Shown here: positions 1 to 64,000 of the stretch, piece by piece
Position numbering within the stretch: position 1 is the first letter of the stretch
Layout: the number at the start of each line of letters is the position of its first letter
Source of the DNA: Longimicrobiales bacterium
Lineage (GTDB): Bacteria > Gemmatimonadota > Gemmatimonadetes > Longimicrobiales > Gaopeijiaceae
Length of the DNA: 64,000 bases
Direction of reading: 5' to 3'
Assembly (NCBI GenBank): GCA_028822645.1
Contig: JAPKDG010000004.1
Span: 1 to 64,000 of the forward strand
Notes under the pieces: generated by a model
Seen by the model: only the letters and a program-made list of their open reading frames with translations
What the model was told of the DNA's origin: nothing
The model's database searches: none
Position numbers and translations under genes: made by a program

Positions 1-917
1 CGGACAGATTACGGTTTGATTTCGCTCACAATGCTCCAATGACCGACGAAGAGTGCTCTGAAGTGGAGAAAAGGGTCAATCAAGAAATTTGGAGCAATCT
101 TGAACTAAAGATAGAAAATAGACCATATAACGAAGCACTAGAATCCGGAGCGATGGCCTTATTCGGAGAGAAATATTCGGAAGTGGTACGTGTGGTAGAA
201 ATTGAAGGAGTTAGTATAGAACTTTGTGGAGGCACACATGTTCAGCGTACTGGTGAGTTAGGGCTATTTAAGATCATGGGTGAAACAGGAGTGGCAGCAG
301 GTGTGCGCCGAATAGAAGCTTGCACAGGATCAGGAGCTATCGAGTATCTGGAAAGGTATGCGGAACAACTGAATGATGTGGCAGTGGTTCTGGGTGTTTC
401 CTCAGAAAATGTAACATCACGCGTCAGAAAACTTCTTCAAGAAAAAAAGGAACTGGAAACACTTATAGGTAGTTATATGACGGGTGATCAGGCACCAGGA
501 GAAACTGTTGTAGAATTGCAAAAATATAGTAACAAGGATAAAAGTTTCTGTTATAAGGCGGTTACGGTCAAAGCGACAGGCAATGCCAGTGTTAGAAAGT
601 GGGGAGATGCATTCTTAGCTACTAATACATCTGGAGTGGCCATTGTAGGCGCAGAGCTTCCAGGCCCAAAGTATACATTGTTCCTATTCGTTACGGAAGA
701 TTTGGTACGCTTGGGTATTAAGGCAAATGAAATGGTTTCAAGGATAGCAGAAGAGGTAGGTGGACGTGGTGGCGGTAAATCACATATGGCTCAGGCGGGA
801 GTTCAAGGGCCAAGCGAGATGGAATCAGGCCTAGTCTATGGGAAACAGGTGCTAGAAACACAAATGAAAAAATTGAATGTTGAATTTTCGGCGTCTTTAG
901 TACAGGAGAAAAGCTAG
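1..917 (+). CDS. alaS: Alanine--tRNA ligase, C-terminal part (5' end outside window)
   Basis: This is the C-terminal part of alanyl-tRNA synthetase, which charges tRNA-Ala and clears mischarged Ser and Gly. The reading frame is already open at base 3 and runs to TAG at 915-917. The visible protein starts in the editing (SAD) domain: a RLRFDFAHNAPMT-like segment is followed by the zinc-site motif ELCGGTHV, which carries the Cys and His ligands. The C-Ala region follows, with a coiled-coil stretch and a final glycine-rich GGRGGGKSHMAQAG segment typical of AlaRS. The catalytic domain lies upstream of the window. The next gene begins 3 bases after the stop, suggesting co-transcription. Confidence 0.95.
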   Translation, partial: DRLRFDFAHNAPMTDEECSEVEKRVNQEIWSNLELKIENRPYNEALESGAMALFGEKYSEVVRVVEIEGVSIELCGGTHVQRTGELGLFKIMGETGVAAGVRRIEACTGSGAIEYLERYAEQLNDVAVVLGVSSENVTSRVRKLLQEKKELETLIGSYMTGDQAPGETVVELQKYSNKDKSFCYKAVTVKATGNASVRKWGDAFLATNTSGVAIVGAELPGPKYTLFLFVTEDLVRLGIKANEMVSRIAEEVGGRGGGKSHMAQAGVQGPSEMESGLVYGKQVLETQMKKLNVEFSASLVQEKS

Positions 918-920
918 ATT

Positions 921-1229
921 TTGAAGAGTCGTTTTAGAGGTTCATGCCCTTTCGAAGTTCCAGGCCCACTGTGGGAGCGTCTCTTATTGCTTATTAATAA
1001 TAAGAAAAAAGGACCAGTCACTTTTCAGTCTCTATCGGAAATCGCGGGTGAACATTTGCAAGAATTAGGCAAGTCCAAGAACGTAGCTAAGGAAGAAGCT
1101 TTCGATTTATTAGCTGTCGACGCCCTTGTGACCTATGCTTGCGAATTCGCTACCGAGGAAGAAGATATGGAGGTAGCTCTGAGCAAGATATTCGACGCTT
1201 TGAAGGTTGGAAAAGATTCTAACCGATAG
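921..1229 (+). CDS. Small protein of unknown function
   Basis: The predicted protein has 102 residues and a TTG start 3 bases after alaS. I do not recognise its family. It is soluble-looking, with no signal peptide or membrane segment. It starts with a basic segment and ends in an acidic, helix-prone half (EFATEEEDMEVALSKIF). The last 23 bases overlap the TTG-started CCA-adding enzyme gene in another frame, which suggests translational coupling. Its position between alaS and a tRNA-maturation gene hints at a tRNA- or translation-related role, but that is inference only. An upstream start is not possible without overlapping alaS. Confidence 0.55.
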   Translation: MKSRFRGSCPFEVPGPLWERLLLLINNKKKGPVTFQSLSEIAGEHLQELGKSKNVAKEEAFDLLAVDALVTYACEFATEEEDMEVALSKIFDALKVGKDSNR

Positions 1230-2535
1230 TGTCCCAGATGCTGTGCTTTGGATCTTTTACAAACTTAAAGATTCCGGTTTTGATACGTGGATAGTAGGCG
1301 GAGCAATTCGTGATAGAATCCTTGGAAAAGCTGTCGAAGATTGGGACTTAGCCACTCTGGCTCGTCCCCAAGAAATATGTGATATGTTCCCCCGGACAGT
1401 TCCTATTGGGATTGAGCATGGAACCGTTGGAGTGATGGGTAAAGACGGTGTCCTATACGAGGTCACTACATTTCGTAAAGACATAGAAAATTTTGGTCGT
1501 AAAGCAAAGGTTGAATTTGCCAAAAATATTGAAGATGATCTTGCTAGAAGAGATTTCACATTCAATGCTCTAGCTTGGAGTCCAGATACTGACAGGATTC
1601 TGGATCCTTTTGAAGGTCGAAAACATCTTGGGCAGGGTCTTCTTAAGACTGTGGGTTCCGCAAAAGAGAGATTTTCTGAAGATCTACTAAGGGTTTTACG
1701 TGCACTTCGCTTTGCTGGGCAGCTTGAGTTAAAAATCGATACTGATACCTGGAATGCTCTCTTAGAAGCTGTTCCTGAACTGCACAAGCTCTCTTCCGAG
1801 CGGGTACAGGAGGAGATGATCAAAACCTTGGGAAAATCTAAGTCTCCGTCCGCTACTCTGAATTACTATGCAGTTTCTGGAGTGATGGGCAAGTTGTACC
1901 CCGAATTCTGCTTCAATGGAGGGAATAACGAATCTGGAATGCAAGATTTTACTAAATCAGTGAGAGCTTGCGACAAGATGTCTCCAAGTCGACCTTTGCT
2001 GCGCTTGGCTTTATTGCTCTCGTCGATAGGTCCAGATCAGAATATCGGACCAGAAGCTGTTAGAACTGCAGTTGAGAATTTAATGCGCAGATTAAGGTTT
2101 TCAAAATCTGATACTAGGCGGACAGCTACAATGGTTTGGGCTGCCCTATTGGAGATCCCTGAAGAGGATGCAAAACAGTGTAGGATCTGGCTGAACCAAG
2201 TCGGTCCCCACCAATTTAAGGATCTTTGCCGAATGTGGATCGCCGAAGCTAGAATCTATAGTGAGATATCTCCTGAGAAATCGCAAAAAGTTTTAAGCCG
2301 CATTCGTTTCATACGTGGAGTACTAGAGGGTAATCCACCTCTTAGATTATCCGATCTGGCCGTAGACGGAACTGATCTACAGAATATAGGATTAGAATCA
2401 GGACGGCAGCTAGGTGAAATGTTAATAAAATTATTATCAATGGTACTCGATGATCCAAACCTAAATAGTCGTCAAAAATTGCTTAATATTGCAGGAGATT
2501 TAGAGAAGATGGAAGGCAAAAATGTTTATGATTGA
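1207..2535 (+). CDS. CCA tRNA nucleotidyltransferase / poly(A) polymerase family
   Basis: This is a class II nucleotidyltransferase of the CCA-adding / poly(A) polymerase family. The N-terminal head has the GG motif (WIVGGAIRD, near residues 28-36) and the metal-binding DxD (EDWDLAT, Asp45 and Asp47). It is followed by the RRDFTFNALAW motif and the RFAGQL region of the neck. A CCA-adding role fits because the tRNA-Gln gene at 6589 does not encode its 3' CCA. The C-terminal half resembles the HD-like helical tail in placement, but I see no clean HD motif. The start is a TTG inside the previous gene. At 442 residues the length is normal for the family. Confidence 0.88.
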   Translation: MEKILTDSVPDAVLWIFYKLKDSGFDTWIVGGAIRDRILGKAVEDWDLATLARPQEICDMFPRTVPIGIEHGTVGVMGKDGVLYEVTTFRKDIENFGRKAKVEFAKNIEDDLARRDFTFNALAWSPDTDRILDPFEGRKHLGQGLLKTVGSAKERFSEDLLRVLRALRFAGQLELKIDTDTWNALLEAVPELHKLSSERVQEEMIKTLGKSKSPSATLNYYAVSGVMGKLYPEFCFNGGNNESGMQDFTKSVRACDKMSPSRPLLRLALLLSSIGPDQNIGPEAVRTAVENLMRRLRFSKSDTRRTATMVWAALLEIPEEDAKQCRIWLNQVGPHQFKDLCRMWIAEARIYSEISPEKSQKVLSRIRFIRGVLEGNPPLRLSDLAVDGTDLQNIGLESGRQLGEMLIKLLSMVLDDPNLNSRQKLLNIAGDLEKMEGKNVYD

Positions 2536-2541
2536 AAAGCT

Positions 2542-3846
2542 TTGTCGGCGACCGTGAATAGAGAAGCGTCAGATAGAATCCTTTTGGTAGGAGCACCTCT
2601 TAAAGCTATTGGGAATCGCGAGATGGAAAGCCATCTTCTGGAGCTTTCTCGTTTGGCCGTTGCTGCTGGAGGAGAAGTCATCGATACTCTGACCCAAAGA
2701 ATTACTAAGCGAAATCCGCGATTCTTGATTGGTAAAGGGAAAATGGAGGAGCTGGCCATCAAGGTGTCAAACTCTAGGGTTGACCTGGTAATTTTTGATG
2801 ATGAGTTGACACCTCTTCAGGGAAAATCGATAGAAGACTACCTTGAAGTGAGAGTCATGGATCGATCTGAGCTGATCTTGGATATTTTTGCGAAAAGAGC
2901 CAGAAGCAGGGAAGCTAAGATGCAAGTGGAATTAGCTCAGTTACAATACCTGATGCCTCGATTGCGGAGGATGTGGACACATCTCTCTCGAATTAGAGGT
3001 GGGATAGGTTTACGTGGGCCTGGTGAAACTCAGCTAGAAACAGACAGAAGACTGATCGGACGCAGGATAGCCACTCTTGGAAAAAGAATCGAAACGCTGA
3101 ATGTAGCCAGATCGAATCGCAGGAAAGCTAGAAAAGGAGAATTCCAGGTTGCACTTGTCGGTTATACAAACGCAGGCAAGTCATCTTTGCTGAAAGCTCT
3201 CTCCAATAAAGATATATTGGTTGAAAACCGCTTATTTTCTACCTTAGATTCAAAAATCAGGACAGTGGAGTTAGGTGATGGTTTTGAAGCTATGGTCACT
3301 GATACCGTAGGTTTTATAAGAAAGCTACCACATCACTTGGTAGCTTCATTCCGCTCTACATTAGAGGGTATCAGGGAAGCTAATATGCTGATTCACGTTA
3401 TTGATGCATCACAGTCAGACTGGACCAGCCAACGTGCTGTTGTAGATGACGTCCTGAATACATTGGACCTTAAGGACTTCCCGCAAATTCTAGTATTCAA
3501 CAAAATTGATTCTATTAAAAGACAAGAACTGATAGATCTTAAACATCTGATCAGAGAGCAAGAGGTCACGGCAGCGGTTTTTGTCTCAGCTCACAGAGAA
3601 AGCTCATTGGAGATTTTGAAGACTGCAATGAGATCTCATTTACAAGGATCTTTCCGGCATATGTCATTGCGAATGAGGGCTGGTGACGGAGAAACTCTGG
3701 CTATGTTACATGAGTCTGGTGAAATTCTGAATCAAGAATATGACGGACAATACACCTCGTTAGAAGTCCGAATTTCACAGAAATTGGCAGGTCGTCTTCT
3801 GAAATCAGATGATATAATATTGATAAAGGAGCACGTGTTAGCATGA
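2542..3846 (+). CDS. hflX: GTPase HflX
   Basis: HflX is a ribosome-associated GTPase that splits stalled or stressed 70S ribosomes. The N-terminal HflX domain contains the NPRFLIGKGK segment, followed by a linker with the RIRGGIGLRGPGETQLE signature near residues 150-166. The G domain shows Walker A GYTNAGKSS (residues 207-215), the DTVGF G3 motif and NKID as G4. At 434 residues it is of standard size. The start is TTG, 6 bases after the CCA-adding enzyme stop, and no ATG lies near the conserved N-terminus. It sits in the same run of genes as alaS and the CCA enzyme. Confidence 0.95.
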   Translation: MSATVNREASDRILLVGAPLKAIGNREMESHLLELSRLAVAAGGEVIDTLTQRITKRNPRFLIGKGKMEELAIKVSNSRVDLVIFDDELTPLQGKSIEDYLEVRVMDRSELILDIFAKRARSREAKMQVELAQLQYLMPRLRRMWTHLSRIRGGIGLRGPGETQLETDRRLIGRRIATLGKRIETLNVARSNRRKARKGEFQVALVGYTNAGKSSLLKALSNKDILVENRLFSTLDSKIRTVELGDGFEAMVTDTVGFIRKLPHHLVASFRSTLEGIREANMLIHVIDASQSDWTSQRAVVDDVLNTLDLKDFPQILVFNKIDSIKRQELIDLKHLIREQEVTAAVFVSAHRESSLEILKTAMRSHLQGSFRHMSLRMRAGDGETLAMLHESGEILNQEYDGQYTSLEVRISQKLAGRLLKSDDIILIKEHVLA

Positions 3847-3891
3847 AATGTGTTGAAATATAAAAATGATTGAAAAGACGGAGGTTTACAG

Positions 3892-4635
3892 ATGAGGTTT
3901 TATGTCAATGTGGATCATATCGCGACTGTGCGGCAGGCAAGGGGAACAGACGAACCAGATCCAGTTAGAGCAGCTGTTTTGGTGGAGCTTGCAGGGGCAA
4001 ATGGAATCACCGTGCATTTACGCGAAGATAGGCGGCACGTTTGTGAGAGGGATGTTCGCATTCTAATGGAAACAGTGAGGACCGGGGTAAATTTAGAAAT
4101 TTCTGCAGAAGAGAAAGTTCTGGATATAGCCTGTGAAATTAAACCGATGCAAGTGACTCTAGTTCCAGAAAAAAGGGAAGAACTGACAACGGAGGGCGGA
4201 TTAGCTTTAGGAGATGACAAAGTCAGGAGTAGTATCCAAAAAGCTGTAGAAAGACTCGCTGCTAATGGAATCAGAACGGCCCTGTTTATTGATCCTGAAT
4301 CAGAAGCAGTGACCATATCTAAGAATCTTGGTGTAGATGCGGTAGAGCTACACACTGGTGAGTATGCCAACACCAATAGTCTGGACGCAGTGGATTGGCA
4401 ACTTACCAGATTGACCGATGCGGTCGTGTTGGCTTCTGAAAACGATCTGGGGGTACATGCAGGGCATGGTTTGACCTATGAAAATGTCATGCCCGTTGCC
4501 GCCATACCACTTCTAGAGGAACTCAATATAGGACACTCAATCATTTCCAGATCTATATTGGTGGGCTTAGACCAGGCTGTGAAAGAGATGAAAACGCTAA
4601 TTGTCCAGGCTCGCGGTGGGTTTCTGGAGGTATGA
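3892..4635 (+). CDS. pdxJ: Pyridoxine 5'-phosphate synthase
   Basis: PdxJ condenses 1-deoxy-D-xylulose 5-phosphate with 3-amino-2-oxopropyl phosphate to make pyridoxine 5'-phosphate, in the DXP-dependent vitamin B6 route. The N-terminal FYVNVDHIATVRQARGT motif and HLREDRRHV segment are diagnostic. Glu and His active-site residues lie in the VELHTGEYA region, and the phosphate-binding GHGLTYENV follows. At 247 residues it is full length. A strong ribosome-binding site (GGAGG) precedes the ATG. Its stop overlaps the next gene by 4 bases (ATGA). PLP made here would serve the cysteine desulfurase and the decarboxylase elsewhere in this window. Confidence 0.97.
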   Translation: MRFYVNVDHIATVRQARGTDEPDPVRAAVLVELAGANGITVHLREDRRHVCERDVRILMETVRTGVNLEISAEEKVLDIACEIKPMQVTLVPEKREELTTEGGLALGDDKVRSSIQKAVERLAANGIRTALFIDPESEAVTISKNLGVDAVELHTGEYANTNSLDAVDWQLTRLTDAVVLASENDLGVHAGHGLTYENVMPVAAIPLLEELNIGHSIISRSILVGLDQAVKEMKTLIVQARGGFLEV

Positions 4636-5654
4636 GAAAATCGTTTTTTGGGGCAATTGGAATATCGGTCAGTGTTTTTCTTATGTGGTGGGTACTAAAG
4701 GGAGAAAACTATCAGGACATTATAGAAAAAATCTCTAATGCCAACCTCTGGTATTTATTCTTTTCAGTTTTGGTGGGTACTCTTGGTTATTTGATTAGAG
4801 CTCTAAGGTGGAAAGTTCTATTAGAACCTATGGCGCTAGAAACGGGTCTTCGATCTAGGTTCGCCTCAGTGAGTATGGGCTTTGCTGCTAACAACCTTTT
4901 CCCATTTCGTATTGGCGAGATTGTTCGACCTGTGGCACTAAGTAGAGTGGAATCAGTATCAACATCAGGAGTGGTAGGAAGCCTGGTTGTAGAGAGATTT
5001 CTGGACTCGATAACAGTGTTCTCGATGCTTTTCCTGTCGACGATGATGCCTTCCTTTCCAGAGACGGAAATACTCTGGTCTGGGACAGGTGGCTCTTTAA
5101 TGCTCTCAATCCTTCGGTTGCTTGCAGGTTTTTGTGTGGTTTTGATTTGCTTAGTAGTATTCCCTCAGTTTTTTTTGAATTTGGGTCGTAAAATTTTGCT
5201 GTCAAGAAAAAATGGTTCAGGAATCCTAATAATGGGAGCATTAGAGTCTTTTCTTGGCGCATTAAGTTTATTGAGAGACCCAAAACTTTTTAGTCGTGCT
5301 TTACTTTGGAGCTATAGCTTCTGGCTTTGGCATGCCTTGTCATTTTGGTTGGGATTCAAAGCTTTTGGCATAGAAGAAGGATTTGTAGCTGCTATTTTCA
5401 CTATGGGGATCGTGGGACTAGCTGTGGCCATCCCAGCTGGTCCTGGATTTTTTGGAACTTTTCAACTGGGTGCTATGATAGCATTGAACGGGGTTTTTAA
5501 CGTAACAGAGGCAACAACTCTTGCATTCGCCTTTGGTTACCACTTGGGAGGATTTTTCCCCATCACTTTCATAGGAATTTACTACGCCTGGAAAATGGGT
5601 CTGTCAATGAAAGGACTGGGGAGAGAAAACTTCGAACAGGGTGATGACTTATGA
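4632..5654 (+). CDS. Flippase-like / lysylphosphatidylglycerol synthase TM-domain family membrane protein
   Basis: This is a polytopic inner-membrane protein of 340 residues resembling the UPF0104 / LPG_synthase_TM family (AglD- or MprF-like membrane domain). I see roughly seven or eight hydrophobic segments. The family-typical sequence LIRALRWKVLLEP follows the second membrane helix, with a NNLFPFRIGEIVRP motif near residue 90 and a PAGPGFFGTFQ motif near residue 270. Members flip or modify lipids or polyprenyl-linked sugars, but the exact substrate cannot be read from sequence. There is no soluble MprF synthase domain. It overlaps pdxJ by 4 bases and ispE slightly, so it sits in one operon with isoprenoid precursor synthesis. 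Confidence 0.8.
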   Translation: MRKSFFGAIGISVSVFLMWWVLKGENYQDIIEKISNANLWYLFFSVLVGTLGYLIRALRWKVLLEPMALETGLRSRFASVSMGFAANNLFPFRIGEIVRPVALSRVESVSTSGVVGSLVVERFLDSITVFSMLFLSTMMPSFPETEILWSGTGGSLMLSILRLLAGFCVVLICLVVFPQFFLNLGRKILLSRKNGSGILIMGALESFLGALSLLRDPKLFSRALLWSYSFWLWHALSFWLGFKAFGIEEGFVAAIFTMGIVGLAVAIPAGPGFFGTFQLGAMIALNGVFNVTEATTLAFAFGYHLGGFFPITFIGIYYAWKMGLSMKGLGRENFEQGDDL

Positions 5655-6528
5655 GAAGACCATAATGCTAGTAAGAGCACCGGCGAAAATTAATTCTTTC
5701 CTGAGAATTTTAGCTAAAGAAAATTCAGGATATCACCAAATAGAAACTTTCTTTACAGCAGTGGATTTTTGTGATGAAATCCACTTGTCCCTCAGTGATG
5801 ACAAGATTTCACTGAATGTTGTCGGGGCTGAGCTTGGGTCAGCAGAGGATAACCTGGCATATAAGGCCGTTACAGCCTTTTTTGCTTTAATAGATTACCA
5901 TGGGGGTATTGAGATAACATTGAATAAAAATATTCCTACAGGGGCAGGGCTTGGAGGAGGCTCTTCAGATGCTGGGGCAATGATAAGAGCGCTAAATCTG
6001 ATTTTTGACCAACCTTGTTCGCCTGAGGAGCTTATGGGGATTTCCTGCGGTATTGGATCGGACGTACCTTTTTTTACATCAGGCTTAGGATCGGCTTTAG
6101 CTTGGGGCAGAGGAGAGCGGTTGATGCCGATGAAATTTAGGAGCTATGTGTTGTTAGCTCTTCCTTCTGTAGCGATCAATACGGCTGAAGCCTACGAAGC
6201 CTTAGATATACAAAGAATGGCAACCGGAGCCGCTGTCTTTCCAGGGACAGTCTGTAGTCTTGAAGGTTTGGCCGCTATGTCTTTGAACGAGTTTGAATCA
6301 ATGACATTTTCTCGGTATCCAGAATTAAGTAAAATAAGGAAAGATATCGAGAAAGCGGGAGCACCAGTGGCTCGTCTTTCTGGCAGTGGAGGGACTCTTT
6401 TTGGTTTGTTTTATACTAAAGATGAAGTGGAAGCGGCTTGTCGAGAACTAAGAAAATCTTGGCCAAATGTAAGATTTGTCATTACAGAAACTCTAGATTC
6501 TCAACCTCAACCTGAGGTGTTAGGTTAG
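5644..6528 (+). CDS. ispE: 4-diphosphocytidyl-2-C-methyl-D-erythritol kinase
   Basis: IspE is a GHMP kinase that phosphorylates CDP-ME in the MEP isoprenoid pathway. The APAKINSFL N-terminal motif is clear, as is the ATP-binding loop IPTGAGLGGGSSDAGA near residues 90-105 and the C-terminal ARLSGSGGTLFG motif. At about 294 residues it is full length. Starts at GTG 5641, ATG 5644 or ATG 5665 are all possible, and the conserved region begins just after the last. The gene overlaps the upstream membrane-protein gene. With dxr (48974) it gives two MEP-pathway steps in this window. Confidence 0.95.
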   Translation: MTYEKTIMLVRAPAKINSFLRILAKENSGYHQIETFFTAVDFCDEIHLSLSDDKISLNVVGAELGSAEDNLAYKAVTAFFALIDYHGGIEITLNKNIPTGAGLGGGSSDAGAMIRALNLIFDQPCSPEELMGISCGIGSDVPFFTSGLGSALAWGRGERLMPMKFRSYVLLALPSVAINTAEAYEALDIQRMATGAAVFPGTVCSLEGLAAMSLNEFESMTFSRYPELSKIRKDIEKAGAPVARLSGSGGTLFGLFYTKDEVEAACRELRKSWPNVRFVITETLDSQPQPEVLG

Positions 6529-6538
6529 ACCTCCTGAA

Positions 6539-6570
6539 TTTTGTCGGCTTGAATGGTTTTGTCGGCTTGA
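6539..6570 (+). repeat. Short tandem direct repeat upstream of tRNA-Gln
   Basis: The 14-base unit TTTTGTCGGCTTGA occurs at 6539-6552 and again at 6557-6570, in register at 18 bases. Each copy ends in a TTGA(A/C)T hexamer resembling a -35 box. It lies between ispE and the tRNA gene. Confidence 0.8.
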
Positions 6571-6577
6571 CTAGGAT
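6549..6577 (+). promoter_or_regulatory. Candidate sigma70-type promoter for tRNA-Gln
   Basis: TTGAAT (6549-6554) and TAGGAT (6572-6577) are separated by 17 bases. The predicted start site falls just before the tRNA at 6589. The -35 lies in the first copy of a short direct repeat. The assignment rests on consensus match and position only. Confidence 0.4.
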
Positions 6578-6588
6578 AGTGGTGTAAT

Positions 6589-6659
6589 TGGCCCGTCGTC
6601 TAATGGCAGGACAGCGGTTTTTGGTGCCGCCGGTCATGGTTCGAATCCATGCGGGCCAA
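6589..6659 (+). tRNA. tRNA-Gln (anticodon TTG)
   Basis: This is a complete cloverleaf. The 7-bp acceptor stem pairs TGGCCCG (6589-6595) with CGGGCCA (6652-6658). The D arm carries TAATGGCA in its loop. The anticodon stem pairs GCGGT with GCCGC around a 7-base loop whose anticodon TTG (6621-6623) reads CAA. The T arm pairs CATGG with CCATG around TTCGAAT. The discriminator is A6659. The 3' CCA is not encoded, so it must be added after transcription, which fits the CCA-adding enzyme gene at 1207-2535. Confidence 0.96.
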
Positions 6660-6847
6660 TATTGTACACTTTAATTGTAAAGACTGTTTTTTCACGATTC
6701 CTTTGTTACTATATAGAACAACAGAAGCGGTTGAGAGGTTATTGGGAACACAATTCGCCTAAAAATTGTAGTTGAGTTGGTGATTGTAGGACGACTATTC
6801 AATAACTTTGACAATCAAAATATACACACACAATCAGCCTGAGATCC

Positions 6848-7810
6848 ATGAACGACACATTTCAGAGAAGCCCACTACTTCTATTGTCTGGAAGGGCTAA
6901 CCTGCCTCTAGCTTCAGAGATAGCTACTCTTTTGGGAGAAGAAGTTGAGGATTGTGCAACCATCAAGAACTTCGCTGATGGAGAGATTTTCGTCAGAATC
7001 AATCAGAATGCACGTGGAAGAGACGTCTTCATAGTTCAACCGACTGTTTCTCCGACTGATAGCATAATGGAATTACTGCTATTGATTGATGCTGCAGTAA
7101 GAGCTTCAGCAGCGAGAGTCACAGCTGTAGTTCCTTATTTTGGTTACGGTAGACAGGATCGGAAAGATCAACCTAGAGTTTCCATAGGTGCGAAGCTAAT
7201 GGCTAACTTACTCGTTGCTGCGGGAGCCAACAGACTTATTGGAATGGATTTTCATCAGCATCAGATACAGGCTTTTTTCGATATTCCAGTTGACCATTTG
7301 TACGCGGCACCTACTCTAGTAAGTTACTTTAGGTCGAAAACATTTGAAGATTTAGTTGTGGTTGCACCAGATGCAGGGTCCACTAAGATGGCAAGGGGAT
7401 TTTCAAAGAAGCTAAACGCTACTATTGCGATCATCGACAAGAGAAGGCCCGCTGCAAATGTCAGTGAGGTTATGAATGTGATTGGACAAGTCAGTGGAAA
7501 AGATTGTTTGCTTGTCGATGATATGATTGATACGGCAGGGACAATGGCTCAGGCTGTGAAAGCATTGAAGGAAATGGGAGCAAAGAGAGTTTTGGCTGCA
7601 GCGACGCATCCGCTTTTGTCAGGTGAAGCGGTCAAGAGGCTTGTTGAAGCAGATGTGGATGAAATCGTGGTTACCAATACAGTTGAAATCTTGGAAGAAA
7701 ATAAATGTGACAAATTGAAGGTGATGTCAGTAGCGGGAATCTTTGCAGAAGCAATCAAGTGTGTACATGAGAACAAATCTGTCAGTAAACTTTTTGAGGT
7801 GCCCAGTTAG
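6848..7810 (+). CDS. prs: Ribose-phosphate pyrophosphokinase
   Basis: Prs makes PRPP from ribose 5-phosphate and ATP, feeding nucleotide, His and Trp synthesis. The N-terminal half has SGRANLPLASEIA and FADGEIFVRI. The catalytic flexible-loop region YGRQDRK and the FHQHQIQAFF metal-binding segment follow. The PRPP-binding loop is LLVDDMIDTAGT near residues 218-229. At 320 residues it matches bacterial class I enzymes. It is preceded by a 188-base gap after the tRNA and followed by a good terminator hairpin that starts inside its last codons. It therefore looks like its own transcription unit or the end of one. Confidence 0.97.
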   Translation: MNDTFQRSPLLLLSGRANLPLASEIATLLGEEVEDCATIKNFADGEIFVRINQNARGRDVFIVQPTVSPTDSIMELLLLIDAAVRASAARVTAVVPYFGYGRQDRKDQPRVSIGAKLMANLLVAAGANRLIGMDFHQHQIQAFFDIPVDHLYAAPTLVSYFRSKTFEDLVVVAPDAGSTKMARGFSKKLNATIAIIDKRRPAANVSEVMNVIGQVSGKDCLLVDDMIDTAGTMAQAVKALKEMGAKRVLAAATHPLLSGEAVKRLVEADVDEIVVTNTVEILEENKCDKLKVMSVAGIFAEAIKCVHENKSVSKLFEVPS

Positions 7811-7832
7811 TTCTAGGGGCACCTGACTTTTT
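7797..7832 (+). terminator. Rho-independent terminator of prs
   Basis: AGGTGCCC (7797-7804) pairs perfectly with GGGCACCT (7817-7824) around a 12-base loop, followed by GAC and five T residues (7828-7832). The stem overlaps the prs stop codon. Confidence 0.8.
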
Positions 7833-7861
7833 ACAACTCCAAAATCCAGCGGAATCAAAAA

Positions 7862-8515
7862 ATGGCTGTAAATACTTTGCTAGCGGCGAAACGCAGAAAT
7901 GAAACAGGGAAAGGGAGTGCTCGGAGGATCCGTTCGTCCGGGGAAGTCCCTGCCGTCATCTATGGTAGGGGTCAGGATCCAATTTCTTTAACTATAAACT
8001 CCCGGGAATCGAAAAAGCTGTTCCAGTCTGTTTCTGTTGAGAACACCATTATCAACTTAAAAGTTGATACCGAAGAAGAAGAATTCGAGACATTAGTTAG
8101 AGAGATACAGGTGCACCCCTATAGAGATGACATACTCCATGTAGACTTTTATTGTATTGAAAGAGGTGTGGCGCTGGAATTGGATATCCCGTTGAATTTC
8201 ACAGGATCTGCTCAAGGTGTGAAAGAGGGTGGAATTCTAGAGATTGTTCTTCGCGAACTTCGTGTCAAATGTCGGCCATCCAAGATCCCTGAATATATAA
8301 CTGTGGACGTTTCTAGCTTGGATGTTGGATCCTCTATCAAGGTGGGGGATCTCGCGGATGATGCAGATGTCGAACTTATGGCAGATCCAGGACAAGCTAT
8401 ATGTATGGTGGCCATGCCTAGGGAAGAAGTGGAAGAGGTCGAACCAGATGAAATTGATGAAGAGGGATTGGAAGAAGGTGAAGCAGAAGATCAAGATGGA
8501 GAAGAAAACGCTTAG
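7862..8515 (+). CDS. rplY: 50S ribosomal protein L25, long (Ctc/TL5) form
   Basis: L25 of the general-stress (Ctc/TL5) type binds 5S rRNA. The N-terminal L25 domain carries the GSARRIRSSGEVPAVIYG motif and spans about residues 1-95. A TL5-like beta domain (DIPLNFTGSAQGVKEGG onward) reaches about residue 185. A strongly acidic tail, nearly all Glu and Asp, completes the 217 residues. It is followed 4 bases later by pth, a pairing that is very common in bacteria. The intervening region after the prs terminator is only about 30 bases, so the promoter must overlap the terminator area or some readthrough occurs. Confidence 0.96.
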   Translation: MAVNTLLAAKRRNETGKGSARRIRSSGEVPAVIYGRGQDPISLTINSRESKKLFQSVSVENTIINLKVDTEEEEFETLVREIQVHPYRDDILHVDFYCIERGVALELDIPLNFTGSAQGVKEGGILEIVLRELRVKCRPSKIPEYITVDVSSLDVGSSIKVGDLADDADVELMADPGQAICMVAMPREEVEEVEPDEIDEEGLEEGEAEDQDGEENA

Positions 8516-8519
8516 CGGT

Positions 8520-9083
8520 ATGAAAGTGATAGTTGGCCTGGGAAATCCTGGACCGAAATATGACAATACACGTCATAACGTTGGTTGGTGGGTTCTGGAT
8601 AGATTGGCGTATGACTGGGATTTGGGAAGTTTTGAACAGGATGTTCTGGACTGCAGGATTAGGGGTGCTCTCTATGATACCAACTTCCTTCTTATGAAAC
8701 CAACGACATACGTCAATAAAAGTGGTATGGCAGTATCACATTTGAGGATGTCCGAAGATTTTATTTTGGATGAAGATTTGCTTATAGTAGTTGATGACGC
8801 TTCATTGGATGCCGGGAGAATCAGATTTAGGCCTGAGGGAAGGTCCGGGGGGCATAACGGGTTAAAGTCGATCTCCGAAAGCTTGGGCACTGAATCTTAT
8901 TCAAGGCTTAAAGTTGGTGTAGGAAAGCCCCTCAAAGGCATAGAACTGTCAGATTGGGTTCTATCGGAAATGCCCCAGAGAGATGAAGGGAGCGTGGTAG
9001 ATCTCTTGCCGATATTAACGGAAGCAGTTCAGGTTTGGATGACTGAAGGGGTACAAGGCGCGATGAATCAATTCAATAGATGA
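8520..9083 (+). CDS. pth: Peptidyl-tRNA hydrolase
   Basis: Pth cleaves peptidyl-tRNA released from stalled ribosomes. The catalytic set is intact: Asn10 (GLGNPG), His19 (NTRHNVG), Asn66 (PTTYVNKSG) and Asp92/93 (VVDDASLD). At 187 residues it is of normal length. I place the start at ATG 8520, just after the rplY stop, because the conserved MKVIVGLGNPG begins there. The open frame extends upstream to 8322 through rplY, but that part is non-conserved translation of the L25 gene. Confidence 0.96.
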   Translation: MKVIVGLGNPGPKYDNTRHNVGWWVLDRLAYDWDLGSFEQDVLDCRIRGALYDTNFLLMKPTTYVNKSGMAVSHLRMSEDFILDEDLLIVVDDASLDAGRIRFRPEGRSGGHNGLKSISESLGTESYSRLKVGVGKPLKGIELSDWVLSEMPQRDEGSVVDLLPILTEAVQVWMTEGVQGAMNQFNR

Positions 9084-9140
9084 GTTGTAGATAATATTGA
9101 AAATACAACAACCAAATAATCACACGAGGCGAAAAAATTA

Positions 9141-11261
9141 ATGTTTGGAATTATAGAAATAACAAAATTGTCAGGAATTATAGGCCTTTTTGGACTATTA
9201 CTGGCTGGCATCATTTATAGTTATGTGAAAAAGCAGTCTACTGGAAACGAGGCAATGGAAGAATTGGCAGAACAGATTCACGATGGTGCTATGGCATTCT
9301 TGCGTCGAGAATATACTCTGCTTTTAGGGTTCGTCGTCGTCATAGGTGGCCTCTTGTTTTTCGCAATATCCCACGAGACGGCCTATGCTTATCTTGCTGG
9401 TTCAATCTGTTCCGTGTTAGCTGGATTCTTCGGTATGAAATCAGCTACTAGGGCAAATGTAAGAACTTCTGCAGCTGCAAATCAGGACGGTACCGGCAAG
9501 GCTTTGAGGGTGGCTTTTTTCGGCGGTGCAGTCATGGGACTCTCAGTTGCTGCTCTTGGACTGTTAGGTATTGTTGCCATATATATTTTCGGAAACGGAG
9601 CAGGGGCGATCACCGCTGAAGAACATCAGAATTTCGCAGAAATAATCTCTGGTTTTGCTATGGGTGCAAGTACCATTGCTTTGTTTGCCCGTGTTGGAGG
9701 CGGCATTTTCACAAAAGCTGCTGACGTTGGAGCTGACCTTGTAGGCAAAGTGGAAGCAGGCATACCAGAAGATGATCCAAGAAACCCTGCTACGATAGCG
9801 GATAACGTCGGAGATAATGTCGGAGACGTAGCAGGTATGGGAGCGGATATTTTTGAATCCTACGTGGGTTCTGTGATTGCTACGATAGCTATAGCGGCAA
9901 GTTCAACTGCCCTACAAGGCAACACAGCCGTGGCGATAGCACTCCCTATCGCCACAGTGACTGTAGGCCTTTTGGCTTCGGTGCTTGGCATAGGTATGAT
10001 GAAGCTCTTAGAACGCTCTGACCCAGCTTCTGCACTTCGCAATGTGACATTTATTTCGGCCTTGGTTTTTATTTGTGTTATGTATTTTGTCGTAAAAGGA
10101 ATGGGCTTCGAAATGACAGTAGACGGTCGTGTATACCCTGCTTTGGGCCCTTGGTTTGCCATCGTATCGGGAACTGTGGTGGGGACACTGATCGGGTTGG
10201 TTACCGAGTACTATACATCTATGAAACCTGTTGCCAGAATTGCCAAAGCTAGTGAAACTGGAGCAGCTACAAATCTGATCACTGGATTGGCTGTAGGTAT
10301 GGAATCCACTGTGATCCCAATGCTCCTGATCTGTGTGGGGATTTTCTCATCCTTTTGGTCTGCTGGCCTTTATGGCATAGGTATAGCTGCTGTGGGAATG
10401 CTTGCGACTGTGGGGATTACAATGTCTGTGGATGCCTACGGACCGATTGCTGATAATGCTGGCGGGATTAGTGAAATGAGTGGTCTGGGCCCCGAGACCA
10501 GGGCTATCACTGATTCTCTTGATGCTATTGGTAATACCACAGCTGCTCAGGGAAAAGGATTTGCTATTGGGTCGGCCGCGTTAACAACTCTAGCTCTGTT
10601 TTCAGCTTATGCTACCAAGGTGGGCCTGGCCGAGACTGGCATTGATCTGGTCAACCCGTTAGTCGTGATAGGATTGTTTCTGGGTGGAACACTACCATTT
10701 TTTTGTGCTGCGTTAACTATGACAGCAGTCGGCAGAGCTGCTCAAGGCATGGTAGAAGAAGTTCGTCGTCAATTCCGTGAAATGCCTGGAATTATGGATG
10801 GGACTCAAAAACCTGATTCAGCCAGATGTGTGGAAATATCGACAGACGCTGCTCTGAGAGAAATGATTCTCCCCGGTGTAACGGCAATTTTGGCTCCAGT
10901 TATAGTTGGCTCAGTGCTAGGGGTTGAAGCTTTAGGCGGTATGCTTGCTGGTGCTACAGTGACCGGTGTCTTAATGGCTCTGTTTATGTCAAATGCAGGT
11001 GGTGCTTGGGATAATGCAAAAAAGGTAATAGAGGGTGGCGAATACGGTGGGAAAGGATCAGACGCACATAAAGCAGCGGTTGTTGGAGATACAGTAGGAG
11101 ATCCTTTCAAGGATACTTCGGGACCGTCTTTGAATATTTTAATCAAGCTTATGAGCGTAGTCTCACTCGTTTTAGCACCATGGTTCGTCAAGATTCATGA
11201 AATCGATACAGGCAACCAAGTCTCATATGTCTTCAAGCAAATTAGCAACATGTTTTTATAG
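9141..11261 (+). CDS. hppA: Membrane-bound ion-pumping pyrophosphatase, K+-dependent type
   Basis: This is a membrane pyrophosphatase that couples PPi hydrolysis to H+ or Na+ export. The 706-residue protein has about 16 hydrophobic segments. The catalytic [11 protein letters not shown] motif is near residue 195, followed by the Asp-rich [19 protein letters not shown], with a second Asp cluster ([15 protein letters not shown]) near the C-terminus. In the [10 protein letters not shown] segment Ala468 and Gly471 occupy positions that are Lys and Thr in K+-independent enzymes, so I assign the K+-dependent subclass. H+ versus Na+ specificity cannot be decided by eye. An M20 peptidase gene follows 12 bases later. 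Confidence 0.96.
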
Positions 11262-11273
11262 AAATACTACTCA

Positions 11274-12500
11274 GTGAGTGACGTGAAAATTTCTGTCGAA
11301 TCGAACTTCGAAAAAGCACTATCATTCGCTTCTGATCTCATTCGGATACCTTCGCTATCAGGTAGGGAAGGGGAAGTGGCAAAGCGGTTATGGGATGAGA
11401 TGGAAACCCTTGGTTTTGAACAACTGAGGGTGGACGAAGTGGGTAATGTCATAGGGGTGATACCAGGTGGAGGCCAGGCCCCTCCTATCATGTTTAATTG
11501 TCATTTAGATGTTGTAGCAGAAGGTGATCATTCAGAGTGGGACTATGAACCATTTAGTGGATTGATGTCTGGCGGATTCTTGCATGGTAGGGGTTCCATG
11601 GATATTAAGGGACCTCTGGCCCTCCAGACTTACGTGGCGGCTTCTATGAAGGGGCAATCTCGGGGAGATCTGATAGTGGCACATACGGTCTTCGAAGAAT
11701 GTGGTGGCTGGGGAATGGAGCATTTGATGGAGTCGAAAATTGTCGAACCAGCTCTAGTTATAATTGGAGAAGCTACTGATGGAGATATCTGTATAGGCCA
11801 TAGGGGCCGCGCTGAAGTAGAGATTACTGTTACAGGTCTGGCCGGTCATGCATCTGTTCCTGAACGAGCTAAGAATCCAATCGACCTTATTCCTGATATT
11901 GTAGCGGGAATAGAGGAAATAAAAAGAGACCAAAAGATAGACTCTATTTTGGGGGCATCTACTGTGGTAGCTACCAGTCTTGAGGTGCTACCTGAGAGCA
12001 GGAATGTTATACCTGACAGATTGACTGTGGTTTTGGACTGGAGGGTTTTACCGGAAATGAACCAAGGACAGATGATCGAACAGGTCCGAGATGCTATTAC
12101 CAGACAAACAGGAAGTAATCTCGAGGGCTTTGAAGTAAAAGTAGCTACTGCAACTGAGACTCAGTGTTCATACAGTGGCCTACAACGTGAGCGTGACTCT
12201 TTTACACCTGGGTTCTTGATGGATCCCAATGATCCTTTAGTTCAAGTAGCAGCGTCGGCTGTTGGAAAACAAGGAAAAGAGGGGCCTGCGGATGTTAGGC
12301 CGTGGGCATTTGCTACTGACGGTGGTTGGACAAAAGGAGTTTTCGGAATTCCTACATTGGGGTTCGCTCCAGGAAAAGAACATTTCGCTCATACCAATAC
12401 AGAACGCCTAGACATAGAAGATGCTCGTTGGTCTTTCCATAAATATCCTGATCTGGTATTGGCCTTACAAAATCATCTATCCTCGTCAAATATTGTTTGA
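11274..12500 (+). CDS. M20-family metallopeptidase (ArgE/DapE/CPG2-like)
   Basis: This is a di-zinc amidohydrolase of the M20 family. The metal and catalytic motifs are in order: NCHLDVV near residue 78, GRGSMDIKG near residue 103, the catalytic EE pair in VFEECGG near residue 143, GEATD near residue 163, and the C-terminal EHFAHTNTE near residue 380. The dimerisation lid domain begins at the GHASVPERA motif. The substrate is not clear: deacetylase, desuccinylase or dipeptidase activities all occur in the family. The GTG start at 11274 lies 12 bases after hppA. It has no amino-acid biosynthesis neighbours, so a specific name would be a guess. Confidence 0.88.
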   Translation: MSDVKISVESNFEKALSFASDLIRIPSLSGREGEVAKRLWDEMETLGFEQLRVDEVGNVIGVIPGGGQAPPIMFNCHLDVVAEGDHSEWDYEPFSGLMSGGFLHGRGSMDIKGPLALQTYVAASMKGQSRGDLIVAHTVFEECGGWGMEHLMESKIVEPALVIIGEATDGDICIGHRGRAEVEITVTGLAGHASVPERAKNPIDLIPDIVAGIEEIKRDQKIDSILGASTVVATSLEVLPESRNVIPDRLTVVLDWRVLPEMNQGQMIEQVRDAITRQTGSNLEGFEVKVATATETQCSYSGLQRERDSFTPGFLMDPNDPLVQVAASAVGKQGKEGPADVRPWAFATDGGWTKGVFGIPTLGFAPGKEHFAHTNTERLDIEDARWSFHKYPDLVLALQNHLSSSNIV

Positions 12501-12544
12501 GGCACTAGTAAACCTTGTAAGCTGATATATATTAATAAGATCCC

Positions 12545-12594
12545 GCCCTGCTCGGTGCAGGGCCCGTGCGACACTACGGACCGTGGGGAACACC
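12545..12594 (+). promoter_or_regulatory. Candidate S6:S18-type ribosomal protein leader
   Basis: Immediately upstream of the S6-S18 start there is a strong hairpin (GCCCTGC 12545-12551 with GCAGGGC 12557-12563). An alternative pairing joins GGTG (12554-12557) to CACC (12591-12594) around an inner CCGT/ACGG stem (12564-12567 with 12576-12579). The order CCGTGCGA, CTACGGAC, ACACC-ATG resembles what I recall of the conserved S6:S18 autoregulatory mRNA motif. The two foldings are mutually exclusive in part, as expected of a switch. The ribosome-binding GGGGA lies within it. Confidence 0.5.
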
Positions 12595-13218
12595 ATGAGA
12601 CATTATGAGATAGTTTGCATCTTCGATCCTAGTCTGGATGAGGATACTGTTGGGCAAAAATTGGAGAAGCTACATCCCTTATTGATTGGCGATGATGGTG
12701 AGGTTGTGGCCATTGATCACTGGGGAGTCAAGCACCTGGCTTATCCTATCAAAGACAGGAATTCTGGCTATTATGTAGTAAGCCAGGTGAAGGTGAATTC
12801 GGTTGCAGGGCTGCCCGAATTCGAGAGAATATTAGGACTCGACGAAACGGCACTGCGTTATTTGATCGTAGTAAACGAAGGGGAGCCAACCACTCAAGAG
12901 TCGATTTTAGAAGAAGTTTTTCAGAAACCTGTGAAAGCTGAAGATCTGGGAGAAAGAGATCCCGATCCGCTTGAAGGCTCACAAGAAGTGGTTGGTCCAA
13001 GAGGTTCTGCAAGAAGGCGACAAATGGATGGACCACCTGTCGCTGTTCTAAACTACAAAGACGTGGATCGTCTTTCACAGTTTATAACTGAGCAGGCAAA
13101 AATTCTTCCGAAAAGGACAACTAAAGTCAGTGCATCGTTTCAGCGCCATTTAGGCAGAGCCATTAAACGTGCTCGATTTTTGGCTTTAATCCCATACGTG
13201 GTTAATCACGAAGCTTAA
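12595..13218 (+). CDS. Fused 30S ribosomal proteins S6 and S18
   Basis: One uninterrupted 207-residue frame encodes two ribosomal proteins. Residues 1-97 are S6 (MRHYEIV start, the WGVKHLAYPIKDRNSGYYV core). Residues of about 98-142 form an acidic-to-basic linker rich in Pro, Glu and Arg. Residues of about 143-207 are S18 (NYKDVDRLSQFITE, KILPKRTTKVSASFQRHL, RAIKRARFLALIPYV). The S18 part lacks the N-terminal Cys pair seen in zinc-type S18. S6 and S18 normally bind 16S rRNA as a heterodimer, so a single chain is structurally reasonable. I chose ATG 12595 (S6 N-terminus, GGGGA site) over an in-frame GTG at 12583. A DUF2232-like gene and rplI follow, the usual rpsF-rpsR-rplI order without ssb. 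Confidence 0.92.
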   Translation: MRHYEIVCIFDPSLDEDTVGQKLEKLHPLLIGDDGEVVAIDHWGVKHLAYPIKDRNSGYYVVSQVKVNSVAGLPEFERILGLDETALRYLIVVNEGEPTTQESILEEVFQKPVKAEDLGERDPDPLEGSQEVVGPRGSARRRQMDGPPVAVLNYKDVDRLSQFITEQAKILPKRTTKVSASFQRHLGRAIKRARFLALIPYVVNHEA

Positions 13219-13226
13219 GATTTTTT

Positions 13227-14162
13227 GTGGAAAACAAAAATCAAGATCAACTGACAGGTTTGGGAGCCGCAGGTCTTCTCTGCCTAATTTTATTGATATC
13301 TGTTTTTAATCCTGGAGTTGTAGTTGCTATTTCCTTCATATGGCTTGTAGTAGTCTTTGGGCTAACCAGATGGATAGGATGGGGCATAGCAATAGTATCA
13401 GGAATAATAGTAGTGGGTGCTTCTGACATTGAAGCTCTTTGGTATCTCGAAAGAAGCTGGTCTATTTTACTCGCCGGTTGTTTTGCCTCGATTACAATGG
13501 TGTTTCCTAAAGCTTTGTTTTTCGATAGAGCGATGGGGTCTCTATTTACGATGTTGAGTGTGGCAGGGGTGTTCTTTATCTGGAACTCCCAATATTGGTA
13601 CTTAGTGGATGATATTATGAACCAAAATATCATGAACAATATTAAAAGAAGCCTAATGATGTTTAGTGAAATGGACACTGGAATTATGTCTCCAAATATT
13701 GTCAGAGAGATGGCGATGAAAATGGCTGGGTACCAGTTCAGATTCTTTCCAGCGTTACTTTCCCTTTCATCTTTGGCTTCAATGGCAGCAGCGTGGTGGG
13801 GTTATGTGGGCCTTTCTGGAAAAAGATTTAGGAATTTAGGGAGGTTGAACCAATTCACGTTTAATGATCATTTGGTATGGTGTTTGATATTGGGACTGGT
13901 AGCTGTAATCTGGGATTCTAGTGATGGATTGAGCCGTGTCGGAGAGAATCTCGTTCTTTTTATGACTGGGCTGTATGTCATGAGAGGTATAGCGGTGGTT
14001 TTTGTCGCAACGGGTATGTTGTTTTTTGGTAAAATGAGTTTACTTCTTGGTTTGATTTTATTCGGTCCGATAATGTTACTGATAGCCTTTGCGATAGGGC
14101 TGAGCGATATATGGTTTGATTATCGAAATAGAGTTGGGATGCTAAAGGAAAGTAACCAGTAG
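13227..14162 (+). CDS. DUF2232 / YybS-like integral membrane protein
   Basis: This is a hydrophobic protein of 311 residues with about eight predicted membrane segments and no recognisable catalytic motif. Its position between the S18 sequence and rplI and its overall pattern match the YybS/DUF2232 family, whose function is unknown. Soluble loops are short, the longest lying near residues 130-160. The GTG start at 13227 is 8 bases after the S6-S18 stop, so it is likely co-translated with the ribosomal genes. The family assignment rests mainly on context plus hydrophobicity. Confidence 0.65.
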   Translation: MENKNQDQLTGLGAAGLLCLILLISVFNPGVVVAISFIWLVVVFGLTRWIGWGIAIVSGIIVVGASDIEALWYLERSWSILLAGCFASITMVFPKALFFDRAMGSLFTMLSVAGVFFIWNSQYWYLVDDIMNQNIMNNIKRSLMMFSEMDTGIMSPNIVREMAMKMAGYQFRFFPALLSLSSLASMAAAWWGYVGLSGKRFRNLGRLNQFTFNDHLVWCLILGLVAVIWDSSDGLSRVGENLVLFMTGLYVMRGIAVVFVATGMLFFGKMSLLLGLILFGPIMLLIAFAIGLSDIWFDYRNRVGMLKESNQ

Positions 14163-14175
14163 GAGGAAATAGTTT

Positions 14176-14634
14176 ATGAAATTGATACTAAAGGAAACTG
14201 TCACTGGGCTGGGAAAATCTGGAGACATAGTTGAGGTAAAGGCAGGTTACGCCCGCAATTACTTGATTCCGCAAGGCCTCTCGTATATTGCCAATCCGGC
14301 TAATTTGCGCAGACTCGCGGAAGAGCAGGCTCAGTTTGATGAAGAAGCGAAGAAAGGACATCTCGAGGCGGGGCGTCGAGCAGCTCAATTAGAAGATGCA
14401 CAGGTTTATTTTCAGGTTTTGGCTGCTGAAGATGGCAAATTGTTCGGTTCTGTTACCAATCTGGATATTGTGGAACGCCTTAATGAGGGCAGCCTAGATT
14501 TTACAGTAGATCGCTCTATGGTTCAAATGGAGGATCCTCTCAAAATTATTGGAACATTTGCAGTTTCGATCCGTCTACATGAAGATGTTTTGGTGGAAAT
14601 TGAGGTGCATGTAGAACATCAGGAAGAAGATTGA
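14176..14634 (+). CDS. rplI: 50S ribosomal protein L9
   Basis: L9 is an elongated large-subunit protein that binds 23S rRNA near the L1 stalk. The N-terminal domain is intact (MKLILKETVTGLGKSGDIVEVK, then GYARNYLIPQGLS). It is followed by the long connecting helix, rich in Ala, Glu and Gln, and the C-terminal domain with the AAEDGKLFGSVTNLDI motif. At 152 residues it is standard. A clean AGGAGG site lies about 8 bases before the ATG. It is the third gene of the S6-S18 cluster. Confidence 0.97.
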   Translation: MKLILKETVTGLGKSGDIVEVKAGYARNYLIPQGLSYIANPANLRRLAEEQAQFDEEAKKGHLEAGRRAAQLEDAQVYFQVLAAEDGKLFGSVTNLDIVERLNEGSLDFTVDRSMVQMEDPLKIIGTFAVSIRLHEDVLVEIEVHVEHQEED

Positions 14635-14641
14635 TTTTTCC

Positions 14642-15004
14642 ATGATAGATGTGGTTAGTAGGATGGGGGAGCTGGCTATCGAAATAAAGGGAATGGAGAT
14701 AGTGGCCCTTGATCTTAGAGGAATTTCTGACGCAGCCGACTACTTTCTAATAGTAACGGGAAATTCAGACGTTCAAGTCAAAGCCATTGCACACCATATA
14801 GTTAACGAGCTTAAACTTGAAGATGTGCGCCCAGATCATATAGAGGGAATAGAATCTGGACGATGGGTCTTGATTGATTATTCGAATGTGGTCGTCCACA
14901 TTTTTCACCCCCTGGAAAGAGACTTTTATCAGCTGGACGCATTGTGGGGTGATGCACCTAAGTCGGTTTTCGATTCTGATGATGTGGAAGACTATTCTAG
15001 TTAG
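14642..15004 (+). CDS. rsfS: Ribosome silencing factor RsfS
   Basis: RsfS (DUF143/Iojap) binds L14 and blocks subunit joining when translation must slow. The 120-residue protein has the family motifs ALDLRGISDAADYFLIVTG, the GIESGRWVLIDYSNVVVHIFHP block and the FYQLDALWGDA end. It begins 7 bases after rplI, extending the ribosome operon. About 165 bases follow before smc, with no strong promoter evident to me. Confidence 0.95.
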   Translation: MIDVVSRMGELAIEIKGMEIVALDLRGISDAADYFLIVTGNSDVQVKAIAHHIVNELKLEDVRPDHIEGIESGRWVLIDYSNVVVHIFHPLERDFYQLDALWGDAPKSVFDSDDVEDYSS

Positions 15005-15168
15005 CTAGAACAAGACAGGGAAGCGATTTGTACAGAGGGAATCTTCAAACCAGTTGTCAAGTTGATTCTGTCTCTGCTAGACCTTATGCTCATAGCTTTT
15101 AAACCTGTGGTGACAGCTTCAGGATAATTGCGTGTTTGTTAGATCAAGAGAGAGGGTAACGAATCTGA

Positions 15169-18100
15169 ATGAAACTTCAGTCGATCACATTAAAGGGCTT
15201 CAAATCATTTGCTGATCCGACTGTCATAAATATTCATTCTGGCATAACTGCAGTTGTTGGGCCTAATGGCTGCGGAAAGTCAAATATCAGCGATGCGATT
15301 CGATGGGTTTTGGGTGAACAGCGTCCATCTGTAGTCCGGGGTGGGAAGATGGAAGAAGTGATCTTCCAGGGATCCCGTGACCGCCGACCAGTAAACCGTG
15401 CATCGGTTGTTATGACAGTGTCGAATGTGAATAAGATCCTGCCTATTGCATTCGATACAGTAGAGATTGGACGGACAGTCTATCGCGATGGTGGCAGCGA
15501 TTACTCGATCAATCGTTCTGAATGTCGTTTGCGTGATGTGGCTGATTTGTGTCGAGATACTGGACTGGGAGCCAACACATATTCGGTAATAGAGAACCGA
15601 ATGATAGATGAGATTTTGTCGACCAGAGCCGAAGATAGGCGCACTCTATTTGAGGAAGCAGCAGGAATCGGAAAATATAAAGATCGCCGACGGGGAGCAT
15701 TGAGGAAACTTGAACAGACTGACCAAGACTTAATTAGGCTAGAGGATGTCATCGGAGAAGTTGAAACAAAAGTACGGAGTTTGAGTCGACAAAAAGGTAA
15801 GGCCGAGCGTTATAAGAATTTGAGAGATCGCAGGTTGATCGTTGAAGTGAATGTAGTCCGTGAAGAAACCACGCATTTACAATTAAGACTCGAAGAACTG
15901 GACTATGCCCTTGAATCAGAAGGTGAGACGGCCCTGGATGCCACTTCTGGCTTGAGTGTTGCAGAAACTGTTTATGAAAAACTCAAGTTGGAAGAAGTGG
16001 GTGCTGAGCGTTATGCCAGAGATGCCGAAAATACATTAGAGACGATCAGACTCAAACTGACCGAATGGGAACGTGATCTTGCTGTTGCTGAAGAACGTCG
16101 CAACTATGGCGATAGGAGATTGACTCAAATTGGGGATACGAGAAGTGACCACAGGAGTAAAGTGGAATTGTTGGTCTCTGAACAATGTAAATTAGAGGAA
16201 AACGTCGGCAATCAAAATAGTATCTTGGTGAACTTAAAAAGTGATCTAGAAATAGAAAATCAGCTGGTAACCGATTTGAAAACGGAATTGGAAGACTTAG
16301 ATGGGAGAGTGCAAGAAGCTGACAACCAAGAATTGAACTTTGCAAGAAAACTAGCCTTGTTGACTGGAGAAATAGAATCGACCAAGGGACAATTGGTCGA
16401 ATTTGAAAGAGCAACTGGTGAGGTGTCCAAGAAATTGGCCAGTGCATCTGATGCACTAACTGAAATAGTGTCTCAAGGAGATTTGTTCGAAAATAGAATA
16501 GCTCCTTTGGAGGAAAACCTGAAGTTGGTGAAGGAACAACTGCGGGCAACAGAGAATAATGTTTCTAACTCTAAATTGTTGTTGCAATCTTCAAGACAGA
16601 AGTACCTGGACGCTATTGGATCTGCAAGTTCAGTCAAAGCAGAGTTTCATGTGTTGCAAGATATAGACCAAAATAAAGAAGGGATTGATGATGCAGTAAA
16701 GGCCTGTCTAGAGTTGCATGATCATGGAGTTCTAGGGTTGATTACGGATTTTATGGAAGTTTTGCCGGAAATGGATATAGCTGTTGAGTCTTATTTGGGT
16801 TCATTCTGCCAAGCTGTTGTGGTCAGAGACCATGACAGCGTAAAAACAATCTCTCGTTGGTTCTTGAATGAATGGAAGGGAGGAGGAGGATTAATTTTAC
16901 TTCCTTGTGATCAAGTCCCTCAAGTAGCAGATGGAACTCTACTGAACGCCATCTCCACTAGAGGGAAGGGGGCAAGCTGGGTAAAAGCACTTGTTGGATC
17001 TGCGGACATTCTGGACACACCAGACATACAGGGTGAATCTGTTAGGACTACTGTATCAAGAGACGGAGTGGTTATCGATACTATTGGATTTGTCAGGGTC
17101 GGGAACCTTTCTAATAATCAAGGTGTCCTTGAACGCAAGAACAGGATTGTCCAGTTAAAGGATTCTCTAGAATCTAAGCAGACTATCGTTGCTGAAACAG
17201 AATTAGCGGTCATAGAAGCGGAAAAATATTTAAGTGATTCAGAAAGTATCCTTGAGACCAAACGGATTCATGTGGCTGAAGCGGAAGATCAATTACGTCG
17301 GACAAAGTCAGAAATTAAAAGTCAGGTCACTCTGCGTACTACGGTAGATTCACATCATGAAGAACTTGTTAGAAGACTTGAAGGGACCAAGGTAGCTAAA
17401 GTAAAAGCAGCAGAGCGAATAATTGATTTGGAGAAAGTTAAAAGAAAATCAGAGTTGGAGAAAACTAATATTTTAGTGGCCAGAAAATCTTTAGTAGAAA
17501 ACTTGAAAAGTCTACAGATTGAATGGGAGACACACAGATCAAAAGAGAATCAACTTGAAGTGGCAGTTGTTAGGAATGAAGTAGAAATCCAAGGATTGGA
17601 AGAAAAATTAAGAGACCTACGAAGAGAAGAGAACGAGGGAGAGGAAAGGTTGAGTAAACTGTTGTCTGAGGAAATGGGTTTACAGGAAGAGATGACGAGT
17701 GTGCTAAAGCTCAAAGAAGAAGGGGCGATTGTCATGGATACACTCTTCCAGGAAAATGATCGAGCTAAGACAGCGGTGACCGAGAAAAGGATTGCACTCG
17801 AAGTGGTGGTGAGTGATGTACAAAAGATTGAGAAGGAAGTCAAATCTTACAGAGAAGCAGAAAGAAAAACTTCGGACCGTCGTCATACACTTGAACTTGA
17901 ACGTCAAGAAGTCATTAGTCGCCAAAGTATCATAAGTGGAAGATTGGAAAGTGAATGGGGTCGATCATCACAGGTCCTTCTTGAAGAAATTGATGTGATT
18001 CACACTGATAATGAAGATCTCAAAAGAGAACTAGAGGGAATCCTAGAGAAATTGAATCGGATTGGTCTGGTCAATATGCTGGCTGTGGAGGAACACGAAG

Positions 18101-18672
18101 AACAAAATCAGAGACTTTCATTTCTTTCCGAACAAAAAGCCGACTTACTTGGTGCCAAGCAGGATCTGACGGAAGCTATTCGTCAAGTAAACGAGACTGC
18201 GATCAACTTATTTCAGGGGGCTTTCGAAGAAATAAGAGGTAATTTTCGAAGTACGTTCGATAGATTATTTGAAGGTGGGACAGCAGATATATGGCTGACG
18301 GATCCTTCAGATCCACTCGAATCAGGAATTGAAATTCATGCATCCCCTAAAGGAAAGAAAACTCAGAGAATAGAGCTACTGTCAGGAGGCGAAAGAGCTC
18401 TGACTGCGCTCTCGCTACTCTTTGGGATTTATCTATTTAAGCCCAGTCCGTTCTGTGTACTTGATGAGATAGACGCACCTTTGGATGAAAATAATATTGG
18501 GAGATTCATTCGTTTGTTGGAAGATTTCAAAGAGCAAACTCAGTTTATTTTGATTACCCATAATCCACGTTCAATTGAAGCCGCAGATTGGATTTATGGA
18601 GTGACTATGGAAGAGCCTGGGGTCAGCACTATAGTGGGTGTGCGTCTCGCCAAAGATGATATAAGCGAATGA
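15169..18672 (+). CDS. smc: Chromosome partition protein SMC
   Basis: SMC is the ATPase core of bacterial condensin. The N-terminal head has Walker A GPNGCGKSN (residues 32-40), preceded by the LKGFKSFADPT strand. Two long coiled-coil arms flank a hinge at about residues 490-650. The C-terminal head has the ABC signature LLSGGERALTALS and Walker B FCVLDEIDAPLD. The 1167 residues are typical. ScpA and ScpB are not in this window. Its stop overlaps a 61-codon open frame that I do not accept as a gene. Confidence 0.97.
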   Translation: MKLQSITLKGFKSFADPTVINIHSGITAVVGPNGCGKSNISDAIRWVLGEQRPSVVRGGKMEEVIFQGSRDRRPVNRASVVMTVSNVNKILPIAFDTVEIGRTVYRDGGSDYSINRSECRLRDVADLCRDTGLGANTYSVIENRMIDEILSTRAEDRRTLFEEAAGIGKYKDRRRGALRKLEQTDQDLIRLEDVIGEVETKVRSLSRQKGKAERYKNLRDRRLIVEVNVVREETTHLQLRLEELDYALESEGETALDATSGLSVAETVYEKLKLEEVGAERYARDAENTLETIRLKLTEWERDLAVAEERRNYGDRRLTQIGDTRSDHRSKVELLVSEQCKLEENVGNQNSILVNLKSDLEIENQLVTDLKTELEDLDGRVQEADNQELNFARKLALLTGEIESTKGQLVEFERATGEVSKKLASASDALTEIVSQGDLFENRIAPLEENLKLVKEQLRATENNVSNSKLLLQSSRQKYLDAIGSASSVKAEFHVLQDIDQNKEGIDDAVKACLELHDHGVLGLITDFMEVLPEMDIAVESYLGSFCQAVVVRDHDSVKTISRWFLNEWKGGGGLILLPCDQVPQVADGTLLNAISTRGKGASWVKALVGSADILDTPDIQGESVRTTVSRDGVVIDTIGFVRVGNLSNNQGVLERKNRIVQLKDSLESKQTIVAETELAVIEAEKYLSDSESILETKRIHVAEAEDQLRRTKSEIKSQVTLRTTVDSHHEELVRRLEGTKVAKVKAAERIIDLEKVKRKSELEKTNILVARKSLVENLKSLQIEWETHRSKENQLEVAVVRNEVEIQGLEEKLRDLRREENEGEERLSKLLSEEMGLQEEMTSVLKLKEEGAIVMDTLFQENDRAKTAVTEKRIALEVVVSDVQKIEKEVKSYREAERKTSDRRHTLELERQEVISRQSIISGRLESEWGRSSQVLLEEIDVIHTDNEDLKRELEGILEKLNRIGLVNMLAVEEHEEQNQRLSFLSEQKADLLGAKQDLTEAIRQVNETAINLFQGAFEEIRGNFRSTFDRLFEGGTADIWLTDPSDPLESGIEIHASPKGKKTQRIELLSGGERALTALSLLFGIYLFKPSPFCVLDEIDAPLDENNIGRFIRLLEDFKEQTQFILITHNPRSIEAADWIYGVTMEEPGVSTIVGVRLAKDDISE

Positions 18673-18903
18673 ATTCCGAATGTCTGGAGTCCCTCGGACT
18701 CTCGGAGTTGGGTGTGGGCACTGCTACCTCATCTCTATATAGAGTTTGCTGGCAATGTCTCATGTGTATAAAACCAGGAAGCTTCATCTGTAGGAAAAAG
18801 AATAATTCCGTTATTTTGTATAAGTATAGCCGACTCCTTTTGTGGGTCGCTTAATTCGATCTTCTTATGAATGAGTCTAATCAGCCACCAGGGTGAGATA
18901 GTT

Positions 18904-19926
18904 ATGTTAGTAGTTATGAAACATGGGGCTTCAGAAACAGAAGTTAATAATGTGGTAGAAGTGATTGAGAATTTGGGCTATGAGGCTAAAGCCATGCCTG
19001 GGAAACAGAGAACAACAGTAGGATTGATGGGGAATGACGGCAGAGTAGATTCGTCCCGAATTCAAGGTCTGACTGGAGTGCTGGAGATCATCTTGGTCAC
19101 TAAGCCTTATAAACAAGTCTCTAGGGAATGGCGTGAAGCAGATACCATTGTTGAAGTAGGTGGTGGGGTCACCTTCGGAGGCTCTTCAGTTCCTGTAATC
19201 GCGGGGCCTTGTTCGGTAGAAAGCGAATCACAAATAATGGATATAGCCCATCAATTAAAGGAATTGGGAGCTTCTCTTTTGCGAGGAGGAGCTTTCAAAC
19301 CGAGAACATCACCTTATTCCTGGCAAGGCCTGGGTGAGAAAGGATTGGAATTGCTTGCCCGGTCGAGAGAAGCAACTGGGTTGGGTATTGTTACCGAGGT
19401 TATGGATTCAGAGAATGTGGATTTGGTTAGCCAATATGCTGATATTGTTCAAATTGGAACTCGTAACATGCAGAACTATCCATTGTTACGGAAGATTGGA
19501 CAGTGTGGGAAGCCTGTGCTCTTAAAAAGAGGAATGTCCGCTACCATCACAGAATTATTACTAGCTGCTGAGTATCTGTTCGCTGAAGGCAACCAACAAG
19601 TAATTTTATGTGAGCGAGGTATAAGAAGCTTTGATAACCATACTAGAAATCTACTTGATTTGTCTGCCATCCCGGTGGTAAAGGGATTGTCACACCTACC
19701 CATAATCGCTGATCCCAGCCATGGGACTGGTGTGCGGGATAAGGTGACTCCGATGGCTAGAGCAGCAGTAGCCGCTGGAGCAGATGGTCTAATGGTAGAG
19801 GTTCATCCCAATCCAGCTGAAGCGCTCTCTGATGGAGCACAATCACTCTATCCGGATCAATTTTCAGAATTAATGAGAGAGATCAAAGTCATAGGAACAG
19901 CGATTGGACGAGAGGTCGGGTCCTAG
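18904..19926 (+). CDS. aroF: 3-deoxy-7-phosphoheptulonate synthase, type I-beta with N-terminal regulatory domain
   Basis: DAHP synthase condenses PEP and erythrose 4-phosphate, the first step of the shikimate pathway. The first 70 residues form a ferredoxin-like domain (MLVVMKHGASE start) as in Thermotoga-type feedback-regulated enzymes. The barrel contains VIAGPCSVES, GGAFKPRTSPYSWQGLG, QIGTRNMQN, the KRGMSAT motif and the metal-binding IADPSHGTG and DGLMVEVHPNP segments. I start it at ATG 18904, where the regulatory domain begins after AGGGTGAG. The frame is open from 18871. It stands alone among replication genes, with no other aro genes nearby. Confidence 0.94.
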   Translation: MLVVMKHGASETEVNNVVEVIENLGYEAKAMPGKQRTTVGLMGNDGRVDSSRIQGLTGVLEIILVTKPYKQVSREWREADTIVEVGGGVTFGGSSVPVIAGPCSVESESQIMDIAHQLKELGASLLRGGAFKPRTSPYSWQGLGEKGLELLARSREATGLGIVTEVMDSENVDLVSQYADIVQIGTRNMQNYPLLRKIGQCGKPVLLKRGMSATITELLLAAEYLFAEGNQQVILCERGIRSFDNHTRNLLDLSAIPVVKGLSHLPIIADPSHGTGVRDKVTPMARAAVAAGADGLMVEVHPNPAEALSDGAQSLYPDQFSELMREIKVIGTAIGREVGS

Positions 19927-20181
19927 AGGAGAATATATAGCCGAATAGACTTCCCACATGTTGAAGAGAGTCTGTGTTCATGAGTTCATTAAAATGCCTC
20001 TAACGAAGAACGAATAGCGTTGACGCTCCTCTTTATTCAACCTAAGTTCACCAGCATAAACAAGCTGGTGGATTCAATGTTCTCAAAGATAGAAATTTTG
20101 GTCGTTTATGGATTTTAAGGTGAGAACTTGACAGTGTGATGTTCGCAACCTTCCGTTTCTTTTACTTGGAATTCTAGCCCA
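19927..20181 (+). other. Structured intergenic region upstream of dnaX
   Basis: This is a gene-free stretch of 255 bases with several inverted repeats. CACCAGC (20049-20055) pairs with GCTGGTG (20064-20070) around an 8-base loop. GTTCTCA (20079-20085) pairs with TGAGAAC (20121-20127) around a 35-base interval. A small AGCG-TTGA-CGCT hairpin lies near 20017-20028. In many bacteria the SRP RNA gene sits here, but the conserved GGAAGGAAGCAGC-like loop is absent. A TTGACA at 20128-20133 has no good -10 partner. Confidence 0.4.
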
Positions 20182-21834
20182 TTGTCACATATAGCTTTTG
20201 CTAGAAAATATCGCCCACGCTCATTCTGTGACGTGACTGCCCAGGAACATGTCTCTGAAACCTTAAGACGGGCTGTAACAGACGACCGTGTTGGTCATGC
20301 TTATCTGTTCTGTGGACCAAGAGGTGTTGGAAAGACCACATTGGCGAGGGTTCTGGCGATGGCTCTCAATTGTGGAAACCTGGCAAAAGACGGTGAGCCC
20401 TGTGGTACTTGTGACAGTTGTTCTCGGATTTGGAGTGGAAAGACAGCCCTTGATGTGGTTGAAATCGATGCCGCATCGAATCGGGGGGTAGACGACGCTA
20501 GGCAGCTAAGAGAACGTGCCATGTATGCTCCGTCACAGGAGAAAAATTACAAGGTCTACATTGTTGACGAAGCACACATGTTAACTAGAGAAGCTTGGAA
20601 TGCTTTATTAAAAATCCTAGAAGAACCTCCTCCAAGGGTAGTATTCGTGTTTGCGACCACGGAACCCCAAAAAATACAACAGTCGGTTGCTCCAATCCTT
20701 TCTCGTTGCCAACGTTTTGATTTTCATAGAATTGGTGTCGAGGAAATTGTAAAACGCTTGGAATTTGTAGTGACGGAAGAAGGGTTTTCTTATTCTGCAG
20801 GCGCTTTGAAGGTAATTGCTCGTAAAGCAGAAGGTGGTATGAGAGATGCACTGTCGGTCCTAGACCAGGTGGTAGCTTTGACTAGTGGTGAGATCACCGA
20901 TCACTCAGTAACTAGAATCTTAGGCTTGGTCCAGCACGAGCGATACCTCGATGTTTTGGACATAATAATTAGCCGGAACCACGGACAAATATTTAACTTT
21001 GTTCAAGATCTATCAGATGAGGGATATGATTTTGTCGAGTTCTATCATGGCCTCGTCGAAACCCTGAGGTATCTTCTTCAGCTGTCGTTAGGGAGCGAGC
21101 CATCTCACGTTGATGAGGAAAAGACTTCCTCTTTGAGGGAGCGAGCTAGTCATTTAAGACCTTCTGATTTATTACGGATGCTTGCCCTGGCCACGGATCT
21201 GGAAAATGCTGGAAGTTTGAAGAGGCATGCGAATTTACAGCTTATTGTAGAAATGCTCTTGCTAAGAATGAGTTATATGGAGCGAACCATAAAAATCGAA
21301 GAATTGTTAGGCCAACTTGGGACACCAAGCTCTGAAGTCAGAACAAGCCGAAAGTCAGGTGAAGAAACTGAATTTCGAGATGATGATGTGAAAGTTGAGG
21401 ATGAGCAGGATTTGGAGGCTGATACACCAGCAAGAGAAACTGTTACTGATGTTGCGAGTCCAGAATTAGGCGATGATGCTGTATTCTCACAAGTATGGTC
21501 AGAGGTAATTGTGGGAGCGATTGGAATTCCTAGAGGTGGCAAACCTTTTTTGAGGGCCTGCAGGGTATACGGAGGTATGAATGGGGAGTTCATTATCCAA
21601 GGGCCTTCAGAAGAGATTATAGATAAAATTAAAGGCGATCAATTTGGTCAAGCAATCAGAGACAGAGTAAGAGAACTTGTCAAAAAAGATATAGAGATCG
21701 TTTATGTATCCGAAAAAATAGAGGATACGGATATCGATGAGAAGTTGCCACGAGAACGATTGGACGCTCTTATCGAAAAGGATCCAGGCCTTCAGAGAGC
21801 GGTAGATGAACTAAATTTAGAGTTGTTGAATTGA
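20182..21834 (+). CDS. dnaX: DNA polymerase III subunits gamma/tau
   Basis: DnaX is the clamp-loader ATPase. The N-terminal AAA+ domain has YRPRSFCDVTAQEHV, Walker A GPRGVGKTT, the four-Cys zinc module (CG, CGTCDSC) near residues 64-79, Walker B VDEAHML and the sensor-1 region FVFATTEPQKI. Domain III and an acidic linker (about residues 380-430) lead to a divergent C-terminal tail. The total of 550 residues is a normal tau-like length. The TTG start at 20182 matches the conserved N-terminus. It leads the dnaX-ybaB-recR trio, which is a conserved order. Confidence 0.96.
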   Translation: MSHIAFARKYRPRSFCDVTAQEHVSETLRRAVTDDRVGHAYLFCGPRGVGKTTLARVLAMALNCGNLAKDGEPCGTCDSCSRIWSGKTALDVVEIDAASNRGVDDARQLRERAMYAPSQEKNYKVYIVDEAHMLTREAWNALLKILEEPPPRVVFVFATTEPQKIQQSVAPILSRCQRFDFHRIGVEEIVKRLEFVVTEEGFSYSAGALKVIARKAEGGMRDALSVLDQVVALTSGEITDHSVTRILGLVQHERYLDVLDIIISRNHGQIFNFVQDLSDEGYDFVEFYHGLVETLRYLLQLSLGSEPSHVDEEKTSSLRERASHLRPSDLLRMLALATDLENAGSLKRHANLQLIVEMLLLRMSYMERTIKIEELLGQLGTPSSEVRTSRKSGEETEFRDDDVKVEDEQDLEADTPARETVTDVASPELGDDAVFSQVWSEVIVGAIGIPRGGKPFLRACRVYGGMNGEFIIQGPSEEIIDKIKGDQFGQAIRDRVRELVKKDIEIVYVSEKIEDTDIDEKLPRERLDALIEKDPGLQRAVDELNLELLN

Positions 21835-21866
21835 TTTGAAAGGATTGTTTTTTTGAGGAGTGTAAG

Positions 21867-22181
21867 ATGGTAGGTTTTGGAAAAATAATGGAAATGGGAC
21901 AGAAACTCCAAAAACGTGTTGGAGAATTGCAAGAGGAACTTGAGAGTATCGAGGTCTCTGGCTCCTCAGGGGGAGGAATGGTTACGGCAATTGTGAATGG
22001 GAAAGGTTCCATCCTTTCTGTTAGGATAGGAAAAACCTTGATGGGTGGAAACGATCAAGAGTTATTGGAAGATCTAGTTGTATCAGCTGTTAGCACAGCT
22101 CAAGAAAAGGCCAGTAAAATCAGCAAAAAGAAAATGAAAAGGATAACTGGAGGTTTGCCTATCCCTTTCCCAGGTCTATAG
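21867..22181 (+). CDS. Nucleoid-associated protein, YbaB/EbfC family
   Basis: This is a small DNA-binding protein of 104 residues. The N-terminal helix (KIMEMGQKLQKRVGELQEEL) and the GMVTAIVNGKG strand followed by an acidic helical region match YbaB/EbfC. The C-terminus ends in the typical KITGG-L-P-PG-like tail (RITGGLPIPFPGL). It lies between dnaX and recR, the standard location for this family. GAGG upstream of the ATG is a good ribosome-binding site. Confidence 0.93.
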   Translation: MVGFGKIMEMGQKLQKRVGELQEELESIEVSGSSGGGMVTAIVNGKGSILSVRIGKTLMGGNDQELLEDLVVSAVSTAQEKASKISKKKMKRITGGLPIPFPGL

Positions 22182-22235
22182 TCTGGTGTTTAGACAATTT
22201 TCTAGCTTTGTGATTTGGGTAATAGGTGAAATAGA

Positions 22236-22829
22236 ATGTCCTTAATTCAACAACTAGTTTTGGAATTCAAGCGACTACCTGGGGTGGGTGAAAAAACGGC
22301 TCAAAGATTTGTTTACAGTCTATTGAAAAAATCCAATCAAGATCCGATCAGATTATCCAATCAGATTCGAGAAGTGGTGGAAAAAGTTCGTCCTTGCAGT
22401 TCTTGTGGAAAATTTACGGAACTGGGAGAGTGTGAGATATGCACGAATCCGAGTCGCGATATGAGCCTGATCTGTGTAGTGGAGGAAGCTCATGAAGTTG
22501 AAGCGGTTGAAAAATCTAGGAGTTATAGCGGGCTTTACCATGTCTTAGGAGGCAAGCTGTCCCCCTTGGATGGAATAGGCCCTCAAGAGCTAAATCTGGC
22601 CTCTTTGTTTGAGAGAATCAAAAGAGAAGGTTCTATTGTTCAAGAGGTGATTATTGCTACCAATTCTAGTGTTGAAGGTGAGGCCACTGCAGTCTACCTT
22701 GAAGCGGTGATCAGACCTCTCGGTCCACGGGTCAGTAGGTTGGCACGTGGGATCCCAGTAGGAGGTGACTTAGAGTACGTGGATACCTCAACCATAGTAG
22801 AAGCGATGGATAGAAGGACGGAAATGTAG
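22236..22829 (+). CDS. recR: Recombination mediator protein RecR
   Basis: RecR acts with RecF and RecO to load RecA on gapped DNA. The helix-hairpin-helix (FKRLPGVGEKTAQRFVY) is at the N-terminus. The four-Cys zinc finger is CSSCGKFTELGECEIC, near residues 55-70. The Toprim domain follows (LICVVEEAHEVEAVEKS), and the GGKLSPLDGIGP motif and RLARGIPVGGDLEYVD motif are intact. The 197 residues are full length. Confidence 0.97.
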   Translation: MSLIQQLVLEFKRLPGVGEKTAQRFVYSLLKKSNQDPIRLSNQIREVVEKVRPCSSCGKFTELGECEICTNPSRDMSLICVVEEAHEVEAVEKSRSYSGLYHVLGGKLSPLDGIGPQELNLASLFERIKREGSIVQEVIIATNSSVEGEATAVYLEAVIRPLGPRVSRLARGIPVGGDLEYVDTSTIVEAMDRRTEM

Positions 22830-22832
22830 ATA

Positions 22833-23135
22833 ATGAATAAAAATACTAAAAAGACTGGACTGGCTGTAATATGTGTGGCTGTCTTAGGGATGTTGGCGAC
22901 TTGGGTGATCAAGGATCAGATAGTCCGACATAGAAGGGATTTATTTAGTCAGAAATTCCTAAGACGCTTGGCAGCCCTCGGTCACATGGCTAAGGTTGAA
23001 GCTTCAGTTGATAATATCAACCTAATGAGGGATTTCATCCTTTGGGAGAAGAAAGAAACTTTAAAAGAAAGGGCTAGGTTGATTATCTCTCGTATGGAAC
23101 AAGAAACATTGGCGTCTGACATTCCAAGCCTCTGA
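22833..23135 (+). CDS. Small single-pass membrane protein of unknown function
   Basis: This 100-residue protein has one hydrophobic N-terminal segment (about residues 8-26), flanked by Lys-rich positive charge, and a basic, helical remainder. I do not recognise a family. It starts 3 bases after recR and is followed by pgsA after 55 bases. The topology suggests a membrane-anchored protein whose helical part faces either side of the membrane. Coding reality is supported by tight spacing and the lack of a competing frame, not by homology. Confidence 0.55.
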   Translation: MNKNTKKTGLAVICVAVLGMLATWVIKDQIVRHRRDLFSQKFLRRLAALGHMAKVEASVDNINLMRDFILWEKKETLKERARLIISRMEQETLASDIPSL

Positions 23136-23190
23136 CGCTCGGATAGGATCAAGGTTTATTATGAAACTAAGTTATTTTTTGGATTGACTA

Positions 23191-23838
23191 ATGGGTTTAA
23201 TTAAGAATTTGCCCAATTTGGTTACAATGGGACGTATGCTTTGTTGCCCAGCAATTTTTTTTCTAGCTCTCAGCGATTCACTGGGAGCAAAACTGGCGGC
23301 CTTCGTCCTATTTCTTTTTGCTGGAATTTCAGACTTGTGGGATGGCTATTTAGCACGGAAGTATGGTTGGATTACAGATACTGGAAAGCTGCTGGACCCT
23401 TTGGCGGATAAGTTGCTTCTGATAGCTACTTTTTTCCCTTTTTACTTTATCTCTCACCGTGAGGGTGGTGAATTTCTGATACCATATTGGGGATCACTGC
23501 CACTGTGGGTTATGGTAGTAATCTTGGGTCGAGAAATATTCGTTACTATTTTAAGGCTATGGGCCGTTGGACGAGAAGTAGTCATTCCGGCAGGAACATC
23601 AGGAAAGTATAAAGCTCTACTCCAAAATTGTTTCTCTGGTGGCCTTCTATTTTGGTATCCTCTGCAAGACATCGGTCGGGCCGGGAATTTTTCAGAGTGG
23701 CCGTATAGATTGTGGCTGGAATTCCACTCTATCTGGATCGGAGTCACACTTGCTCTTGCATTAGTATTCAGTATTTATTCAATGTTAGATTATCTCTGGA
23801 GTTATAGAAAATTGATTGGAATAAACCGGAGTGACTGA
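23191..23838 (+). CDS. pgsA: CDP-diacylglycerol--glycerol-3-phosphate 3-phosphatidyltransferase
   Basis: This is a CDP-alcohol phosphatidyltransferase that makes phosphatidylglycerol phosphate from CDP-diacylglycerol and glycerol 3-phosphate. The full catalytic signature is visible: Asp48, Asp51-Gly, Ala-Arg, Gly65, Asp69 and Asp73, in SDLWDGYLAR and GKLLDPLADK. About six membrane segments span the 215 residues. The N-terminal LPNLVTMGRM is typical of PgsA rather than Pss. It overlaps cinA by 8 bases; the pgsA-cinA pair is common. The substrate CDP-DAG would come from CdsA at 48115. Confidence 0.92.
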   Translation: MGLIKNLPNLVTMGRMLCCPAIFFLALSDSLGAKLAAFVLFLFAGISDLWDGYLARKYGWITDTGKLLDPLADKLLLIATFFPFYFISHREGGEFLIPYWGSLPLWVMVVILGREIFVTILRLWAVGREVVIPAGTSGKYKALLQNCFSGGLLFWYPLQDIGRAGNFSEWPYRLWLEFHSIWIGVTLALALVFSIYSMLDYLWSYRKLIGINRSD

Positions 23839-25108
23839 TCCCACGGCTATCAATTCCGCAGTGGTTGCTGTCGGAGACGAACTTCTGTTTGGAATGACTG
23901 TGGACGGAAATGGGTCCTGGCTAAGTAAGAAGCTGACAGAGATGGGGGCACCTGTATCAGCCAGGTGGGTAATAGGAGACGATCCCACGGCTATCAAGCG
24001 TACTGTTTTGACGGCTCTAGGGAAGTCAGACTTGGTCATTGTGTGTGGTGGATTAGGACCCACTAGCGATGACCGAACAAGACCGGCTGTGGCTGACTTG
24101 TTTGGTCTAAAATTGGTTATAGACCAAGGGTTGGCTGATAAGCTTCACGGTCGATTTTCTTCGGCTGGTCATGGGACACTTCCCACCAATAATCTTGCCC
24201 AGGCCGAGGTTCCGGAAGGATCTATCGTAGTCCCCAATTATGAAGGAACAGCGCCAGGTTTAATTATAGAAGAGGGCAAAAAATCAGTGGTCCTTCTGCC
24301 AGGAGTTCCTCACGAAATGCGGTTGATGTTCGACTCAACAGTGACAGATTATATAAACCAACGCTTTCAACTGTATTTAAATCCTATATTACATAGAACT
24401 TTTAACACTAGTGGCATTCCAGAATCACTCTTGGCTGAAAAGATTGGTGAACACGTGGCGGATTTTCCTTCCGATGTTTCCTTAGCCTTTCTTCCAGGCC
24501 TACAGGGTGTCTCAGTCAGATTGACCACGACTGTTTCTAGTGGTGAAGGAATTGCAAATCTGGATTTCTGTGAAAATCTTATCGGACCACATTTAAATCC
24601 CTACTGCTATAGTGTAGGGGAAAAAAGCCTTATCGAAGCTGTGGCTGATCGATTATTAATCGACAAGAAGAGTTTTGCTGTCAGCGAAAGCTGTACAGGT
24701 GGATTCATATCTAAGCTCATTACGGATTATCCAGGATCTTCACGTTATTTTAAAGGAGCGATAGTTGCCTACGATCCAGCTACGAAGTCGGATATTTTGG
24801 GCATCGAGAGATCACTGATTGAAAAACATGGGATCGTGTCTGAAACGATAGCATCTGCGATGGCAGAAAAGACTGCCGATATAATGAATACGGATTTTGC
24901 GATTGGATTGACTGGTGTCGCAGGCCCAGAAGGTGGCAGTCTAGCTTGTCCAGTCGGTACAGTGTGCTATGCTGTAGCAGGTGGTGGTCGAGTTGTCAGT
25001 TTTCGAAAAAGGTTTATGGGCGACAGGACGTCTATCAGAGAGCGAGCTACTCAAGCAGCACTCTTTTCCTTGTTTCAAATACTGACAAAAAATACTGGAT
25101 TAAGATAG
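23831..25108 (+). CDS. cinA: CinA: ADP-ribose pyrophosphatase / NMN deamidase family
   Basis: CinA is a competence/damage-inducible family protein with two domains. The N-terminal MoaB-like domain (about residues 1-170) has VVAVGDELLFG, the GGLGPTSDDRTRPA loop and VLLPGVPHEM. The C-terminal CinA/PncC amidase domain (about residues 265-425) carries SESCTGG, IVAYDPATKS and GLTGVAGPEGGS, the motifs of NMN deamidase. The GTG start at 23831 overlaps the pgsA end. A 17-base sequence encoding DPTAI occurs twice, about 143 bases apart, within the gene start; it is probably chance. Confidence 0.93.
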   Translation: MTDPTAINSAVVAVGDELLFGMTVDGNGSWLSKKLTEMGAPVSARWVIGDDPTAIKRTVLTALGKSDLVIVCGGLGPTSDDRTRPAVADLFGLKLVIDQGLADKLHGRFSSAGHGTLPTNNLAQAEVPEGSIVVPNYEGTAPGLIIEEGKKSVVLLPGVPHEMRLMFDSTVTDYINQRFQLYLNPILHRTFNTSGIPESLLAEKIGEHVADFPSDVSLAFLPGLQGVSVRLTTTVSSGEGIANLDFCENLIGPHLNPYCYSVGEKSLIEAVADRLLIDKKSFAVSESCTGGFISKLITDYPGSSRYFKGAIVAYDPATKSDILGIERSLIEKHGIVSETIASAMAEKTADIMNTDFAIGLTGVAGPEGGSLACPVGTVCYAVAGGGRVVSFRKRFMGDRTSIRERATQAALFSLFQILTKNTGLR

Positions 25109-25162
25109 ATTTGATCTGGCATAAAACCCAGAATAACTCTTTGACATCAACTTGGACGCACA

Positions 25163-25759
25163 ATGAAAGAAGAGACCACCACCAATAAAGAAGAAGAAGC
25201 TACATGTAGTGGTAAGGAGGAAGATCATTTAGAGATTGCTTCTGATGATTCTATGATAGAAAGTAAATCTGAAGACGCAGAGTCTCTAGATAATAAACCT
25301 GAGACCGATCTAGAGATACTTGAATCAGAGCTGGCATCTAAAGAAGACAAATATATAAGGTTGGTTGCAGAGTTTACGAACTATCGTCGTAGGGTGGGGA
25401 AAGAGATGTCTGGAGCTCGTCACAAGGGACAAGCTGATCTTTTGAGCGGATTTTTGGAAGTCCTAGATGATCTGGAGCGTGTTGGCGTCACTGAGAAGAC
25501 AGAATATAGTGTGAAATTTCTGATCGAAGGGATAGAGATGGTGGAGAGAAAATTCAAACAAGTATTGGACGCTTCTGGGGTAGAAATGATCGACCCTTGT
25601 GGCGAAATATTCAATCCAAATGCTATGGAAGCCATGGTCACAGTTCCTACTGATCTTCCCGAAGAAGATGGACAAGTCTGCGAGGTCCTCCAAAAAGGAT
25701 ATCGGCTTGGAGATCAACTTCTGCGGGCGGCTCAAGTTTCAGTGTTAAAGGGAAAATAA
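25163..25759 (+). CDS. grpE: Nucleotide exchange factor GrpE
   Basis: GrpE exchanges ADP on DnaK. The first 60 residues are low-complexity and acidic. A coiled-coil follows, with KYIRLVAEFTNYRRRV, and then the beta domain with the GVEMIDPCGEIFNPNAMEAM block and the VLQKGYRLGDQLLRAAQVSV end. At 198 residues it is standard. dnaJ follows after 58 bases. dnaK and hrcA are absent from this window, and I see no CIRCE element in front of grpE, so heat-shock control is not evident. Confidence 0.95.
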   Translation: MKEETTTNKEEEATCSGKEEDHLEIASDDSMIESKSEDAESLDNKPETDLEILESELASKEDKYIRLVAEFTNYRRRVGKEMSGARHKGQADLLSGFLEVLDDLERVGVTEKTEYSVKFLIEGIEMVERKFKQVLDASGVEMIDPCGEIFNPNAMEAMVTVPTDLPEEDGQVCEVLQKGYRLGDQLLRAAQVSVLKGK

Positions 25760-25817
25760 TCTCTACTAATGTGCTAAAAACCTGTCATGCAGTGACTTAA
25801 GAAGAAGACAAAAGGTT

Positions 25818-26909
25818 ATGGGTCCTAAGAAAGATTTCTATAAGATGCTGAATGTTCCAGAGCACGCCACAGGACCGGAGATCAAACAAGCCTACCGAAG
25901 ACTAGCGAAAAAATATCATCCGGATAGAAACCCCGATGATCCAGGAATTGCAGATCAATTTAAATTATTGGGTGAAGCCTATGGCGTCTTGTCAGATTCT
26001 AGCAAACGTAAGCAGTATGACCAAACCCGCAAATTTCCAAATATTGAGCGGGACGGTGCGGGATTTGGCGTAAGACCTTCAGGAGAACGGTTCTCATTTG
26101 AAGATTATGGAACGCTTAGTGGACTAGGTGATATTTTTAGTTCCATTTTTGATCAAAATGATCTTCGGCAATCCCCAGGGTTGGAAACCTTTAAAGGCAA
26201 GGACATTCGGTACAGATTGGAAGTTCCTTTTCAAACTGCCGTGAACGGTGGAAAAATGTCCATTAGGATACCTATCAGTGAAGATTGTAGCTTCTGTTCC
26301 GGCGGCGGACAAAAAGGAAAAGAGTCACAGCGATGCACTGAGTGCCGAGGAACAGGGCATGTTACATTCGATCGAGGACCATTTGTAAAGGCTCGACCTT
26401 GTCCAGGATGTTTTGGAAGGGGTTCGATCCCTCAAATAAAATGTAATATATGTAAAGGTTATGGCATTATGCAAAAAGAACGCATCCTGCATATTAGAGT
26501 ACCTAAAGGTATCGATTCTGGATCAAAATTGAGAATTTCGGGAAAAGGAGAACGAGGAATTAGAGGAAGTAATCCGGGAAATTTAATTGTCACCTTCAAA
26601 GTGAAAGCTGATGGAGTGTTCCGTAGAAAAAATCTAGATGTTTATACGACCCAAAAAATCAATTTAAAACAAGCTGTGTCTGGGGCTGATTTGTTATTAG
26701 AGACAGTCCACGGTAAGAATGTCCTTCTGAATATCCCAGAGGGAACACAAAGCGGCACTAAATTTCGGATAGGAGGTAAAGGTCTGGAAGTTAATGGTCA
26801 AGTTGGAGATCATTACGTAGAAATTAATGTTGAAATCCCTAAACATTTATCTAAAGAGCAAAAACAGTATGTCGACAAGCTCGCTCATCTGTCAAAGACT
26901 CATTCGTAG
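25818..26909 (+). CDS. dnaJ: Chaperone protein DnaJ
   Basis: This is a type I J-protein, the DnaK co-chaperone. The J domain (residues about 5-70) has the HPD triad in KKYHPDRNP. The linker is Gly/Phe-poor but rich in Ser, Gly and Phe. The zinc region has four CxxCxGxG-type repeats: [24 protein letters not shown] and CNICKGYG. Two C-terminal beta domains complete the 363 residues. The gene ends 15 bases from the convergent mnmA stop. A hairpin at about 26918-26938 may serve both genes as a weak terminator. Confidence 0.95.
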
Positions 26910-26924
26910 GGGATACCCGTAGAA

Positions 26925-28040
26925 TTAGGTTCTTACGGAGAGTTCATCTCCATCTAAGGCGGACTGTATACGGCCGCCTCCTAAGACTTGATTCCCGGAA
27001 AACAATACAGCGGATTGACCTGGTGAGATAGCACGCTGAGGTGTTTTGAATTCTAAAATCATTGACTTTCCTGTGGTCCGGACTGTTGCAGGAACATCAG
27101 ATGCTCCATAGCGGATCTGGACACCTAAAGTTGATCCAGATTCTGGTTCCTCATCTAGCCAGTTGAGATTTCCAATCTCTAGGGCAGGATGAAAACACTG
27201 TTCTTTAGTTCCAATGACTACTTCTCTAGTGTTGGGCCTGATTTCGACCACGTAAAAGACGTCGTTTCGACCACCACCTAACCCTTTTCGTTGCCCGACA
27301 GTATAGCTTGCGAATCCTTCGTGAGTCCCGACTATGTCTCCGGTCAAAGTGACAAGGGGGCCAGGCTGCAGAGATGGATGAAGTGCAGGAAGTTTTCGCT
27401 CTAATAGATCTCTGTAGTTGCCTGATGGAACAAAACAGATTTCCTGTGACTCTGGTTTATCGGCCGTTATCAGCTTGAGTTCACGTGCCTTTTTTCGAAC
27501 AGTATCTTTATCGAGGTTTCCGAGAGGGAAGTGGAGGAACGGTAACATTGTTTTAGGCAGATCCCAAAGGAAATAGGATTGATCTTTTTTAAGGTCCGAT
27601 CCTCTCGATAGGAATGGGCCGAGTCCTGTCCGATCAGTTATCCGAACGTAATGCCCTGAAGCAACACCATCGCATCCCATTAACCTGCCTTTTTCTAATA
27701 GATCTGGAAATTTTGTATTAGAGTTGCATCGTACACAAGGATTGGGAGTTCGCCCCACTGCATATTCAGATACGAAGTCATCTATCACATTAGTCGTGAA
27801 ATCTTCTTCTACATCAAAGACATAATGAGGGATACCTAGCACTTCTGAAACATGACGGGCATCTGTTATCCCTTCTAGCCCACAGCAGGTTTTTGAAGGC
27901 CCTTTGTTCTCTGAATAGCAGAATGTTTTCATAGTGGCTCCAATTACGTCAAAGCCATTGTCTATGAGTAACGCGGCGGCCAGAGATGAGTCCACTCCCC
28001 CTGACATCGCCACGAGTATCCGTTTTTTCTTCATGTTCAA
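26925..28040 (-). CDS. mnmA: tRNA-specific 2-thiouridylase MnmA
   Basis: MnmA makes 2-thiouridine at position 34 of tRNA-Lys, -Glu and -Gln, using sulfur passed from a cysteine desulfurase. The PP-loop is AMSGGVDSSLAA near residues 11-22. The catalytic Cys lies in TPNPCVRCN near residue 105, and the second Cys is in SQEICFVP near residue 205. The GQRKGLGGG and C-terminal RYGA segments are intact, and the 371 residues are full length. It overlaps the cysteine desulfurase gene by 4 bases, so sulfur donor and acceptor are translated together. The tRNA-Gln(TTG) at 6589 would be one substrate. Confidence 0.96.
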   Translation of the reverse strand: MNMKKKRILVAMSGGVDSSLAAALLIDNGFDVIGATMKTFCYSENKGPSKTCCGLEGITDARHVSEVLGIPHYVFDVEEDFTTNVIDDFVSEYAVGRTPNPCVRCNSNTKFPDLLEKGRLMGCDGVASGHYVRITDRTGLGPFLSRGSDLKKDQSYFLWDLPKTMLPFLHFPLGNLDKDTVRKKARELKLITADKPESQEICFVPSGNYRDLLERKLPALHPSLQPGPLVTLTGDIVGTHEGFASYTVGQRKGLGGGRNDVFYVVEIRPNTREVVIGTKEQCFHPALEIGNLNWLDEEPESGSTLGVQIRYGASDVPATVRTTGKSMILEFKTPQRAISPGQSAVLFSGNQVLGGGRIQSALDGDELSVRT

Positions 28041-29188
28041 TCCAATTGTTTTCGCATGCGTAAGATTACTGATTTAGTAGCTTCTGTAGCGCTATGAATA
28101 TCATTCATATTGGTAGAAAGCCCGAAACTAAATCGAATGACTGCAGTCGTATCTGATTCTCCATAGATGGCTTTCAACACATGGCTCCTTTTGTTGGATC
28201 CGCTTGTGCAGGCGGACCCAGAGGAAACGCAAATGCCCTCCATATCCAAGTTGGCAAGTAAGGTTTCACCATCCAAGTCAGGAATGCCTACATTCAAGAT
28301 ATGAGGGGCTCTAAATTCTCCATGGCCGTGAATTTTCAAATCGCTAATTCCAGATGTCAGTTGATTTTCTAATGTATCTCTAAGTTCGGTGAGACGGGTG
28401 TGTTCGGCTTGCTGTTCTTGTATACAAAGATCCAGGGCTGTTGATATGCCAACAGCCCCTACAACATCTGGCGTCCCTGGTCTGAGACCGCCTTCTTGTC
28501 CTCCCCCGAATATCAGAGGTGCTAAAGTGTTGCCTTTGCGTACAAAAAGAATCCCTGTTCCTTTCGGCCCACAGATTTTGTGACCACTTAAGGACAAGAA
28601 GCTGGCAGGGATTTTACTGAGATTTATAGGTATCTTTCCACAGGCCTGTACTGCATCTGTATGCATAGGGACACCATAGGATTGGGCGATCTCAGCTATT
28701 TCTTGTATGGGGAGGCATATTCCGGTTTCGTTATTGACAGCCATTACTGAAATGATCGTGGCATTGTTTTTAAGGGACGCTTTCAACCCTCTTAAATTCA
28801 GTCTTCCTTTTGGATCCACAGGCAGTAAAGTTATTGATCCTTTTTGTTTTATCGAATGAGTCGAAGCTTCAAGGACAGCTTTGTGTTCAATCTCAGAGGT
28901 TATCACCCGAGGAACTCGTCCTCGCTGTAATTCAAGTTGAACACTTCCAAGAATAGCGAGGTTGTTAGATTCAGTACCTCCTCGGACAAAATATATTTCT
29001 CCGCGATCTACTCCTAATGCGATTGCGATTTTTTGTCTGGATTCTTCCAGTTGTATGTTAGCTCGTCTTCCCCAAAGATGTTGACTTGCAGGATTCCCAA
29101 TATCTTCGGAGTAAGCCTGATCCATTGCTTGCTTCACTTCCGAACGAATTGGAGTTGATGCTGCATGATCGAGGTAGATGGATTCCAT
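28037..29188 (-). CDS. Cysteine desulfurase (NifS/IscS family)
   Basis: This is a PLP-dependent class V aminotransferase-fold enzyme that takes sulfur from cysteine. The N-terminus YLDHAASTPIR is canonical. The PLP lysine is in SLSGHKICGPKGTG near residue 205. The catalytic Cys loop is SSGSACTSGSN near residue 328, with the Cys in the usual NifS/IscS place. It is 383 residues long. It is upstream of, and overlaps, mnmA, so tRNA thiolation is the likely main role; Fe-S assembly is possible, but no iscU or sufB is near. Confidence 0.94.
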   Translation of the reverse strand: MESIYLDHAASTPIRSEVKQAMDQAYSEDIGNPASQHLWGRRANIQLEESRQKIAIALGVDRGEIYFVRGGTESNNLAILGSVQLELQRGRVPRVITSEIEHKAVLEASTHSIKQKGSITLLPVDPKGRLNLRGLKASLKNNATIISVMAVNNETGICLPIQEIAEIAQSYGVPMHTDAVQACGKIPINLSKIPASFLSLSGHKICGPKGTGILFVRKGNTLAPLIFGGGQEGGLRPGTPDVVGAVGISTALDLCIQEQQAEHTRLTELRDTLENQLTSGISDLKIHGHGEFRAPHILNVGIPDLDGETLLANLDMEGICVSSGSACTSGSNKRSHVLKAIYGESDTTAVIRFSFGLSTNMNDIHSATEATKSVILRMRKQLD

Positions 29189-29263
29189 AAATGGTTCTGA
29201 ACCTTTGTATCACAACATTCGACAGTTGTTGAGAGATATATATAATAGAAACATATGACTGAT

Positions 29264-29294
29264 TCCCATAGGTTTCTCAGAAAAACCTATGGGA
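29264..29294 (-). terminator. Strong hairpin between bshB1 and the cysteine desulfurase gene
   Basis: CCCATAGGTTT (29265-29275) pairs perfectly with AAACCTATGGG (29283-29293), extended by one more T-A pair, with a 7-base loop. It lies just after the bshB1 stop on the minus strand. A T-run is lacking on the minus-strand downstream side, so it may be a transcript-end stabiliser rather than a classical terminator. Confidence 0.5.
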
Positions 29295-29306
29295 GAGTAC
29301 GATCAC

Positions 29307-30035
29307 TTAAAAAGCAGAAACCAAATTCGGATCCGCAAAAGAGTTTAGCTTGACTGTCTCTCTGGTCCAAAACGGTTCTCCGTAACAAGTCCGTACTCTT
29401 GAACCGTGAAAAGCACAGTGCATCTTCACCTGATCAACCAAAGGTCTGTCGCCTCCTTTGAATACTTCTCCTGCTGCTGTCTTGCCAGCAAATTGCGATT
29501 CGAAGCATTCAATGGCTCGAAGTTTGTCATCGATATGTTCAGTTATATCGATGACAAATGTTGGCCTTTCTAGTTCTTCTCGAAACAGCAAGCAGTGGAT
29601 CACACTATCAGGCCTATGGATCTTGCCTTCCGAACGGTAATTTTTGATGCCAGAGAGGAAGCAAGAGTCATAAACCAACTGAGCTGCTTGTCGATGATCA
29701 GGATGACGAGCTTCCTTGGAGTGGGTCACTACTGTCCGTGGTGCTAGCTCTCGAATCACTTTTACCAATACACTTCGCGAATGGTTATCGTTAATCAGTT
29801 CGGAATCTGTTAGTTTTGCATTTCTGCGAACGGATAAACCGAGAACTGCACTAGCCTGTGCTGCTTCATGTGCTCTAATCCCAGCATTTCCAGTTGTCCC
29901 AGCTTCTCCTTGAGTTAGGTCGAGCACTCCCACCCGTTGTCCCATTGAGGAAGATTTAGCAAGAGAGCCTCCACAGAGGAGCTCAGCGTCGTCTGGGTGG
30001 GCCATAATGGCTAGTATATCTAAAGGTTCAGTCAT
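29307..30035 (-). CDS. bshB1: N-acetyl-alpha-D-glucosaminyl L-malate deacetylase (BshB1-type, PIG-L/LmbE family)
   Basis: This is a zinc-dependent deacetylase of the LmbE/PIG-L family. The N-terminal metal motif AHPDDAELLCGG (His13, Asp15, Asp16) and the second motif ARHPDHR near residue 113 are intact. Length (242) and the sequence around LDLTQGEAGT match BshB1 of bacillithiol biosynthesis better than GlcNAc-PI deacetylases. bshA and bshC are not in this window. It begins 6 bases after the permease gene, so it is probably the last gene of the export operon. Bacillithiol assignment rests on family resemblance. Confidence 0.82.
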   Translation of the reverse strand: MTEPLDILAIMAHPDDAELLCGGSLAKSSSMGQRVGVLDLTQGEAGTTGNAGIRAHEAAQASAVLGLSVRRNAKLTDSELINDNHSRSVLVKVIRELAPRTVVTHSKEARHPDHRQAAQLVYDSCFLSGIKNYRSEGKIHRPDSVIHCLLFREELERPTFVIDITEHIDDKLRAIECFESQFAGKTAAGEVFKGGDRPLVDQVKMHCAFHGSRVRTCYGEPFWTRETVKLNSFADPNLVSAF

Positions 30036-30041
30036 TTCGAT

Positions 30042-31304
30042 CTATTCGAATCTGAGTGCGGTAACTGGGTCCATTCTTGAGGCTCTCAAGGCCGGCACGA
30101 GCCCAAAAACAACACCAGTGAGGATTGCTGAGCTGAGAGCTGTGGCAATGGCCCAAAATGGGATAGATGCGGGTATCGGGCTATAGGCAGCTATCAGCTT
30201 GGCAAGAATGCCACCACCAATCATCCCAGTAGAGCCGCCAAGGAACGTTAGAAGTGCCGATTCCACTAAGAATTGCCAGAGAATTTCTTTTCTACGAGCT
30301 CCCAGTGCTTTCCTTATACCGATTTCTCTGGTGCGCTCTGTGACTGAAATCATCATGATACCGATGACTCCGATTCCACCCACCAAGAGCCCAACCGAAG
30401 ACAGAGCCAGCATAACTAAAAAGAATACACCAATGAATTTATCTAACGTTTCCAATAATTCTGCTGAACTAATAACATTGAAATCATCATTTTGATTCGG
30501 TCGAAGTCTCCGTATCAAACGCATCTCACCGATAACTTGATCCATAGCATCGGCCTGAAAAATGGAATCATGAGGAACAACCAAGATAGAAGCTTGAGAG
30601 TTAGGCGCCTTCAGTCGTTTCATCGCTGAAGAGTAGGGTAAAACGGCAAATCGTGTCACGGCCTCTGCAAATACGTTGTCAGCACCTTTGTATACACCTA
30701 CGACTGTGAATGCTTCGGTGACTCCCCTGCTGGCAGGTGTTGTCAATTTAATTTTGCGTCCCACGGGATCCCTGGCTCCGAACAGTTCTTCGCCTAAAAT
30801 AGCAGAAATGATGACTAGAGGCTTGGATTGTCGGACTTCCTCTGGTGTGAAATTCCGTCCCGATGTGAATTCCCCTTGGTTGTAACGGTTCCATCCAGAG
30901 GCGGCACCAGTTGTGGGAACATTACTTATTAATTGTGCGTCTACAGCCATGTTCGTAACGAAATCAAAATTGTACAGAGCTTCATCTATGTTGGATAGTT
31001 TTGTTAAACGTTCAGCTTCTTCGGGTTGGATGCGGGGATTGTTCCACCATGCTGGTCGCTGATTACCTCCGCCGATTTGAACGCTTGTGAAATCGAATCT
31101 CATCACAATAAAATTATTTGGACCAGCGGCTTCAAACGCTTCTATGATAGAGCTTCTGATTCCAGTTACCAGGGCAGCAATAATTACTATCACTCCAACT
31201 CCTATAGATACTCCCAGGATCGTTAAGCTTGATCGAAGCTTGTTGGTTTTGAGAGAAACAAGACCTATAGATATGCCCTCTTGTAGTCCATGTAGCAATT
31301 TCAT
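30042..31304 (-). CDS. MacB/FtsX-type ABC transporter permease (second of pair)
   Basis: This is an ABC-3 type permease without an ATPase domain. It has an N-terminal membrane helix (near residues 22-48), a large periplasmic MacB_PCD-like domain to about residue 280, and three C-terminal helices forming the FtsX domain. The cytoplasmic signature VTERTREIGIRKALGARR near residues 325-342 is typical of MacB/LolC proteins. At 420 residues it is of standard length. It abuts the other permease with no gap, suggesting a heterodimeric transporter. The matching ATP-binding subunit is not encoded nearby. Confidence 0.9.
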   Translation of the reverse strand: MKLLHGLQEGISIGLVSLKTNKLRSSLTILGVSIGVGVIVIIAALVTGIRSSIIEAFEAAGPNNFIVMRFDFTSVQIGGGNQRPAWWNNPRIQPEEAERLTKLSNIDEALYNFDFVTNMAVDAQLISNVPTTGAASGWNRYNQGEFTSGRNFTPEEVRQSKPLVIISAILGEELFGARDPVGRKIKLTTPASRGVTEAFTVVGVYKGADNVFAEAVTRFAVLPYSSAMKRLKAPNSQASILVVPHDSIFQADAMDQVIGEMRLIRRLRPNQNDDFNVISSAELLETLDKFIGVFFLVMLALSSVGLLVGGIGVIGIMMISVTERTREIGIRKALGARRKEILWQFLVESALLTFLGGSTGMIGGGILAKLIAAYSPIPASIPFWAIATALSSAILTGVVFGLVPALRASRMDPVTALRFE

Positions 31305-32549
31305 TTACTCGTACCTCAGCGCATCTACTGGTGGAAGTTTGGCAGCCTGTGATGCTGGGTAAATCCCTGATCCCACACCTACGAGGGTCCCTAGGAGAAC
31401 GCTCAATAGGATCCATTTCCAGTCAATTGCGGCCGGAAGAGCCGAATTCGCATTAATTAGGAATGTTATGCTGGTTCCCAGTATGACTCCGATTATGGCA
31501 CCAGTACCTGTCAATGTGATCGTTTCTATCAGGATCTGGGATAAAATATCGTTTCTACGGGCTCCGATTGCTTTTCTTATTCCGATTTCTCTAGTCCGTT
31601 CCATGACTGAAACGAGCATTATATTCATAATCACAATTCCGCCTACTACTAAGGATGTCGCAACTAGGCCAGGAAGTGCCAAGAATAAGATCTTGGATAT
31701 GTTATCCCAGAAGCTCAAAGTTTGGTCCGCAGTTTGTAGATTAAAATTGTTCTCTTCGGTCGGCCGCAGCCTTCTTTGGGTGCGAAGAATCCCTTCCACT
31801 TCACTTTGTAGGGCTCGTAGATCACCGGGATCTTCAGCTTGGATGACCACACGGTCAAGGATGTTTCGCCCGTTTTGAAAAGACTGCATCGGTGAGGTTA
31901 AAGGTGCAACCACTAGATTGTCCAACGAAATGCCGAATAGGCTGCCCTGTTCTTCCAGGACGCCGATGACCCTATAGGAGGCTCCTCGCACTCTAACTCT
32001 TCTACCAATAGAATTGAGGTTTTCGAAGAGAAGGTCTGCTGTTTCAGTACCTAGGATGATTACGGAAGCACCTCGTGCCTGTTCCTGTGGAGTGAAAGAA
32101 CGTCCTTCAGTGACTACCCATGAACGTATTTCAGGAACTTCTTCTGAGACCGCGAAGATTTGAACATTCTCTGCCTTTCTTCCGTCTTCAGATACAACTT
32201 CACCTCCATTGTTAAGTTGGTTCTCCGCTCCAACTCTTCCTGGAATAGTAATCCGTTCTTCTAGTGCTTCCCAGTCTTCTGTGGTAACCCTGGGCCTTCG
32301 ATCCCTAGCACGTGCACCTGACCCTCTGAATGCCGGATCACTGGACAAACGTCTCAAAGTTATGGTGTTAACTCCGAAAATAGCGGACCCAAAATCTTCT
32401 CTGACGTATCGATCCACCCCTTCGACAATACTTACAACGACCAGCAAAAACATGACTCCCAGAACGACACCTAGGATACTGAAGAAGCTCTTTAGTTTTT
32501 GAGCCCATATTTGGCGGAATGCCAATCGGAATTTCTCAGATAAATCCAT
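31305..32549 (-). CDS. MacB/FtsX-type ABC transporter permease (first of pair)
   Basis: This is the companion permease of 414 residues with the same plan: an N-terminal helix (near residues 20-45), a periplasmic MacB_PCD-like domain, and three C-terminal helices with the VMERTREIGIRKAIGARR cytoplasmic loop. The two permeases share the ERTREIGIRKA core but diverge elsewhere, so they are probably paralogues acting as a heterodimer. It lies 23 bases downstream of the adaptor gene. Export of a lipid, peptide or drug is plausible, but the substrate is unknown. Confidence 0.9.
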   Translation of the reverse strand: MDLSEKFRLAFRQIWAQKLKSFFSILGVVLGVMFLLVVVSIVEGVDRYVREDFGSAIFGVNTITLRRLSSDPAFRGSGARARDRRPRVTTEDWEALEERITIPGRVGAENQLNNGGEVVSEDGRKAENVQIFAVSEEVPEIRSWVVTEGRSFTPQEQARGASVIILGTETADLLFENLNSIGRRVRVRGASYRVIGVLEEQGSLFGISLDNLVVAPLTSPMQSFQNGRNILDRVVIQAEDPGDLRALQSEVEGILRTQRRLRPTEENNFNLQTADQTLSFWDNISKILFLALPGLVATSLVVGGIVIMNIMLVSVMERTREIGIRKAIGARRNDILSQILIETITLTGTGAIIGVILGTSITFLINANSALPAAIDWKWILLSVLLGTLVGVGSGIYPASQAAKLPPVDALRYE

Positions 32550-32572
32550 GTTGGCCTTGTCCGCAGTTCAGA

Positions 32573-33880
32573 TTAACCACCGATTCTAATTTGCATCCTG
32601 CCACCGAATATTCCGCCACTTCCTTCATCAGTCTCTGTTTGCTTGACTGAGTTATCGTCTTCTAGTTCACGGATTTCTTGGTAGGGACCTACTACAATTG
32701 TGTCACCTTCGCTTATACCAGAGAGAATTTCAAAATGCTCTTGTCCAGTAATTCCTATCTCTACAGGAGCAAATTTGACTCTACCCTCAGAAACGATAAA
32801 CACACCTTCTAAATCAACGTTTCTCGAGCGAAGGAGAGGCCCGATATTTTGTTCCTGACGATTGTCATCATCAGAGTCAGTTTCATCAGAGTCATCTGTA
32901 GATCTAATTGTGAGAGAAATGATCGGGACCGATAATGCACCCAACCTGGTTTCGATGATTATGTCAGCTGTAGCTGACAGATCTGGGCGTATGCCATCAG
33001 GTGGATTTGACATAGAAATCACTACTTCGAAATCTATAGTAGATGTTTGACCGTTTGCTGCTGGTTGGATGGCGCTATTACCGATTTCTGTCACTAAGCC
33101 ACCGAATAATTGGTTCGGAAAGGCATCAAGCTCTAGAATGGTGCTATCTCCTAGCGCGATATATGGAATATCAGTCTCATCTACTTCTAAAACGACTTCT
33201 ACGGCAGACAGCTCACTGATGGTGAGAACTAAGCTCCCAGGATTATTCATAGTGCCTACTATTACTGTCTCTCCTTCTTCTACGTTTAGTCGGGTCACTT
33301 TTCCGGATATCGGTGCTCTAAAAATTGTTTTACTGAGTAGTTCGTTGGCTTCAGTCAGGGAAGCTGCGGCCTGTGCTACACCAAATTGAAGAGCCTCAAA
33401 TTGGCGAGAACCCATTTCCACTTCAGTTCCTAGATTGTCCAATTGTTGTCGCATCACCAATAGTGAATCTCGTTGGAAGATATTTTCTAGTCTATCCAGG
33501 TCTCGGATCGATCTGTTCAAATTGGCTTCCTGTTGTCTTAGCTGGGCATCTGTTTGATTAAGGAATGCTTCTGCCCTTGAGACACTGGCTTGAAATTGAG
33601 TAGGATCTAGTCGGAGGAGAAGTTGGCCCGCTATCACATCATCCCCTTCTTCTATCAACAATTCTGAAACACGTGCGGACACGTCGGAGCTCATATCGAC
33701 GACTCGCCCTGCTCGGATATTCCCATTAGCAGTAACTGTTTCTGTTAGGTCTCTGTGAGCGACTGATTCCAAACGCACTTCAGTTGGTTTTTCTCTTTTG
33801 TTCAACACAAGGGAAGTCATGGATATCAAGCATATTACAATGACCGAAGAAACGATCCAGATTTTAGTTTTTCTATTCAT
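32573..33880 (-). CDS. Periplasmic adaptor subunit (HlyD/MacA/RND membrane-fusion protein)
   Basis: This is a membrane-fusion protein linking an inner-membrane pump to an outer-membrane channel. It has one N-terminal membrane helix (near residues 8-28), a lipoyl-like half motif (VTANGNIRAG... GDDVIAGQLLLRLD), and a long coiled-coil hairpin (about residues 95-200). The second lipoyl half is ISGKVTRLNVEEGE, followed by beta-barrel and membrane-proximal domains. An acidic Asp/Glu-rich insertion (SDDSDETDSDDDN) sits near residue 335, which is unusual. At 435 residues it is MacA-sized. It lies between the TolC-like and permease genes in a single operon. Confidence 0.92.
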   Translation of the reverse strand: MNRKTKIWIVSSVIVICLISMTSLVLNKREKPTEVRLESVAHRDLTETVTANGNIRAGRVVDMSSDVSARVSELLIEEGDDVIAGQLLLRLDPTQFQASVSRAEAFLNQTDAQLRQQEANLNRSIRDLDRLENIFQRDSLLVMRQQLDNLGTEVEMGSRQFEALQFGVAQAAASLTEANELLSKTIFRAPISGKVTRLNVEEGETVIVGTMNNPGSLVLTISELSAVEVVLEVDETDIPYIALGDSTILELDAFPNQLFGGLVTEIGNSAIQPAANGQTSTIDFEVVISMSNPPDGIRPDLSATADIIIETRLGALSVPIISLTIRSTDDSDETDSDDDNRQEQNIGPLLRSRNVDLEGVFIVSEGRVKFAPVEIGITGQEHFEILSGISEGDTIVVGPYQEIRELEDDNSVKQTETDEGSGGIFGGRMQIRIGG

Positions 33881-33886
33881 GTCACT

Positions 33887-35389
33887 CTACTCTATTCGTA
33901 GTGAGGTTCCGACTACTGCTTCTAAATTAGTCAGAAAATCATGGTAAGCGAAGATGGCCTCTATCTGGGCACGATCAGCTTCTACTTTCAATGTCTCAGC
34001 TTCGAGGAGCTCCAGGAAACTTGCCAAGCCTTCACGGAAGCGTTCACGGGCCAGGCGGAGCTGCTCATCGACTACTGTTTGATTGCGCTCGTCGATGAGT
34101 GCAGACTGGTAGGCCGCACGAATTGTGGCGAGTGTGGTCTCTATATCTGCCCTTAGGGCCAAATCTTGTTCCTTTAGGTTTAAGTCGAGATCTTCCAACC
34201 GTACATTTGCCTCGGCCAGTTGGCGATTTCGATTTAAGCCTTGAAACAGAGGTAAGCTCACTGTTATAGCAGCAGACGCGGGTTGTCCAGTAAAGTTAAA
34301 TGGGAATTGGCTATTTTCCCTTCTTATCTGCTCTGTCATTTCATCAGTGATTGCAAAGCCCGAACAATCCCTAGCTGGCAGAGGGTTGCTTAGCCTGCTG
34401 TAGAGAATATTGGTATTTGTGCAGCTTTGGGTAGCAGACGCTGCTTGTGATTCAGCCTGATCGAGTGAAAAGCCAATATTGGATGCTTGCCTGGTAAACC
34501 CACTGATCCCAGCCCTCATGGATATGGTCGGGAAATATGTACTCTTGGCCATCTTGACCGTGTAGTTAGCCGATGAACGACTCGCTCTCAGAGATTGGAG
34601 ATTAGGGTTCTGTCGTACTCCCAAGGCATAGAGCTCTTCAGGATTCCAAGTCGGAGCCGAGAGTGAGAATGTTGTAGTTGTATTGAAGACATTATTGAGT
34701 CCTACACCCATTTTTTGCAAGAGTCGGATCCGAGCGTTTGAAAGATTGTTCTCAACTTGCAAAACACTTATTTCGCCGCGACCTAGGGCAACTTCTGCTT
34801 GGGCGACATCTACAGCAGTAGCCGTACCTACTTCAAGCTGAGCTCTTGCAAGTTCCAGATTGAACTGCGCTCTCTCTAATTGTTGTTCTGAGACTCTAGT
34901 TTGTTCAATTTGTCTGAGTATTTCTATGTAACCTTGAGTCACGTCCAAGATCAAGCTGGTTTCGGCTTGTTTCACCTGCGCTTTCGTCGCTTCTCTATTT
35001 GCTTTTGCTTGGCCCGGCGCCATAAGAGCCGCTCCGCTAATTTGGTAATTCAATCCGACGTTATAATTCGAAAACAAGTAAGAAGGTTGATTAGAAAATC
35101 CAAGTTGGCCAGCTGTTAAACTCCCGAATTGTTGTTCGCCAGAACCTTGCCAGCTTGCTCCTCCACTAGTAGTTGCCGTAGGTATCAAAGAGCCATAAGC
35201 AGATCTTACCTCCCAATCAGCAATGTTTTGGTCGTTACGGATCGATTGGATATTTGGATTATTGTTTTGGGCAATCTCTACGGCCTGTTCCAAGCTAAGG
35301 GCAGAGGGTATCTGCGTCTGCGATTCTGATTCACTTGGAAATAGGACTATAAGTAAGGTCAAGAGTCGCCATTTGTTAATAATTGTCAT
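33887..35389 (-). CDS. TolC-family outer-membrane efflux protein
   Basis: This is an outer-membrane channel of the TolC/OEP family, about 500 residues. An N-terminal signal peptide runs to about residue 25 (MTIINKWRLLTLLIVLFPSES). The two OEP repeats have the helical heptads with LSLEQAVEIAQNNNP at the start of the first repeat, and the ending AYHDFLTNLEAVVGTSL is typical of the second. I place the start at ATG 35389, where the signal peptide begins; the open frame continues upstream to 35443. First gene of the efflux operon, followed after 6 bases by the adaptor. Confidence 0.9.
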   Translation of the reverse strand: MTIINKWRLLTLLIVLFPSESESQTQIPSALSLEQAVEIAQNNNPNIQSIRNDQNIADWEVRSAYGSLIPTATTSGGASWQGSGEQQFGSLTAGQLGFSNQPSYLFSNYNVGLNYQISGAALMAPGQAKANREATKAQVKQAETSLILDVTQGYIEILRQIEQTRVSEQQLERAQFNLELARAQLEVGTATAVDVAQAEVALGRGEISVLQVENNLSNARIRLLQKMGVGLNNVFNTTTTFSLSAPTWNPEELYALGVRQNPNLQSLRASRSSANYTVKMAKSTYFPTISMRAGISGFTRQASNIGFSLDQAESQAASATQSCTNTNILYSRLSNPLPARDCSGFAITDEMTEQIRRENSQFPFNFTGQPASAAITVSLPLFQGLNRNRQLAEANVRLEDLDLNLKEQDLALRADIETTLATIRAAYQSALIDERNQTVVDEQLRLARERFREGLASFLELLEAETLKVEADRAQIEAIFAYHDFLTNLEAVVGTSLRIE

Positions 35390-35570
35390 CACTAAAGAAA
35401 ACCTCCAGTCAGTAAAGTGCCGTGTCTGTCTATCAAGAATCATATAACCAGCAGATATTTTTTAACTGTGTAACTATCCATTGTAAGAAGTTGCTGGGCA
35501 TCAGAATGTTAAATTTGTAATTTTAAAGCCAGTGTCCTCATGTCGCGATTTAACGCAGATTCTCTCTCAA

Positions 35571-36284
35571 TCAATGCTGAGGGATGGGAGCGGGATTACG
35601 ATAAGCCACGTAATCATTTTGTGGGATCTCCACTCGTAAGATTCGGTTTTGTCCATCTATCCAAATCTTGTGGACTGCACCATCCATATTCAATTGCAGG
35701 TATTGAGCTTGAATCGGTTTGTCTCCGAGAGAAATAGGCTCTACGGAACCAAGCTCTAATTTAGCTGAAACCTGTTCTCCTAAGAGGGGAAAGACTGCTG
35801 ATAGTTCTTGGGATTCGGTGAATTGATGTGGCAGGACTAAGAAATAGTGATGCGCGAAGTACTCATCCAGAATTATTGTCGGTGTCCGATCTGACAATAA
35901 TTTATATTGACGTTCTTCTAGGTGGGAACTCGTTGAGGTTATAGCCAGGAAACGGTTTCCTCTTCGTTGTAAATTTATCTCCACATCAGAGGGGGATGAT
36001 CGAGTTTGGTATGCCTGTACAGACATATTGGTCCCGAGTGCTCCCAAGGCTGACTGTACAGTTTCAGTAGTTTCATGTTTCGAGATGACAAGATCCCCTT
36101 GAGCGATGGTACGCATTTCTGCACCTGACCCGACGCTTCGAATCTTAAAGGATTCAGTGCCTATCAGTTGTCCTTCGATTTCTATTAGGAAAACCCCTTC
36201 ATCGATGGTAGTGGTCTGGGCGGCCAAACCTTCCAGGCTAAAGACCAGTGTTAAGACAGAAAATGTAAGGATGAGTGTTTGCAT
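35571..36284 (-). CDS. Secreted protein of unknown function (DUF3108-like)
   Basis: This 237-residue protein has a clear signal peptide (MQTLILTFSVLTLVFSLEGLAAQ, cleavage after AAQ or nearby). The rest is rich in beta strands, with repeated threonine and glutamine residues. It ends in a KIWIDGQNRILRVEIPQNDY segment that resembles DUF3108-like periplasmic beta-fold proteins. I do not recognise a catalytic site. Its separate promoter region and opposite orientation to the decarboxylase suggest independent expression. It could be an envelope-lipid or polysaccharide binding protein, but this is a guess. Confidence 0.62.
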   Translation of the reverse strand: MQTLILTFSVLTLVFSLEGLAAQTTTIDEGVFLIEIEGQLIGTESFKIRSVGSGAEMRTIAQGDLVISKHETTETVQSALGALGTNMSVQAYQTRSSPSDVEINLQRRGNRFLAITSTSSHLEERQYKLLSDRTPTIILDEYFAHHYFLVLPHQFTESQELSAVFPLLGEQVSAKLELGSVEPISLGDKPIQAQYLQLNMDGAVHKIWIDGQNRILRVEIPQNDYVAYRNPAPIPQH

Positions 36285-36401
36285 AATCGTACTTACACTT
36301 GTTACACATGATTGTTCAATTAGTTAGTATGGAATGTAATTAATTTGGCAGACAAAGACGACTTGGTCGGATTTATAAGTTTAGTCATGGAATGGTGATC
36401 A

Positions 36402-37856
36402 ATGGAATTATTTGAAGAATCCGTAGCATTGGACGACATGAGTATAGAGGATTTTCGTGCATCGGGGCATGACCTGATCGAGTGGATGTCGAAGTACATG
36501 GAAGAAATTGAATCTTTTCCAGTTCTACCTCAAGTTGAACCAGGAGATATACGATCAAAATGTGCTAGTACATTGACGTTAGAAGGGGAATCTTATCAAG
36601 CTATCTTTCATGATTTTGAATCGACAATCCTTCCAGGTATAACACATTGGAATCACCCTGGGTTTTTTGCGTATTTCGCTGACGGTGGTTCTGTCCCTGG
36701 GTTACTTGGAGAGATGCTATCAACTGCATTGAATGTCAATGTCATGCTTTGGAAAACTTCACCAGCAGGCACAGAATTGGAAGAGATCACTCTGGGCATG
36801 CTGAGATCTCTAGTTGGTTTGCCAGAAGAATTTTTTGGAGTCATAAATGATACTGCATCATCCAGCTCGCTCTATGCCCTTGCTGCAGCTCGGAATCAAG
36901 CCTTTCCGGAGATAGGACGCCGTGGAATGTTCGGCCTACCTAAGGGAAGAATTTATACTTCCGAACAGTCACATTCTTCCATTGATAAAGCAGGTATCAC
37001 TTTAGGATTCGGTACGGATGGGGTCTGTAAAGTGGAAGTGGATTCCCAATATAGAATGAGTTGCAATGCCCTTCGTAGGTCCATCGAGAAAGACCTTGAA
37101 TCAGGGATTGTCCCGGTCGCAATCGTGGCAACTATAGGTACTACTTCTAGTAGTAGCATAGATCCTATAACGGATATAGTTCAGATCGCAAAAGACTATG
37201 GCATTTGGTTGCATGTAGATGCTGCTTACGGCGGACCCGCTGCTATCCTCAGTGAATTGAGACCTTATTTTAAGGGATGGGAAAAAGCAGATTCTATTGT
37301 AATGAATCCGCATAAATGGTTGTTTACTCCAGTAGATTGTTCGATTCTTTACTGCCGAAATCCAGATGCACTGCGTGAGGCATTCAGCATTATCCCTGAG
37401 TATTTACAAGGAGGGTCTGATCGAGGAACGAACTTGATGGATTATGGTGTTTCCCTCGGGCGTAGATTTCGATCGTTGAAACTCTGGTTTGTTCTTCGAT
37501 ATTTTGGAGAACAAGGGCTTGCTAGAGGAATTAGAGGTCACTGCAACATGGCCTCAGAGTTCGCTAGCTGGATAGTGGAACATTCTGAGTGGGAGTTAGT
37601 AGCGCCCGTACCCTTCAGTACTGTAGTGTTTCGCTATATCGGCAGGCATCTTTCTTCAGAGCAGCAAGATGCCTGTAATTTAGATATCCTGACATCAGTA
37701 AATAAAACTGGAGAGATCTTCATCTCGGATACACGTCTCGATGGAAAGGTGGTATTGAGATTATCCATTGGGAATATTCAGTCCAAGGAAAAACATGTTC
37801 AAAATGCCTGGGAGGTTCTCCGGCGGGCATCTGTAAAGGCTATTAGCGGTGAATGA
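36402..37856 (+). CDS. PLP-dependent aromatic-L-amino-acid decarboxylase-like protein (group II)
   Basis: This is a group II PLP decarboxylase of 484 residues. The PLP lysine is Lys305 in MNPHKWLFTP. HVDAAYGG (Asp273) binds the pyridine nitrogen and His191 (EQSHSS) stacks on PLP. HWNHPGFFAYFA near residue 82 is the aromatic decarboxylase signature. The family acts on tryptophan, tyrosine, phenylalanine or DOPA; substrate choice cannot be read here. It has no amine transporter or pathway neighbour. It is the only plus-strand gene between two minus-strand operons, so it has its own promoter. Confidence 0.9.
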   Translation: MELFEESVALDDMSIEDFRASGHDLIEWMSKYMEEIESFPVLPQVEPGDIRSKCASTLTLEGESYQAIFHDFESTILPGITHWNHPGFFAYFADGGSVPGLLGEMLSTALNVNVMLWKTSPAGTELEEITLGMLRSLVGLPEEFFGVINDTASSSSLYALAAARNQAFPEIGRRGMFGLPKGRIYTSEQSHSSIDKAGITLGFGTDGVCKVEVDSQYRMSCNALRRSIEKDLESGIVPVAIVATIGTTSSSSIDPITDIVQIAKDYGIWLHVDAAYGGPAAILSELRPYFKGWEKADSIVMNPHKWLFTPVDCSILYCRNPDALREAFSIIPEYLQGGSDRGTNLMDYGVSLGRRFRSLKLWFVLRYFGEQGLARGIRGHCNMASEFASWIVEHSEWELVAPVPFSTVVFRYIGRHLSSEQQDACNLDILTSVNKTGEIFISDTRLDGKVVLRLSIGNIQSKEKHVQNAWEVLRRASVKAISGE

Positions 37857-37877
37857 CTCAGAGGTTTGTTGAAGGAA

Positions 37878-37910
37878 GTGAGAGAATCAAGCTTCCCTTA
37901 CTTCTCTCAC
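37878..37910 (-). terminator. Inverted repeat at the end of the pnt operon
   Basis: GTGAGAGAA (37878-37886) and TTCTCTCAC (37902-37910) are perfectly complementary over 9 bases with a 15-base loop. The hairpin overlaps the end of pntB. The minus-strand downstream sequence TTCCTTC is only moderately T-rich. It also faces the end of the convergent decarboxylase gene. Confidence 0.5.
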
Positions 37911-39293
37911 TAGGTCATTCATAGAATCTTTGGCATCACCAAATAGCATTGAAGTATGATCCATATAGAACAGGGGATTATCAATCCCTGCAAAACCCGT
38001 TGACAAACTACGTTTCATGATGATTACACTTTTGGCTTTGTCTACGTCCAAGATAGGCATTCCAGCGATGACACTTTGGGGATTGTGTGCTTCTGGGTTG
38101 ACGACATCGTTTGCTCCGACCACAAGGACCACGTCGGTACGGCTGAAATCGTCATTTATTTCGTCCAAGTCGAATAGCTTGTCGTATGGTACATCTGCTT
38201 CTGCTAAAAGTACATTCATGTGTCCAGGCATTCGTCCAGCAACCGGGTGGATCGCATATTTTACGTCCACTCCTCTTTCTTCCAGGTTATCGACAACTTT
38301 TCTCAATTCATGCTGTGCTTGTGCTACTGCTAACCCATACCCTGGTACTATGACGACTGACTGTGCGTAAGCCAGAATCATAGCTGCTCCTTCTGGATCA
38401 ACTGAACGAGCTATTTTGTCAGAGTCATCATTTCCTTGGGGACTTCCAGTCGATTCTCCACCGAATGCACCAAAAGCGACATTGCTAAGCGAGCGATTCA
38501 TTGCTTTGCACATAATCAGAGTAAGGATGAGACCCGAAGCTCCAACGAGTGCTCCGCTGATGATAAGCACATTACTGCCGATCACAAATCCAGCAGCAGA
38601 TGCCGCAAGTCCAGAATATGAATTCAGAAGTGAAATTACGACGGGCATGTCAGCTCCGCCGATTGGGAGCACCAGTAATATTCCAAGAGATAGGGCAGCT
38701 ATTGTAAAGATAAAAAAGGTGGTCAGGGTAGGTAGGTCTGCAAATGTGTACATTCCCATTATTGATCCTCCTAAAAAGAGGAGTCCAATAAATAGGATAG
38801 CATTCAGTGTTTTCTGAAGGGGGAATGTGATGGGATTTCCGGAAACTATACCCTTAAGTTTCCCGAATGCTACGAAGCTCCCAGAAAAAGTTACAGTACC
38901 GATTAAGCATGAGATTACTATACTTAGCCCTTCACCTTGGGTTGAATCTATATTTAGAGATTGCAGCCGTAGGAGTTCTGCGCCTGCCACTAGTGCGGAG
39001 GCCGCTCCTCCGAAGCCGTTGAAGATCCCCACGAGCTCCGGCATCTGTGTCATTTGTACTTTTTTAGCAGCCCAGAAGCCAATAAAGGTTCCAGTAAACA
39101 TACCAATGAGTATAGCTGTCCAGTCGATTATTTGATTGTCCAAGAGCGTCGCGACAATTGCTATGAGCATAGCTAATGCTGCCAGTTGGTTACCACCTCT
39201 AGCGGTCGCAGGAGATTGTAGTCTTTTTAGGCCGACAACGAAGAGGACCGATGCGACGAGGTAGGAAATTTCTACCGCCATAGAAAAATTCAT
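37887..39293 (-). CDS. pntB: NAD(P) transhydrogenase subunit beta
   Basis: PntB supplies most of the membrane domain and the NADP(H)-binding domain III of the proton-translocating transhydrogenase, which makes NADPH from NADH. About nine membrane segments fill residues 1-270. Domain III carries the PGYGLAVAQAQH fingerprint, HPVAGRMPGHMNVLLAEA and the VGANDVVNPEA motif. The 468 residues are full length. It is the last gene of the three-gene pnt operon. Confidence 0.97.
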   Translation of the reverse strand: MNFSMAVEISYLVASVLFVVGLKRLQSPATARGGNQLAALAMLIAIVATLLDNQIIDWTAILIGMFTGTFIGFWAAKKVQMTQMPELVGIFNGFGGAASALVAGAELLRLQSLNIDSTQGEGLSIVISCLIGTVTFSGSFVAFGKLKGIVSGNPITFPLQKTLNAILFIGLLFLGGSIMGMYTFADLPTLTTFFIFTIAALSLGILLVLPIGGADMPVVISLLNSYSGLAASAAGFVIGSNVLIISGALVGASGLILTLIMCKAMNRSLSNVAFGAFGGESTGSPQGNDDSDKIARSVDPEGAAMILAYAQSVVIVPGYGLAVAQAQHELRKVVDNLEERGVDVKYAIHPVAGRMPGHMNVLLAEADVPYDKLFDLDEINDDFSRTDVVLVVGANDVVNPEAHNPQSVIAGMPILDVDKAKSVIIMKRSLSTGFAGIDNPLFYMDHTSMLFGDAKDSMNDLVREVREA

Positions 39294-39317
39294 ATGTTGA
39301 TTCCTGAGAGTAGAGGG

Positions 39318-39596
39318 CTAACGTTTCTTAAACATTTCAAGCATTCTGTCAGTGACCATAAATCCACCAACTACGTTGACCATGGCTAGTGCAATGGCCA
39401 ATCCTCCTAGCCACTGGGCTAAACCAGAATCTACTTGGGCAGACACCACTAGTGCGCCAACTATACTGATCCCTGAGATCGCATTGGCTCCAGACATCAA
39501 AGGGGTATGGAGTGTTGGAGGAACTTTAGTAATGACTTCACGTCCGGCCAGGGTCGCCAGCACGAAAACGTAAATTCCGACGAGCATCTCACCCAT
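39318..39596 (-). CDS. NAD(P) transhydrogenase subunit alpha, membrane part (PntA2)
   Basis: This 92-residue membrane protein has three hydrophobic segments and matches the C-terminal membrane domain of PntA (HTPLMSGANAISGISIVGAL is diagnostic). In E. coli this part is fused to the soluble domain I; here it is separate, as in Rhodospirillum-type tripartite enzymes. It lies 24 bases upstream of pntB and 57 bases downstream of the soluble subunit gene. Confidence 0.95.
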   Translation of the reverse strand: MGEMLVGIYVFVLATLAGREVITKVPPTLHTPLMSGANAISGISIVGALVVSAQVDSGLAQWLGGLAIALAMVNVVGGFMVTDRMLEMFKKR

Positions 39597-39653
39597 TTTT
39601 TCTCCTTACACAGGAATGGTTTGTTTGATGTGGTACTAGTTTCATCTCTGTGC

Positions 39654-40787
39654 TCATTTGAGACCTAATGTCTCTCTAGTCAATTGATGTTGGATTTTTC
39701 CAGCGTGAGCGACGCAAGTACCCGCGACCACTTCATCCGAAAAGTCCAATAATAGTTCACCTTCTTTGATTAATTCTTTTAACAATGTTTCAACATTTTT
39801 CGAAAACATCTGACTTGCATGGACCGGGATCTCCGAGGGAAGATTGGCTGGCCCTATTATCTTAACCCCTTGTAGCAATACAGTTTCTCCCTCTTTGGTT
39901 AATCGGCAATTTCCACCGGTAGCTGCAGCTAGATCAATGATTACTGAACCTGGTTTCATAGATTTAACCATGGGTTCGGTGATTAGCTCTGGTGCTGATT
40001 TTCCTGGAATTTGTGCAGTTGTTATGACTAAATCCGAGTCACTTATGTGTGCGGCGATCAGTTCAAGTTCTTTCAGGTGTTGGTCTTCACTCAATTCTTT
40101 TGCATATCCGCCTTCGCCTTCTCCGCTGACTTCTTCTTCCATTTCCAAGAAAGTGGCACCTAAACTTTCTATTTGCTCCTTTACAGCAGGGCGCACATCG
40201 AACGCCTCGACCTTAGCTCCGAGGCGTTTTGCCGTTGCGATAGCTTGAAGGCCTGCTACTCCTGCGCCTAAGATCAACACTTTCCCGGGTCTGATAGTGC
40301 CAGCTGCCGTCATAAACATCGGCAGGAATTTGCCCAGTTCATTTGCGCCTACCAGGACTGCTTTATAACCAGCCACAGTGGCTTGTGAGGAGAGGATGTC
40401 CATGCTCTGTGCTCTGGTAATTCTAGGAATCAATTCCAAAGAAAGAGCTGTCAAAGAAGCATCGGCAAGGGCCTTGATCAGGTCCGGCCTGCTCAGTGGT
40501 GACAACAAGGATATGAGAATTGAATTTTTGGGGAAGAGTGCAATTTCTAGGTCCGTGGGAGGTTGCACTTTAAGAATGATACAAGCTGGAGTTAACGCTG
40601 ACTGGAGATCGGGGGAAATCGTCGCTCCGACATTTTCATATTCTTCGTCTTGGTAGTGAGCTTTTGATCCAGCTCCCGAGACTACGGTTACTTGATAACC
40701 GAGTTTAAGTAATTTGGGAACGCTTGATGGAACTAGGGCGACCCTATTCTCTCCAGTTACTGTCTCACCCAGAACGACTATGTTCAT
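39654..40787 (-). CDS. NAD(P) transhydrogenase subunit alpha, soluble part (PntA1)
   Basis: This is the NAD(H)-binding domain I of transhydrogenase, 377 residues. It resembles alanine dehydrogenase: the N-terminal ENRVALVPSSVPKL block, the RPDLIKALADASLTALSLELIPRITRAQSMD region, and the Rossmann loop LILGAGVAGLQAIATAKRLGA near residue 175. The mobile loop containing ELSEDQ follows. First gene of the pnt operon, with GAGGTG upstream of ATG 40787. A wide divergent gap separates it from thpR. Confidence 0.95.
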   Translation of the reverse strand: MNIVVLGETVTGENRVALVPSSVPKLLKLGYQVTVVSGAGSKAHYQDEEYENVGATISPDLQSALTPACIILKVQPPTDLEIALFPKNSILISLLSPLSRPDLIKALADASLTALSLELIPRITRAQSMDILSSQATVAGYKAVLVGANELGKFLPMFMTAAGTIRPGKVLILGAGVAGLQAIATAKRLGAKVEAFDVRPAVKEQIESLGATFLEMEEEVSGEGEGGYAKELSEDQHLKELELIAAHISDSDLVITTAQIPGKSAPELITEPMVKSMKPGSVIIDLAAATGGNCRLTKEGETVLLQGVKIIGPANLPSEIPVHASQMFSKNVETLLKELIKEGELLLDFSDEVVAGTCVAHAGKIQHQLTRETLGLK

Positions 40788-41223
40788 TAGAGCTTCACCT
40801 CGCTAATACAACCAGTATGAATTATTCAATCCGTTAGTTCTAATAATTATGATAAACAGTAATCACGCCGAGAGGATACAGAACCCAAACAACTTACTCA
40901 AGGCTTTCCTGAAAAATAGTAAGAACCCCCGTAAAGTCTATGCCATTAGGAACACGTGGAAATATCGGTTGTCCAGTGACTTTTACTGCTCGCTGGACAA
41001 AGTCGATAAATCAACATTGAGAATCCAATAGATTTGTAATCAGTGGTGACTGGGTACTTGGTTGCGCCGGTGGCAGGGATCTAAGTTCTAGCTTGTTTGC
41101 TAATGAGATTGGCTATAGCTTCGATTTTTAGTCTGCCTGAAACTTTGTCCCAATCAAGTGATGTTTCTACTATAATTTTAGGCTTTATATTTAAATTAAT
41201 GTTTTTAAAATATTGTTGATCTA
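40788..41223. other. Divergent intergenic region between pnt operon and thpR
   Basis: This 436-base stretch has no gene I accept. It must hold promoters for the pnt operon (leftward) and thpR (rightward). A perfect TATAAT at 41171-41176 would be a -10 for thpR, but I see no good -35 at proper spacing. A perfect inverted repeat, TTGTCCAG (40969-40976) and CTGGACAA (40993-41000), flanks a 16-base loop. The last 60 bases are very A+T rich. A 60-codon open frame at 40849-41031 has no visible ribosome-binding site. Confidence 0.45.
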
Positions 41224-41784
41224 ATGCGACTGTTCCTAGCACTGAATTTTACTAAAAAAGAGAAAGCGAAGCTCTATCGCGTCACTGAGCAATTTCGCGA
41301 TTGCCAGTTTCCGGTCGAGTGGGTGCAGCCACAGCATTATCACGTTACTCTTAAATACTTGGGCAGAGTATCGGATGACCGGCTAGAATTGGTAGAAGAT
41401 GCCCTGGAGAAGGTTGGGGAAGCTACTCGACCGTTGGAAGTTGTTATAGAAGGCTTTGGAGCCTTTCCAACAATCCGTCGACCAGAAGTAATTTGGGCAG
41501 GCCTGGAACCGAGCTCAGCCCTGCGATGTCTGAAGCAAGATTTAGAATGGGCTCTTAAGGATTGTGGATTTGAGACTGAAACTAGGAATTTTCATCCCCA
41601 TATAATTCTTGGTAGCGCCGACAGTAAGAAAGGAGCAGGAGCTTTTCGAGGGCTAGATGAAAAAGCAGCAGCGGCTGTGTATGGTAGTAGAGTTAAGATT
41701 CGAAAAATTGATTTGATGAAGACTAGTTATGAGGATTCTTGTTTGAGTTACACAGTGGAATATAGTGCTGGGCTTACCGGTTAA
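41224..41784 (+). CDS. thpR: RNA 2',3'-cyclic phosphodiesterase ThpR (LigT / 2'-5' RNA ligase family)
   Basis: This 186-residue protein of the 2H phosphoesterase family opens 2',3'-cyclic phosphate ends on RNA. The N-terminus MRLFLALNF and the QHYHVTLKYLG first HxT motif (His40-Val-Thr42) are canonical. The second motif is FHPHIILG: His126 is present, but the expected Thr/Ser is Ile128, one transition away from Thr. Activity could therefore be reduced or the enzyme specialised. An unknown membrane-protein gene follows 3 bases later. Confidence 0.88.
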   Translation: MRLFLALNFTKKEKAKLYRVTEQFRDCQFPVEWVQPQHYHVTLKYLGRVSDDRLELVEDALEKVGEATRPLEVVIEGFGAFPTIRRPEVIWAGLEPSSALRCLKQDLEWALKDCGFETETRNFHPHIILGSADSKKGAGAFRGLDEKAAAAVYGSRVKIRKIDLMKTSYEDSCLSYTVEYSAGLTG

Positions 41785-41787
41785 AAG

Positions 41788-42426
41788 GTGGGTTGTTTGG
41801 GAGGCTGTTTAGCCAGGTTGTTTTTGACCATGTCCGTGCTAACGGCCGTAATAGTTGGATGGTTTTTTGGTCCGGTATTTGTTAGCGGAATAGAGGGAAT
41901 TCTGTCCGATAGAGGATCGATAAGACAGGGGTCTTTAGAGGTGGCTGAAGATGCGTTTGGGAGATTAAGCAGATTCCAGAAGAGTGAATCAGGAACGCTT
42001 CTGAGTTTTAATGCTGAAGAAGTCGTTTCTTTGTTAATGCACTCGGGCGATCCCGTGTTGCCTGATGTAGCGGTTGGCCTGGGCATAGAAATGATAGAAG
42101 GGATGGCTGTCGCCAGCAGCCGAATTGCTAAATCTGATTTTCCGGACATGATAGTTAGAAGAGAAATGTCTGCTTTCCTTCCAGATACCGTTTCAATTAC
42201 TTTAGAAGGCTCGCTAATTCCTTTGACGAACAAAGAAATTGGTTTCGCAATCTATGGAGCTCAGATTTCGTTTATTTCATTGCCTGTTCAGGTAATCCCG
42301 CAATTGCTCTCGTTTTTTGGCATAGATACGCAAGATGGTTATCCTGGCAGTGTTTTCAGGATACCACTTCCCAATGGTGTATCCGGGGCATATATCTTAC
42401 ATGACAGATTATATCTGACGCGTTAA
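41788..42426 (+). CDS. Membrane-anchored protein of unknown function
   Basis: This is a 212-residue protein with a GTG start 3 bases after thpR. A hydrophobic helix spans residues of about 8-32 (LARLFLTMSVLTAVIVGWFFGPVFV). The remainder is predicted to lie outside the membrane, with a central helix-rich part (SFNAEEVVSLL) and later strands (AFLPDTVSITLEGSLIP). I recognise no family motif. The form, a membrane anchor followed by a lipid- or ligand-binding-like alpha/beta body, is suggestive only. It is probably co-expressed with thpR. Confidence 0.62.
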   Translation: MGCLGGCLARLFLTMSVLTAVIVGWFFGPVFVSGIEGILSDRGSIRQGSLEVAEDAFGRLSRFQKSESGTLLSFNAEEVVSLLMHSGDPVLPDVAVGLGIEMIEGMAVASSRIAKSDFPDMIVRREMSAFLPDTVSITLEGSLIPLTNKEIGFAIYGAQISFISLPVQVIPQLLSFFGIDTQDGYPGSVFRIPLPNGVSGAYILHDRLYLTR

Positions 42427-42517
42427 TTAATCGTTTCTGGAGATCGATTTGATAACCTATAGCTCTAGATTTCAAATTGATATGTCAGTGCTAATAGTAA
42501 GAAGTTCCGATACTATT

Positions 42518-42536
42518 GACTTTGGATTTCAAAGTC
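42518..42536. repeat. Small perfect inverted repeat upstream of lepB
   Basis: GACTTTG (42518-42524) and CAAAGTC (42530-42536) are perfect complements around a 5-base spacer, 20 bases before the lepB start. It could be an operator or an RNA hairpin. No T-run follows, so I do not call it a terminator. Confidence 0.5.
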
Positions 42537-42556
42537 AGGCGGATAAAATATGATGG

Positions 42557-43321
42557 TTGATCAATTCAGAAGATGACAGTTCAGTGAAATCCGGAGACTT
42601 GAGGCTAGCTGGAGTGTTGTGGGCTATATGGAAACCAATCCGACCCATACTAGCAGCTCTGATTTTATTTTTTGCGTTTAGGGCTCTATTACTGGAAGCA
42701 TTCCAGATCCCGACCTCTTCGATGGAGTCAGCTTTACTCCCTGGGGATTTTGTGTTGGTAAATAAAGCAGTGTTTGGCTCCAAAAGTGTTTCGGGATTGT
42801 TGAAACTTCCCGGATGGGAAGATCCGAAGAGGGGTGACATTGTTGTATTTCAACCACCTCATGATCCTGAGAGAAATTATGTAAAGAGAGTGATTGGGAT
42901 ACCTGGAGATACAGTTGAGATGAGAGATAAGCAGGTTTTCATCAACGGTGGATCTCTCCAGGAAGATTATTTGAGTGATGTTGTAGAACAGAGCTTAGAT
43001 GTGAGTCATTCAGACATGAGTTGGCAAGAGACATTTAGGGTCAAACCTAAAAACACTGAGATAGTTACTGTGCAGTCTGAGTCTGACTACCGTCCCTCTA
43101 GAGACAATTGGGGTCCGCTGTTTGTTCCAGGTGACAAATTTTTTGTTTTAGGAGATAATCGTGAGGATAGTGAAGACTCTCGTTATTGGGGGTTTGTTAG
43201 TCGGGATTCCATGGAAGGCAAGGCCTGGCTGATCTACTATTCTATAGAGCCGGGGTACCAAGGTTATAAATCTTGGTTAAAGGGTATTAGATGGGAACGA
43301 GTCGGCCAAAAAATTGGTTGA
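42557..43321 (+). CDS. lepB: Signal peptidase I
   Basis: This is the inner-membrane serine protease that removes signal peptides from exported proteins. One membrane helix spans about residues 28-46. The catalytic Ser55 is in IPTSSMESALLPGD and the general base Lys110 in NYVKRVIGIPGD. Box E GDNREDSEDSRYWG is intact. The 254 residues are usual for the family. The start is uncertain: TTG 42557 or GTG 42584, both upstream of the helix. The following rplM has its own promoter. LepB would process the TolC-family and DUF3108-like precursors encoded in this window. Confidence 0.93.
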   Translation: MINSEDDSSVKSGDLRLAGVLWAIWKPIRPILAALILFFAFRALLLEAFQIPTSSMESALLPGDFVLVNKAVFGSKSVSGLLKLPGWEDPKRGDIVVFQPPHDPERNYVKRVIGIPGDTVEMRDKQVFINGGSLQEDYLSDVVEQSLDVSHSDMSWQETFRVKPKNTEIVTVQSESDYRPSRDNWGPLFVPGDKFFVLGDNREDSEDSRYWGFVSRDSMEGKAWLIYYSIEPGYQGYKSWLKGIRWERVGQKIG

Positions 43322-43417
43322 AGCCTCGAAATGAGGCGAGACGTATGCCTATGCCTCCTTTGGCCACATTCTGGTTTCATGCATAAATGAGAGGTTGAGA
43401 TGTTTCCTATTTATAAG

Positions 43418-43446
43418 TTGACACTCCTAGTACGCTCTACTATCCT
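43418..43446 (+). promoter_or_regulatory. Sigma70-type promoter for the rplM-rpsI operon
   Basis: A consensus TTGACA (43418-43423) is followed after exactly 17 bases by TATCCT (43441-43446). The expected start site near 43453 leaves a leader of about 30 bases before rplM. This is the best-looking promoter in the window and precedes a long collinear gene run. Confidence 0.75.
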
Positions 43447-43484
43447 TAGCAGCTTATTTTTGACCGAATTCATTGGGGTTGGCT

Positions 43485-43916
43485 TTGCTGAAAACTTATA
43501 CACCTAAAGAACATGAAATTGACCGGAGCTGGTGGTTGGTAGATGCAGAAGGTAAGACTCTGGGTCGGATTGCTACAGAGATAGCCCGACTCCTACGCGG
43601 CAAGCACAAACCGTCGTTCACTCCTCACCTTGATACTGGGGACTACGTGGTTGTGGTAAATGCTAGTAAGGTCACTCTGACAGGTAACAAGTCAGAGCAA
43701 AAGACTTACTTCACTCACTCGGGGTTCATGGGCCACGAGCGACATATACCCTTCAAGACTATGATGAAAAAATATCCCGATAGGGTGATCGACTTAGCAG
43801 TAAAAGGGATGTTGCCAAAGAATACACTAGGAAGAAAGATGAGAGAAAAACTCAAGATATATGCAGGGACTGAGCACCCACATCAGGGGCAAGTACCACA
43901 GAGAGTGGAGTTTTAA
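43485..43916 (+). CDS. rplM: 50S ribosomal protein L13
   Basis: L13 is an early-assembly large-subunit protein. The signature blocks WWLVDAEGKTLGRIATEIA, GDYVVVVNASKV and MLPKNTLGRKMREKLKIYAG are intact. The frame is open from TTG 43473, but the conserved part begins at LKTYTPKE, so I place the start at TTG 43485, with GGGG 6 bases upstream. rpsI follows 2 bases after the stop, the universal L13-S9 pairing. Confidence 0.95.
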   Translation: MLKTYTPKEHEIDRSWWLVDAEGKTLGRIATEIARLLRGKHKPSFTPHLDTGDYVVVVNASKVTLTGNKSEQKTYFTHSGFMGHERHIPFKTMMKKYPDRVIDLAVKGMLPKNTLGRKMREKLKIYAGTEHPHQGQVPQRVEF

Positions 43917-43918
43917 TT

Positions 43919-44311
43919 ATGTCCGAACAGATTCTCCGAGCTGTCGGAAGACGCAAAACAGCAGTAGCCCGTGTTACCATAAAGCCTGGAAAGGGAGTTT
44001 GGTCAGTGAATGGCAAGTCTCTGGAGAAGTTTTTTCCAAGGGTCTGTTATCAGACTCGGATAGAACAGCCGCTTGTCGCCGTCGAACTGTCAGGGCAGTT
44101 CGACATTACGGTTAGGGTGAATGGAGGAGGAACTACTGGGCAGGCAGATGCGGTTCGTATGGGCCTCGCGCGCGCCTTAGTGATACACGATGAAGAATTA
44201 AGAGGAGTCATGAGGTCTGGTGGCTTCCTTACAAGGGACTCTAGGAAAGTTGAGCGGAAAAAACCGGGAAGACCCAAGGCCCGTAAACGCTTCCAATTTT
44301 CAAAACGCTAA
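43919..44311 (+). CDS. rpsI: 30S ribosomal protein S9
   Basis: S9 is a small-subunit head protein whose C-terminal tail reaches the P-site tRNA. The GRRKTAVARV start, VNGGGTTGQADAVRMGLARAL core and basic tail ending in KARKRFQFSKR are all present. The last Lys-Arg is the conserved tRNA-contacting end. At 130 residues it is full length. It sits between rplM and rpsB. Confidence 0.97.
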   Translation: MSEQILRAVGRRKTAVARVTIKPGKGVWSVNGKSLEKFFPRVCYQTRIEQPLVAVELSGQFDITVRVNGGGTTGQADAVRMGLARALVIHDEELRGVMRSGGFLTRDSRKVERKKPGRPKARKRFQFSKR

Positions 44312-44330
44312 AGGAACTGAGGTCTAGATT

Positions 44331-45281
44331 TTGGAAAACGATACTGAGAAACACCAAGAGTTGGAGCTACAGGATCTGATTGAAGCTGGAGTCCAGTTCG
44401 GCCATCAAACTCGTCGTTGGAATCCGAAAATGAAGAAATTCATTTTTTCCAAACGGAATGGGATCCATATAATTGATTTGCGTAAAACATTAGACAGATT
44501 GTCAATTGCTCAAGAAGCAGTTCGGAGTATAGTGATGTCCGGGGAGCGCATTCTCTTTGTTTGCACTAAGAAATCGCTCAAAGCTGTTGTGGCACAAGAA
44601 GCCAAATCATGTGGTGCTTTTCACATTACTGAAAGATGGTTGGGAGGTATGTTGACTAACTTCCAAACCATTCGGAAACAAATTCGGAGGCTTAAAGAGC
44701 TGGAACGAGGACAAGAAGAGAGTGCTTTTGAGTATTACACCAAAAAAGAAAGACTCCTGCTCGATAGGGAACGCACTAAACTTGATAAATACCTTTCTGG
44801 CGTTAAAGATATGTCTCGCCTGCCGGGTGCACTCGTTGTAGTGGATGTTAAAAGGGAAGCGACGGCGATCAAAGAAGCAAATACTTTGGGAATACCAGTC
44901 ATCGGAATAATTGATACGAATGCTAACCCAGAGCTGATCGCTTATCCGATACCTGCAAACGATGACGCTATTCGTTCTGTCGGCCTATTAACCGGCTCTA
45001 TTTCACAGGTAATAAGAGAAACCAGTGCCTTGGTTCCAGAAGAACAGAAGCGTCAAGTACAAGAAGCGCAAGCGACTACTTATTCTACTGAAACTGGCGA
45101 AGTGACTGAAACACAGAATCGACCTGCGGCTGGCGGATCACCTAGGCGCAAGGTTATTCATAGGCCGGTTAAGGCAGCCAAGGTCACTTCTGTGAAAGAA
45201 ACTGTTACTCCGGAGGGCGACCCTGCTTCGGAACCTTCTGAAACTATTGCCTCAAAAGAAGACACAGAAAAGACTTCGTAA
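44331..45281 (+). CDS. rpsB: 30S ribosomal protein S2 with C-terminal extension
   Basis: S2 binds the small-subunit head-body junction. The core (LIEAGVQFGHQTRRWNPKM, RWLGGMLTNFQTIR, RLPGALVVVDVKREATAIKEA, GIPVIGIIDTNANPELIAYPIPANDDAIRS in pieces) spans about residues 12-235. About 80 further residues form a low-complexity, Thr/Glu/Pro/Lys-rich tail not needed in shorter S2 proteins. The TTG start at 44331 precedes the conserved helix. It lies 19 bases after rpsI. Confidence 0.96.
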   Translation: MENDTEKHQELELQDLIEAGVQFGHQTRRWNPKMKKFIFSKRNGIHIIDLRKTLDRLSIAQEAVRSIVMSGERILFVCTKKSLKAVVAQEAKSCGAFHITERWLGGMLTNFQTIRKQIRRLKELERGQEESAFEYYTKKERLLLDRERTKLDKYLSGVKDMSRLPGALVVVDVKREATAIKEANTLGIPVIGIIDTNANPELIAYPIPANDDAIRSVGLLTGSISQVIRETSALVPEEQKRQVQEAQATTYSTETGEVTETQNRPAAGGSPRRKVIHRPVKAAKVTSVKETVTPEGDPASEPSETIASKEDTEKTS

Positions 45282-45337
45282 GGTTGAGATCCATAGAAGT
45301 TAGGAAATTATTTAGGTGCCCTTCCGCGGGAAGAGTT

Positions 45338-45375
45338 AAGAGGTGTAAGCATTCGGCTGCTGCACCTCTTCTTTT
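45338..45375 (+). terminator. Terminator or attenuator between rpsB and tsf
   Basis: AAGAGGTG (45338-45345) pairs perfectly with CACCTCTT (45363-45370), with further AGC/GCT pairing inside the 17-base loop, followed by CTTTT. tsf starts about 40 bases later with no separate strong promoter, so partial termination is likely. Confidence 0.65.
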
Positions 45376-45412
45376 ACAAAGTGATTGAATTAAAAAGGTG
45401 ATTGGTTAATCC

Positions 45413-46012
45413 ATGTCAATTTCAGCAAAAGATGTTAAATCTCTGCGCGACCGCACTGGCGCAGGTATGATGGATTGTAAGAAAGCTCTAATCGAGACCA
45501 AGGGAAATTTGGAAGATGCCATTGACTTGATGCGAGCCAGTGGTGCTACCAAGGCAGCCAAGCGGGCAGGCAAGGTCGCAAGTGAAGGCACCATAGGAAC
45601 TTATCTTCATTTTGACAACAGAGTGGCGTCAATGGTAGAGCTCAACTGTGAAACTGATTTTGTGGCTAATACGGACGATTTTAAGGCATTGGCGAGGGAT
45701 ATAGCGCTACACATTGCTTCTCAGGCCCCTGCTGGAGTGAGCGATGCTGACATAGCTCCAGAAGTGGTAGATCGGGAGCGAAAAATATATGAAGAACAAA
45801 TTAGAGAACAAGGTAAACCAGAGCACATAGCAGAAAAAATAGTACAGGGTAAACTGAGGAAGTATTTTGAAGATAACACACTCATGGCACAGCCTTTCGT
45901 CAAGAATCCTGATCAGACTATAGGAGAGCTAGTTACAGAAGTGTCAGCAAGGACTGGTGAAAAAATCGAAATTGCAAGATTTGTAAGAATGAAAGTCGGA
46001 GAGACTGGATGA
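45413..46012 (+). CDS. tsf: Elongation factor Ts (short form)
   Basis: EF-Ts recycles EF-Tu by releasing GDP. The N-terminal UBA-like domain has VKSLRDRTGAGMMDCKKAL. The core carries the EF-Tu-contacting ELNCETDFVANTDDF segment near residue 75. The C-terminal part includes EKIVQGKLRKYFEDNTLMAQPF. The 199 residues match the compact Thermus-like form rather than the roughly 280-residue E. coli form, so one subdomain repeat is missing. It follows the rpsB terminator/attenuator. Confidence 0.97.
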   Translation: MSISAKDVKSLRDRTGAGMMDCKKALIETKGNLEDAIDLMRASGATKAAKRAGKVASEGTIGTYLHFDNRVASMVELNCETDFVANTDDFKALARDIALHIASQAPAGVSDADIAPEVVDRERKIYEEQIREQGKPEHIAEKIVQGKLRKYFEDNTLMAQPFVKNPDQTIGELVTEVSARTGEKIEIARFVRMKVGETG

Positions 46013-46042
46013 CAATAGAATCACACAGACACACCACCGATT

Positions 46043-46753
46043 ATGAGACTCATGTATAAAAGAGTCCTGGTCAAGCTCTCTGGAGAGGCCTTGGCTGGAT
46101 CCAAGGGGTTTGGTATTGAACCATCCGTTGTTGATGTGCTAACAGATGAAGTTAAACAAGTACATGAGATGGGAGTTAGCCTAGGTTTGGTCATTGGTGG
46201 AGGGAATATCGTCCGAGGATCTTTGGCTAGCCAAAAGGGTATGGACAGAGTCCAGGCTGATTACATGGGAATGCTTGCTACTATAATTAATGCACTTGCT
46301 ATCCAAGATCTTCTGGAGCGCAAAAATGTTGCAACCAGGGTCATGACTGCGATTCGCATGGAACAATTGGCTGAGCCTTACATAAGAAGGAAAGCTTTGA
46401 GACATATGGAGAAAGGAAGGGTAGTGATTTTCGCAGGCGGAACAGGGAACCCTTACTTTTCGACAGATACTGCAGCGGCTTTAAGGGCTATCGAAATGGA
46501 CTCTGAGCTAGTCATCAAGGCTACCAAGGTGAAAGGTGTGTATACTGCAGACCCTCATCAAGATCCTTCAGCTACTTTTATACCGAAAATTACCTTTCAA
46601 AATGTAGTAAAAATGGGACTAGAGGTGATGGATACTGCGGCGGTGGCCCTTTGCAAAGAGAACAACCTTCCTATTATAGTCCTTGATATTGAAGAAAAAG
46701 GATCAGTTTCTTCTGCAATAAAGGGAAACCAAATAGGTACCCTTGTTTCTTGA
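46043..46753 (+). CDS. pyrH: UMP kinase
   Basis: PyrH phosphorylates UMP to UDP and belongs to the amino-acid-kinase fold. Visible motifs are VLVKLSGEALAG at the N-terminus, VIGGGNIVRG, DYMGMLATIINALA, FAGGTGNPYFSTDTAAALRA and the KATKVKGVYTADP loop. The 236 residues are full length. The start is placed at ATG 46043; an in-frame ATG lies 3 codons later. Between tsf and frr, it completes a conserved translation/nucleotide cluster. Confidence 0.97.
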   Translation: MRLMYKRVLVKLSGEALAGSKGFGIEPSVVDVLTDEVKQVHEMGVSLGLVIGGGNIVRGSLASQKGMDRVQADYMGMLATIINALAIQDLLERKNVATRVMTAIRMEQLAEPYIRRKALRHMEKGRVVIFAGGTGNPYFSTDTAAALRAIEMDSELVIKATKVKGVYTADPHQDPSATFIPKITFQNVVKMGLEVMDTAAVALCKENNLPIIVLDIEEKGSVSSAIKGNQIGTLVS

Positions 46754-46792
46754 ATGGAGTAGTAGTTTCCCTTTAAACTCTGGAGGGTCATG

Positions 46793-47341
46793 ATGTCCTT
46801 AGATATCCTCGAGATCAGAATGGAGGGCGCTATAGAGTCCTTGATTCGTGAATTCTCTTCAGTCCGAACGGGGAAAGCTACCCCGGCATTGTTAGATTCT
46901 GTGCGAGTGGACGCTTATGGTAGCTTAGTAGCTTTAAATCAAGTGGCCAATGTTTCTACCCCGGAACCGTCTCTTTTAGTCGTCCAACCATATGACAAGA
47001 CTTTGTTGAATGACATAGAGAGAGCTATCCAAACCGCCAATCTCGGTCTCAACCCAGGAAATGACGGGAACCTAATTAGGATTCCTATACCACCTTTGAC
47101 TGAGGAACGTCGCCGGGAATATGTAAAAATTATTCATCAGATGGCCGAAGAGGCCAGGGTCTCCCTTAGGCATGCAAGAAAGGCAGGGAACGATGAAACC
47201 AAGAATGATTTGAAAGCTGGTGAGATCGGTGAAGATGAAGGGAGAGACTTCCTTGGAAAGATTCAGAAAATGACTGATGGATACACAGATAAAATTGATG
47301 AATTGCTAGAGAAAAAAGAGAAAGAGTTGATGGCTATATAG
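46793..47341 (+). CDS. frr: Ribosome recycling factor
   Basis: RRF splits post-termination ribosomes with EF-G. The tRNA-like three-helix bundle plus beta domain is indicated by EFSSVRTGKATPALLDSVRVDAYG (in pieces), the NVSTPEPSLLVVQPYD hinge region, and RREYVKIIHQMAEEARVSLRHARKAG in the helical part. At 182-183 residues it is standard. Two adjacent ATGs (46790 and 46793) follow GGAGG. uppS follows within 5 bases. Confidence 0.97.
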   Translation: MSLDILEIRMEGAIESLIREFSSVRTGKATPALLDSVRVDAYGSLVALNQVANVSTPEPSLLVVQPYDKTLLNDIERAIQTANLGLNPGNDGNLIRIPIPPLTEERRREYVKIIHQMAEEARVSLRHARKAGNDETKNDLKAGEIGEDEGRDFLGKIQKMTDGYTDKIDELLEKKEKELMAI

Positions 47342-47345
47342 CATC

Positions 47346-48104
47346 ATGAAATCGTCTGAATTGTTAGCGAAGATTAAACTCCATGGTAAACCTCCTAGAC
47401 ATGTCGCCATTATTATGGACGGTAATGGTCGTTGGGCCGAGAGTAGGAACCTTCCTAGAACAGCTGGTCATAGGGCAGGGATGGAAGCGGTACGTGAAGT
47501 AATTGAGGGGTCCATCGAAGCTGGTATTGAAGTTTTGACATTGTTCGCTTTTTCTACTGAAAACTGGCAACGACCTAGCATCGAAATTAATGCACTAATG
47601 GGTCTTTTGCGTTTGTACATCCAGAAGGAAACGGATCGTCTTAGAAGGATGGATGTGGAAGTCCATGTCCTTGGGGATTTAAGCAATGTGGATTCGACTA
47701 CGAGAAAAGCTATTAAGGATATAACCACTGAAACAGTTGGTGGCAGCAAACTACGATTGAACTTGATGATATCTTATTCTGGCCGTAAGGATCTAGTTGA
47801 AGCCTGTCGCTTATTTGCGGAGGAGGTATCTAAGCAAGAGATGTCTCCGGAAGATTTGAATGAAGAAATTTTGTCAGAGAGATTGTATACTGCAGGCATA
47901 TCTGATCCAGACTTGCTAATCCGAACCTCTGGAGAATTCCGAGTCAGCAACTTCATGCTGTGGCAGATTGCATATACAGAATTATCCATAGTGTTCACAT
48001 TGTGGCCAGATTTTTCTAGAAAAGATCTTTTTAGTGCTATTTGCGATTACCAATTGAGAGATAGGCGTTTTGGGCGAATCGCTGGTCAAAGAATTCCAAG
48101 ATGA
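47346..48104 (+). CDS. uppS: Undecaprenyl diphosphate synthase (cis-prenyltransferase)
   Basis: UppS extends farnesyl diphosphate with isopentenyl units to make the C55 carrier for peptidoglycan. The catalytic Asp25 is in IIMDGNGRWA. LTLFAFSTENWQRP near residue 65 and the C-terminal DLLIRTSGEFRVSNFMLWQ with its Arg-Ser motif are intact. The 252 residues are typical. Its end overlaps the start region of the cdsA frame. Confidence 0.97.
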   Translation: MKSSELLAKIKLHGKPPRHVAIIMDGNGRWAESRNLPRTAGHRAGMEAVREVIEGSIEAGIEVLTLFAFSTENWQRPSIEINALMGLLRLYIQKETDRLRRMDVEVHVLGDLSNVDSTTRKAIKDITTETVGGSKLRLNLMISYSGRKDLVEACRLFAEEVSKQEMSPEDLNEEILSERLYTAGISDPDLLIRTSGEFRVSNFMLWQIAYTELSIVFTLWPDFSRKDLFSAICDYQLRDRRFGRIAGQRIPR

Positions 48105-48114
48105 GGAGGACACA

Positions 48115-48981
48115 CTGAACCGAGAGTTGTTTAATCGTGTTACCGTGGGTTTGATAGGAATCCCTATTATTGCAGTTGTCATTTATACGGGAGGGTGGCT
48201 GCTAGGGGCTCTTATGGCTTTAACTTCCGGGTTAGGTGCTTATGAGTATTTCCAATTTAGAGAAAAAGGAACCAAGGGATTGTCAGTTTGGGGAGTGATG
48301 CTTTCGGCGGCACTGCCCTTGATAGCTGTCCTGTATCCCACATATCATGAGTTTGTGCAGTTGGCTTTTGCGCTAGTTATTTTTGGAACCATGGTTTCAC
48401 TGATCATGGTGATGTGGTGTAGGTGGCCCGAAGGATCTCCGATTGAGTCAGCCGCAGTAACGATGATGGGAGTTCTGTATATAGGGGGAACTTTATCTTT
48501 CTGGATTTTCTTGCGTGCTTTTCCAGAGGAGGTGATGTCATCGGATAGTGCTTTGCCCGGGACTATTTTGCTGATTTTTCCGATTTGGGTGACTTGGATA
48601 GGTGACTGCTTTGCCTATGTACTTGGGTCTCGCTGGGGCAAGAAGAAATTAGCTGCAACAGTGAGTCCTAATAAAACTGTGGTGGGTGCTGTTGGGGGAG
48701 TTGCGGGTTCAATCTTAGGTGGTCTTACGTACAACCACTATTTATTAAGTGAAATGACTGGGTTTGCCTTTTCAAAAGAGACCGTGTTCTTGGTATGTGT
48801 CTTGATTGCAGTAGCCGGTCAATTAGGAGATTTATCTGAATCAGTAATGAAGAGGCAAGTTGAGATCAAAGACTCAAGCAATCTCATTCCAGGTCACGGT
48901 GGTGTTCTTGACAGAATGGATGGCCTTTTTTTTACCGTGCCTATGACTTACTTCATTTTGCTTCATCTGTCATATGGTTGA
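48115..48981 (+). CDS. cdsA: Phosphatidate cytidylyltransferase
   Basis: CdsA makes CDP-diacylglycerol for phospholipid synthesis. The protein has about eight membrane segments and the C-terminal signature SVMKRQVEIKDSSNLIPGHGGVLDRMDG, containing the conserved Asp residues. The frame is open from TTG 48070 inside uppS, but a strong GAGGAGG (48103-48109) lies 5 bases before CTG 48115, directly ahead of the first conserved residues. I therefore propose CTG as the start, giving 288 residues; TTG 48070 or TTG 48127 are alternatives. It feeds pgsA. Confidence 0.93.
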   Translation: MNRELFNRVTVGLIGIPIIAVVIYTGGWLLGALMALTSGLGAYEYFQFREKGTKGLSVWGVMLSAALPLIAVLYPTYHEFVQLAFALVIFGTMVSLIMVMWCRWPEGSPIESAAVTMMGVLYIGGTLSFWIFLRAFPEEVMSSDSALPGTILLIFPIWVTWIGDCFAYVLGSRWGKKKLAATVSPNKTVVGAVGGVAGSILGGLTYNHYLLSEMTGFAFSKETVFLVCVLIAVAGQLGDLSESVMKRQVEIKDSSNLIPGHGGVLDRMDGLFFTVPMTYFILLHLSYG

Positions 48982-50143
48982 TAGCCAACAGGACAAAATT
49001 GGAGTAGCCATTTTGGGGTCCACAGGGTCTATTGGACAATCAACCCTGGCTGTGGTGGAAAGGCATCCAGACTTGTTTAGAGTTGTCGCTCTATCAGCGA
49101 ATAATTCTGTCGAAGATCTTGTTGCACAGGTACACAGACACTCTGTACCAAAAGCTGTTGTGGTGGATTCTGTAGCCCTGAATAGTCAACTAGACCTCCC
49201 CGCCGCGGATTGGAAGGCCGGACCAGATGCTATTTTGGATATTGTATCGGATCCCGAAGTGGATGTTGTCGTAAATGCTATTGTAGGGTCAGTGGGATTG
49301 TATGCCACCTTAGCAACGCTAGAAGCTGATAAAAGATTGGCTTTGGCCAACAAGGAATCTCTTGTTGCAGGGGGACCACTAGTGACCGAACAGTTACGGA
49401 ATGGAAAAGGTGAATTGGTTCCTATCGACAGCGAGCATTCAGGAATTTTTCAGTGCTTGAAAAGTGAGGAATTAGAGGCTGTATCAAAGATAATCTTAAC
49501 TGCTTCCGGCGGTCCCTTCCGTACTTTGGAACGGGAAGAATTAGGCCTGGTAACTATAGGACAAGCTTTAAAGCATCCTACGTGGAAAATGGGACAAAAA
49601 ATCACTATAGATTCTGCAACCTTGGCTAACAAAGCATTGGAAGTAATAGAAGCACACTTTCTTTTCGGTATGGATTATGAGTGTATCTCTGCCGTGATCC
49701 ATCCTCAATCGATAATCCATTCGTTTGTGGAGTTTGTAGACGGGTCAATCTTGGCTCAACTAGGATTTCCCACTATGGAATTACCAATTCTATATGCTTT
49801 GACACACCCCAAGAGAGTCCCAGATCCATCTCTCAGAACTTTCAATCCGGCTACTTCGCCTAGCTTGAATTTTGAGACTATTGATGAAGAGCGGTTTCCG
49901 GTGTTTAGTTTAGGTGTCGACTCAGGTAGAAAGGGAGGTACTGGTCCGACAATATTTAACGCTGCGAATGAAATAGCGGTAGCAGCATTTGTAAACGGTC
50001 AAATTGAATTCATAGAAATTTCGTTAATCATCGAAGAGACTATAAACTCCATCAAGACGCATGGGATTACCACAATCAATGACGTGGTCGAAGCCGATGA
50101 ATCAGCGAGACACAAGGCAAAAGAGGTTGTTTTTTTGCTTTAA
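48974..50143 (+). CDS. dxr: 1-deoxy-D-xylulose 5-phosphate reductoisomerase
   Basis: Dxr is the committing step of the MEP isoprenoid pathway, target of fosmidomycin. It has the NADPH loop LGSTGSIGQSTL near residue 15, the NKESLVAGG motif, the metal- and substrate-binding PIDSEHSGIFQCL and the ASGGPFR loop, and the WKMGQKITIDSATLANKALEVIEAH block in pieces. The 389 residues are full length. It overlaps cdsA by 8 bases and is followed by a separate promoter for rseP. Confidence 0.97.
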   Translation: MVDSQQDKIGVAILGSTGSIGQSTLAVVERHPDLFRVVALSANNSVEDLVAQVHRHSVPKAVVVDSVALNSQLDLPAADWKAGPDAILDIVSDPEVDVVVNAIVGSVGLYATLATLEADKRLALANKESLVAGGPLVTEQLRNGKGELVPIDSEHSGIFQCLKSEELEAVSKIILTASGGPFRTLEREELGLVTIGQALKHPTWKMGQKITIDSATLANKALEVIEAHFLFGMDYECISAVIHPQSIIHSFVEFVDGSILAQLGFPTMELPILYALTHPKRVPDPSLRTFNPATSPSLNFETIDEERFPVFSLGVDSGRKGGTGPTIFNAANEIAVAAFVNGQIEFIEISLIIEETINSIKTHGITTINDVVEADESARHKAKEVVFLL

Positions 50144-50151
50144 AATTCAAT

Positions 50152-50179
50152 TTGTCAAAGAAGGTTGTGACGTTATACT
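50152..50179 (+). promoter_or_regulatory. Sigma70-type promoter for rseP
   Basis: TTGTCA (50152-50157) and TATACT (50174-50179) are separated by 16 bases, about 43 bases upstream of rseP. The ribosome-binding site GGAGGGGGG follows. It allows rseP expression apart from the dxr operon. Confidence 0.6.
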
Positions 50180-50221
50180 TAGTCCAAGATCAAATACTAT
50201 GGAGGGGGGACAGGGTACCGG

Positions 50222-51562
50222 ATGATTACTTTTGCTGTAACCATGCTAATGTTAGGCGTTTTGATTTTCGTTCATGAGTTAGGCCACTATCTGGCTGCTA
50301 AATCTGTAGACATAGAAGTTAAGAAATTTTCTATAGGATTCGGTCCAAAGATACTCGGTTTTCAAAAAGGTGAAACTGAGTATTTGTTGAGCTTGATACC
50401 TTTGGGTGGTTACGTAAGCATGGGTGGCATGTACGACGAAACCATGGAACAGATTGAGGGCAGTTCTCCGGAAGATAACCGTGAACCGACTCCTCGGGAT
50501 TTTGACGCTAAACCCATTTGGGCTCGAGCTTTTGTTCTCTCAGCTGGAGTTATGATGAATTTTGGCTTCGCTTTTCTGGTATATACTGGAGTGGCTGCTT
50601 TTTGGGGTTCATCAGAGATAAAAGAAAACCGGATCGCTCAAGTGGACTTCGATCGACTACCATCTGGTGCAAAGAAATTAGGTCAGATAGAGAGTGGATC
50701 CATGTTAATCAGGATTGGGGAGACGGTGGTGAACGATTGGGGAGATGTCCGTGATGGGCTACTGGAATCCCCGGCTGGACCCCTGAAAATAGTAACAGAG
50801 AATCCACAGGGTACAATAGAGATTGATCTTCCAAAAACTCAAGAGGAACGATTGGAAATTTTCAGTACGCTGTCCCCGTGGCTAGATAATACGATTGGGT
50901 CCGTTAATCCTGGATCTCCTGCTGAAACAGGAGGGCTCGAGGAAGGCGATAAGGTTTTGGCCATAGGCGGAGTACAGGTGGAAAATTGGTATAACATGGT
51001 CAATATGATAAGATCGAGCCCTAACGTTCGGTTAGAGTTCTCTCTAGTTCGAGGTGGCCAAGAATTGACTAGATTCATCACCCCCGAATCCGTATCCGAA
51101 GGTGCTTCTGATGTAGGTAGGATAGGAGCTACGGCGACTCAGCCTGAGATTGTATATGAAGATGCCGGCTTGATTGAAGCTGTCCAGACTGGCTTTATGG
51201 AGACTGTAGCAGTAACTGGTCTCATTTTGAATTCCGTTAAGGAATTGTTTACGGCGCAAGTTTCTCCCAAGGAATTAGGAAGTATTTTCATGATTGGACA
51301 GGCGGCTGGTCAGACTGCCCGTCTTGGACTAGAGTATTATCTACAATTTGTTGCTTTATTTTCTGTTAATTTAGCTATCTTAAACCTACTGCCGATACCT
51401 GTATTAGACGGTGGGCATCTTATGTTTCTTGGTATAGAAGCGATCCGTAGGAAGCCACTGTCTTTGAAAATGAAATTAAGATTCAGCCAGGTCGGATTCT
51501 TTTTCCTCATAGCTATAATGGTCTTGGCCCTGTCGAATGATCTACTACGTCTGTTCGGGTGA
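50222..51562 (+). CDS. rseP: RIP site-2 metalloprotease RseP (M50B)
   Basis: This is an intramembrane zinc protease that cleaves anti-sigma factors and remnant signal peptides. The HELGH zinc motif (His18, Glu19, His22) is in the first membrane segment, and the third ligand Asp lies in NLLPIPVLDGGHL near residue 400. Two PDZ-like regions lie between (one near residue 235, with SPAETGGLEEGDKVLAIGG). Four membrane segments are expected. At 446 residues it is standard. The preceding dxr gives the common dxr-rseP order. Confidence 0.95.
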   Translation: MITFAVTMLMLGVLIFVHELGHYLAAKSVDIEVKKFSIGFGPKILGFQKGETEYLLSLIPLGGYVSMGGMYDETMEQIEGSSPEDNREPTPRDFDAKPIWARAFVLSAGVMMNFGFAFLVYTGVAAFWGSSEIKENRIAQVDFDRLPSGAKKLGQIESGSMLIRIGETVVNDWGDVRDGLLESPAGPLKIVTENPQGTIEIDLPKTQEERLEIFSTLSPWLDNTIGSVNPGSPAETGGLEEGDKVLAIGGVQVENWYNMVNMIRSSPNVRLEFSLVRGGQELTRFITPESVSEGASDVGRIGATATQPEIVYEDAGLIEAVQTGFMETVAVTGLILNSVKELFTAQVSPKELGSIFMIGQAAGQTARLGLEYYLQFVALFSVNLAILNLLPIPVLDGGHLMFLGIEAIRRKPLSLKMKLRFSQVGFFFLIAIMVLALSNDLLRLFG

Positions 51563-51592
51563 TAAAACTATATTGAAATGTCGTTGAGGTTC

Positions 51593-52417
51593 TCAAAGAA
51601 GGCTGTATTGTCCGTTTCTATTTGTCTGGACTTTGAGTTTTTCTAAATCGAGAAAGAGTGTGGGCCTGTCCTGGGTGGCAACCCCTAAAAAACCCAGAAA
51701 TCCTTTGGGCCGCATCGCTTTTTCCATAGTTGATAAGGCTAAATCAGGCCGATTGCATTTCTGGGAAATATGGGCCAATAATATCCCAGATAAACCAGGA
51801 TGAAGTAACTCACAAGCGAATTGAGCGGCAGCACCGTTAGAGAGATGGCCGTGGCTAGATGCAATTCTCTGTTGTACAGTGGCTGGGTAATGACTGTTTC
51901 TGAGGAGGCCTTCATCATAATTGGACTCCAAAATCAGAAAATTAACATTTGTGAGTGCCAGGCGAACTTGAGCTGTGGGTTTACCTAAATCGGTGGCAAT
52001 CCCTACCTTGAATCGTTTCGAAATATCGGTCAAGGCGAATACTACCGGTTCTACTGCATCGTGAAGGGTCAAAAATGGTTCGACAGTAATTCCGTCAACA
52101 ACGAAGCTTCGACTAGGCTGGTATAGTTTAATAAAATCGTTGTCTGTGAATAACGTATTGCATTGTTCTAGTGTGCTTGCTGTTATATAAATAGGTATGT
52201 TGTATCTGCGGCTGAAAATTCCGGCTCCTGAGGTATGATCCCTATGGTCATGGGTAATCAGGATGGCGTCGATAGATTCTGGTGGCACTTCGATTTCATG
52301 TAATCGCCGAGCTGTCTCTTTGCCACTGAATCCGATGTCAATTAAAATTCGCGTGTCGTGAGACTCTATGAGAGTCGAATTCCCTTTACTTCCGCTACCT
52401 AGTGAACAGACTTTCAT
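51593..52417 (-). CDS. Metallo-beta-lactamase-fold hydrolase (YycJ/WalJ-like)
   Basis: This 274-residue MBL-fold protein resembles the YycJ/WalJ family, described as a 5'-3' exonuclease or cell-division-linked hydrolase. The N-terminal VCSLGSGSKGNSTLIES is distinctive of that family. The metal motif is THDHRDHTSG (His56, Asp57, His58, Asp60, His61), with later His and Asp residues at LHDAVEP and ATDLGKP and the C-terminal AHISQKCN. It is the third gene of a minus-strand run after the GlmU-like protein, 14 bases downstream. Its function here is not certain. Confidence 0.82.
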   Translation of the reverse strand: MKVCSLGSGSKGNSTLIESHDTRILIDIGFSGKETARRLHEIEVPPESIDAILITHDHRDHTSGAGIFSRRYNIPIYITASTLEQCNTLFTDNDFIKLYQPSRSFVVDGITVEPFLTLHDAVEPVVFALTDISKRFKVGIATDLGKPTAQVRLALTNVNFLILESNYDEGLLRNSHYPATVQQRIASSHGHLSNGAAAQFACELLHPGLSGILLAHISQKCNRPDLALSTMEKAMRPKGFLGFLGVATQDRPTLFLDLEKLKVQTNRNGQYSLL

Positions 52418-52431
52418 AGTAGATACTTATG

Positions 52432-53703
52432 CTATTGCAATGATGGGTTGACCTTGGTTATACGTTGCAAGTGCGTGTCATCCCAAGCTGTTATAAGTAA
52501 TTGTTCAGCTTTTGATGTGAGTGATAGTCCTCGACGACTCATGACTTTATTAGTCATCTCGAGAAAAGCAGGGAGCTCATATTCCCCTAGTTTATCACAA
52601 GTTCCCCAGCTAAATGCTGGTATTTCAGAAGGAGACATACCCCCTCCGAAAATGTTTGTGCCACAGCCGATCACGCAGCCCGCTGGAAGTAGGCTGCCGA
52701 TACCAGTTTTGACGTGATCGCCAACAAAGATTCCGAGTTTTTGATTTCCTGTATTAACAAGACCCTTTGGAGTAGAGACTTTGATTTCACCATAGTTATT
52801 CTTGAGGTCACTATTTGTCGTAAGTGCACCCAAGTTGACCCAACTTCCGAGATAGGAATTTCCGAGATAACCATCGTGTGCCTTGTTGGTATAATCCATG
52901 ATCACAGAGTTGCTGATTTCTCCCCGCAACTTACACCCTGATCCTGCCGTAAAATTTTTCATATAACCACCTAACAGACGTGTTCCGGGCCCAATGAAAG
53001 CGGGTCCTGCTATGTGAGTGAAAGCATGTATGCGTACTCCCGGAGAAATAAAAATAGGGCCAAGGGTACTATCCAGATGAACCCTTGGATCCATATTAAC
53101 GTCCTCTCGTATAGAAATGAGATGGTCCCCTAAGCAGGTCACCCCGTCAGGGAGCAGAGGGCTCGCTTCAGGTTGGCTAAATGACATTGCGTTCAAGTCT
53201 CTGCCTATTTGTTTCCCGTTTTCTAATACTAAATCCCAGAGGTCATGTAAGACACTGCCAGATAATTGTAAAACCGGAAAAGCCTTTGGCGAATGTGAAG
53301 GATTGAGTAAATCAAGGTTCTCAGGTCCAGAAAAACCTCTTGGAAGGAACCATCCAACGGTTTCTCCATCCATAAGTAGTGTTTTGGGAGACGTATCCAA
53401 GTGGAGCCGGGAAATGATTGCACTATCATGGTCGCTGAGATCCGGAACTGCGCGACTTAAAAATAGAATAAGGGGTTCATCGCTGGTAATGTCTTCTGCC
53501 TCTACTACTGAGGGAGTGTCCGGCTCATCGAAGTGATGTAGGCTCTGGCTAGTTATATAACCCAGGCACTGTCCTCCCCAAAAAAGTTCGCCTCTTTCTC
53601 TCATGGACATGCAACCGAGCGTAAGCTCTCCAGCAGGTCTGGTTAAAGTAAATGGACACCAATCCTGGGCTTTCTGGTCGTCAAAAAGGTAGAAATTTAG
53701 CAT
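52432..53703 (-). CDS. GlmU-like sugar nucleotidyltransferase/acetyltransferase (alternative bacterial GlmU type)
   Basis: This protein of about 423 residues resembles the alternative GlmU-like family common in Bacteroidetes. The N-terminus (NFYLFDDQKAQDWCPFTLTRPAGEL) is typical of that family's nucleotidyltransferase half. The second half has the hexapeptide-repeat left-handed helix (IFISPGVRIHAFTHIAGPAFIGPGTRLLGG, in pieces) ending in a CVIGCGTNIFGG segment. It would make UDP-GlcNAc from GlcN-1-P for peptidoglycan and bacillithiol. It follows directly on the interrupted mannose-1-phosphate guanylyltransferase (ATG 53703 is 2 bases past that TGA stop; TTG 53709 is alternative). Confidence 0.82.
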   Translation of the reverse strand: MLNFYLFDDQKAQDWCPFTLTRPAGELTLGCMSMRERGELFWGGQCLGYITSQSLHHFDEPDTPSVVEAEDITSDEPLILFLSRAVPDLSDHDSAIISRLHLDTSPKTLLMDGETVGWFLPRGFSGPENLDLLNPSHSPKAFPVLQLSGSVLHDLWDLVLENGKQIGRDLNAMSFSQPEASPLLPDGVTCLGDHLISIREDVNMDPRVHLDSTLGPIFISPGVRIHAFTHIAGPAFIGPGTRLLGGYMKNFTAGSGCKLRGEISNSVIMDYTNKAHDGYLGNSYLGSWVNLGALTTNSDLKNNYGEIKVSTPKGLVNTGNQKLGIFVGDHVKTGIGSLLPAGCVIGCGTNIFGGGMSPSEIPAFSWGTCDKLGEYELPAFLEMTNKVMSRRGLSLTSKAEQLLITAWDDTHLQRITKVNPSLQ

Positions 53704-53705
53704 AG

Positions 53706-54794
53706 TCAAGAATCCGGGCCAGCACTCGAATCTGGCAGGCTGTTGAGTAGAGTCTTAAGGTCTGCAGCCAGGTTTTTAGTAGTCGCCAAGATGACGTCTC
53801 CTGACTGTATCAGGACAAGGTTCTGGATTCCATAGGTTATGAAGGTAACATCTTCTGAATAGATCACACTGTTTTTGGTGTCTAATAGCTCGCAATTCCC
53901 CATGACCGCATTACCATTTCCATCTGTTTCTCTAACGCGTGTCAGTGAACTTCAAGTGCCTACGTCGTCCCACTGAAAATTCGCTAAAACTGTAGCTATT
54001 CGAGAGCTCCTCTCTAGAATGCCTTCGTCCACAGTCATAGTTGGTATATGCTCAAAGAAATCGATTGGTCTATTTTGGCTGAGGTAGAACATAAAGTCGG
54101 AGATCTCTGGTGTAGTGGAATAGATTTCATCAATAAAAACTTTTGCTTTCCAGATAAAAATTCCACTATTCCAAAGATATCCCTTTTTTAAGTATTCCTT
54201 TACTGATTCAAGGTCGGGTTTTTCCTTGAAGGAGTTGACCTTGAATGACTTCGTCTCTCCTTGTATTGCGAAACAGTCGCCTGGTTCAATATAGCCATAG
54301 CCCGTTTCTTCACGGTCGGGATTAACTGAGATAGTGAAAAGTAAGTCATGGGTTTTCAATACAGATACTATGTCTCCCACCAGACTTAGGAATTTTTCTT
54401 CAGGTTTGATAATATGGTCTGCATGAAGTGAAAGAATCACTGCCTCGGGGTCCAAGTTGTAGATGTCCCAGGAAGCCCAGGTTAATGCAGCAGCGGTTCC
54501 ACGCACTTGAGGTTCGATTTTGAATGATTCGGCTGGAAGTTCTGGCAAGAGACTCCGCAAACTCTCATTAAGATGGGATCCTGCCAGAATTCGGATACGT
54601 TCTGGAGGTACCAATTTTAAAGCTCTGTCGACTGTGTCGACTATCATGGGTTGACTTGTCGCTAATGGCAATAGTTGTTTTGGCTTCAGTTTTGTGCTGG
54701 CCGGCCAAAATCTGCTACCGGCCCCACCCGCTAGTATGGTCACATATAGATGTTTATTGTTGCTGGGGGCTACACCTGATTTGAATTGTGCCAA
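53706..54794 (-). pseudogene. Mannose-1-phosphate guanylyltransferase family gene interrupted by one in-frame TGA
   Basis: The reading frame for a GT-A nucleotidyltransferase (GDP-mannose synthesis type) runs 362 codons, the family's usual length. Codon 281 (53952-53954) is TGA where the family has Trp, in QWDDVGT-stop-SSLTRV (compare WDDVGSW). The N-terminal part is intact: ILAGGAGSRFWPAS, LSLHADHII, FKEKPD and LWNSGIFIWKA. The part after the stop (GNCELLDTKNSVIYSED) also keeps the family pattern in the same frame. The lesion may be real and recent, a sequencing error (TGG to TGA), or a rare readthrough. TGA is a normal stop in neighbouring genes. Confidence 0.9.
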
Positions 54795-54970
54795 GGAATT
54801 TTTCTTCTGAGGATGTGGTGAGAATGAGTTGGACTTATAATTTGGATGATAAATGGATTGCCTCTTCAGGGAAAGTAATTAGGCGGTGTTACTATAATGA
54901 AGCTATAAAGCGTTGACAGTCTTACCTCCTTCAAATAGCGTTGGATTTAATACAAATTAAGGTGCAACCA

Positions 54971-55555
54971 GTGAAAAGAATCAACCGTACTTTTCGAATG
55001 TCGGTGTTTTTAGGATCGACTTTCATTATATCAGTGAATTTGACGAGTTGTAGTAGGGATAATCCGTTTGATCTAAAGTGGACGGAAGCCAATCCTGACA
55101 CAGCATCAATATATTCCCTCTCACGCCCGGAACTAAACCTTCCATCTGGCTTTGATCTTGTGGAAAGGACGGTGGTGAAGATAGAAGATCCCAATGCCAC
55201 AGGAAATTGGGATTTTCTGCTCGATAGTCGGAATGGAGAGCTAGTATTTGTACCTCCCGCTGTATTTGGTATAGAGAGCGAAGCAAAGATGATGCGTTTG
55301 CCGGGTTTGAATTTTGACGAAGTCCTTGAAGCTCCAAGCGACACATCTTTTTACTCCAGCGACGAAGTGGTTCCCGTGGAGACAGGTTCTGTCTATGTAG
55401 TCCAGACACATAGGGGTAAAAATAAATTTGGTATGTTGTGTGTTTTTTATGGAAAGCTACAACCTCTTGAGAGTAGATTAGCCAATGGTACTGTTACATT
55501 TATATTTGATAGAAATGAGCTTTGCGGGGAATTGAATCTTGTGCCCAAAGACTGA
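54971..55555 (+). CDS. Putative lipoprotein of unknown function
   Basis: This is a 194-residue exported protein with a lipobox-like NLTSC near residue 26 after a hydrophobic segment (SVFLGSTFIISV). The mature part is about 165 residues with beta-like patterning and an SxPELNLPSGFDLVE region. I recognise no family. I place the start at GTG 54971 with AAGG 8 bases upstream; an upstream frame start at 54941 is possible. It lies 9 bases before serS and may be co-transcribed with it. Confidence 0.68.
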   Translation: MKRINRTFRMSVFLGSTFIISVNLTSCSRDNPFDLKWTEANPDTASIYSLSRPELNLPSGFDLVERTVVKIEDPNATGNWDFLLDSRNGELVFVPPAVFGIESEAKMMRLPGLNFDEVLEAPSDTSFYSSDEVVPVETGSVYVVQTHRGKNKFGMLCVFYGKLQPLESRLANGTVTFIFDRNELCGELNLVPKD

Positions 55556-55564
55556 GGATATACA

Positions 55565-56842
55565 GTGCTAGATATCAGGAAAATCAGAGAAGGAGCTCCT
55601 GGAATGAAAGAGGCTCTTTCGAAAAGGGGTGACACGGAGATCTCCAATACGCTTGATAATATACTTGATTTAGATATTAAAAAGAGACAAGCACTTGTTG
55701 AGGTCAACACTTTAAAAGCTAAAAGAAATACAACTTCTAAAGAAATCGGAGTCATGGTGAGAGATGGCTTGGTGGCAGACGACAAAATACTAGAGATGAG
55801 AAAACTAGGAGAAAAAGTCACAACGCTGGATTCAGGAATAAGAGAACTTGATTCTCAGATCTACAACCTAATGTTAACTGTTCCGAATATCCCACACGAG
55901 GAAGTTCCAAGTGGTGGGATTGAAAACAATGAGATTGTTAGAACGATGGGGTCTCCCAAGCAGTTCGATTTTGATCCAAAACCACACTGGGAATTGGGAG
56001 AAAAATTAAGGATCCTGGATTTTCCGAGGGGCTCAAAAATATCTGGGTCCGGATTTCCTGTCCTGAAAGGGAAGGGAGCGCTTTTGCAACGGTGCTTGAT
56101 TGACTTCATGCTTGATCTCCACACTCAGCACCATGGCTATATAGAACTACGGATACCTTATTTGGTCACCCGGGAATCTTTGGTTGGAACTGGGCAATTG
56201 CCCAAATTTGCTGAAGAGCTGTATCAAACTGTTAGAGATGATTTGTGGTTGATTCCAACCGCAGAAGTTCCAGTGACTAATCTACACAGGGGGGAATTGT
56301 TGGCTTTCGAAGAGTTGCCTGTACAATATACAGCTTATAGTCCCTGTTTCAGAAGAGAAGCTGGTGCTGCCGGCGCTGAAAACAGAGGACTCCTGCGAGT
56401 GCATCAGTTCGATAAGGTAGAATTAGTCCGTTACGTCACTCCAGAAAATAGCAGGCAAGCGCTAGAAGAAATAACCAAGGAGGCCGAGTCAATCTTGCAT
56501 GCCTTGGGATTGACCTATAGGGTGCTGAAACTGGCTGGTGGAGACCTCGGATTCTCTGCTGAAATGACATACGACATTGAAGTTTGGTCTCCAGGGGTGA
56601 AGCAGTGGTTGGAAGTTTCGAGCTGTAGTAGTTTTTCGGATTTTCAAGCACGCAGGACTGATCTCAGATTCAGACCTGGAGAAAACGACAAACCTAGGTT
56701 TGTCCATACCTTGAACGGTTCTGCCTTGGCGTTGCCGAGACTTTTAGTGTCCCTTATCGAGACTTACCAGACAGCTGGTGGAGAGATCGAAGTTCCAGAA
56801 GCTATCCAGGATCGGTTGGGCCTTTCTGTTATTTCGGCATAG
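55565..56842 (+). CDS. serS: Serine--tRNA ligase
   Basis: SerRS charges tRNA-Ser and also makes Ser-tRNA-Sec where present. An N-terminal tRNA-binding coiled-coil (about residues 30-105) is followed by the class II core. Visible motifs are motif 1 near PYLVTRESLVGTG, motif 2 SPCFRREAGAAGAENRGLLRVHQFDKVE (in pieces), and motif 3 near LNGSALALPRLLVSLIE. The 425 residues are full length. The GTG start at 55565 follows the lipoprotein stop by 9 bases. Confidence 0.97.
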   Translation: MLDIRKIREGAPGMKEALSKRGDTEISNTLDNILDLDIKKRQALVEVNTLKAKRNTTSKEIGVMVRDGLVADDKILEMRKLGEKVTTLDSGIRELDSQIYNLMLTVPNIPHEEVPSGGIENNEIVRTMGSPKQFDFDPKPHWELGEKLRILDFPRGSKISGSGFPVLKGKGALLQRCLIDFMLDLHTQHHGYIELRIPYLVTRESLVGTGQLPKFAEELYQTVRDDLWLIPTAEVPVTNLHRGELLAFEELPVQYTAYSPCFRREAGAAGAENRGLLRVHQFDKVELVRYVTPENSRQALEEITKEAESILHALGLTYRVLKLAGGDLGFSAEMTYDIEVWSPGVKQWLEVSSCSSFSDFQARRTDLRFRPGENDKPRFVHTLNGSALALPRLLVSLIETYQTAGGEIEVPEAIQDRLGLSVISA

Positions 56843-56878
56843 TATCTTGCGTTACACTTAGCTGATGGGGTATGTCCA

Positions 56879-58102
56879 ATGAACTCCAATAGGTGGTCGC
56901 TACTTCTATTTGGTTTATTCCTTTCTCTTTTAGTTTGGTATTTAGTCTATACGCAATCAACCGTGGTTGGCTTACATCAAAGCGAAGAGCGCATGACTGA
57001 GGTGGTCGCACTTGTTCAAGAGCTGATACAGTCCACGGATGTGACTGAATCAGCTTCCCAGGGCGTGTCTCCTCCCAGTAGCGGGAATTTTGAAACAGTC
57101 CTTTTTGAGCTACAAAAAGTTGTCATAGAATCTGGTATTCCTATGATCTGGATGGGCGCTGATGGTACGGTATTTTCTACTGAAAATTTACCTTTTGAAA
57201 CTGATATTTATACCCCACAGGGCCAAGAATTAGTACGAAATCTAGTTAAACAGTATGAATCTGATGGTCACCTGCCGGTGATGGGTGTGACGGGAAGTTT
57301 GATCTATTTTGGCGATACTCCAGAAGTGACTGGGTTGCAGTGGATACCATTGCTCCAGGCGAGTGGGTTGTTCATTACTGCATTGATTGGATTTTTGGTT
57401 ATTAAGTACCAACGAAAAGCTGAACAGGAAAAAGCTTGGACAGCAATGGCTAGAGAACTGGCCCACCAGTTGGGTACACCTATCTCTTCCTTGAAAGGCT
57501 GGTTGGAGCTAATGAGAATCCCTATCGATTACCGACCTGGGTCAATCGATCAAGAGTCCCTCAATTCAGGAATATCGGAGGACTTAATTAGGTTGGAGAA
57601 GATTACTCATCGATTTGAAATTATTGGCAGGGACCCAGACCTAGTCATTCTTAATATTGCAGATGTCTTAGCAGATTTGGAGGAGTATTTGCAAAAAAGA
57701 TTACCTAGATTGTCTCAGGGAATCGAATTGAAAATCAGCATTCCTGAAATCGAAACTAATATTTTGGGCAACAAGACCCTTTTATCTTGGGCATTGGAAA
57801 ATGTTTTAAAGAATTCTTTAGATGCAATGGCTGGTCGAACTGGTGAGATCAGAATTAATGTAATCAAGGACAGCTCAAAATGGCTGAGGATTACAATTGA
57901 AGATACGGGTCCAGGAGTAGATCCAGATTTTAAAGATAAGATTTTTGAAGCTGGAGTCAGTGGCAAGGAAGTTGGTTGGGGCGTGGGACTAACTCTGGCT
58001 CGGAGAATTATCACAGGGTCTCACTCTGGCCATATTTATTTGGTCGACGGCCAAGGGGAAGGAGCGAGTTTTGACGTTTGGCTGCCGATTTCTACTGTTT
58101 AA
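56879..58102 (+). CDS. Sensor histidine kinase (orphan)
   Basis: This 407-residue inner-membrane kinase has a short N-terminal signal/membrane helix (residues of about 7-24), a periplasmic domain of about 130 residues, and a second helix near residues 158-177. The dimerisation helix carries the phospho-His at His196 in ARELAHQLGTP, an H-box variant. The HATPase_c domain has the N box ENVLKNSLDAM, the G1 box EDTGPGVDP and a G2 box GWGVGLTLAR. I see no adjacent response regulator, so its partner is elsewhere. The signal is unknown. Confidence 0.92.
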   Translation: MNSNRWSLLLFGLFLSLLVWYLVYTQSTVVGLHQSEERMTEVVALVQELIQSTDVTESASQGVSPPSSGNFETVLFELQKVVIESGIPMIWMGADGTVFSTENLPFETDIYTPQGQELVRNLVKQYESDGHLPVMGVTGSLIYFGDTPEVTGLQWIPLLQASGLFITALIGFLVIKYQRKAEQEKAWTAMARELAHQLGTPISSLKGWLELMRIPIDYRPGSIDQESLNSGISEDLIRLEKITHRFEIIGRDPDLVILNIADVLADLEEYLQKRLPRLSQGIELKISIPEIETNILGNKTLLSWALENVLKNSLDAMAGRTGEIRINVIKDSSKWLRITIEDTGPGVDPDFKDKIFEAGVSGKEVGWGVGLTLARRIITGSHSGHIYLVDGQGEGASFDVWLPISTV

Positions 58103-58160
58103 GCATAATTTATTTCTTAGACTTGCTCGGCGCCTTTGGGGCAGAAGGTAATCTGTCTAT

Positions 58161-60443
58161 ATGAAGCATAGAGATGTCAATATAGATCAGCTAAACAGGA
58201 GGCAGAAAGAGGCAGTCAGCCACTTCGAGGGCCCCATATTGGTACTAGCAGGAGCTGGTTCTGGTAAAACTAGAGTTTTGACGACTCGTATAGCAAACCT
58301 TATAAGCCAGAGAGGCATACCACCACAATCAATATTGGCAGTCACGTTCACTAATAAGGCTGCTGGAGAGATGAGAGACAGAGTCCATAGATTGTTAGGA
58401 GAAGCTCCAATTGGTATGTGGTTAGGCACTTTCCATGGCTTAGGTGCACGCTTTCTTCGGCAACACAGTCCCTTACTAGGATGGACGCCTCGATTCTCTA
58501 TCTTTAATTCTCAAGACAGTGCCAGATTGGTTAAATCCACTGCTAAATCCATCGGATTGGATACAGCGCGATGGAGTCCTAAGATCATTGCTCATAAATT
58601 GAGTGACCTGAAGAACAATCTTGTGAGTCCTCAACAATATTTGGAAGAAAATGGGGACGGTCTAGACATATTTAAAAGAAAGATATCAGAAATTTATCCC
58701 CGTTATCAGACAGCTCTGAAAGACCAAAACGCATTTGATTTCGATGACCTCCTGGTAAAGCCTGTCGAAATCTTAAGATCCAACGATGGATTGTTAAGGG
58801 CGTACCAGAACAAGTTCAAGTTTTTACTGGTAGACGAATTCCAGGATACTAATAATGCCCAGATCCAATTTCTTAGACTATTATCACATGGGCATGAAAA
58901 TCTCATGGTAGTAGGTGATGACGACCAGAGTATTTATGGATGGCGTGGAGCTGATGTCAGAAACATTCTGGAATTCGAACAAAACTTCGGAGAAGCGAAA
59001 TTGGTGAGGCTGGAACAAAATTACCGATCAAGCGGTGCGATCCTAGCTGCTGCTAATGCTGTTATCCAAGAAAATACTAAGCGTAGAGGTAAAACCCTCT
59101 ACACCGATAAACCCCAGGGAGAATTGATCACCCTCATTGCAGTCACCAGCGAGAAAGAGGAAGCTGAATGGATTGCAGATCAGATAGATAACGTCCTAAT
59201 GACTGAGAAATCAGTGACTGCTAGCGAAATTGCGATATTATACCGAACGAACGCGCAATCTAGGGTCATCGGAGATATTTTTAGTAAGAAGGGTTTACCA
59301 TACCAAATTATAGGAGGAACGAAATTTTATGAACGCAGAGAGATCCAGGATGTGCTGGCCTACCTAAGGTTGATTTCTAACCCTGTGGATAAAGCGGCCT
59401 TCGAGAGGGTAGTGAATTACCCAAGGAAAGGCATCGGCAAAAGCACCCTAGAGCGCCTTCGGATGTGGTCCCTAGAAAGTAATACTAGTTATTTAGAAAG
59501 TGCTATCAGAGCAGAGGAGATTCCAGGTATTAGCCCTAGAGGAGCAGCATCTCTGCTCCAATTCGCCAATCTCATTCAAAAGTATTCCAGTATAGCCTAC
59601 AACACTCATGTTGGAGAACTGCTAGGTCTATTAGTAGAAGAGTCTGGTATTTTTAGAGAGCTTGCGAGCGAAGGATCGGAGGGAGAAGATCGCGCTAATA
59701 ATGTCACAGAACTGATTGCAAAAGCTCATGATTTCAGGAGAGATCTAGTCCCAGAGTTAGATGTTAAGATTGATGACGGATTTTCGGAGCTAGATCTTTT
59801 TCTCCAAGAGATAGCACTAGTGATGGACATAGATAATCATGATACCAGTTTGGAAAAAATCACACTAATGACATTGCACAGCGCAAAGGGATTGGAGTTC
59901 CCCTATGTATTCATTTCAGGATTGGAAGACGGACTTTTTCCTCTACACAGGGCGTATGATTCACTTGATGAACTAGAGGAAGAAAGGAGGCTGTTTTATG
60001 TAGGAATTACCAGAGCGAAAGTCAGTCTTTTCTTGACAAGAGCTAAGCGTAGATGGAGAGCAGGCGAAGTAGTTCACGCGGCACAGTCCACTTTTCTAAG
60101 AGCAATTCCTGATTCATTGCTAAAAAGAGAGAATCATCTTGTCGGCAGATCGGAGGGCAATCGAACTGAAGTATTTGGAGGAAAATCAGGAGATTTGCCT
60201 GGTAGGAATATTATTGGGGACAGTGATACAAACGAAAGTTACGATTTCACTGAGGATCAAGAGTTCAATCAAGATCTTCCGAGATTAGTTAAAGGTGAAA
60301 TGGTATCACACGATCAATTTGGTTCTGGTGTGATCAGCTCTGTCTCGGGATTCGGAAGAGATCTTAAGATTGAAATCGATTTTGAGAGTGTAGGAGTAAA
60401 AAGACTGCTGGCTCGCTACGCAAGACTGAAGAAGGACTACTAA
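58161..60443 (+). CDS. UvrD/PcrA-type DNA helicase
   Basis: This is a superfamily 1A ATP-dependent helicase of 760 residues acting in repair or replication. Motif I is LAGAGSGKTRVLTTRIANL near residue 31, motif Ia AVTFTNKAAGEMRDRV, motif II VDEFQDTN, motif III GDDDQSIYGWRGA, motif IV LEQNYRSS, motif V TLMTLHSAKGLEFPYVF and motif VI YVGITRAKVSL. The C-terminal ends in a GSGVISSVSGFGRD Tudor-like segment typical of PcrA. Either UvrD or PcrA name fits. A terminator hairpin follows immediately. Confidence 0.95.
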   Translation: MKHRDVNIDQLNRRQKEAVSHFEGPILVLAGAGSGKTRVLTTRIANLISQRGIPPQSILAVTFTNKAAGEMRDRVHRLLGEAPIGMWLGTFHGLGARFLRQHSPLLGWTPRFSIFNSQDSARLVKSTAKSIGLDTARWSPKIIAHKLSDLKNNLVSPQQYLEENGDGLDIFKRKISEIYPRYQTALKDQNAFDFDDLLVKPVEILRSNDGLLRAYQNKFKFLLVDEFQDTNNAQIQFLRLLSHGHENLMVVGDDDQSIYGWRGADVRNILEFEQNFGEAKLVRLEQNYRSSGAILAAANAVIQENTKRRGKTLYTDKPQGELITLIAVTSEKEEAEWIADQIDNVLMTEKSVTASEIAILYRTNAQSRVIGDIFSKKGLPYQIIGGTKFYERREIQDVLAYLRLISNPVDKAAFERVVNYPRKGIGKSTLERLRMWSLESNTSYLESAIRAEEIPGISPRGAASLLQFANLIQKYSSIAYNTHVGELLGLLVEESGIFRELASEGSEGEDRANNVTELIAKAHDFRRDLVPELDVKIDDGFSELDLFLQEIALVMDIDNHDTSLEKITLMTLHSAKGLEFPYVFISGLEDGLFPLHRAYDSLDELEEERRLFYVGITRAKVSLFLTRAKRRWRAGEVVHAAQSTFLRAIPDSLLKRENHLVGRSEGNRTEVFGGKSGDLPGRNIIGDSDTNESYDFTEDQEFNQDLPRLVKGEMVSHDQFGSGVISSVSGFGRDLKIEIDFESVGVKRLLARYARLKKDY

Positions 60444-60456
60444 TAAAGCTTTAAGG

Positions 60457-60488
60457 CCTCTCCTGGCTGCGTGGCCAGTCCAGAGAGG
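60457..60488. terminator. Hairpin between convergent uvrD/pcrA and a minus-strand gene
   Basis: CCTCTC (60457-60462) pairs with GAGAGG (60483-60488), and inside it CTGG (60463-60466) pairs with CCAG (60475-60478), leaving an 8-base loop. It lies between two convergent stop codons, so it may end both transcripts. A T-run is weak. Confidence 0.5.
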
Positions 60489-60502
60489 AGTCTCCAAAAG
60501 GT

Positions 60503-60934
60503 TTAAACATCATTAGAGGATGGCTTCGATTCTAGGGGGTGATTTTGGTCACTAGATGGTTTCTTCCCAAAGAACTTCAGGACTCCAGCAAGCCCGAGCC
60601 AAGCCGATTCCATTTCTGTATGTACCAAGCCTATCAAGGAAGTGAATTCACTGATTCTTTTTTCGATTTGTGAGGATGCGGTTTTTAATCCGTTTAGCAA
60701 TTCACTGAAAGATTGGTGTGCTTCCTCAATGTCGCCTCGAATCATTCCAGAGATCGATTCTAAATTGTCAGCTATCTTGATCCCTTTTTGAAATAGAGGA
60801 TCAACACTTTCAGAGAAAATGGTGAGAGTCTTGGTTAGTCGTAAGATAAAAAATACTCCAGCAAGCAAAAATATACTTGCTACTATTGCAAGGAAGATTA
60901 TTGATACGTTAACTATTAAGTCTATGTCAGGCAT
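60503..60934 (-). CDS. Small membrane protein with coiled-coil (DUF948-like)
   Basis: This 143-residue protein has one N-terminal membrane helix (residues of about 8-32, IVNVSIIFLAIVASIFLLAGVFF) followed by a long amphipathic helix (TIFSESVDPLFQKGIKIADN onward). The last part is a polar tail rich in Ser, Pro and Lys. This is the layout of the DUF948 family, whose role is uncertain. No other minus-strand gene lies near; it is convergent with the helicase gene and divergent from murA. Confidence 0.65.
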   Translation of the reverse strand: MPDIDLIVNVSIIFLAIVASIFLLAGVFFILRLTKTLTIFSESVDPLFQKGIKIADNLESISGMIRGDIEEAHQSFSELLNGLKTASSQIEKRISEFTSLIGLVHTEMESAWLGLAGVLKFFGKKPSSDQNHPLESKPSSNDV

Positions 60935-61127
60935 CTTTCTTCCAGGTTATAAGGTTCTACATGAGGGTGAATGTTGGAAAGATAGTACATTATGAACAAT
61001 ACTACACCCTGTGGGGTTTTAGGGAGTGTTAAGGTACAATATCTTACTGTATCCAGTTTTCCAGCGGGTTCATAAGCCCAATAGATAGAGTGCCAGAGGG
61101 CTATATAAGAACAAGAAAGGGGATTAT

Positions 61128-62405
61128 ATGGCGAGTTTTGTGGTAGAGGGAGGGCAGAGCTTGTACGGCGCAATAAGGCCACAAGGGAATAAGAATGCAG
61201 CTTTGCCAGCTATTGCGGCATCCTTACTCGGATCAAGTCCGACTATTCTCAAGAATATACCGCGAATCCTCGACGTGGTTACTATGTTGGAAATACTGGA
61301 ATCTTTGGGTGCAGAAGTAACCTGGGAAGGCCAGAACGTTGTGTGTATAGACCCTAGATCTGTAAGGTCGGGGACTATCGACCAAGCATTGGCACAAAAA
61401 ATCAGGGCATCGCTACTTTTGGCCGGTCCCCTATTAGCTCGCTTCGGCCGAGTACGACTGCCTCCACCTGGAGGGGATGTCATCGGTAGAAGAAGGATGG
61501 ATACACATTTTCTCGCCTTCGAGTCCTTAGGGGCAGACGTGAGTTTGAATTCTGGATTTGAAATAGAATGTCGTACTCTCAAAGGAGCGGATATCTTCTT
61601 GGACGAACCATCGGTGACGGCTACAGAGAACGCTATTATGGCGGCTGTATTATCCGAAGGAGAATCGTGGATCAGGAATGCAGCTTCGGAACCTCATGTG
61701 CAGGACTTGTGCCTGATGTTGATATCTATGGGTGCATTGATCGAAGGTGTCGGGAGCAATCAACTTAGAATATCAGGAGTAAGGGAACTGCATGGAACTA
61801 CTTTTACCATAGGTATGGACCACATCGAAACTGGCTCTTTTATCGGATTAGCCGGGGTTACTGGGAGTGAAATATTAATTAAAGACGCTCCTGTAGAACA
61901 TATGAAAAGTACTTTTTTGGCTTTTAGAAGGTTGGGTGTTGACATCGAAATAAATGGGTCTGATATAAGAGTGTTTGGCGGTTCTGAAAAAAATGTAATC
62001 AACGACGCGTTTGGGTCACTTCCCAAGATAGATGATGGTCCATGGCCGGCTTTTCCGGCTGATCTAACCTCTATTGCTCTAGTGGCTGCTACTCAGTGTA
62101 ACGGAACGGTTTTAGTGCATGAAAAAATGTTCGAATCCAGGATGTTTTTTACGGACAAACTAGTAGCCATGGGAGCTCAGATTATTTTGTGCGATCCTCA
62201 TCGCGCTGTTGTGGTTGGTCCCTCGAGATTAAGACCTGCTAACCTCGAAAGTCCTGACATTAGAGCGGGTATGGCATTACTCATAGCTGCTCTAGGCGCC
62301 GACGGTGTAAGCCGAATCCAGAACATAGGTCAAATTGAACGAGGGTATGAGAGGATAGGTGAGCGACTTAGAGACTTGGGAGCAAAGATAGAAAGGTTGG
62401 ATTAG
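61128..62405 (+). CDS. murA: UDP-N-acetylglucosamine 1-carboxyvinyltransferase, Asp in place of catalytic Cys
   Basis: MurA performs the first committed step of peptidoglycan synthesis, adding enolpyruvate to UDP-GlcNAc. The 425 residues are full length. Lys22 is in NKNAALP. In the catalytic loop PPPGGDVIGRR, Asp117 (codon GAT at 61476-61478) replaces the Cys that fosfomycin alkylates in E. coli (Cys115). Asp variants are natural in Mycobacterium and Chlamydia and confer fosfomycin resistance. The FPADLTS motif and the Arg-rich EC-terminal segment ERGYERIGERL are intact. Confidence 0.96.
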   Translation: MASFVVEGGQSLYGAIRPQGNKNAALPAIAASLLGSSPTILKNIPRILDVVTMLEILESLGAEVTWEGQNVVCIDPRSVRSGTIDQALAQKIRASLLLAGPLLARFGRVRLPPPGGDVIGRRRMDTHFLAFESLGADVSLNSGFEIECRTLKGADIFLDEPSVTATENAIMAAVLSEGESWIRNAASEPHVQDLCLMLISMGALIEGVGSNQLRISGVRELHGTTFTIGMDHIETGSFIGLAGVTGSEILIKDAPVEHMKSTFLAFRRLGVDIEINGSDIRVFGGSEKNVINDAFGSLPKIDDGPWPAFPADLTSIALVAATQCNGTVLVHEKMFESRMFFTDKLVAMGAQIILCDPHRAVVVGPSRLRPANLESPDIRAGMALLIAALGADGVSRIQNIGQIERGYERIGERLRDLGAKIERLD

Positions 62406-62567
62406 GGCAGGGATCTTGTTTAGAAAAAATCTTAGACAGTCCGGACTTTGGAAGTGGAAGATCTGCAAACCCTGTGAGTAGGGTGAACCTCAAAAGCCTT
62501 GAAAATATTAGACTGTTTAAGTAGTTTCAAATCGTAGATTGACTGAAGAATGGCAGTTATTTTGTAA
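62406..62567 (+). other. Structured leader-like region before rimP
   Basis: This 162-base gene-free stretch is able to fold. GCAG plus ATCTT (62406-62416, with a GG bulge) can pair with AAGATCTGC (62459-62467). GTTTAG and TTAGAC form an inner hairpin, and GTCCGGAC is self-complementary. A further ACCCT/AGGGT hairpin lies near 62470-62486. It is followed by a terminator and then rimP. A TTGACT near 62539 has no good -10. I do not match it to a known riboswitch class. Confidence 0.4.
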
Positions 62568-62597
62568 GTGGGGGAGTTGTTGACCCCCGCTTTTTTA
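62568..62597 (+). terminator. Rho-independent terminator just upstream of rimP
   Basis: GTGGGGG (62568-62574) pairs with CCCCCGC (62584-62590, with one T-G pair) around a 9-base loop, followed by six T residues (62591-62596). It ends about 19 bases before the rimP start, so either it ends murA transcripts or acts as an attenuator for rimP-nusA. Confidence 0.8.
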
Positions 62598-62615
62598 TTC
62601 TAGGAACATTGGGTT

Positions 62616-63128
62616 TTGGCAACTGGAGACGCCCTAGTATTGGATAAAAAACAAATAGCGAAAAGGATAGAAAGAGAGCTTTTAAAAATCGGATTCGAAC
62701 CTGTTCTAATTGAATGGTCTGGAAGTTCTGGCCGTCCAATAATCAGGTTGAGGATTGATTGGGTGACGCTTGGATCGTCTAATATGGGTGTTACGATCGA
62801 AGATTGCGCGAAGGCTAGCAGATACCTGGAAGAGTGTTTGGAGCAAGAAGAGGTTTTGCCAGAAAATTATGTTTTGGAGGTGTCGTCACCAGGAGTGGAG
62901 CGGCCTCTCGTTAGGCCCAAAGATTGGGAACGATTTGTAGGCGAACCAGTTGTGGTGCAAACTCACTCGCAGAGTGAGTGGAAAAAGTCTCGTTTTGAAG
63001 GTCGGTTATTGAAAGTCGGGGGAGGGATAGATAGCTCACAGAGTGCAGAGATACTCTTAAAGGACGGTACAATGTTAAACGTGCAACTCTGTGATGTTGA
63101 AAAAGCTAACATAATGTATGAATGGTAA
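62616..63128 (+). CDS. rimP: Ribosome maturation factor RimP
   Basis: RimP assists 30S subunit assembly. The N-terminal RimP domain has GFEPVLIEWSGSSGRPIIRLRID and the VTIEDCAKASRYLEE motif. The signature YVLEVSSPGVERPL is intact, followed by the beta-barrel domain. The 170 residues are full length. The TTG start at 62616 follows the terminator by 19 bases. nusA begins 25 bases after it, the universal rimP-nusA order. Confidence 0.94.
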   Translation: MATGDALVLDKKQIAKRIERELLKIGFEPVLIEWSGSSGRPIIRLRIDWVTLGSSNMGVTIEDCAKASRYLEECLEQEEVLPENYVLEVSSPGVERPLVRPKDWERFVGEPVVVQTHSQSEWKKSRFEGRLLKVGGGIDSSQSAEILLKDGTMLNVQLCDVEKANIMYEW

Positions 63129-63153
63129 TGGTGTGTAGACTCGTGAGGACTAT

Positions 63154-64000
63154 ATGAAAGATGCCACTGAAATCGTAGACGCGCTGAAGGCAGTAGTTGC
63201 CACAAAAAACCTGTCTGCAGATGAAGTCAACGAGCTTTTGAAGGAAGGTATAAGGGCTGGGCTAGGTCGTATTTACGGTCCAACAGTTCAGGCTGAGATC
63301 AGTATCAATGATCAATCGGGAGGTGTGGATATCCTAGTCCTCAGGCGTGTAGTTGAGGATGTACAGGATTCTTCATCGGAAATTAGTCTGAATGAGGCAC
63401 GTTGGGACGACGAGGGATTTGAAATTGGTGATGTCATGGAAATTCCAGTCGAGTTTTCTGATTTTGGCAGAAACGCTGTAATGGCTGTGAAGCAGAAAAT
63501 TGTACAGCTAGTCAGAGAAAATGAGCGTGATAGAATTCGTTATGAATTTGAAGATAAGATCGGGCAACTCGTTTCAGGTGAAGTCCAGCAGATTGAATCA
63601 GGTAAAATCATAATTTTAGTCAATGGAGCTCCCGATGCAGATGCTCTGATTCCTTGGAAAGAACAGAATCCACGGGAAAGGTTTCGCCAGGGTGACCCTA
63701 TCCGTTCTGTATTGAAAAGGGTTGAAGAAACTCCAAAAGGTCCGAGACTTATTTTGTCTAGAGGAGCACCGATTTTTGTAGGAGCGTTGTTCAATCTAGA
63801 AGTGCCCGAGATTCAGCAGGGGATTATTGAGATAAAAGAAATAGCACGGGAAGTTGGTGGAAGAACTAAATTAGCGGTGTACAGCCATGATGAATCTATA
63901 GATCCAGTTGGTTCTTGTGTGGGCCTAAGGGGTTCTCGTGTACAAGCGGTAGTTCAGGAATTGGGCGGTGAGCGTATTGACATCGTTCCCTGGCATGCTG
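63154..64000 (+). CDS. nusA: Transcription termination/antitermination protein NusA, N-terminal part (3' end outside window)
   Basis: NusA binds RNA polymerase and RNA to control pausing, termination and antitermination. The frame starts at ATG 63154 (preceded by GTGAGGA) and is open to the window end, with 282 codons visible. The N-terminal domain (about residues 1-130) ends at the RDRIRYEFEDKIG motif. The S1 domain follows (GQLVSGEVQQIESGKIII). The first KH domain begins with PRLILSRGAP and the GVEIKEIAREVGGRTKLAVY-type block. The sequence GSCVGLRGSRVQAVVQELGGERIDIV leads into KH2. rimP precedes and infB would be expected downstream. Confidence 0.96.
   Translation, partial: MKDATEIVDALKAVVATKNLSADEVNELLKEGIRAGLGRIYGPTVQAEISINDQSGGVDILVLRRVVEDVQDSSSEISLNEARWDDEGFEIGDVMEIPVEFSDFGRNAVMAVKQKIVQLVRENERDRIRYEFEDKIGQLVSGEVQQIESGKIIILVNGAPDADALIPWKEQNPRERFRQGDPIRSVLKRVEETPKGPRLILSRGAPIFVGALFNLEVPEIQQGIIEIKEIAREVGGRTKLAVYSHDESIDPVGSCVGLRGSRVQAVVQELGGERIDIVPWHA

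What the first reader, a model, noticed from the sequence alone, without database searches (positions are those of the whole stretch)
53706..54794. One TGA replaces a conserved Trp codon in an otherwise intact manC-like gene
The 362-codon frame keeps the family pattern on both sides of the stop at 53952-53954. The stop lies at the Trp of WDDVGSW-like motifs. A single G-to-A change from TGG explains it. It may be a recent pseudogene, a consensus error, or translational readthrough. The C-terminal part would otherwise be lost, probably abolishing or altering GDP-mannose synthesis. The GlmU-like gene downstream is translationally close.
Basis: seen in the sequence. Interest (0 to 1): 0.65.

Follow-up and report, generated by a model that had tools for sequence, protein, structure and literature searches.

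The report
Lone nonsense codon in manC gene
The genome's only gene for making GDP-mannose carries one stop codon where every checked relative has a tryptophan codon; this is most likely an isolated recent mutation or a sequence error rather than a recoding trick, even though this bacterium does appear to recode UGA as selenocysteine in other genes.

Summary
On the minus strand, codon 281 of a 362-codon manC frame is TGA (53952-53954), in WDDVGT*SS. All 30 relatives aligned codon by codon have TGG there. In a wider search of the order, no other listed ManC has an internal stop. It is the genome's only ManC, in the same gene order as the intact copy of its closest relative.

The standard code holds: RF2 is present and 25 of 59 window genes end in TGA. 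Unexpectedly, the genome also appears to decode UGA as selenocysteine: it has tRNA-Sec(UCA), SelA, SelB-like pieces, and a Prx-like selenoprotein whose in-frame TGA and SECIS-like hairpin are conserved in relatives.

The 81 codons after the stop show no sign of decay. No other gene broken by a stop or frameshift was found among 223 orthologues.

Verdict: an isolated TGG-to-TGA change, either a recent nonsense allele or a consensus error; reads are needed to tell which. The truncated protein keeps nearly the whole catalytic domain, so 'probably abolishing' is too strong. Ordinary; low interest.

The parts
53706..54794 (-). manC-type mannose-1-phosphate guanylyltransferase frame, 362 codons plus terminal TGA, interrupted once
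53952..53954 (-). in-frame TGA in place of the conserved TGG (Trp) codon, followed by A (UGA-A)
53955..54794 (-). 280-codon open part upstream of the stop: nearly the whole nucleotidyltransferase domain, with GGAGSRFWP at residue 23 and FKEKP at residue 189
53709..53951 (-). 81 codons after the stop: C-terminal beta-helix region (PF22640, 26.2 bits, just below its 27-bit cut-off), not visibly decayed
52432..53703 (-). GlmU-like sugar nucleotidyltransferase/acetyltransferase (TIGR03991); its ATG begins 2 nt after the manC terminal stop, so translational coupling is likely (inferred)

Best explanation
This is an isolated nonsense substitution (TGG to TGA, i.e. C to T on the + strand at 53952) in a single-copy manC that was functional until very recently. 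It is either a real recent or segregating null or hypomorphic allele, or a consensus error in the assembly. It is not a recoding signal. If the TGA is real, ribosomes mostly stop at codon 281 and release a 280-residue product with nearly the whole catalytic domain but without the C-terminal beta-helix that pairs subunits. UGA followed by A, the context most often misread by tRNA-Trp, would give a small amount of full-length protein with the normal Trp. Shown: the TGA, its absence in relatives, no sign of decay downstream, the standard code. Inferred: the recent origin, the residual activity and the leaky readthrough.
For: TGG in 30 of 30 aligned relatives. No other listed internal stop in the search of the order, where 145 of 154 genomes have a match. 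Same gene order in the closest relative G002, with an intact manC. The C-terminal part evolves no faster than in G002: mean identity to outgroups 0.315 against 0.333 for the C part and 0.481 against 0.482 for the N part; G000-G002 differences after the stop are still concentrated at codon position 3. A census of 639 G002 ORFs against 727 kb of this genome (223 matched, 78,629 aligned residues) found no other gene broken by a stop or frameshift; the hits were shadow frames, and one apparent frameshift proved to be a tRNA gene. RF2 is present; 25 of 59 window genes end in TGA. No bSECIS downstream of the TGA.
Against: Reads are not available, so mutation and error cannot be separated. manC is kept in 95 of 97 high-quality genomes of the order and a gmd-like gene that would use GDP-mannose is present (below the family cut-off), so a true loss would be somewhat surprising. 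The clean census argues against a generally error-ridden assembly but does not exclude one error.
Confidence: 0.92

Rival explanations
1. Consensus or assembly error: the organism has TGG and the gene is intact (one of the two branches of the best explanation).
For: Single-copy gene with no decay after the stop; kept in nearly all relatives; G-to-A/C-to-T is a common damage-type error (general knowledge); translational coupling to the GlmU-like gene would make a real premature stop costly (inference).
Against: No other disrupted gene in 78,629 aligned residues, so the consensus is generally clean.
Confidence: 0.45
2. Real recent nonsense allele (young pseudogene or hypomorph), fixed or segregating in the sampled population (the other branch of the best explanation).
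For: Same sequence evidence; transitions are the commonest spontaneous change (general knowledge); two same-order genomes of 92% and 96% completeness lack a match, as does the less complete same-genus G001, so the gene may be dispensable at times; the ATG start of G002 is not conserved here and a TTG start must be assumed (weak).
Against: Strong retention in the order; no second lesion in the coding frame.
Confidence: 0.47
3. Selenocysteine insertion at the manC UGA.
For: The genome has tRNA-Sec(UCA) at 65.3 bits, SelA at 524.8 bits, SelB-like pieces at two contig ends, and a Prx-like selenoprotein with conserved TGA and SECIS-like hairpin.
Against: No bSECIS: the best candidate meeting the loop, G and spacing rules has +0.1 kcal/mol against the required -7.5 or less (rule from PMC13188914). 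The site is Trp in all 30 aligned relatives, never Cys or Sec, and is not a redox site.
Confidence: 0.01
4. Functional leaky readthrough by tRNA-Trp, making a short form and some full-length form under selection.
For: UGA-A is the context most misread by tRNA-Trp in E. coli (PMC5289835); the downstream part is not decayed.
Against: Not shared by any relative; no selection for a dual product is visible; +4 A is expected by chance about one time in four.
Confidence: 0.04
5. Genome-wide reassignment of TGA to Trp.
For: One TGA at a Trp site.
Against: RF2 present; 25 of 59 window genes end in TGA and 207 TGG codons are used; the only UCA-anticodon tRNA found is tRNA-Sec.
Confidence: 0.002

Closest known systems
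ManC-type mannose-1-phosphate guanylyltransferase (TIGR01479 N-terminal part; Thermotoga maritima GMP 2x5s, Thermus 2cu2)
   Same: Catalytic motifs, domain order, Trp at the stop column in both of these
   Different: One in-frame TGA at that Trp; no fused isomerase domain, so below the TIGR01479 cut-off
UxxC Prx-like selenoprotein family (as in PMC1088965)
   Same: In-frame UGA in the same genome, also followed by A
   Different: The selenoprotein's TGA is conserved across relatives at a Cys-type redox site with a SECIS-like hairpin; the manC TGA has none of these
Ordinary single-substitution nonsense pseudogenes or sequence errors in draft genomes
   Same: One transition, unique to one genome, rest of gene intact
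   Different: Nothing distinguishing seen

Membership tests
ManC mannose-1-phosphate guanylyltransferase | NTP_transferase domain with GGxGxR signature and F-x-EKP motif | tested here: met
   PF00483 123.4 bits; GGAGSRFWP and FKEKP present
ManC mannose-1-phosphate guanylyltransferase | C-terminal beta-helix in the translated product | tested here: inconclusive
   Encoded after the stop; PF22640 26.2 bits against cut-off 27; translated only if the TGA is read or is an error
Bacterial selenoprotein | Sec machinery in the genome | tested here: met
   tRNA-Sec, SelA, SelB-like pieces
Bacterial selenoprotein | bSECIS hairpin 16-37 nt after UGA, G in loop, energy at most -7.5 kcal/mol | tested here: not met
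   Best manC candidate +0.1 kcal/mol; the genome's own Prx-like control gives -8.3
Bacterial selenoprotein | Cys or Sec in homologues at the UGA site | tested here: not met
   Trp/TGG in 30 of 30 relatives
TGA=Trp genetic code | No RF2, TGA not used as stop, tRNA-Trp(UCA) | tested here: not met
   the assembly holds no detected tRNA-Trp of either kind
Recent nonsense pseudogene | Stop confirmed in reads | not testable with these tools
   No reads available

The most novel reading that the evidence does not exclude
A retained UGA-A codon in manC sets a ratio between a short form without the beta-helix and a small amount of full-length guanylyltransferase through misreading by tRNA-Trp, in a bacterium that also decodes UGA as selenocysteine.
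Probability: 0.03. Interest if true: 0.5.

Novelty: already known. Interest (0 to 1): 0.12.

Why it matters
Little on its own. It is a useful worked example: in a genome that appears to decode UGA as selenocysteine, a lone TGA at a Trp site can be told apart from recoding by conservation, SECIS and homologue tests. If the TGA is real, GDP-mannose supply, and through coupling perhaps the GlmU-like gene, would be lowered in this strain.

Tried and rejected
Internal stops first listed for G015 and G025 ManC proved to be terminal stops overrun by the alignment. Genetic code change: rejected. Selenocysteine: seriously considered once tRNA-Sec, SelA and a Prx-like selenoprotein were found, then rejected for manC for want of a SECIS and of Cys homologues. 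The bSECIS rule is only weakly specific (50 of 300 random TGA sites pass), but manC fails it anyway. An apparent frameshift in the census was a tRNA gene. The genome-contig scan found only one distant homologue. One protein-family call failed on coordinates, so the SelB pieces rest alone. No structure prediction was run: solved homologues already place the domain boundary.

Full report
OBSERVATION. On the minus strand of the window a frame runs from a TTG at 54794 to a terminal TGA at 53706-53708, with one in-frame TGA at 53952-53954, codon 281. The context is VLANFQWDDVGT*SSLTRVRETDG. Read through, the protein is a ManC-type mannose-1-phosphate guanylyltransferase (PF00483 E=1.5e-35; TIGR01479 E=7e-64, below its cut-off, which is set for the longer fused enzyme). 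Its closest solved relatives are the Thermotoga and Thermus enzymes. It is the only such match in the 2.04 Mb, 99-contig assembly.

CONSERVATION. I aligned 30 relatives, from the same genus to the same order. Every one has TGG (Trp) at the stop column. In a search of the order (145 of 154 genomes with a match) no other listed ManC match has an internal stop. The nearest relative G002, about 61% identical, has an intact manC in the same order of neighbours: serS-like, small ORF, manC, glmU-like, MBL-fold, rseP-like (gene names other than manC and glmU from ORF lengths and my own reading). In 2cu2 and 2x5s the column is also Trp; the Helicobacter pylori enzyme 2qh5 has Phe, so the residue is aromatic rather than strictly Trp.

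CODE. TGA is a normal stop here: 25 of 59 non-overlapping window ORFs end in TGA, 207 TGG codons are used, and RF2 is present over its cut-off. tRNAs read from the assembly include no tRNA-Trp with UCA. No tRNA-Trp was found at all, nor tRNA-Phe or tRNA-Asp, which points to assembly gaps.

SELENOCYSTEINE, FOUND ON THE WAY. A coding-potential scan of 727 kb of the genome turned up one other convincing in-gene TGA, in an AhpC/TSA protein with FYRGKW*RYC. The genome has tRNA-Sec with anticodon UCA at 65.3 bits against a gathering score of 47 and SelA at 524.8 bits. SelB-like matches end two contigs and together cover the model: 2-171 at the end of C12 and 191-576 at the end of C13. The Prx-like gene has a TGA in its relatives too, at the same place in those I aligned. 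A 6-7 bp hairpin with a G-rich loop lies about 20 nt after the TGA in nearly all of them, as the published bacterial SECIS model asks (PMC13188914). UxxC Prx-like selenoproteins are a known family (PMC1088965). So UGA recoding very probably does occur in this organism.

DOES IT APPLY TO manC? No. Homologues have Trp, never Cys. The rule passes 50 of 300 random TGA sites, so failing it is informative while passing it would not be.

AGE OF THE STOP. The 81 codons after the stop are open. Mean identity to the outgroups is 0.315 for this genome and 0.333 for G002 in the C part, and 0.481 and 0.482 in the N part. G000-G002 differences after the stop are concentrated at third positions (0.33, 0.13, 0.64), as in the N part. 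The change is therefore very recent, or not real. With only 63-79 comparable residues after the stop this test excludes old decay, not recent decay.

QUALITY OF THE CONSENSUS. Of 639 G002 ORFs, 223 had a good match in the 727 kb sample (78,629 aligned residues). All stops found lay in shadow frames, and the one apparent frameshift was a tRNA gene. The manC TGA is a lone event in an otherwise clean sequence. This fits one consensus error or one recent mutation equally well.

CONSEQUENCE IF REAL. The 280-residue product keeps the GGxGxR and F-x-EKP motifs and nearly the whole nucleotidyltransferase domain, and loses the beta-helix, which in the Thermotoga enzyme mediates dimerisation (PMC9168903). 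A plant GMPase lacking its C-terminal 139 residues kept about a third of its activity, so partial function is plausible. UGA followed by A is the context most prone to misreading by tRNA-Trp in E. coli (PMC5289835), so a little full-length protein with the normal residue may be made. The GlmU-like gene starts 2 nt after the manC terminal stop, so an early stop could lower its translation. These consequences are inferences.

VERDICT. Confirmed observation, ordinary explanation. I split the probability about evenly between a real recent nonsense allele and a consensus error; programmed recoding is unlikely.

Noticed in passing
L104 (G000:C26:1-16237), TGA at 15371 on the minus strand: Prx-like (AhpC/TSA) selenoprotein candidate, FYRGKW*RYC, with a SECIS-like hairpin; TGA at the same site in relatives from many genera of the family.
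   Followed up: yes
L187 (G000:C43:29000-32000), minus strand: A second, distant Prx-like protein with FYRGRW*PYC and an in-frame TGA; a same-genus relative (G001, L135) shows the same motif with TGA.
   Followed up: partly
L111 (G000:C12 end) and L113 (G000:C13 end): The two halves of a SelB-like factor lie at the ends of two contigs, suggesting that these contigs are neighbours.
   Followed up: partly
G000 assembly: No tRNA-Trp, tRNA-Phe or tRNA-Asp detected; several contigs begin or end in tRNA genes, as if the assembly breaks there.
   Followed up: partly
L033 (G002:C3:216000-224000): The closest relative's assembly carries many single N bases (141 in 8 kb), including within manC near the homologous codon, though that codon itself reads TGG.
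   Followed up: no
window 54941-55555 (+): A 204-codon ORF, divergent from manC, whose N-terminus looks like a lipoprotein signal, with no Pfam or NCBIfam match.
   Followed up: no
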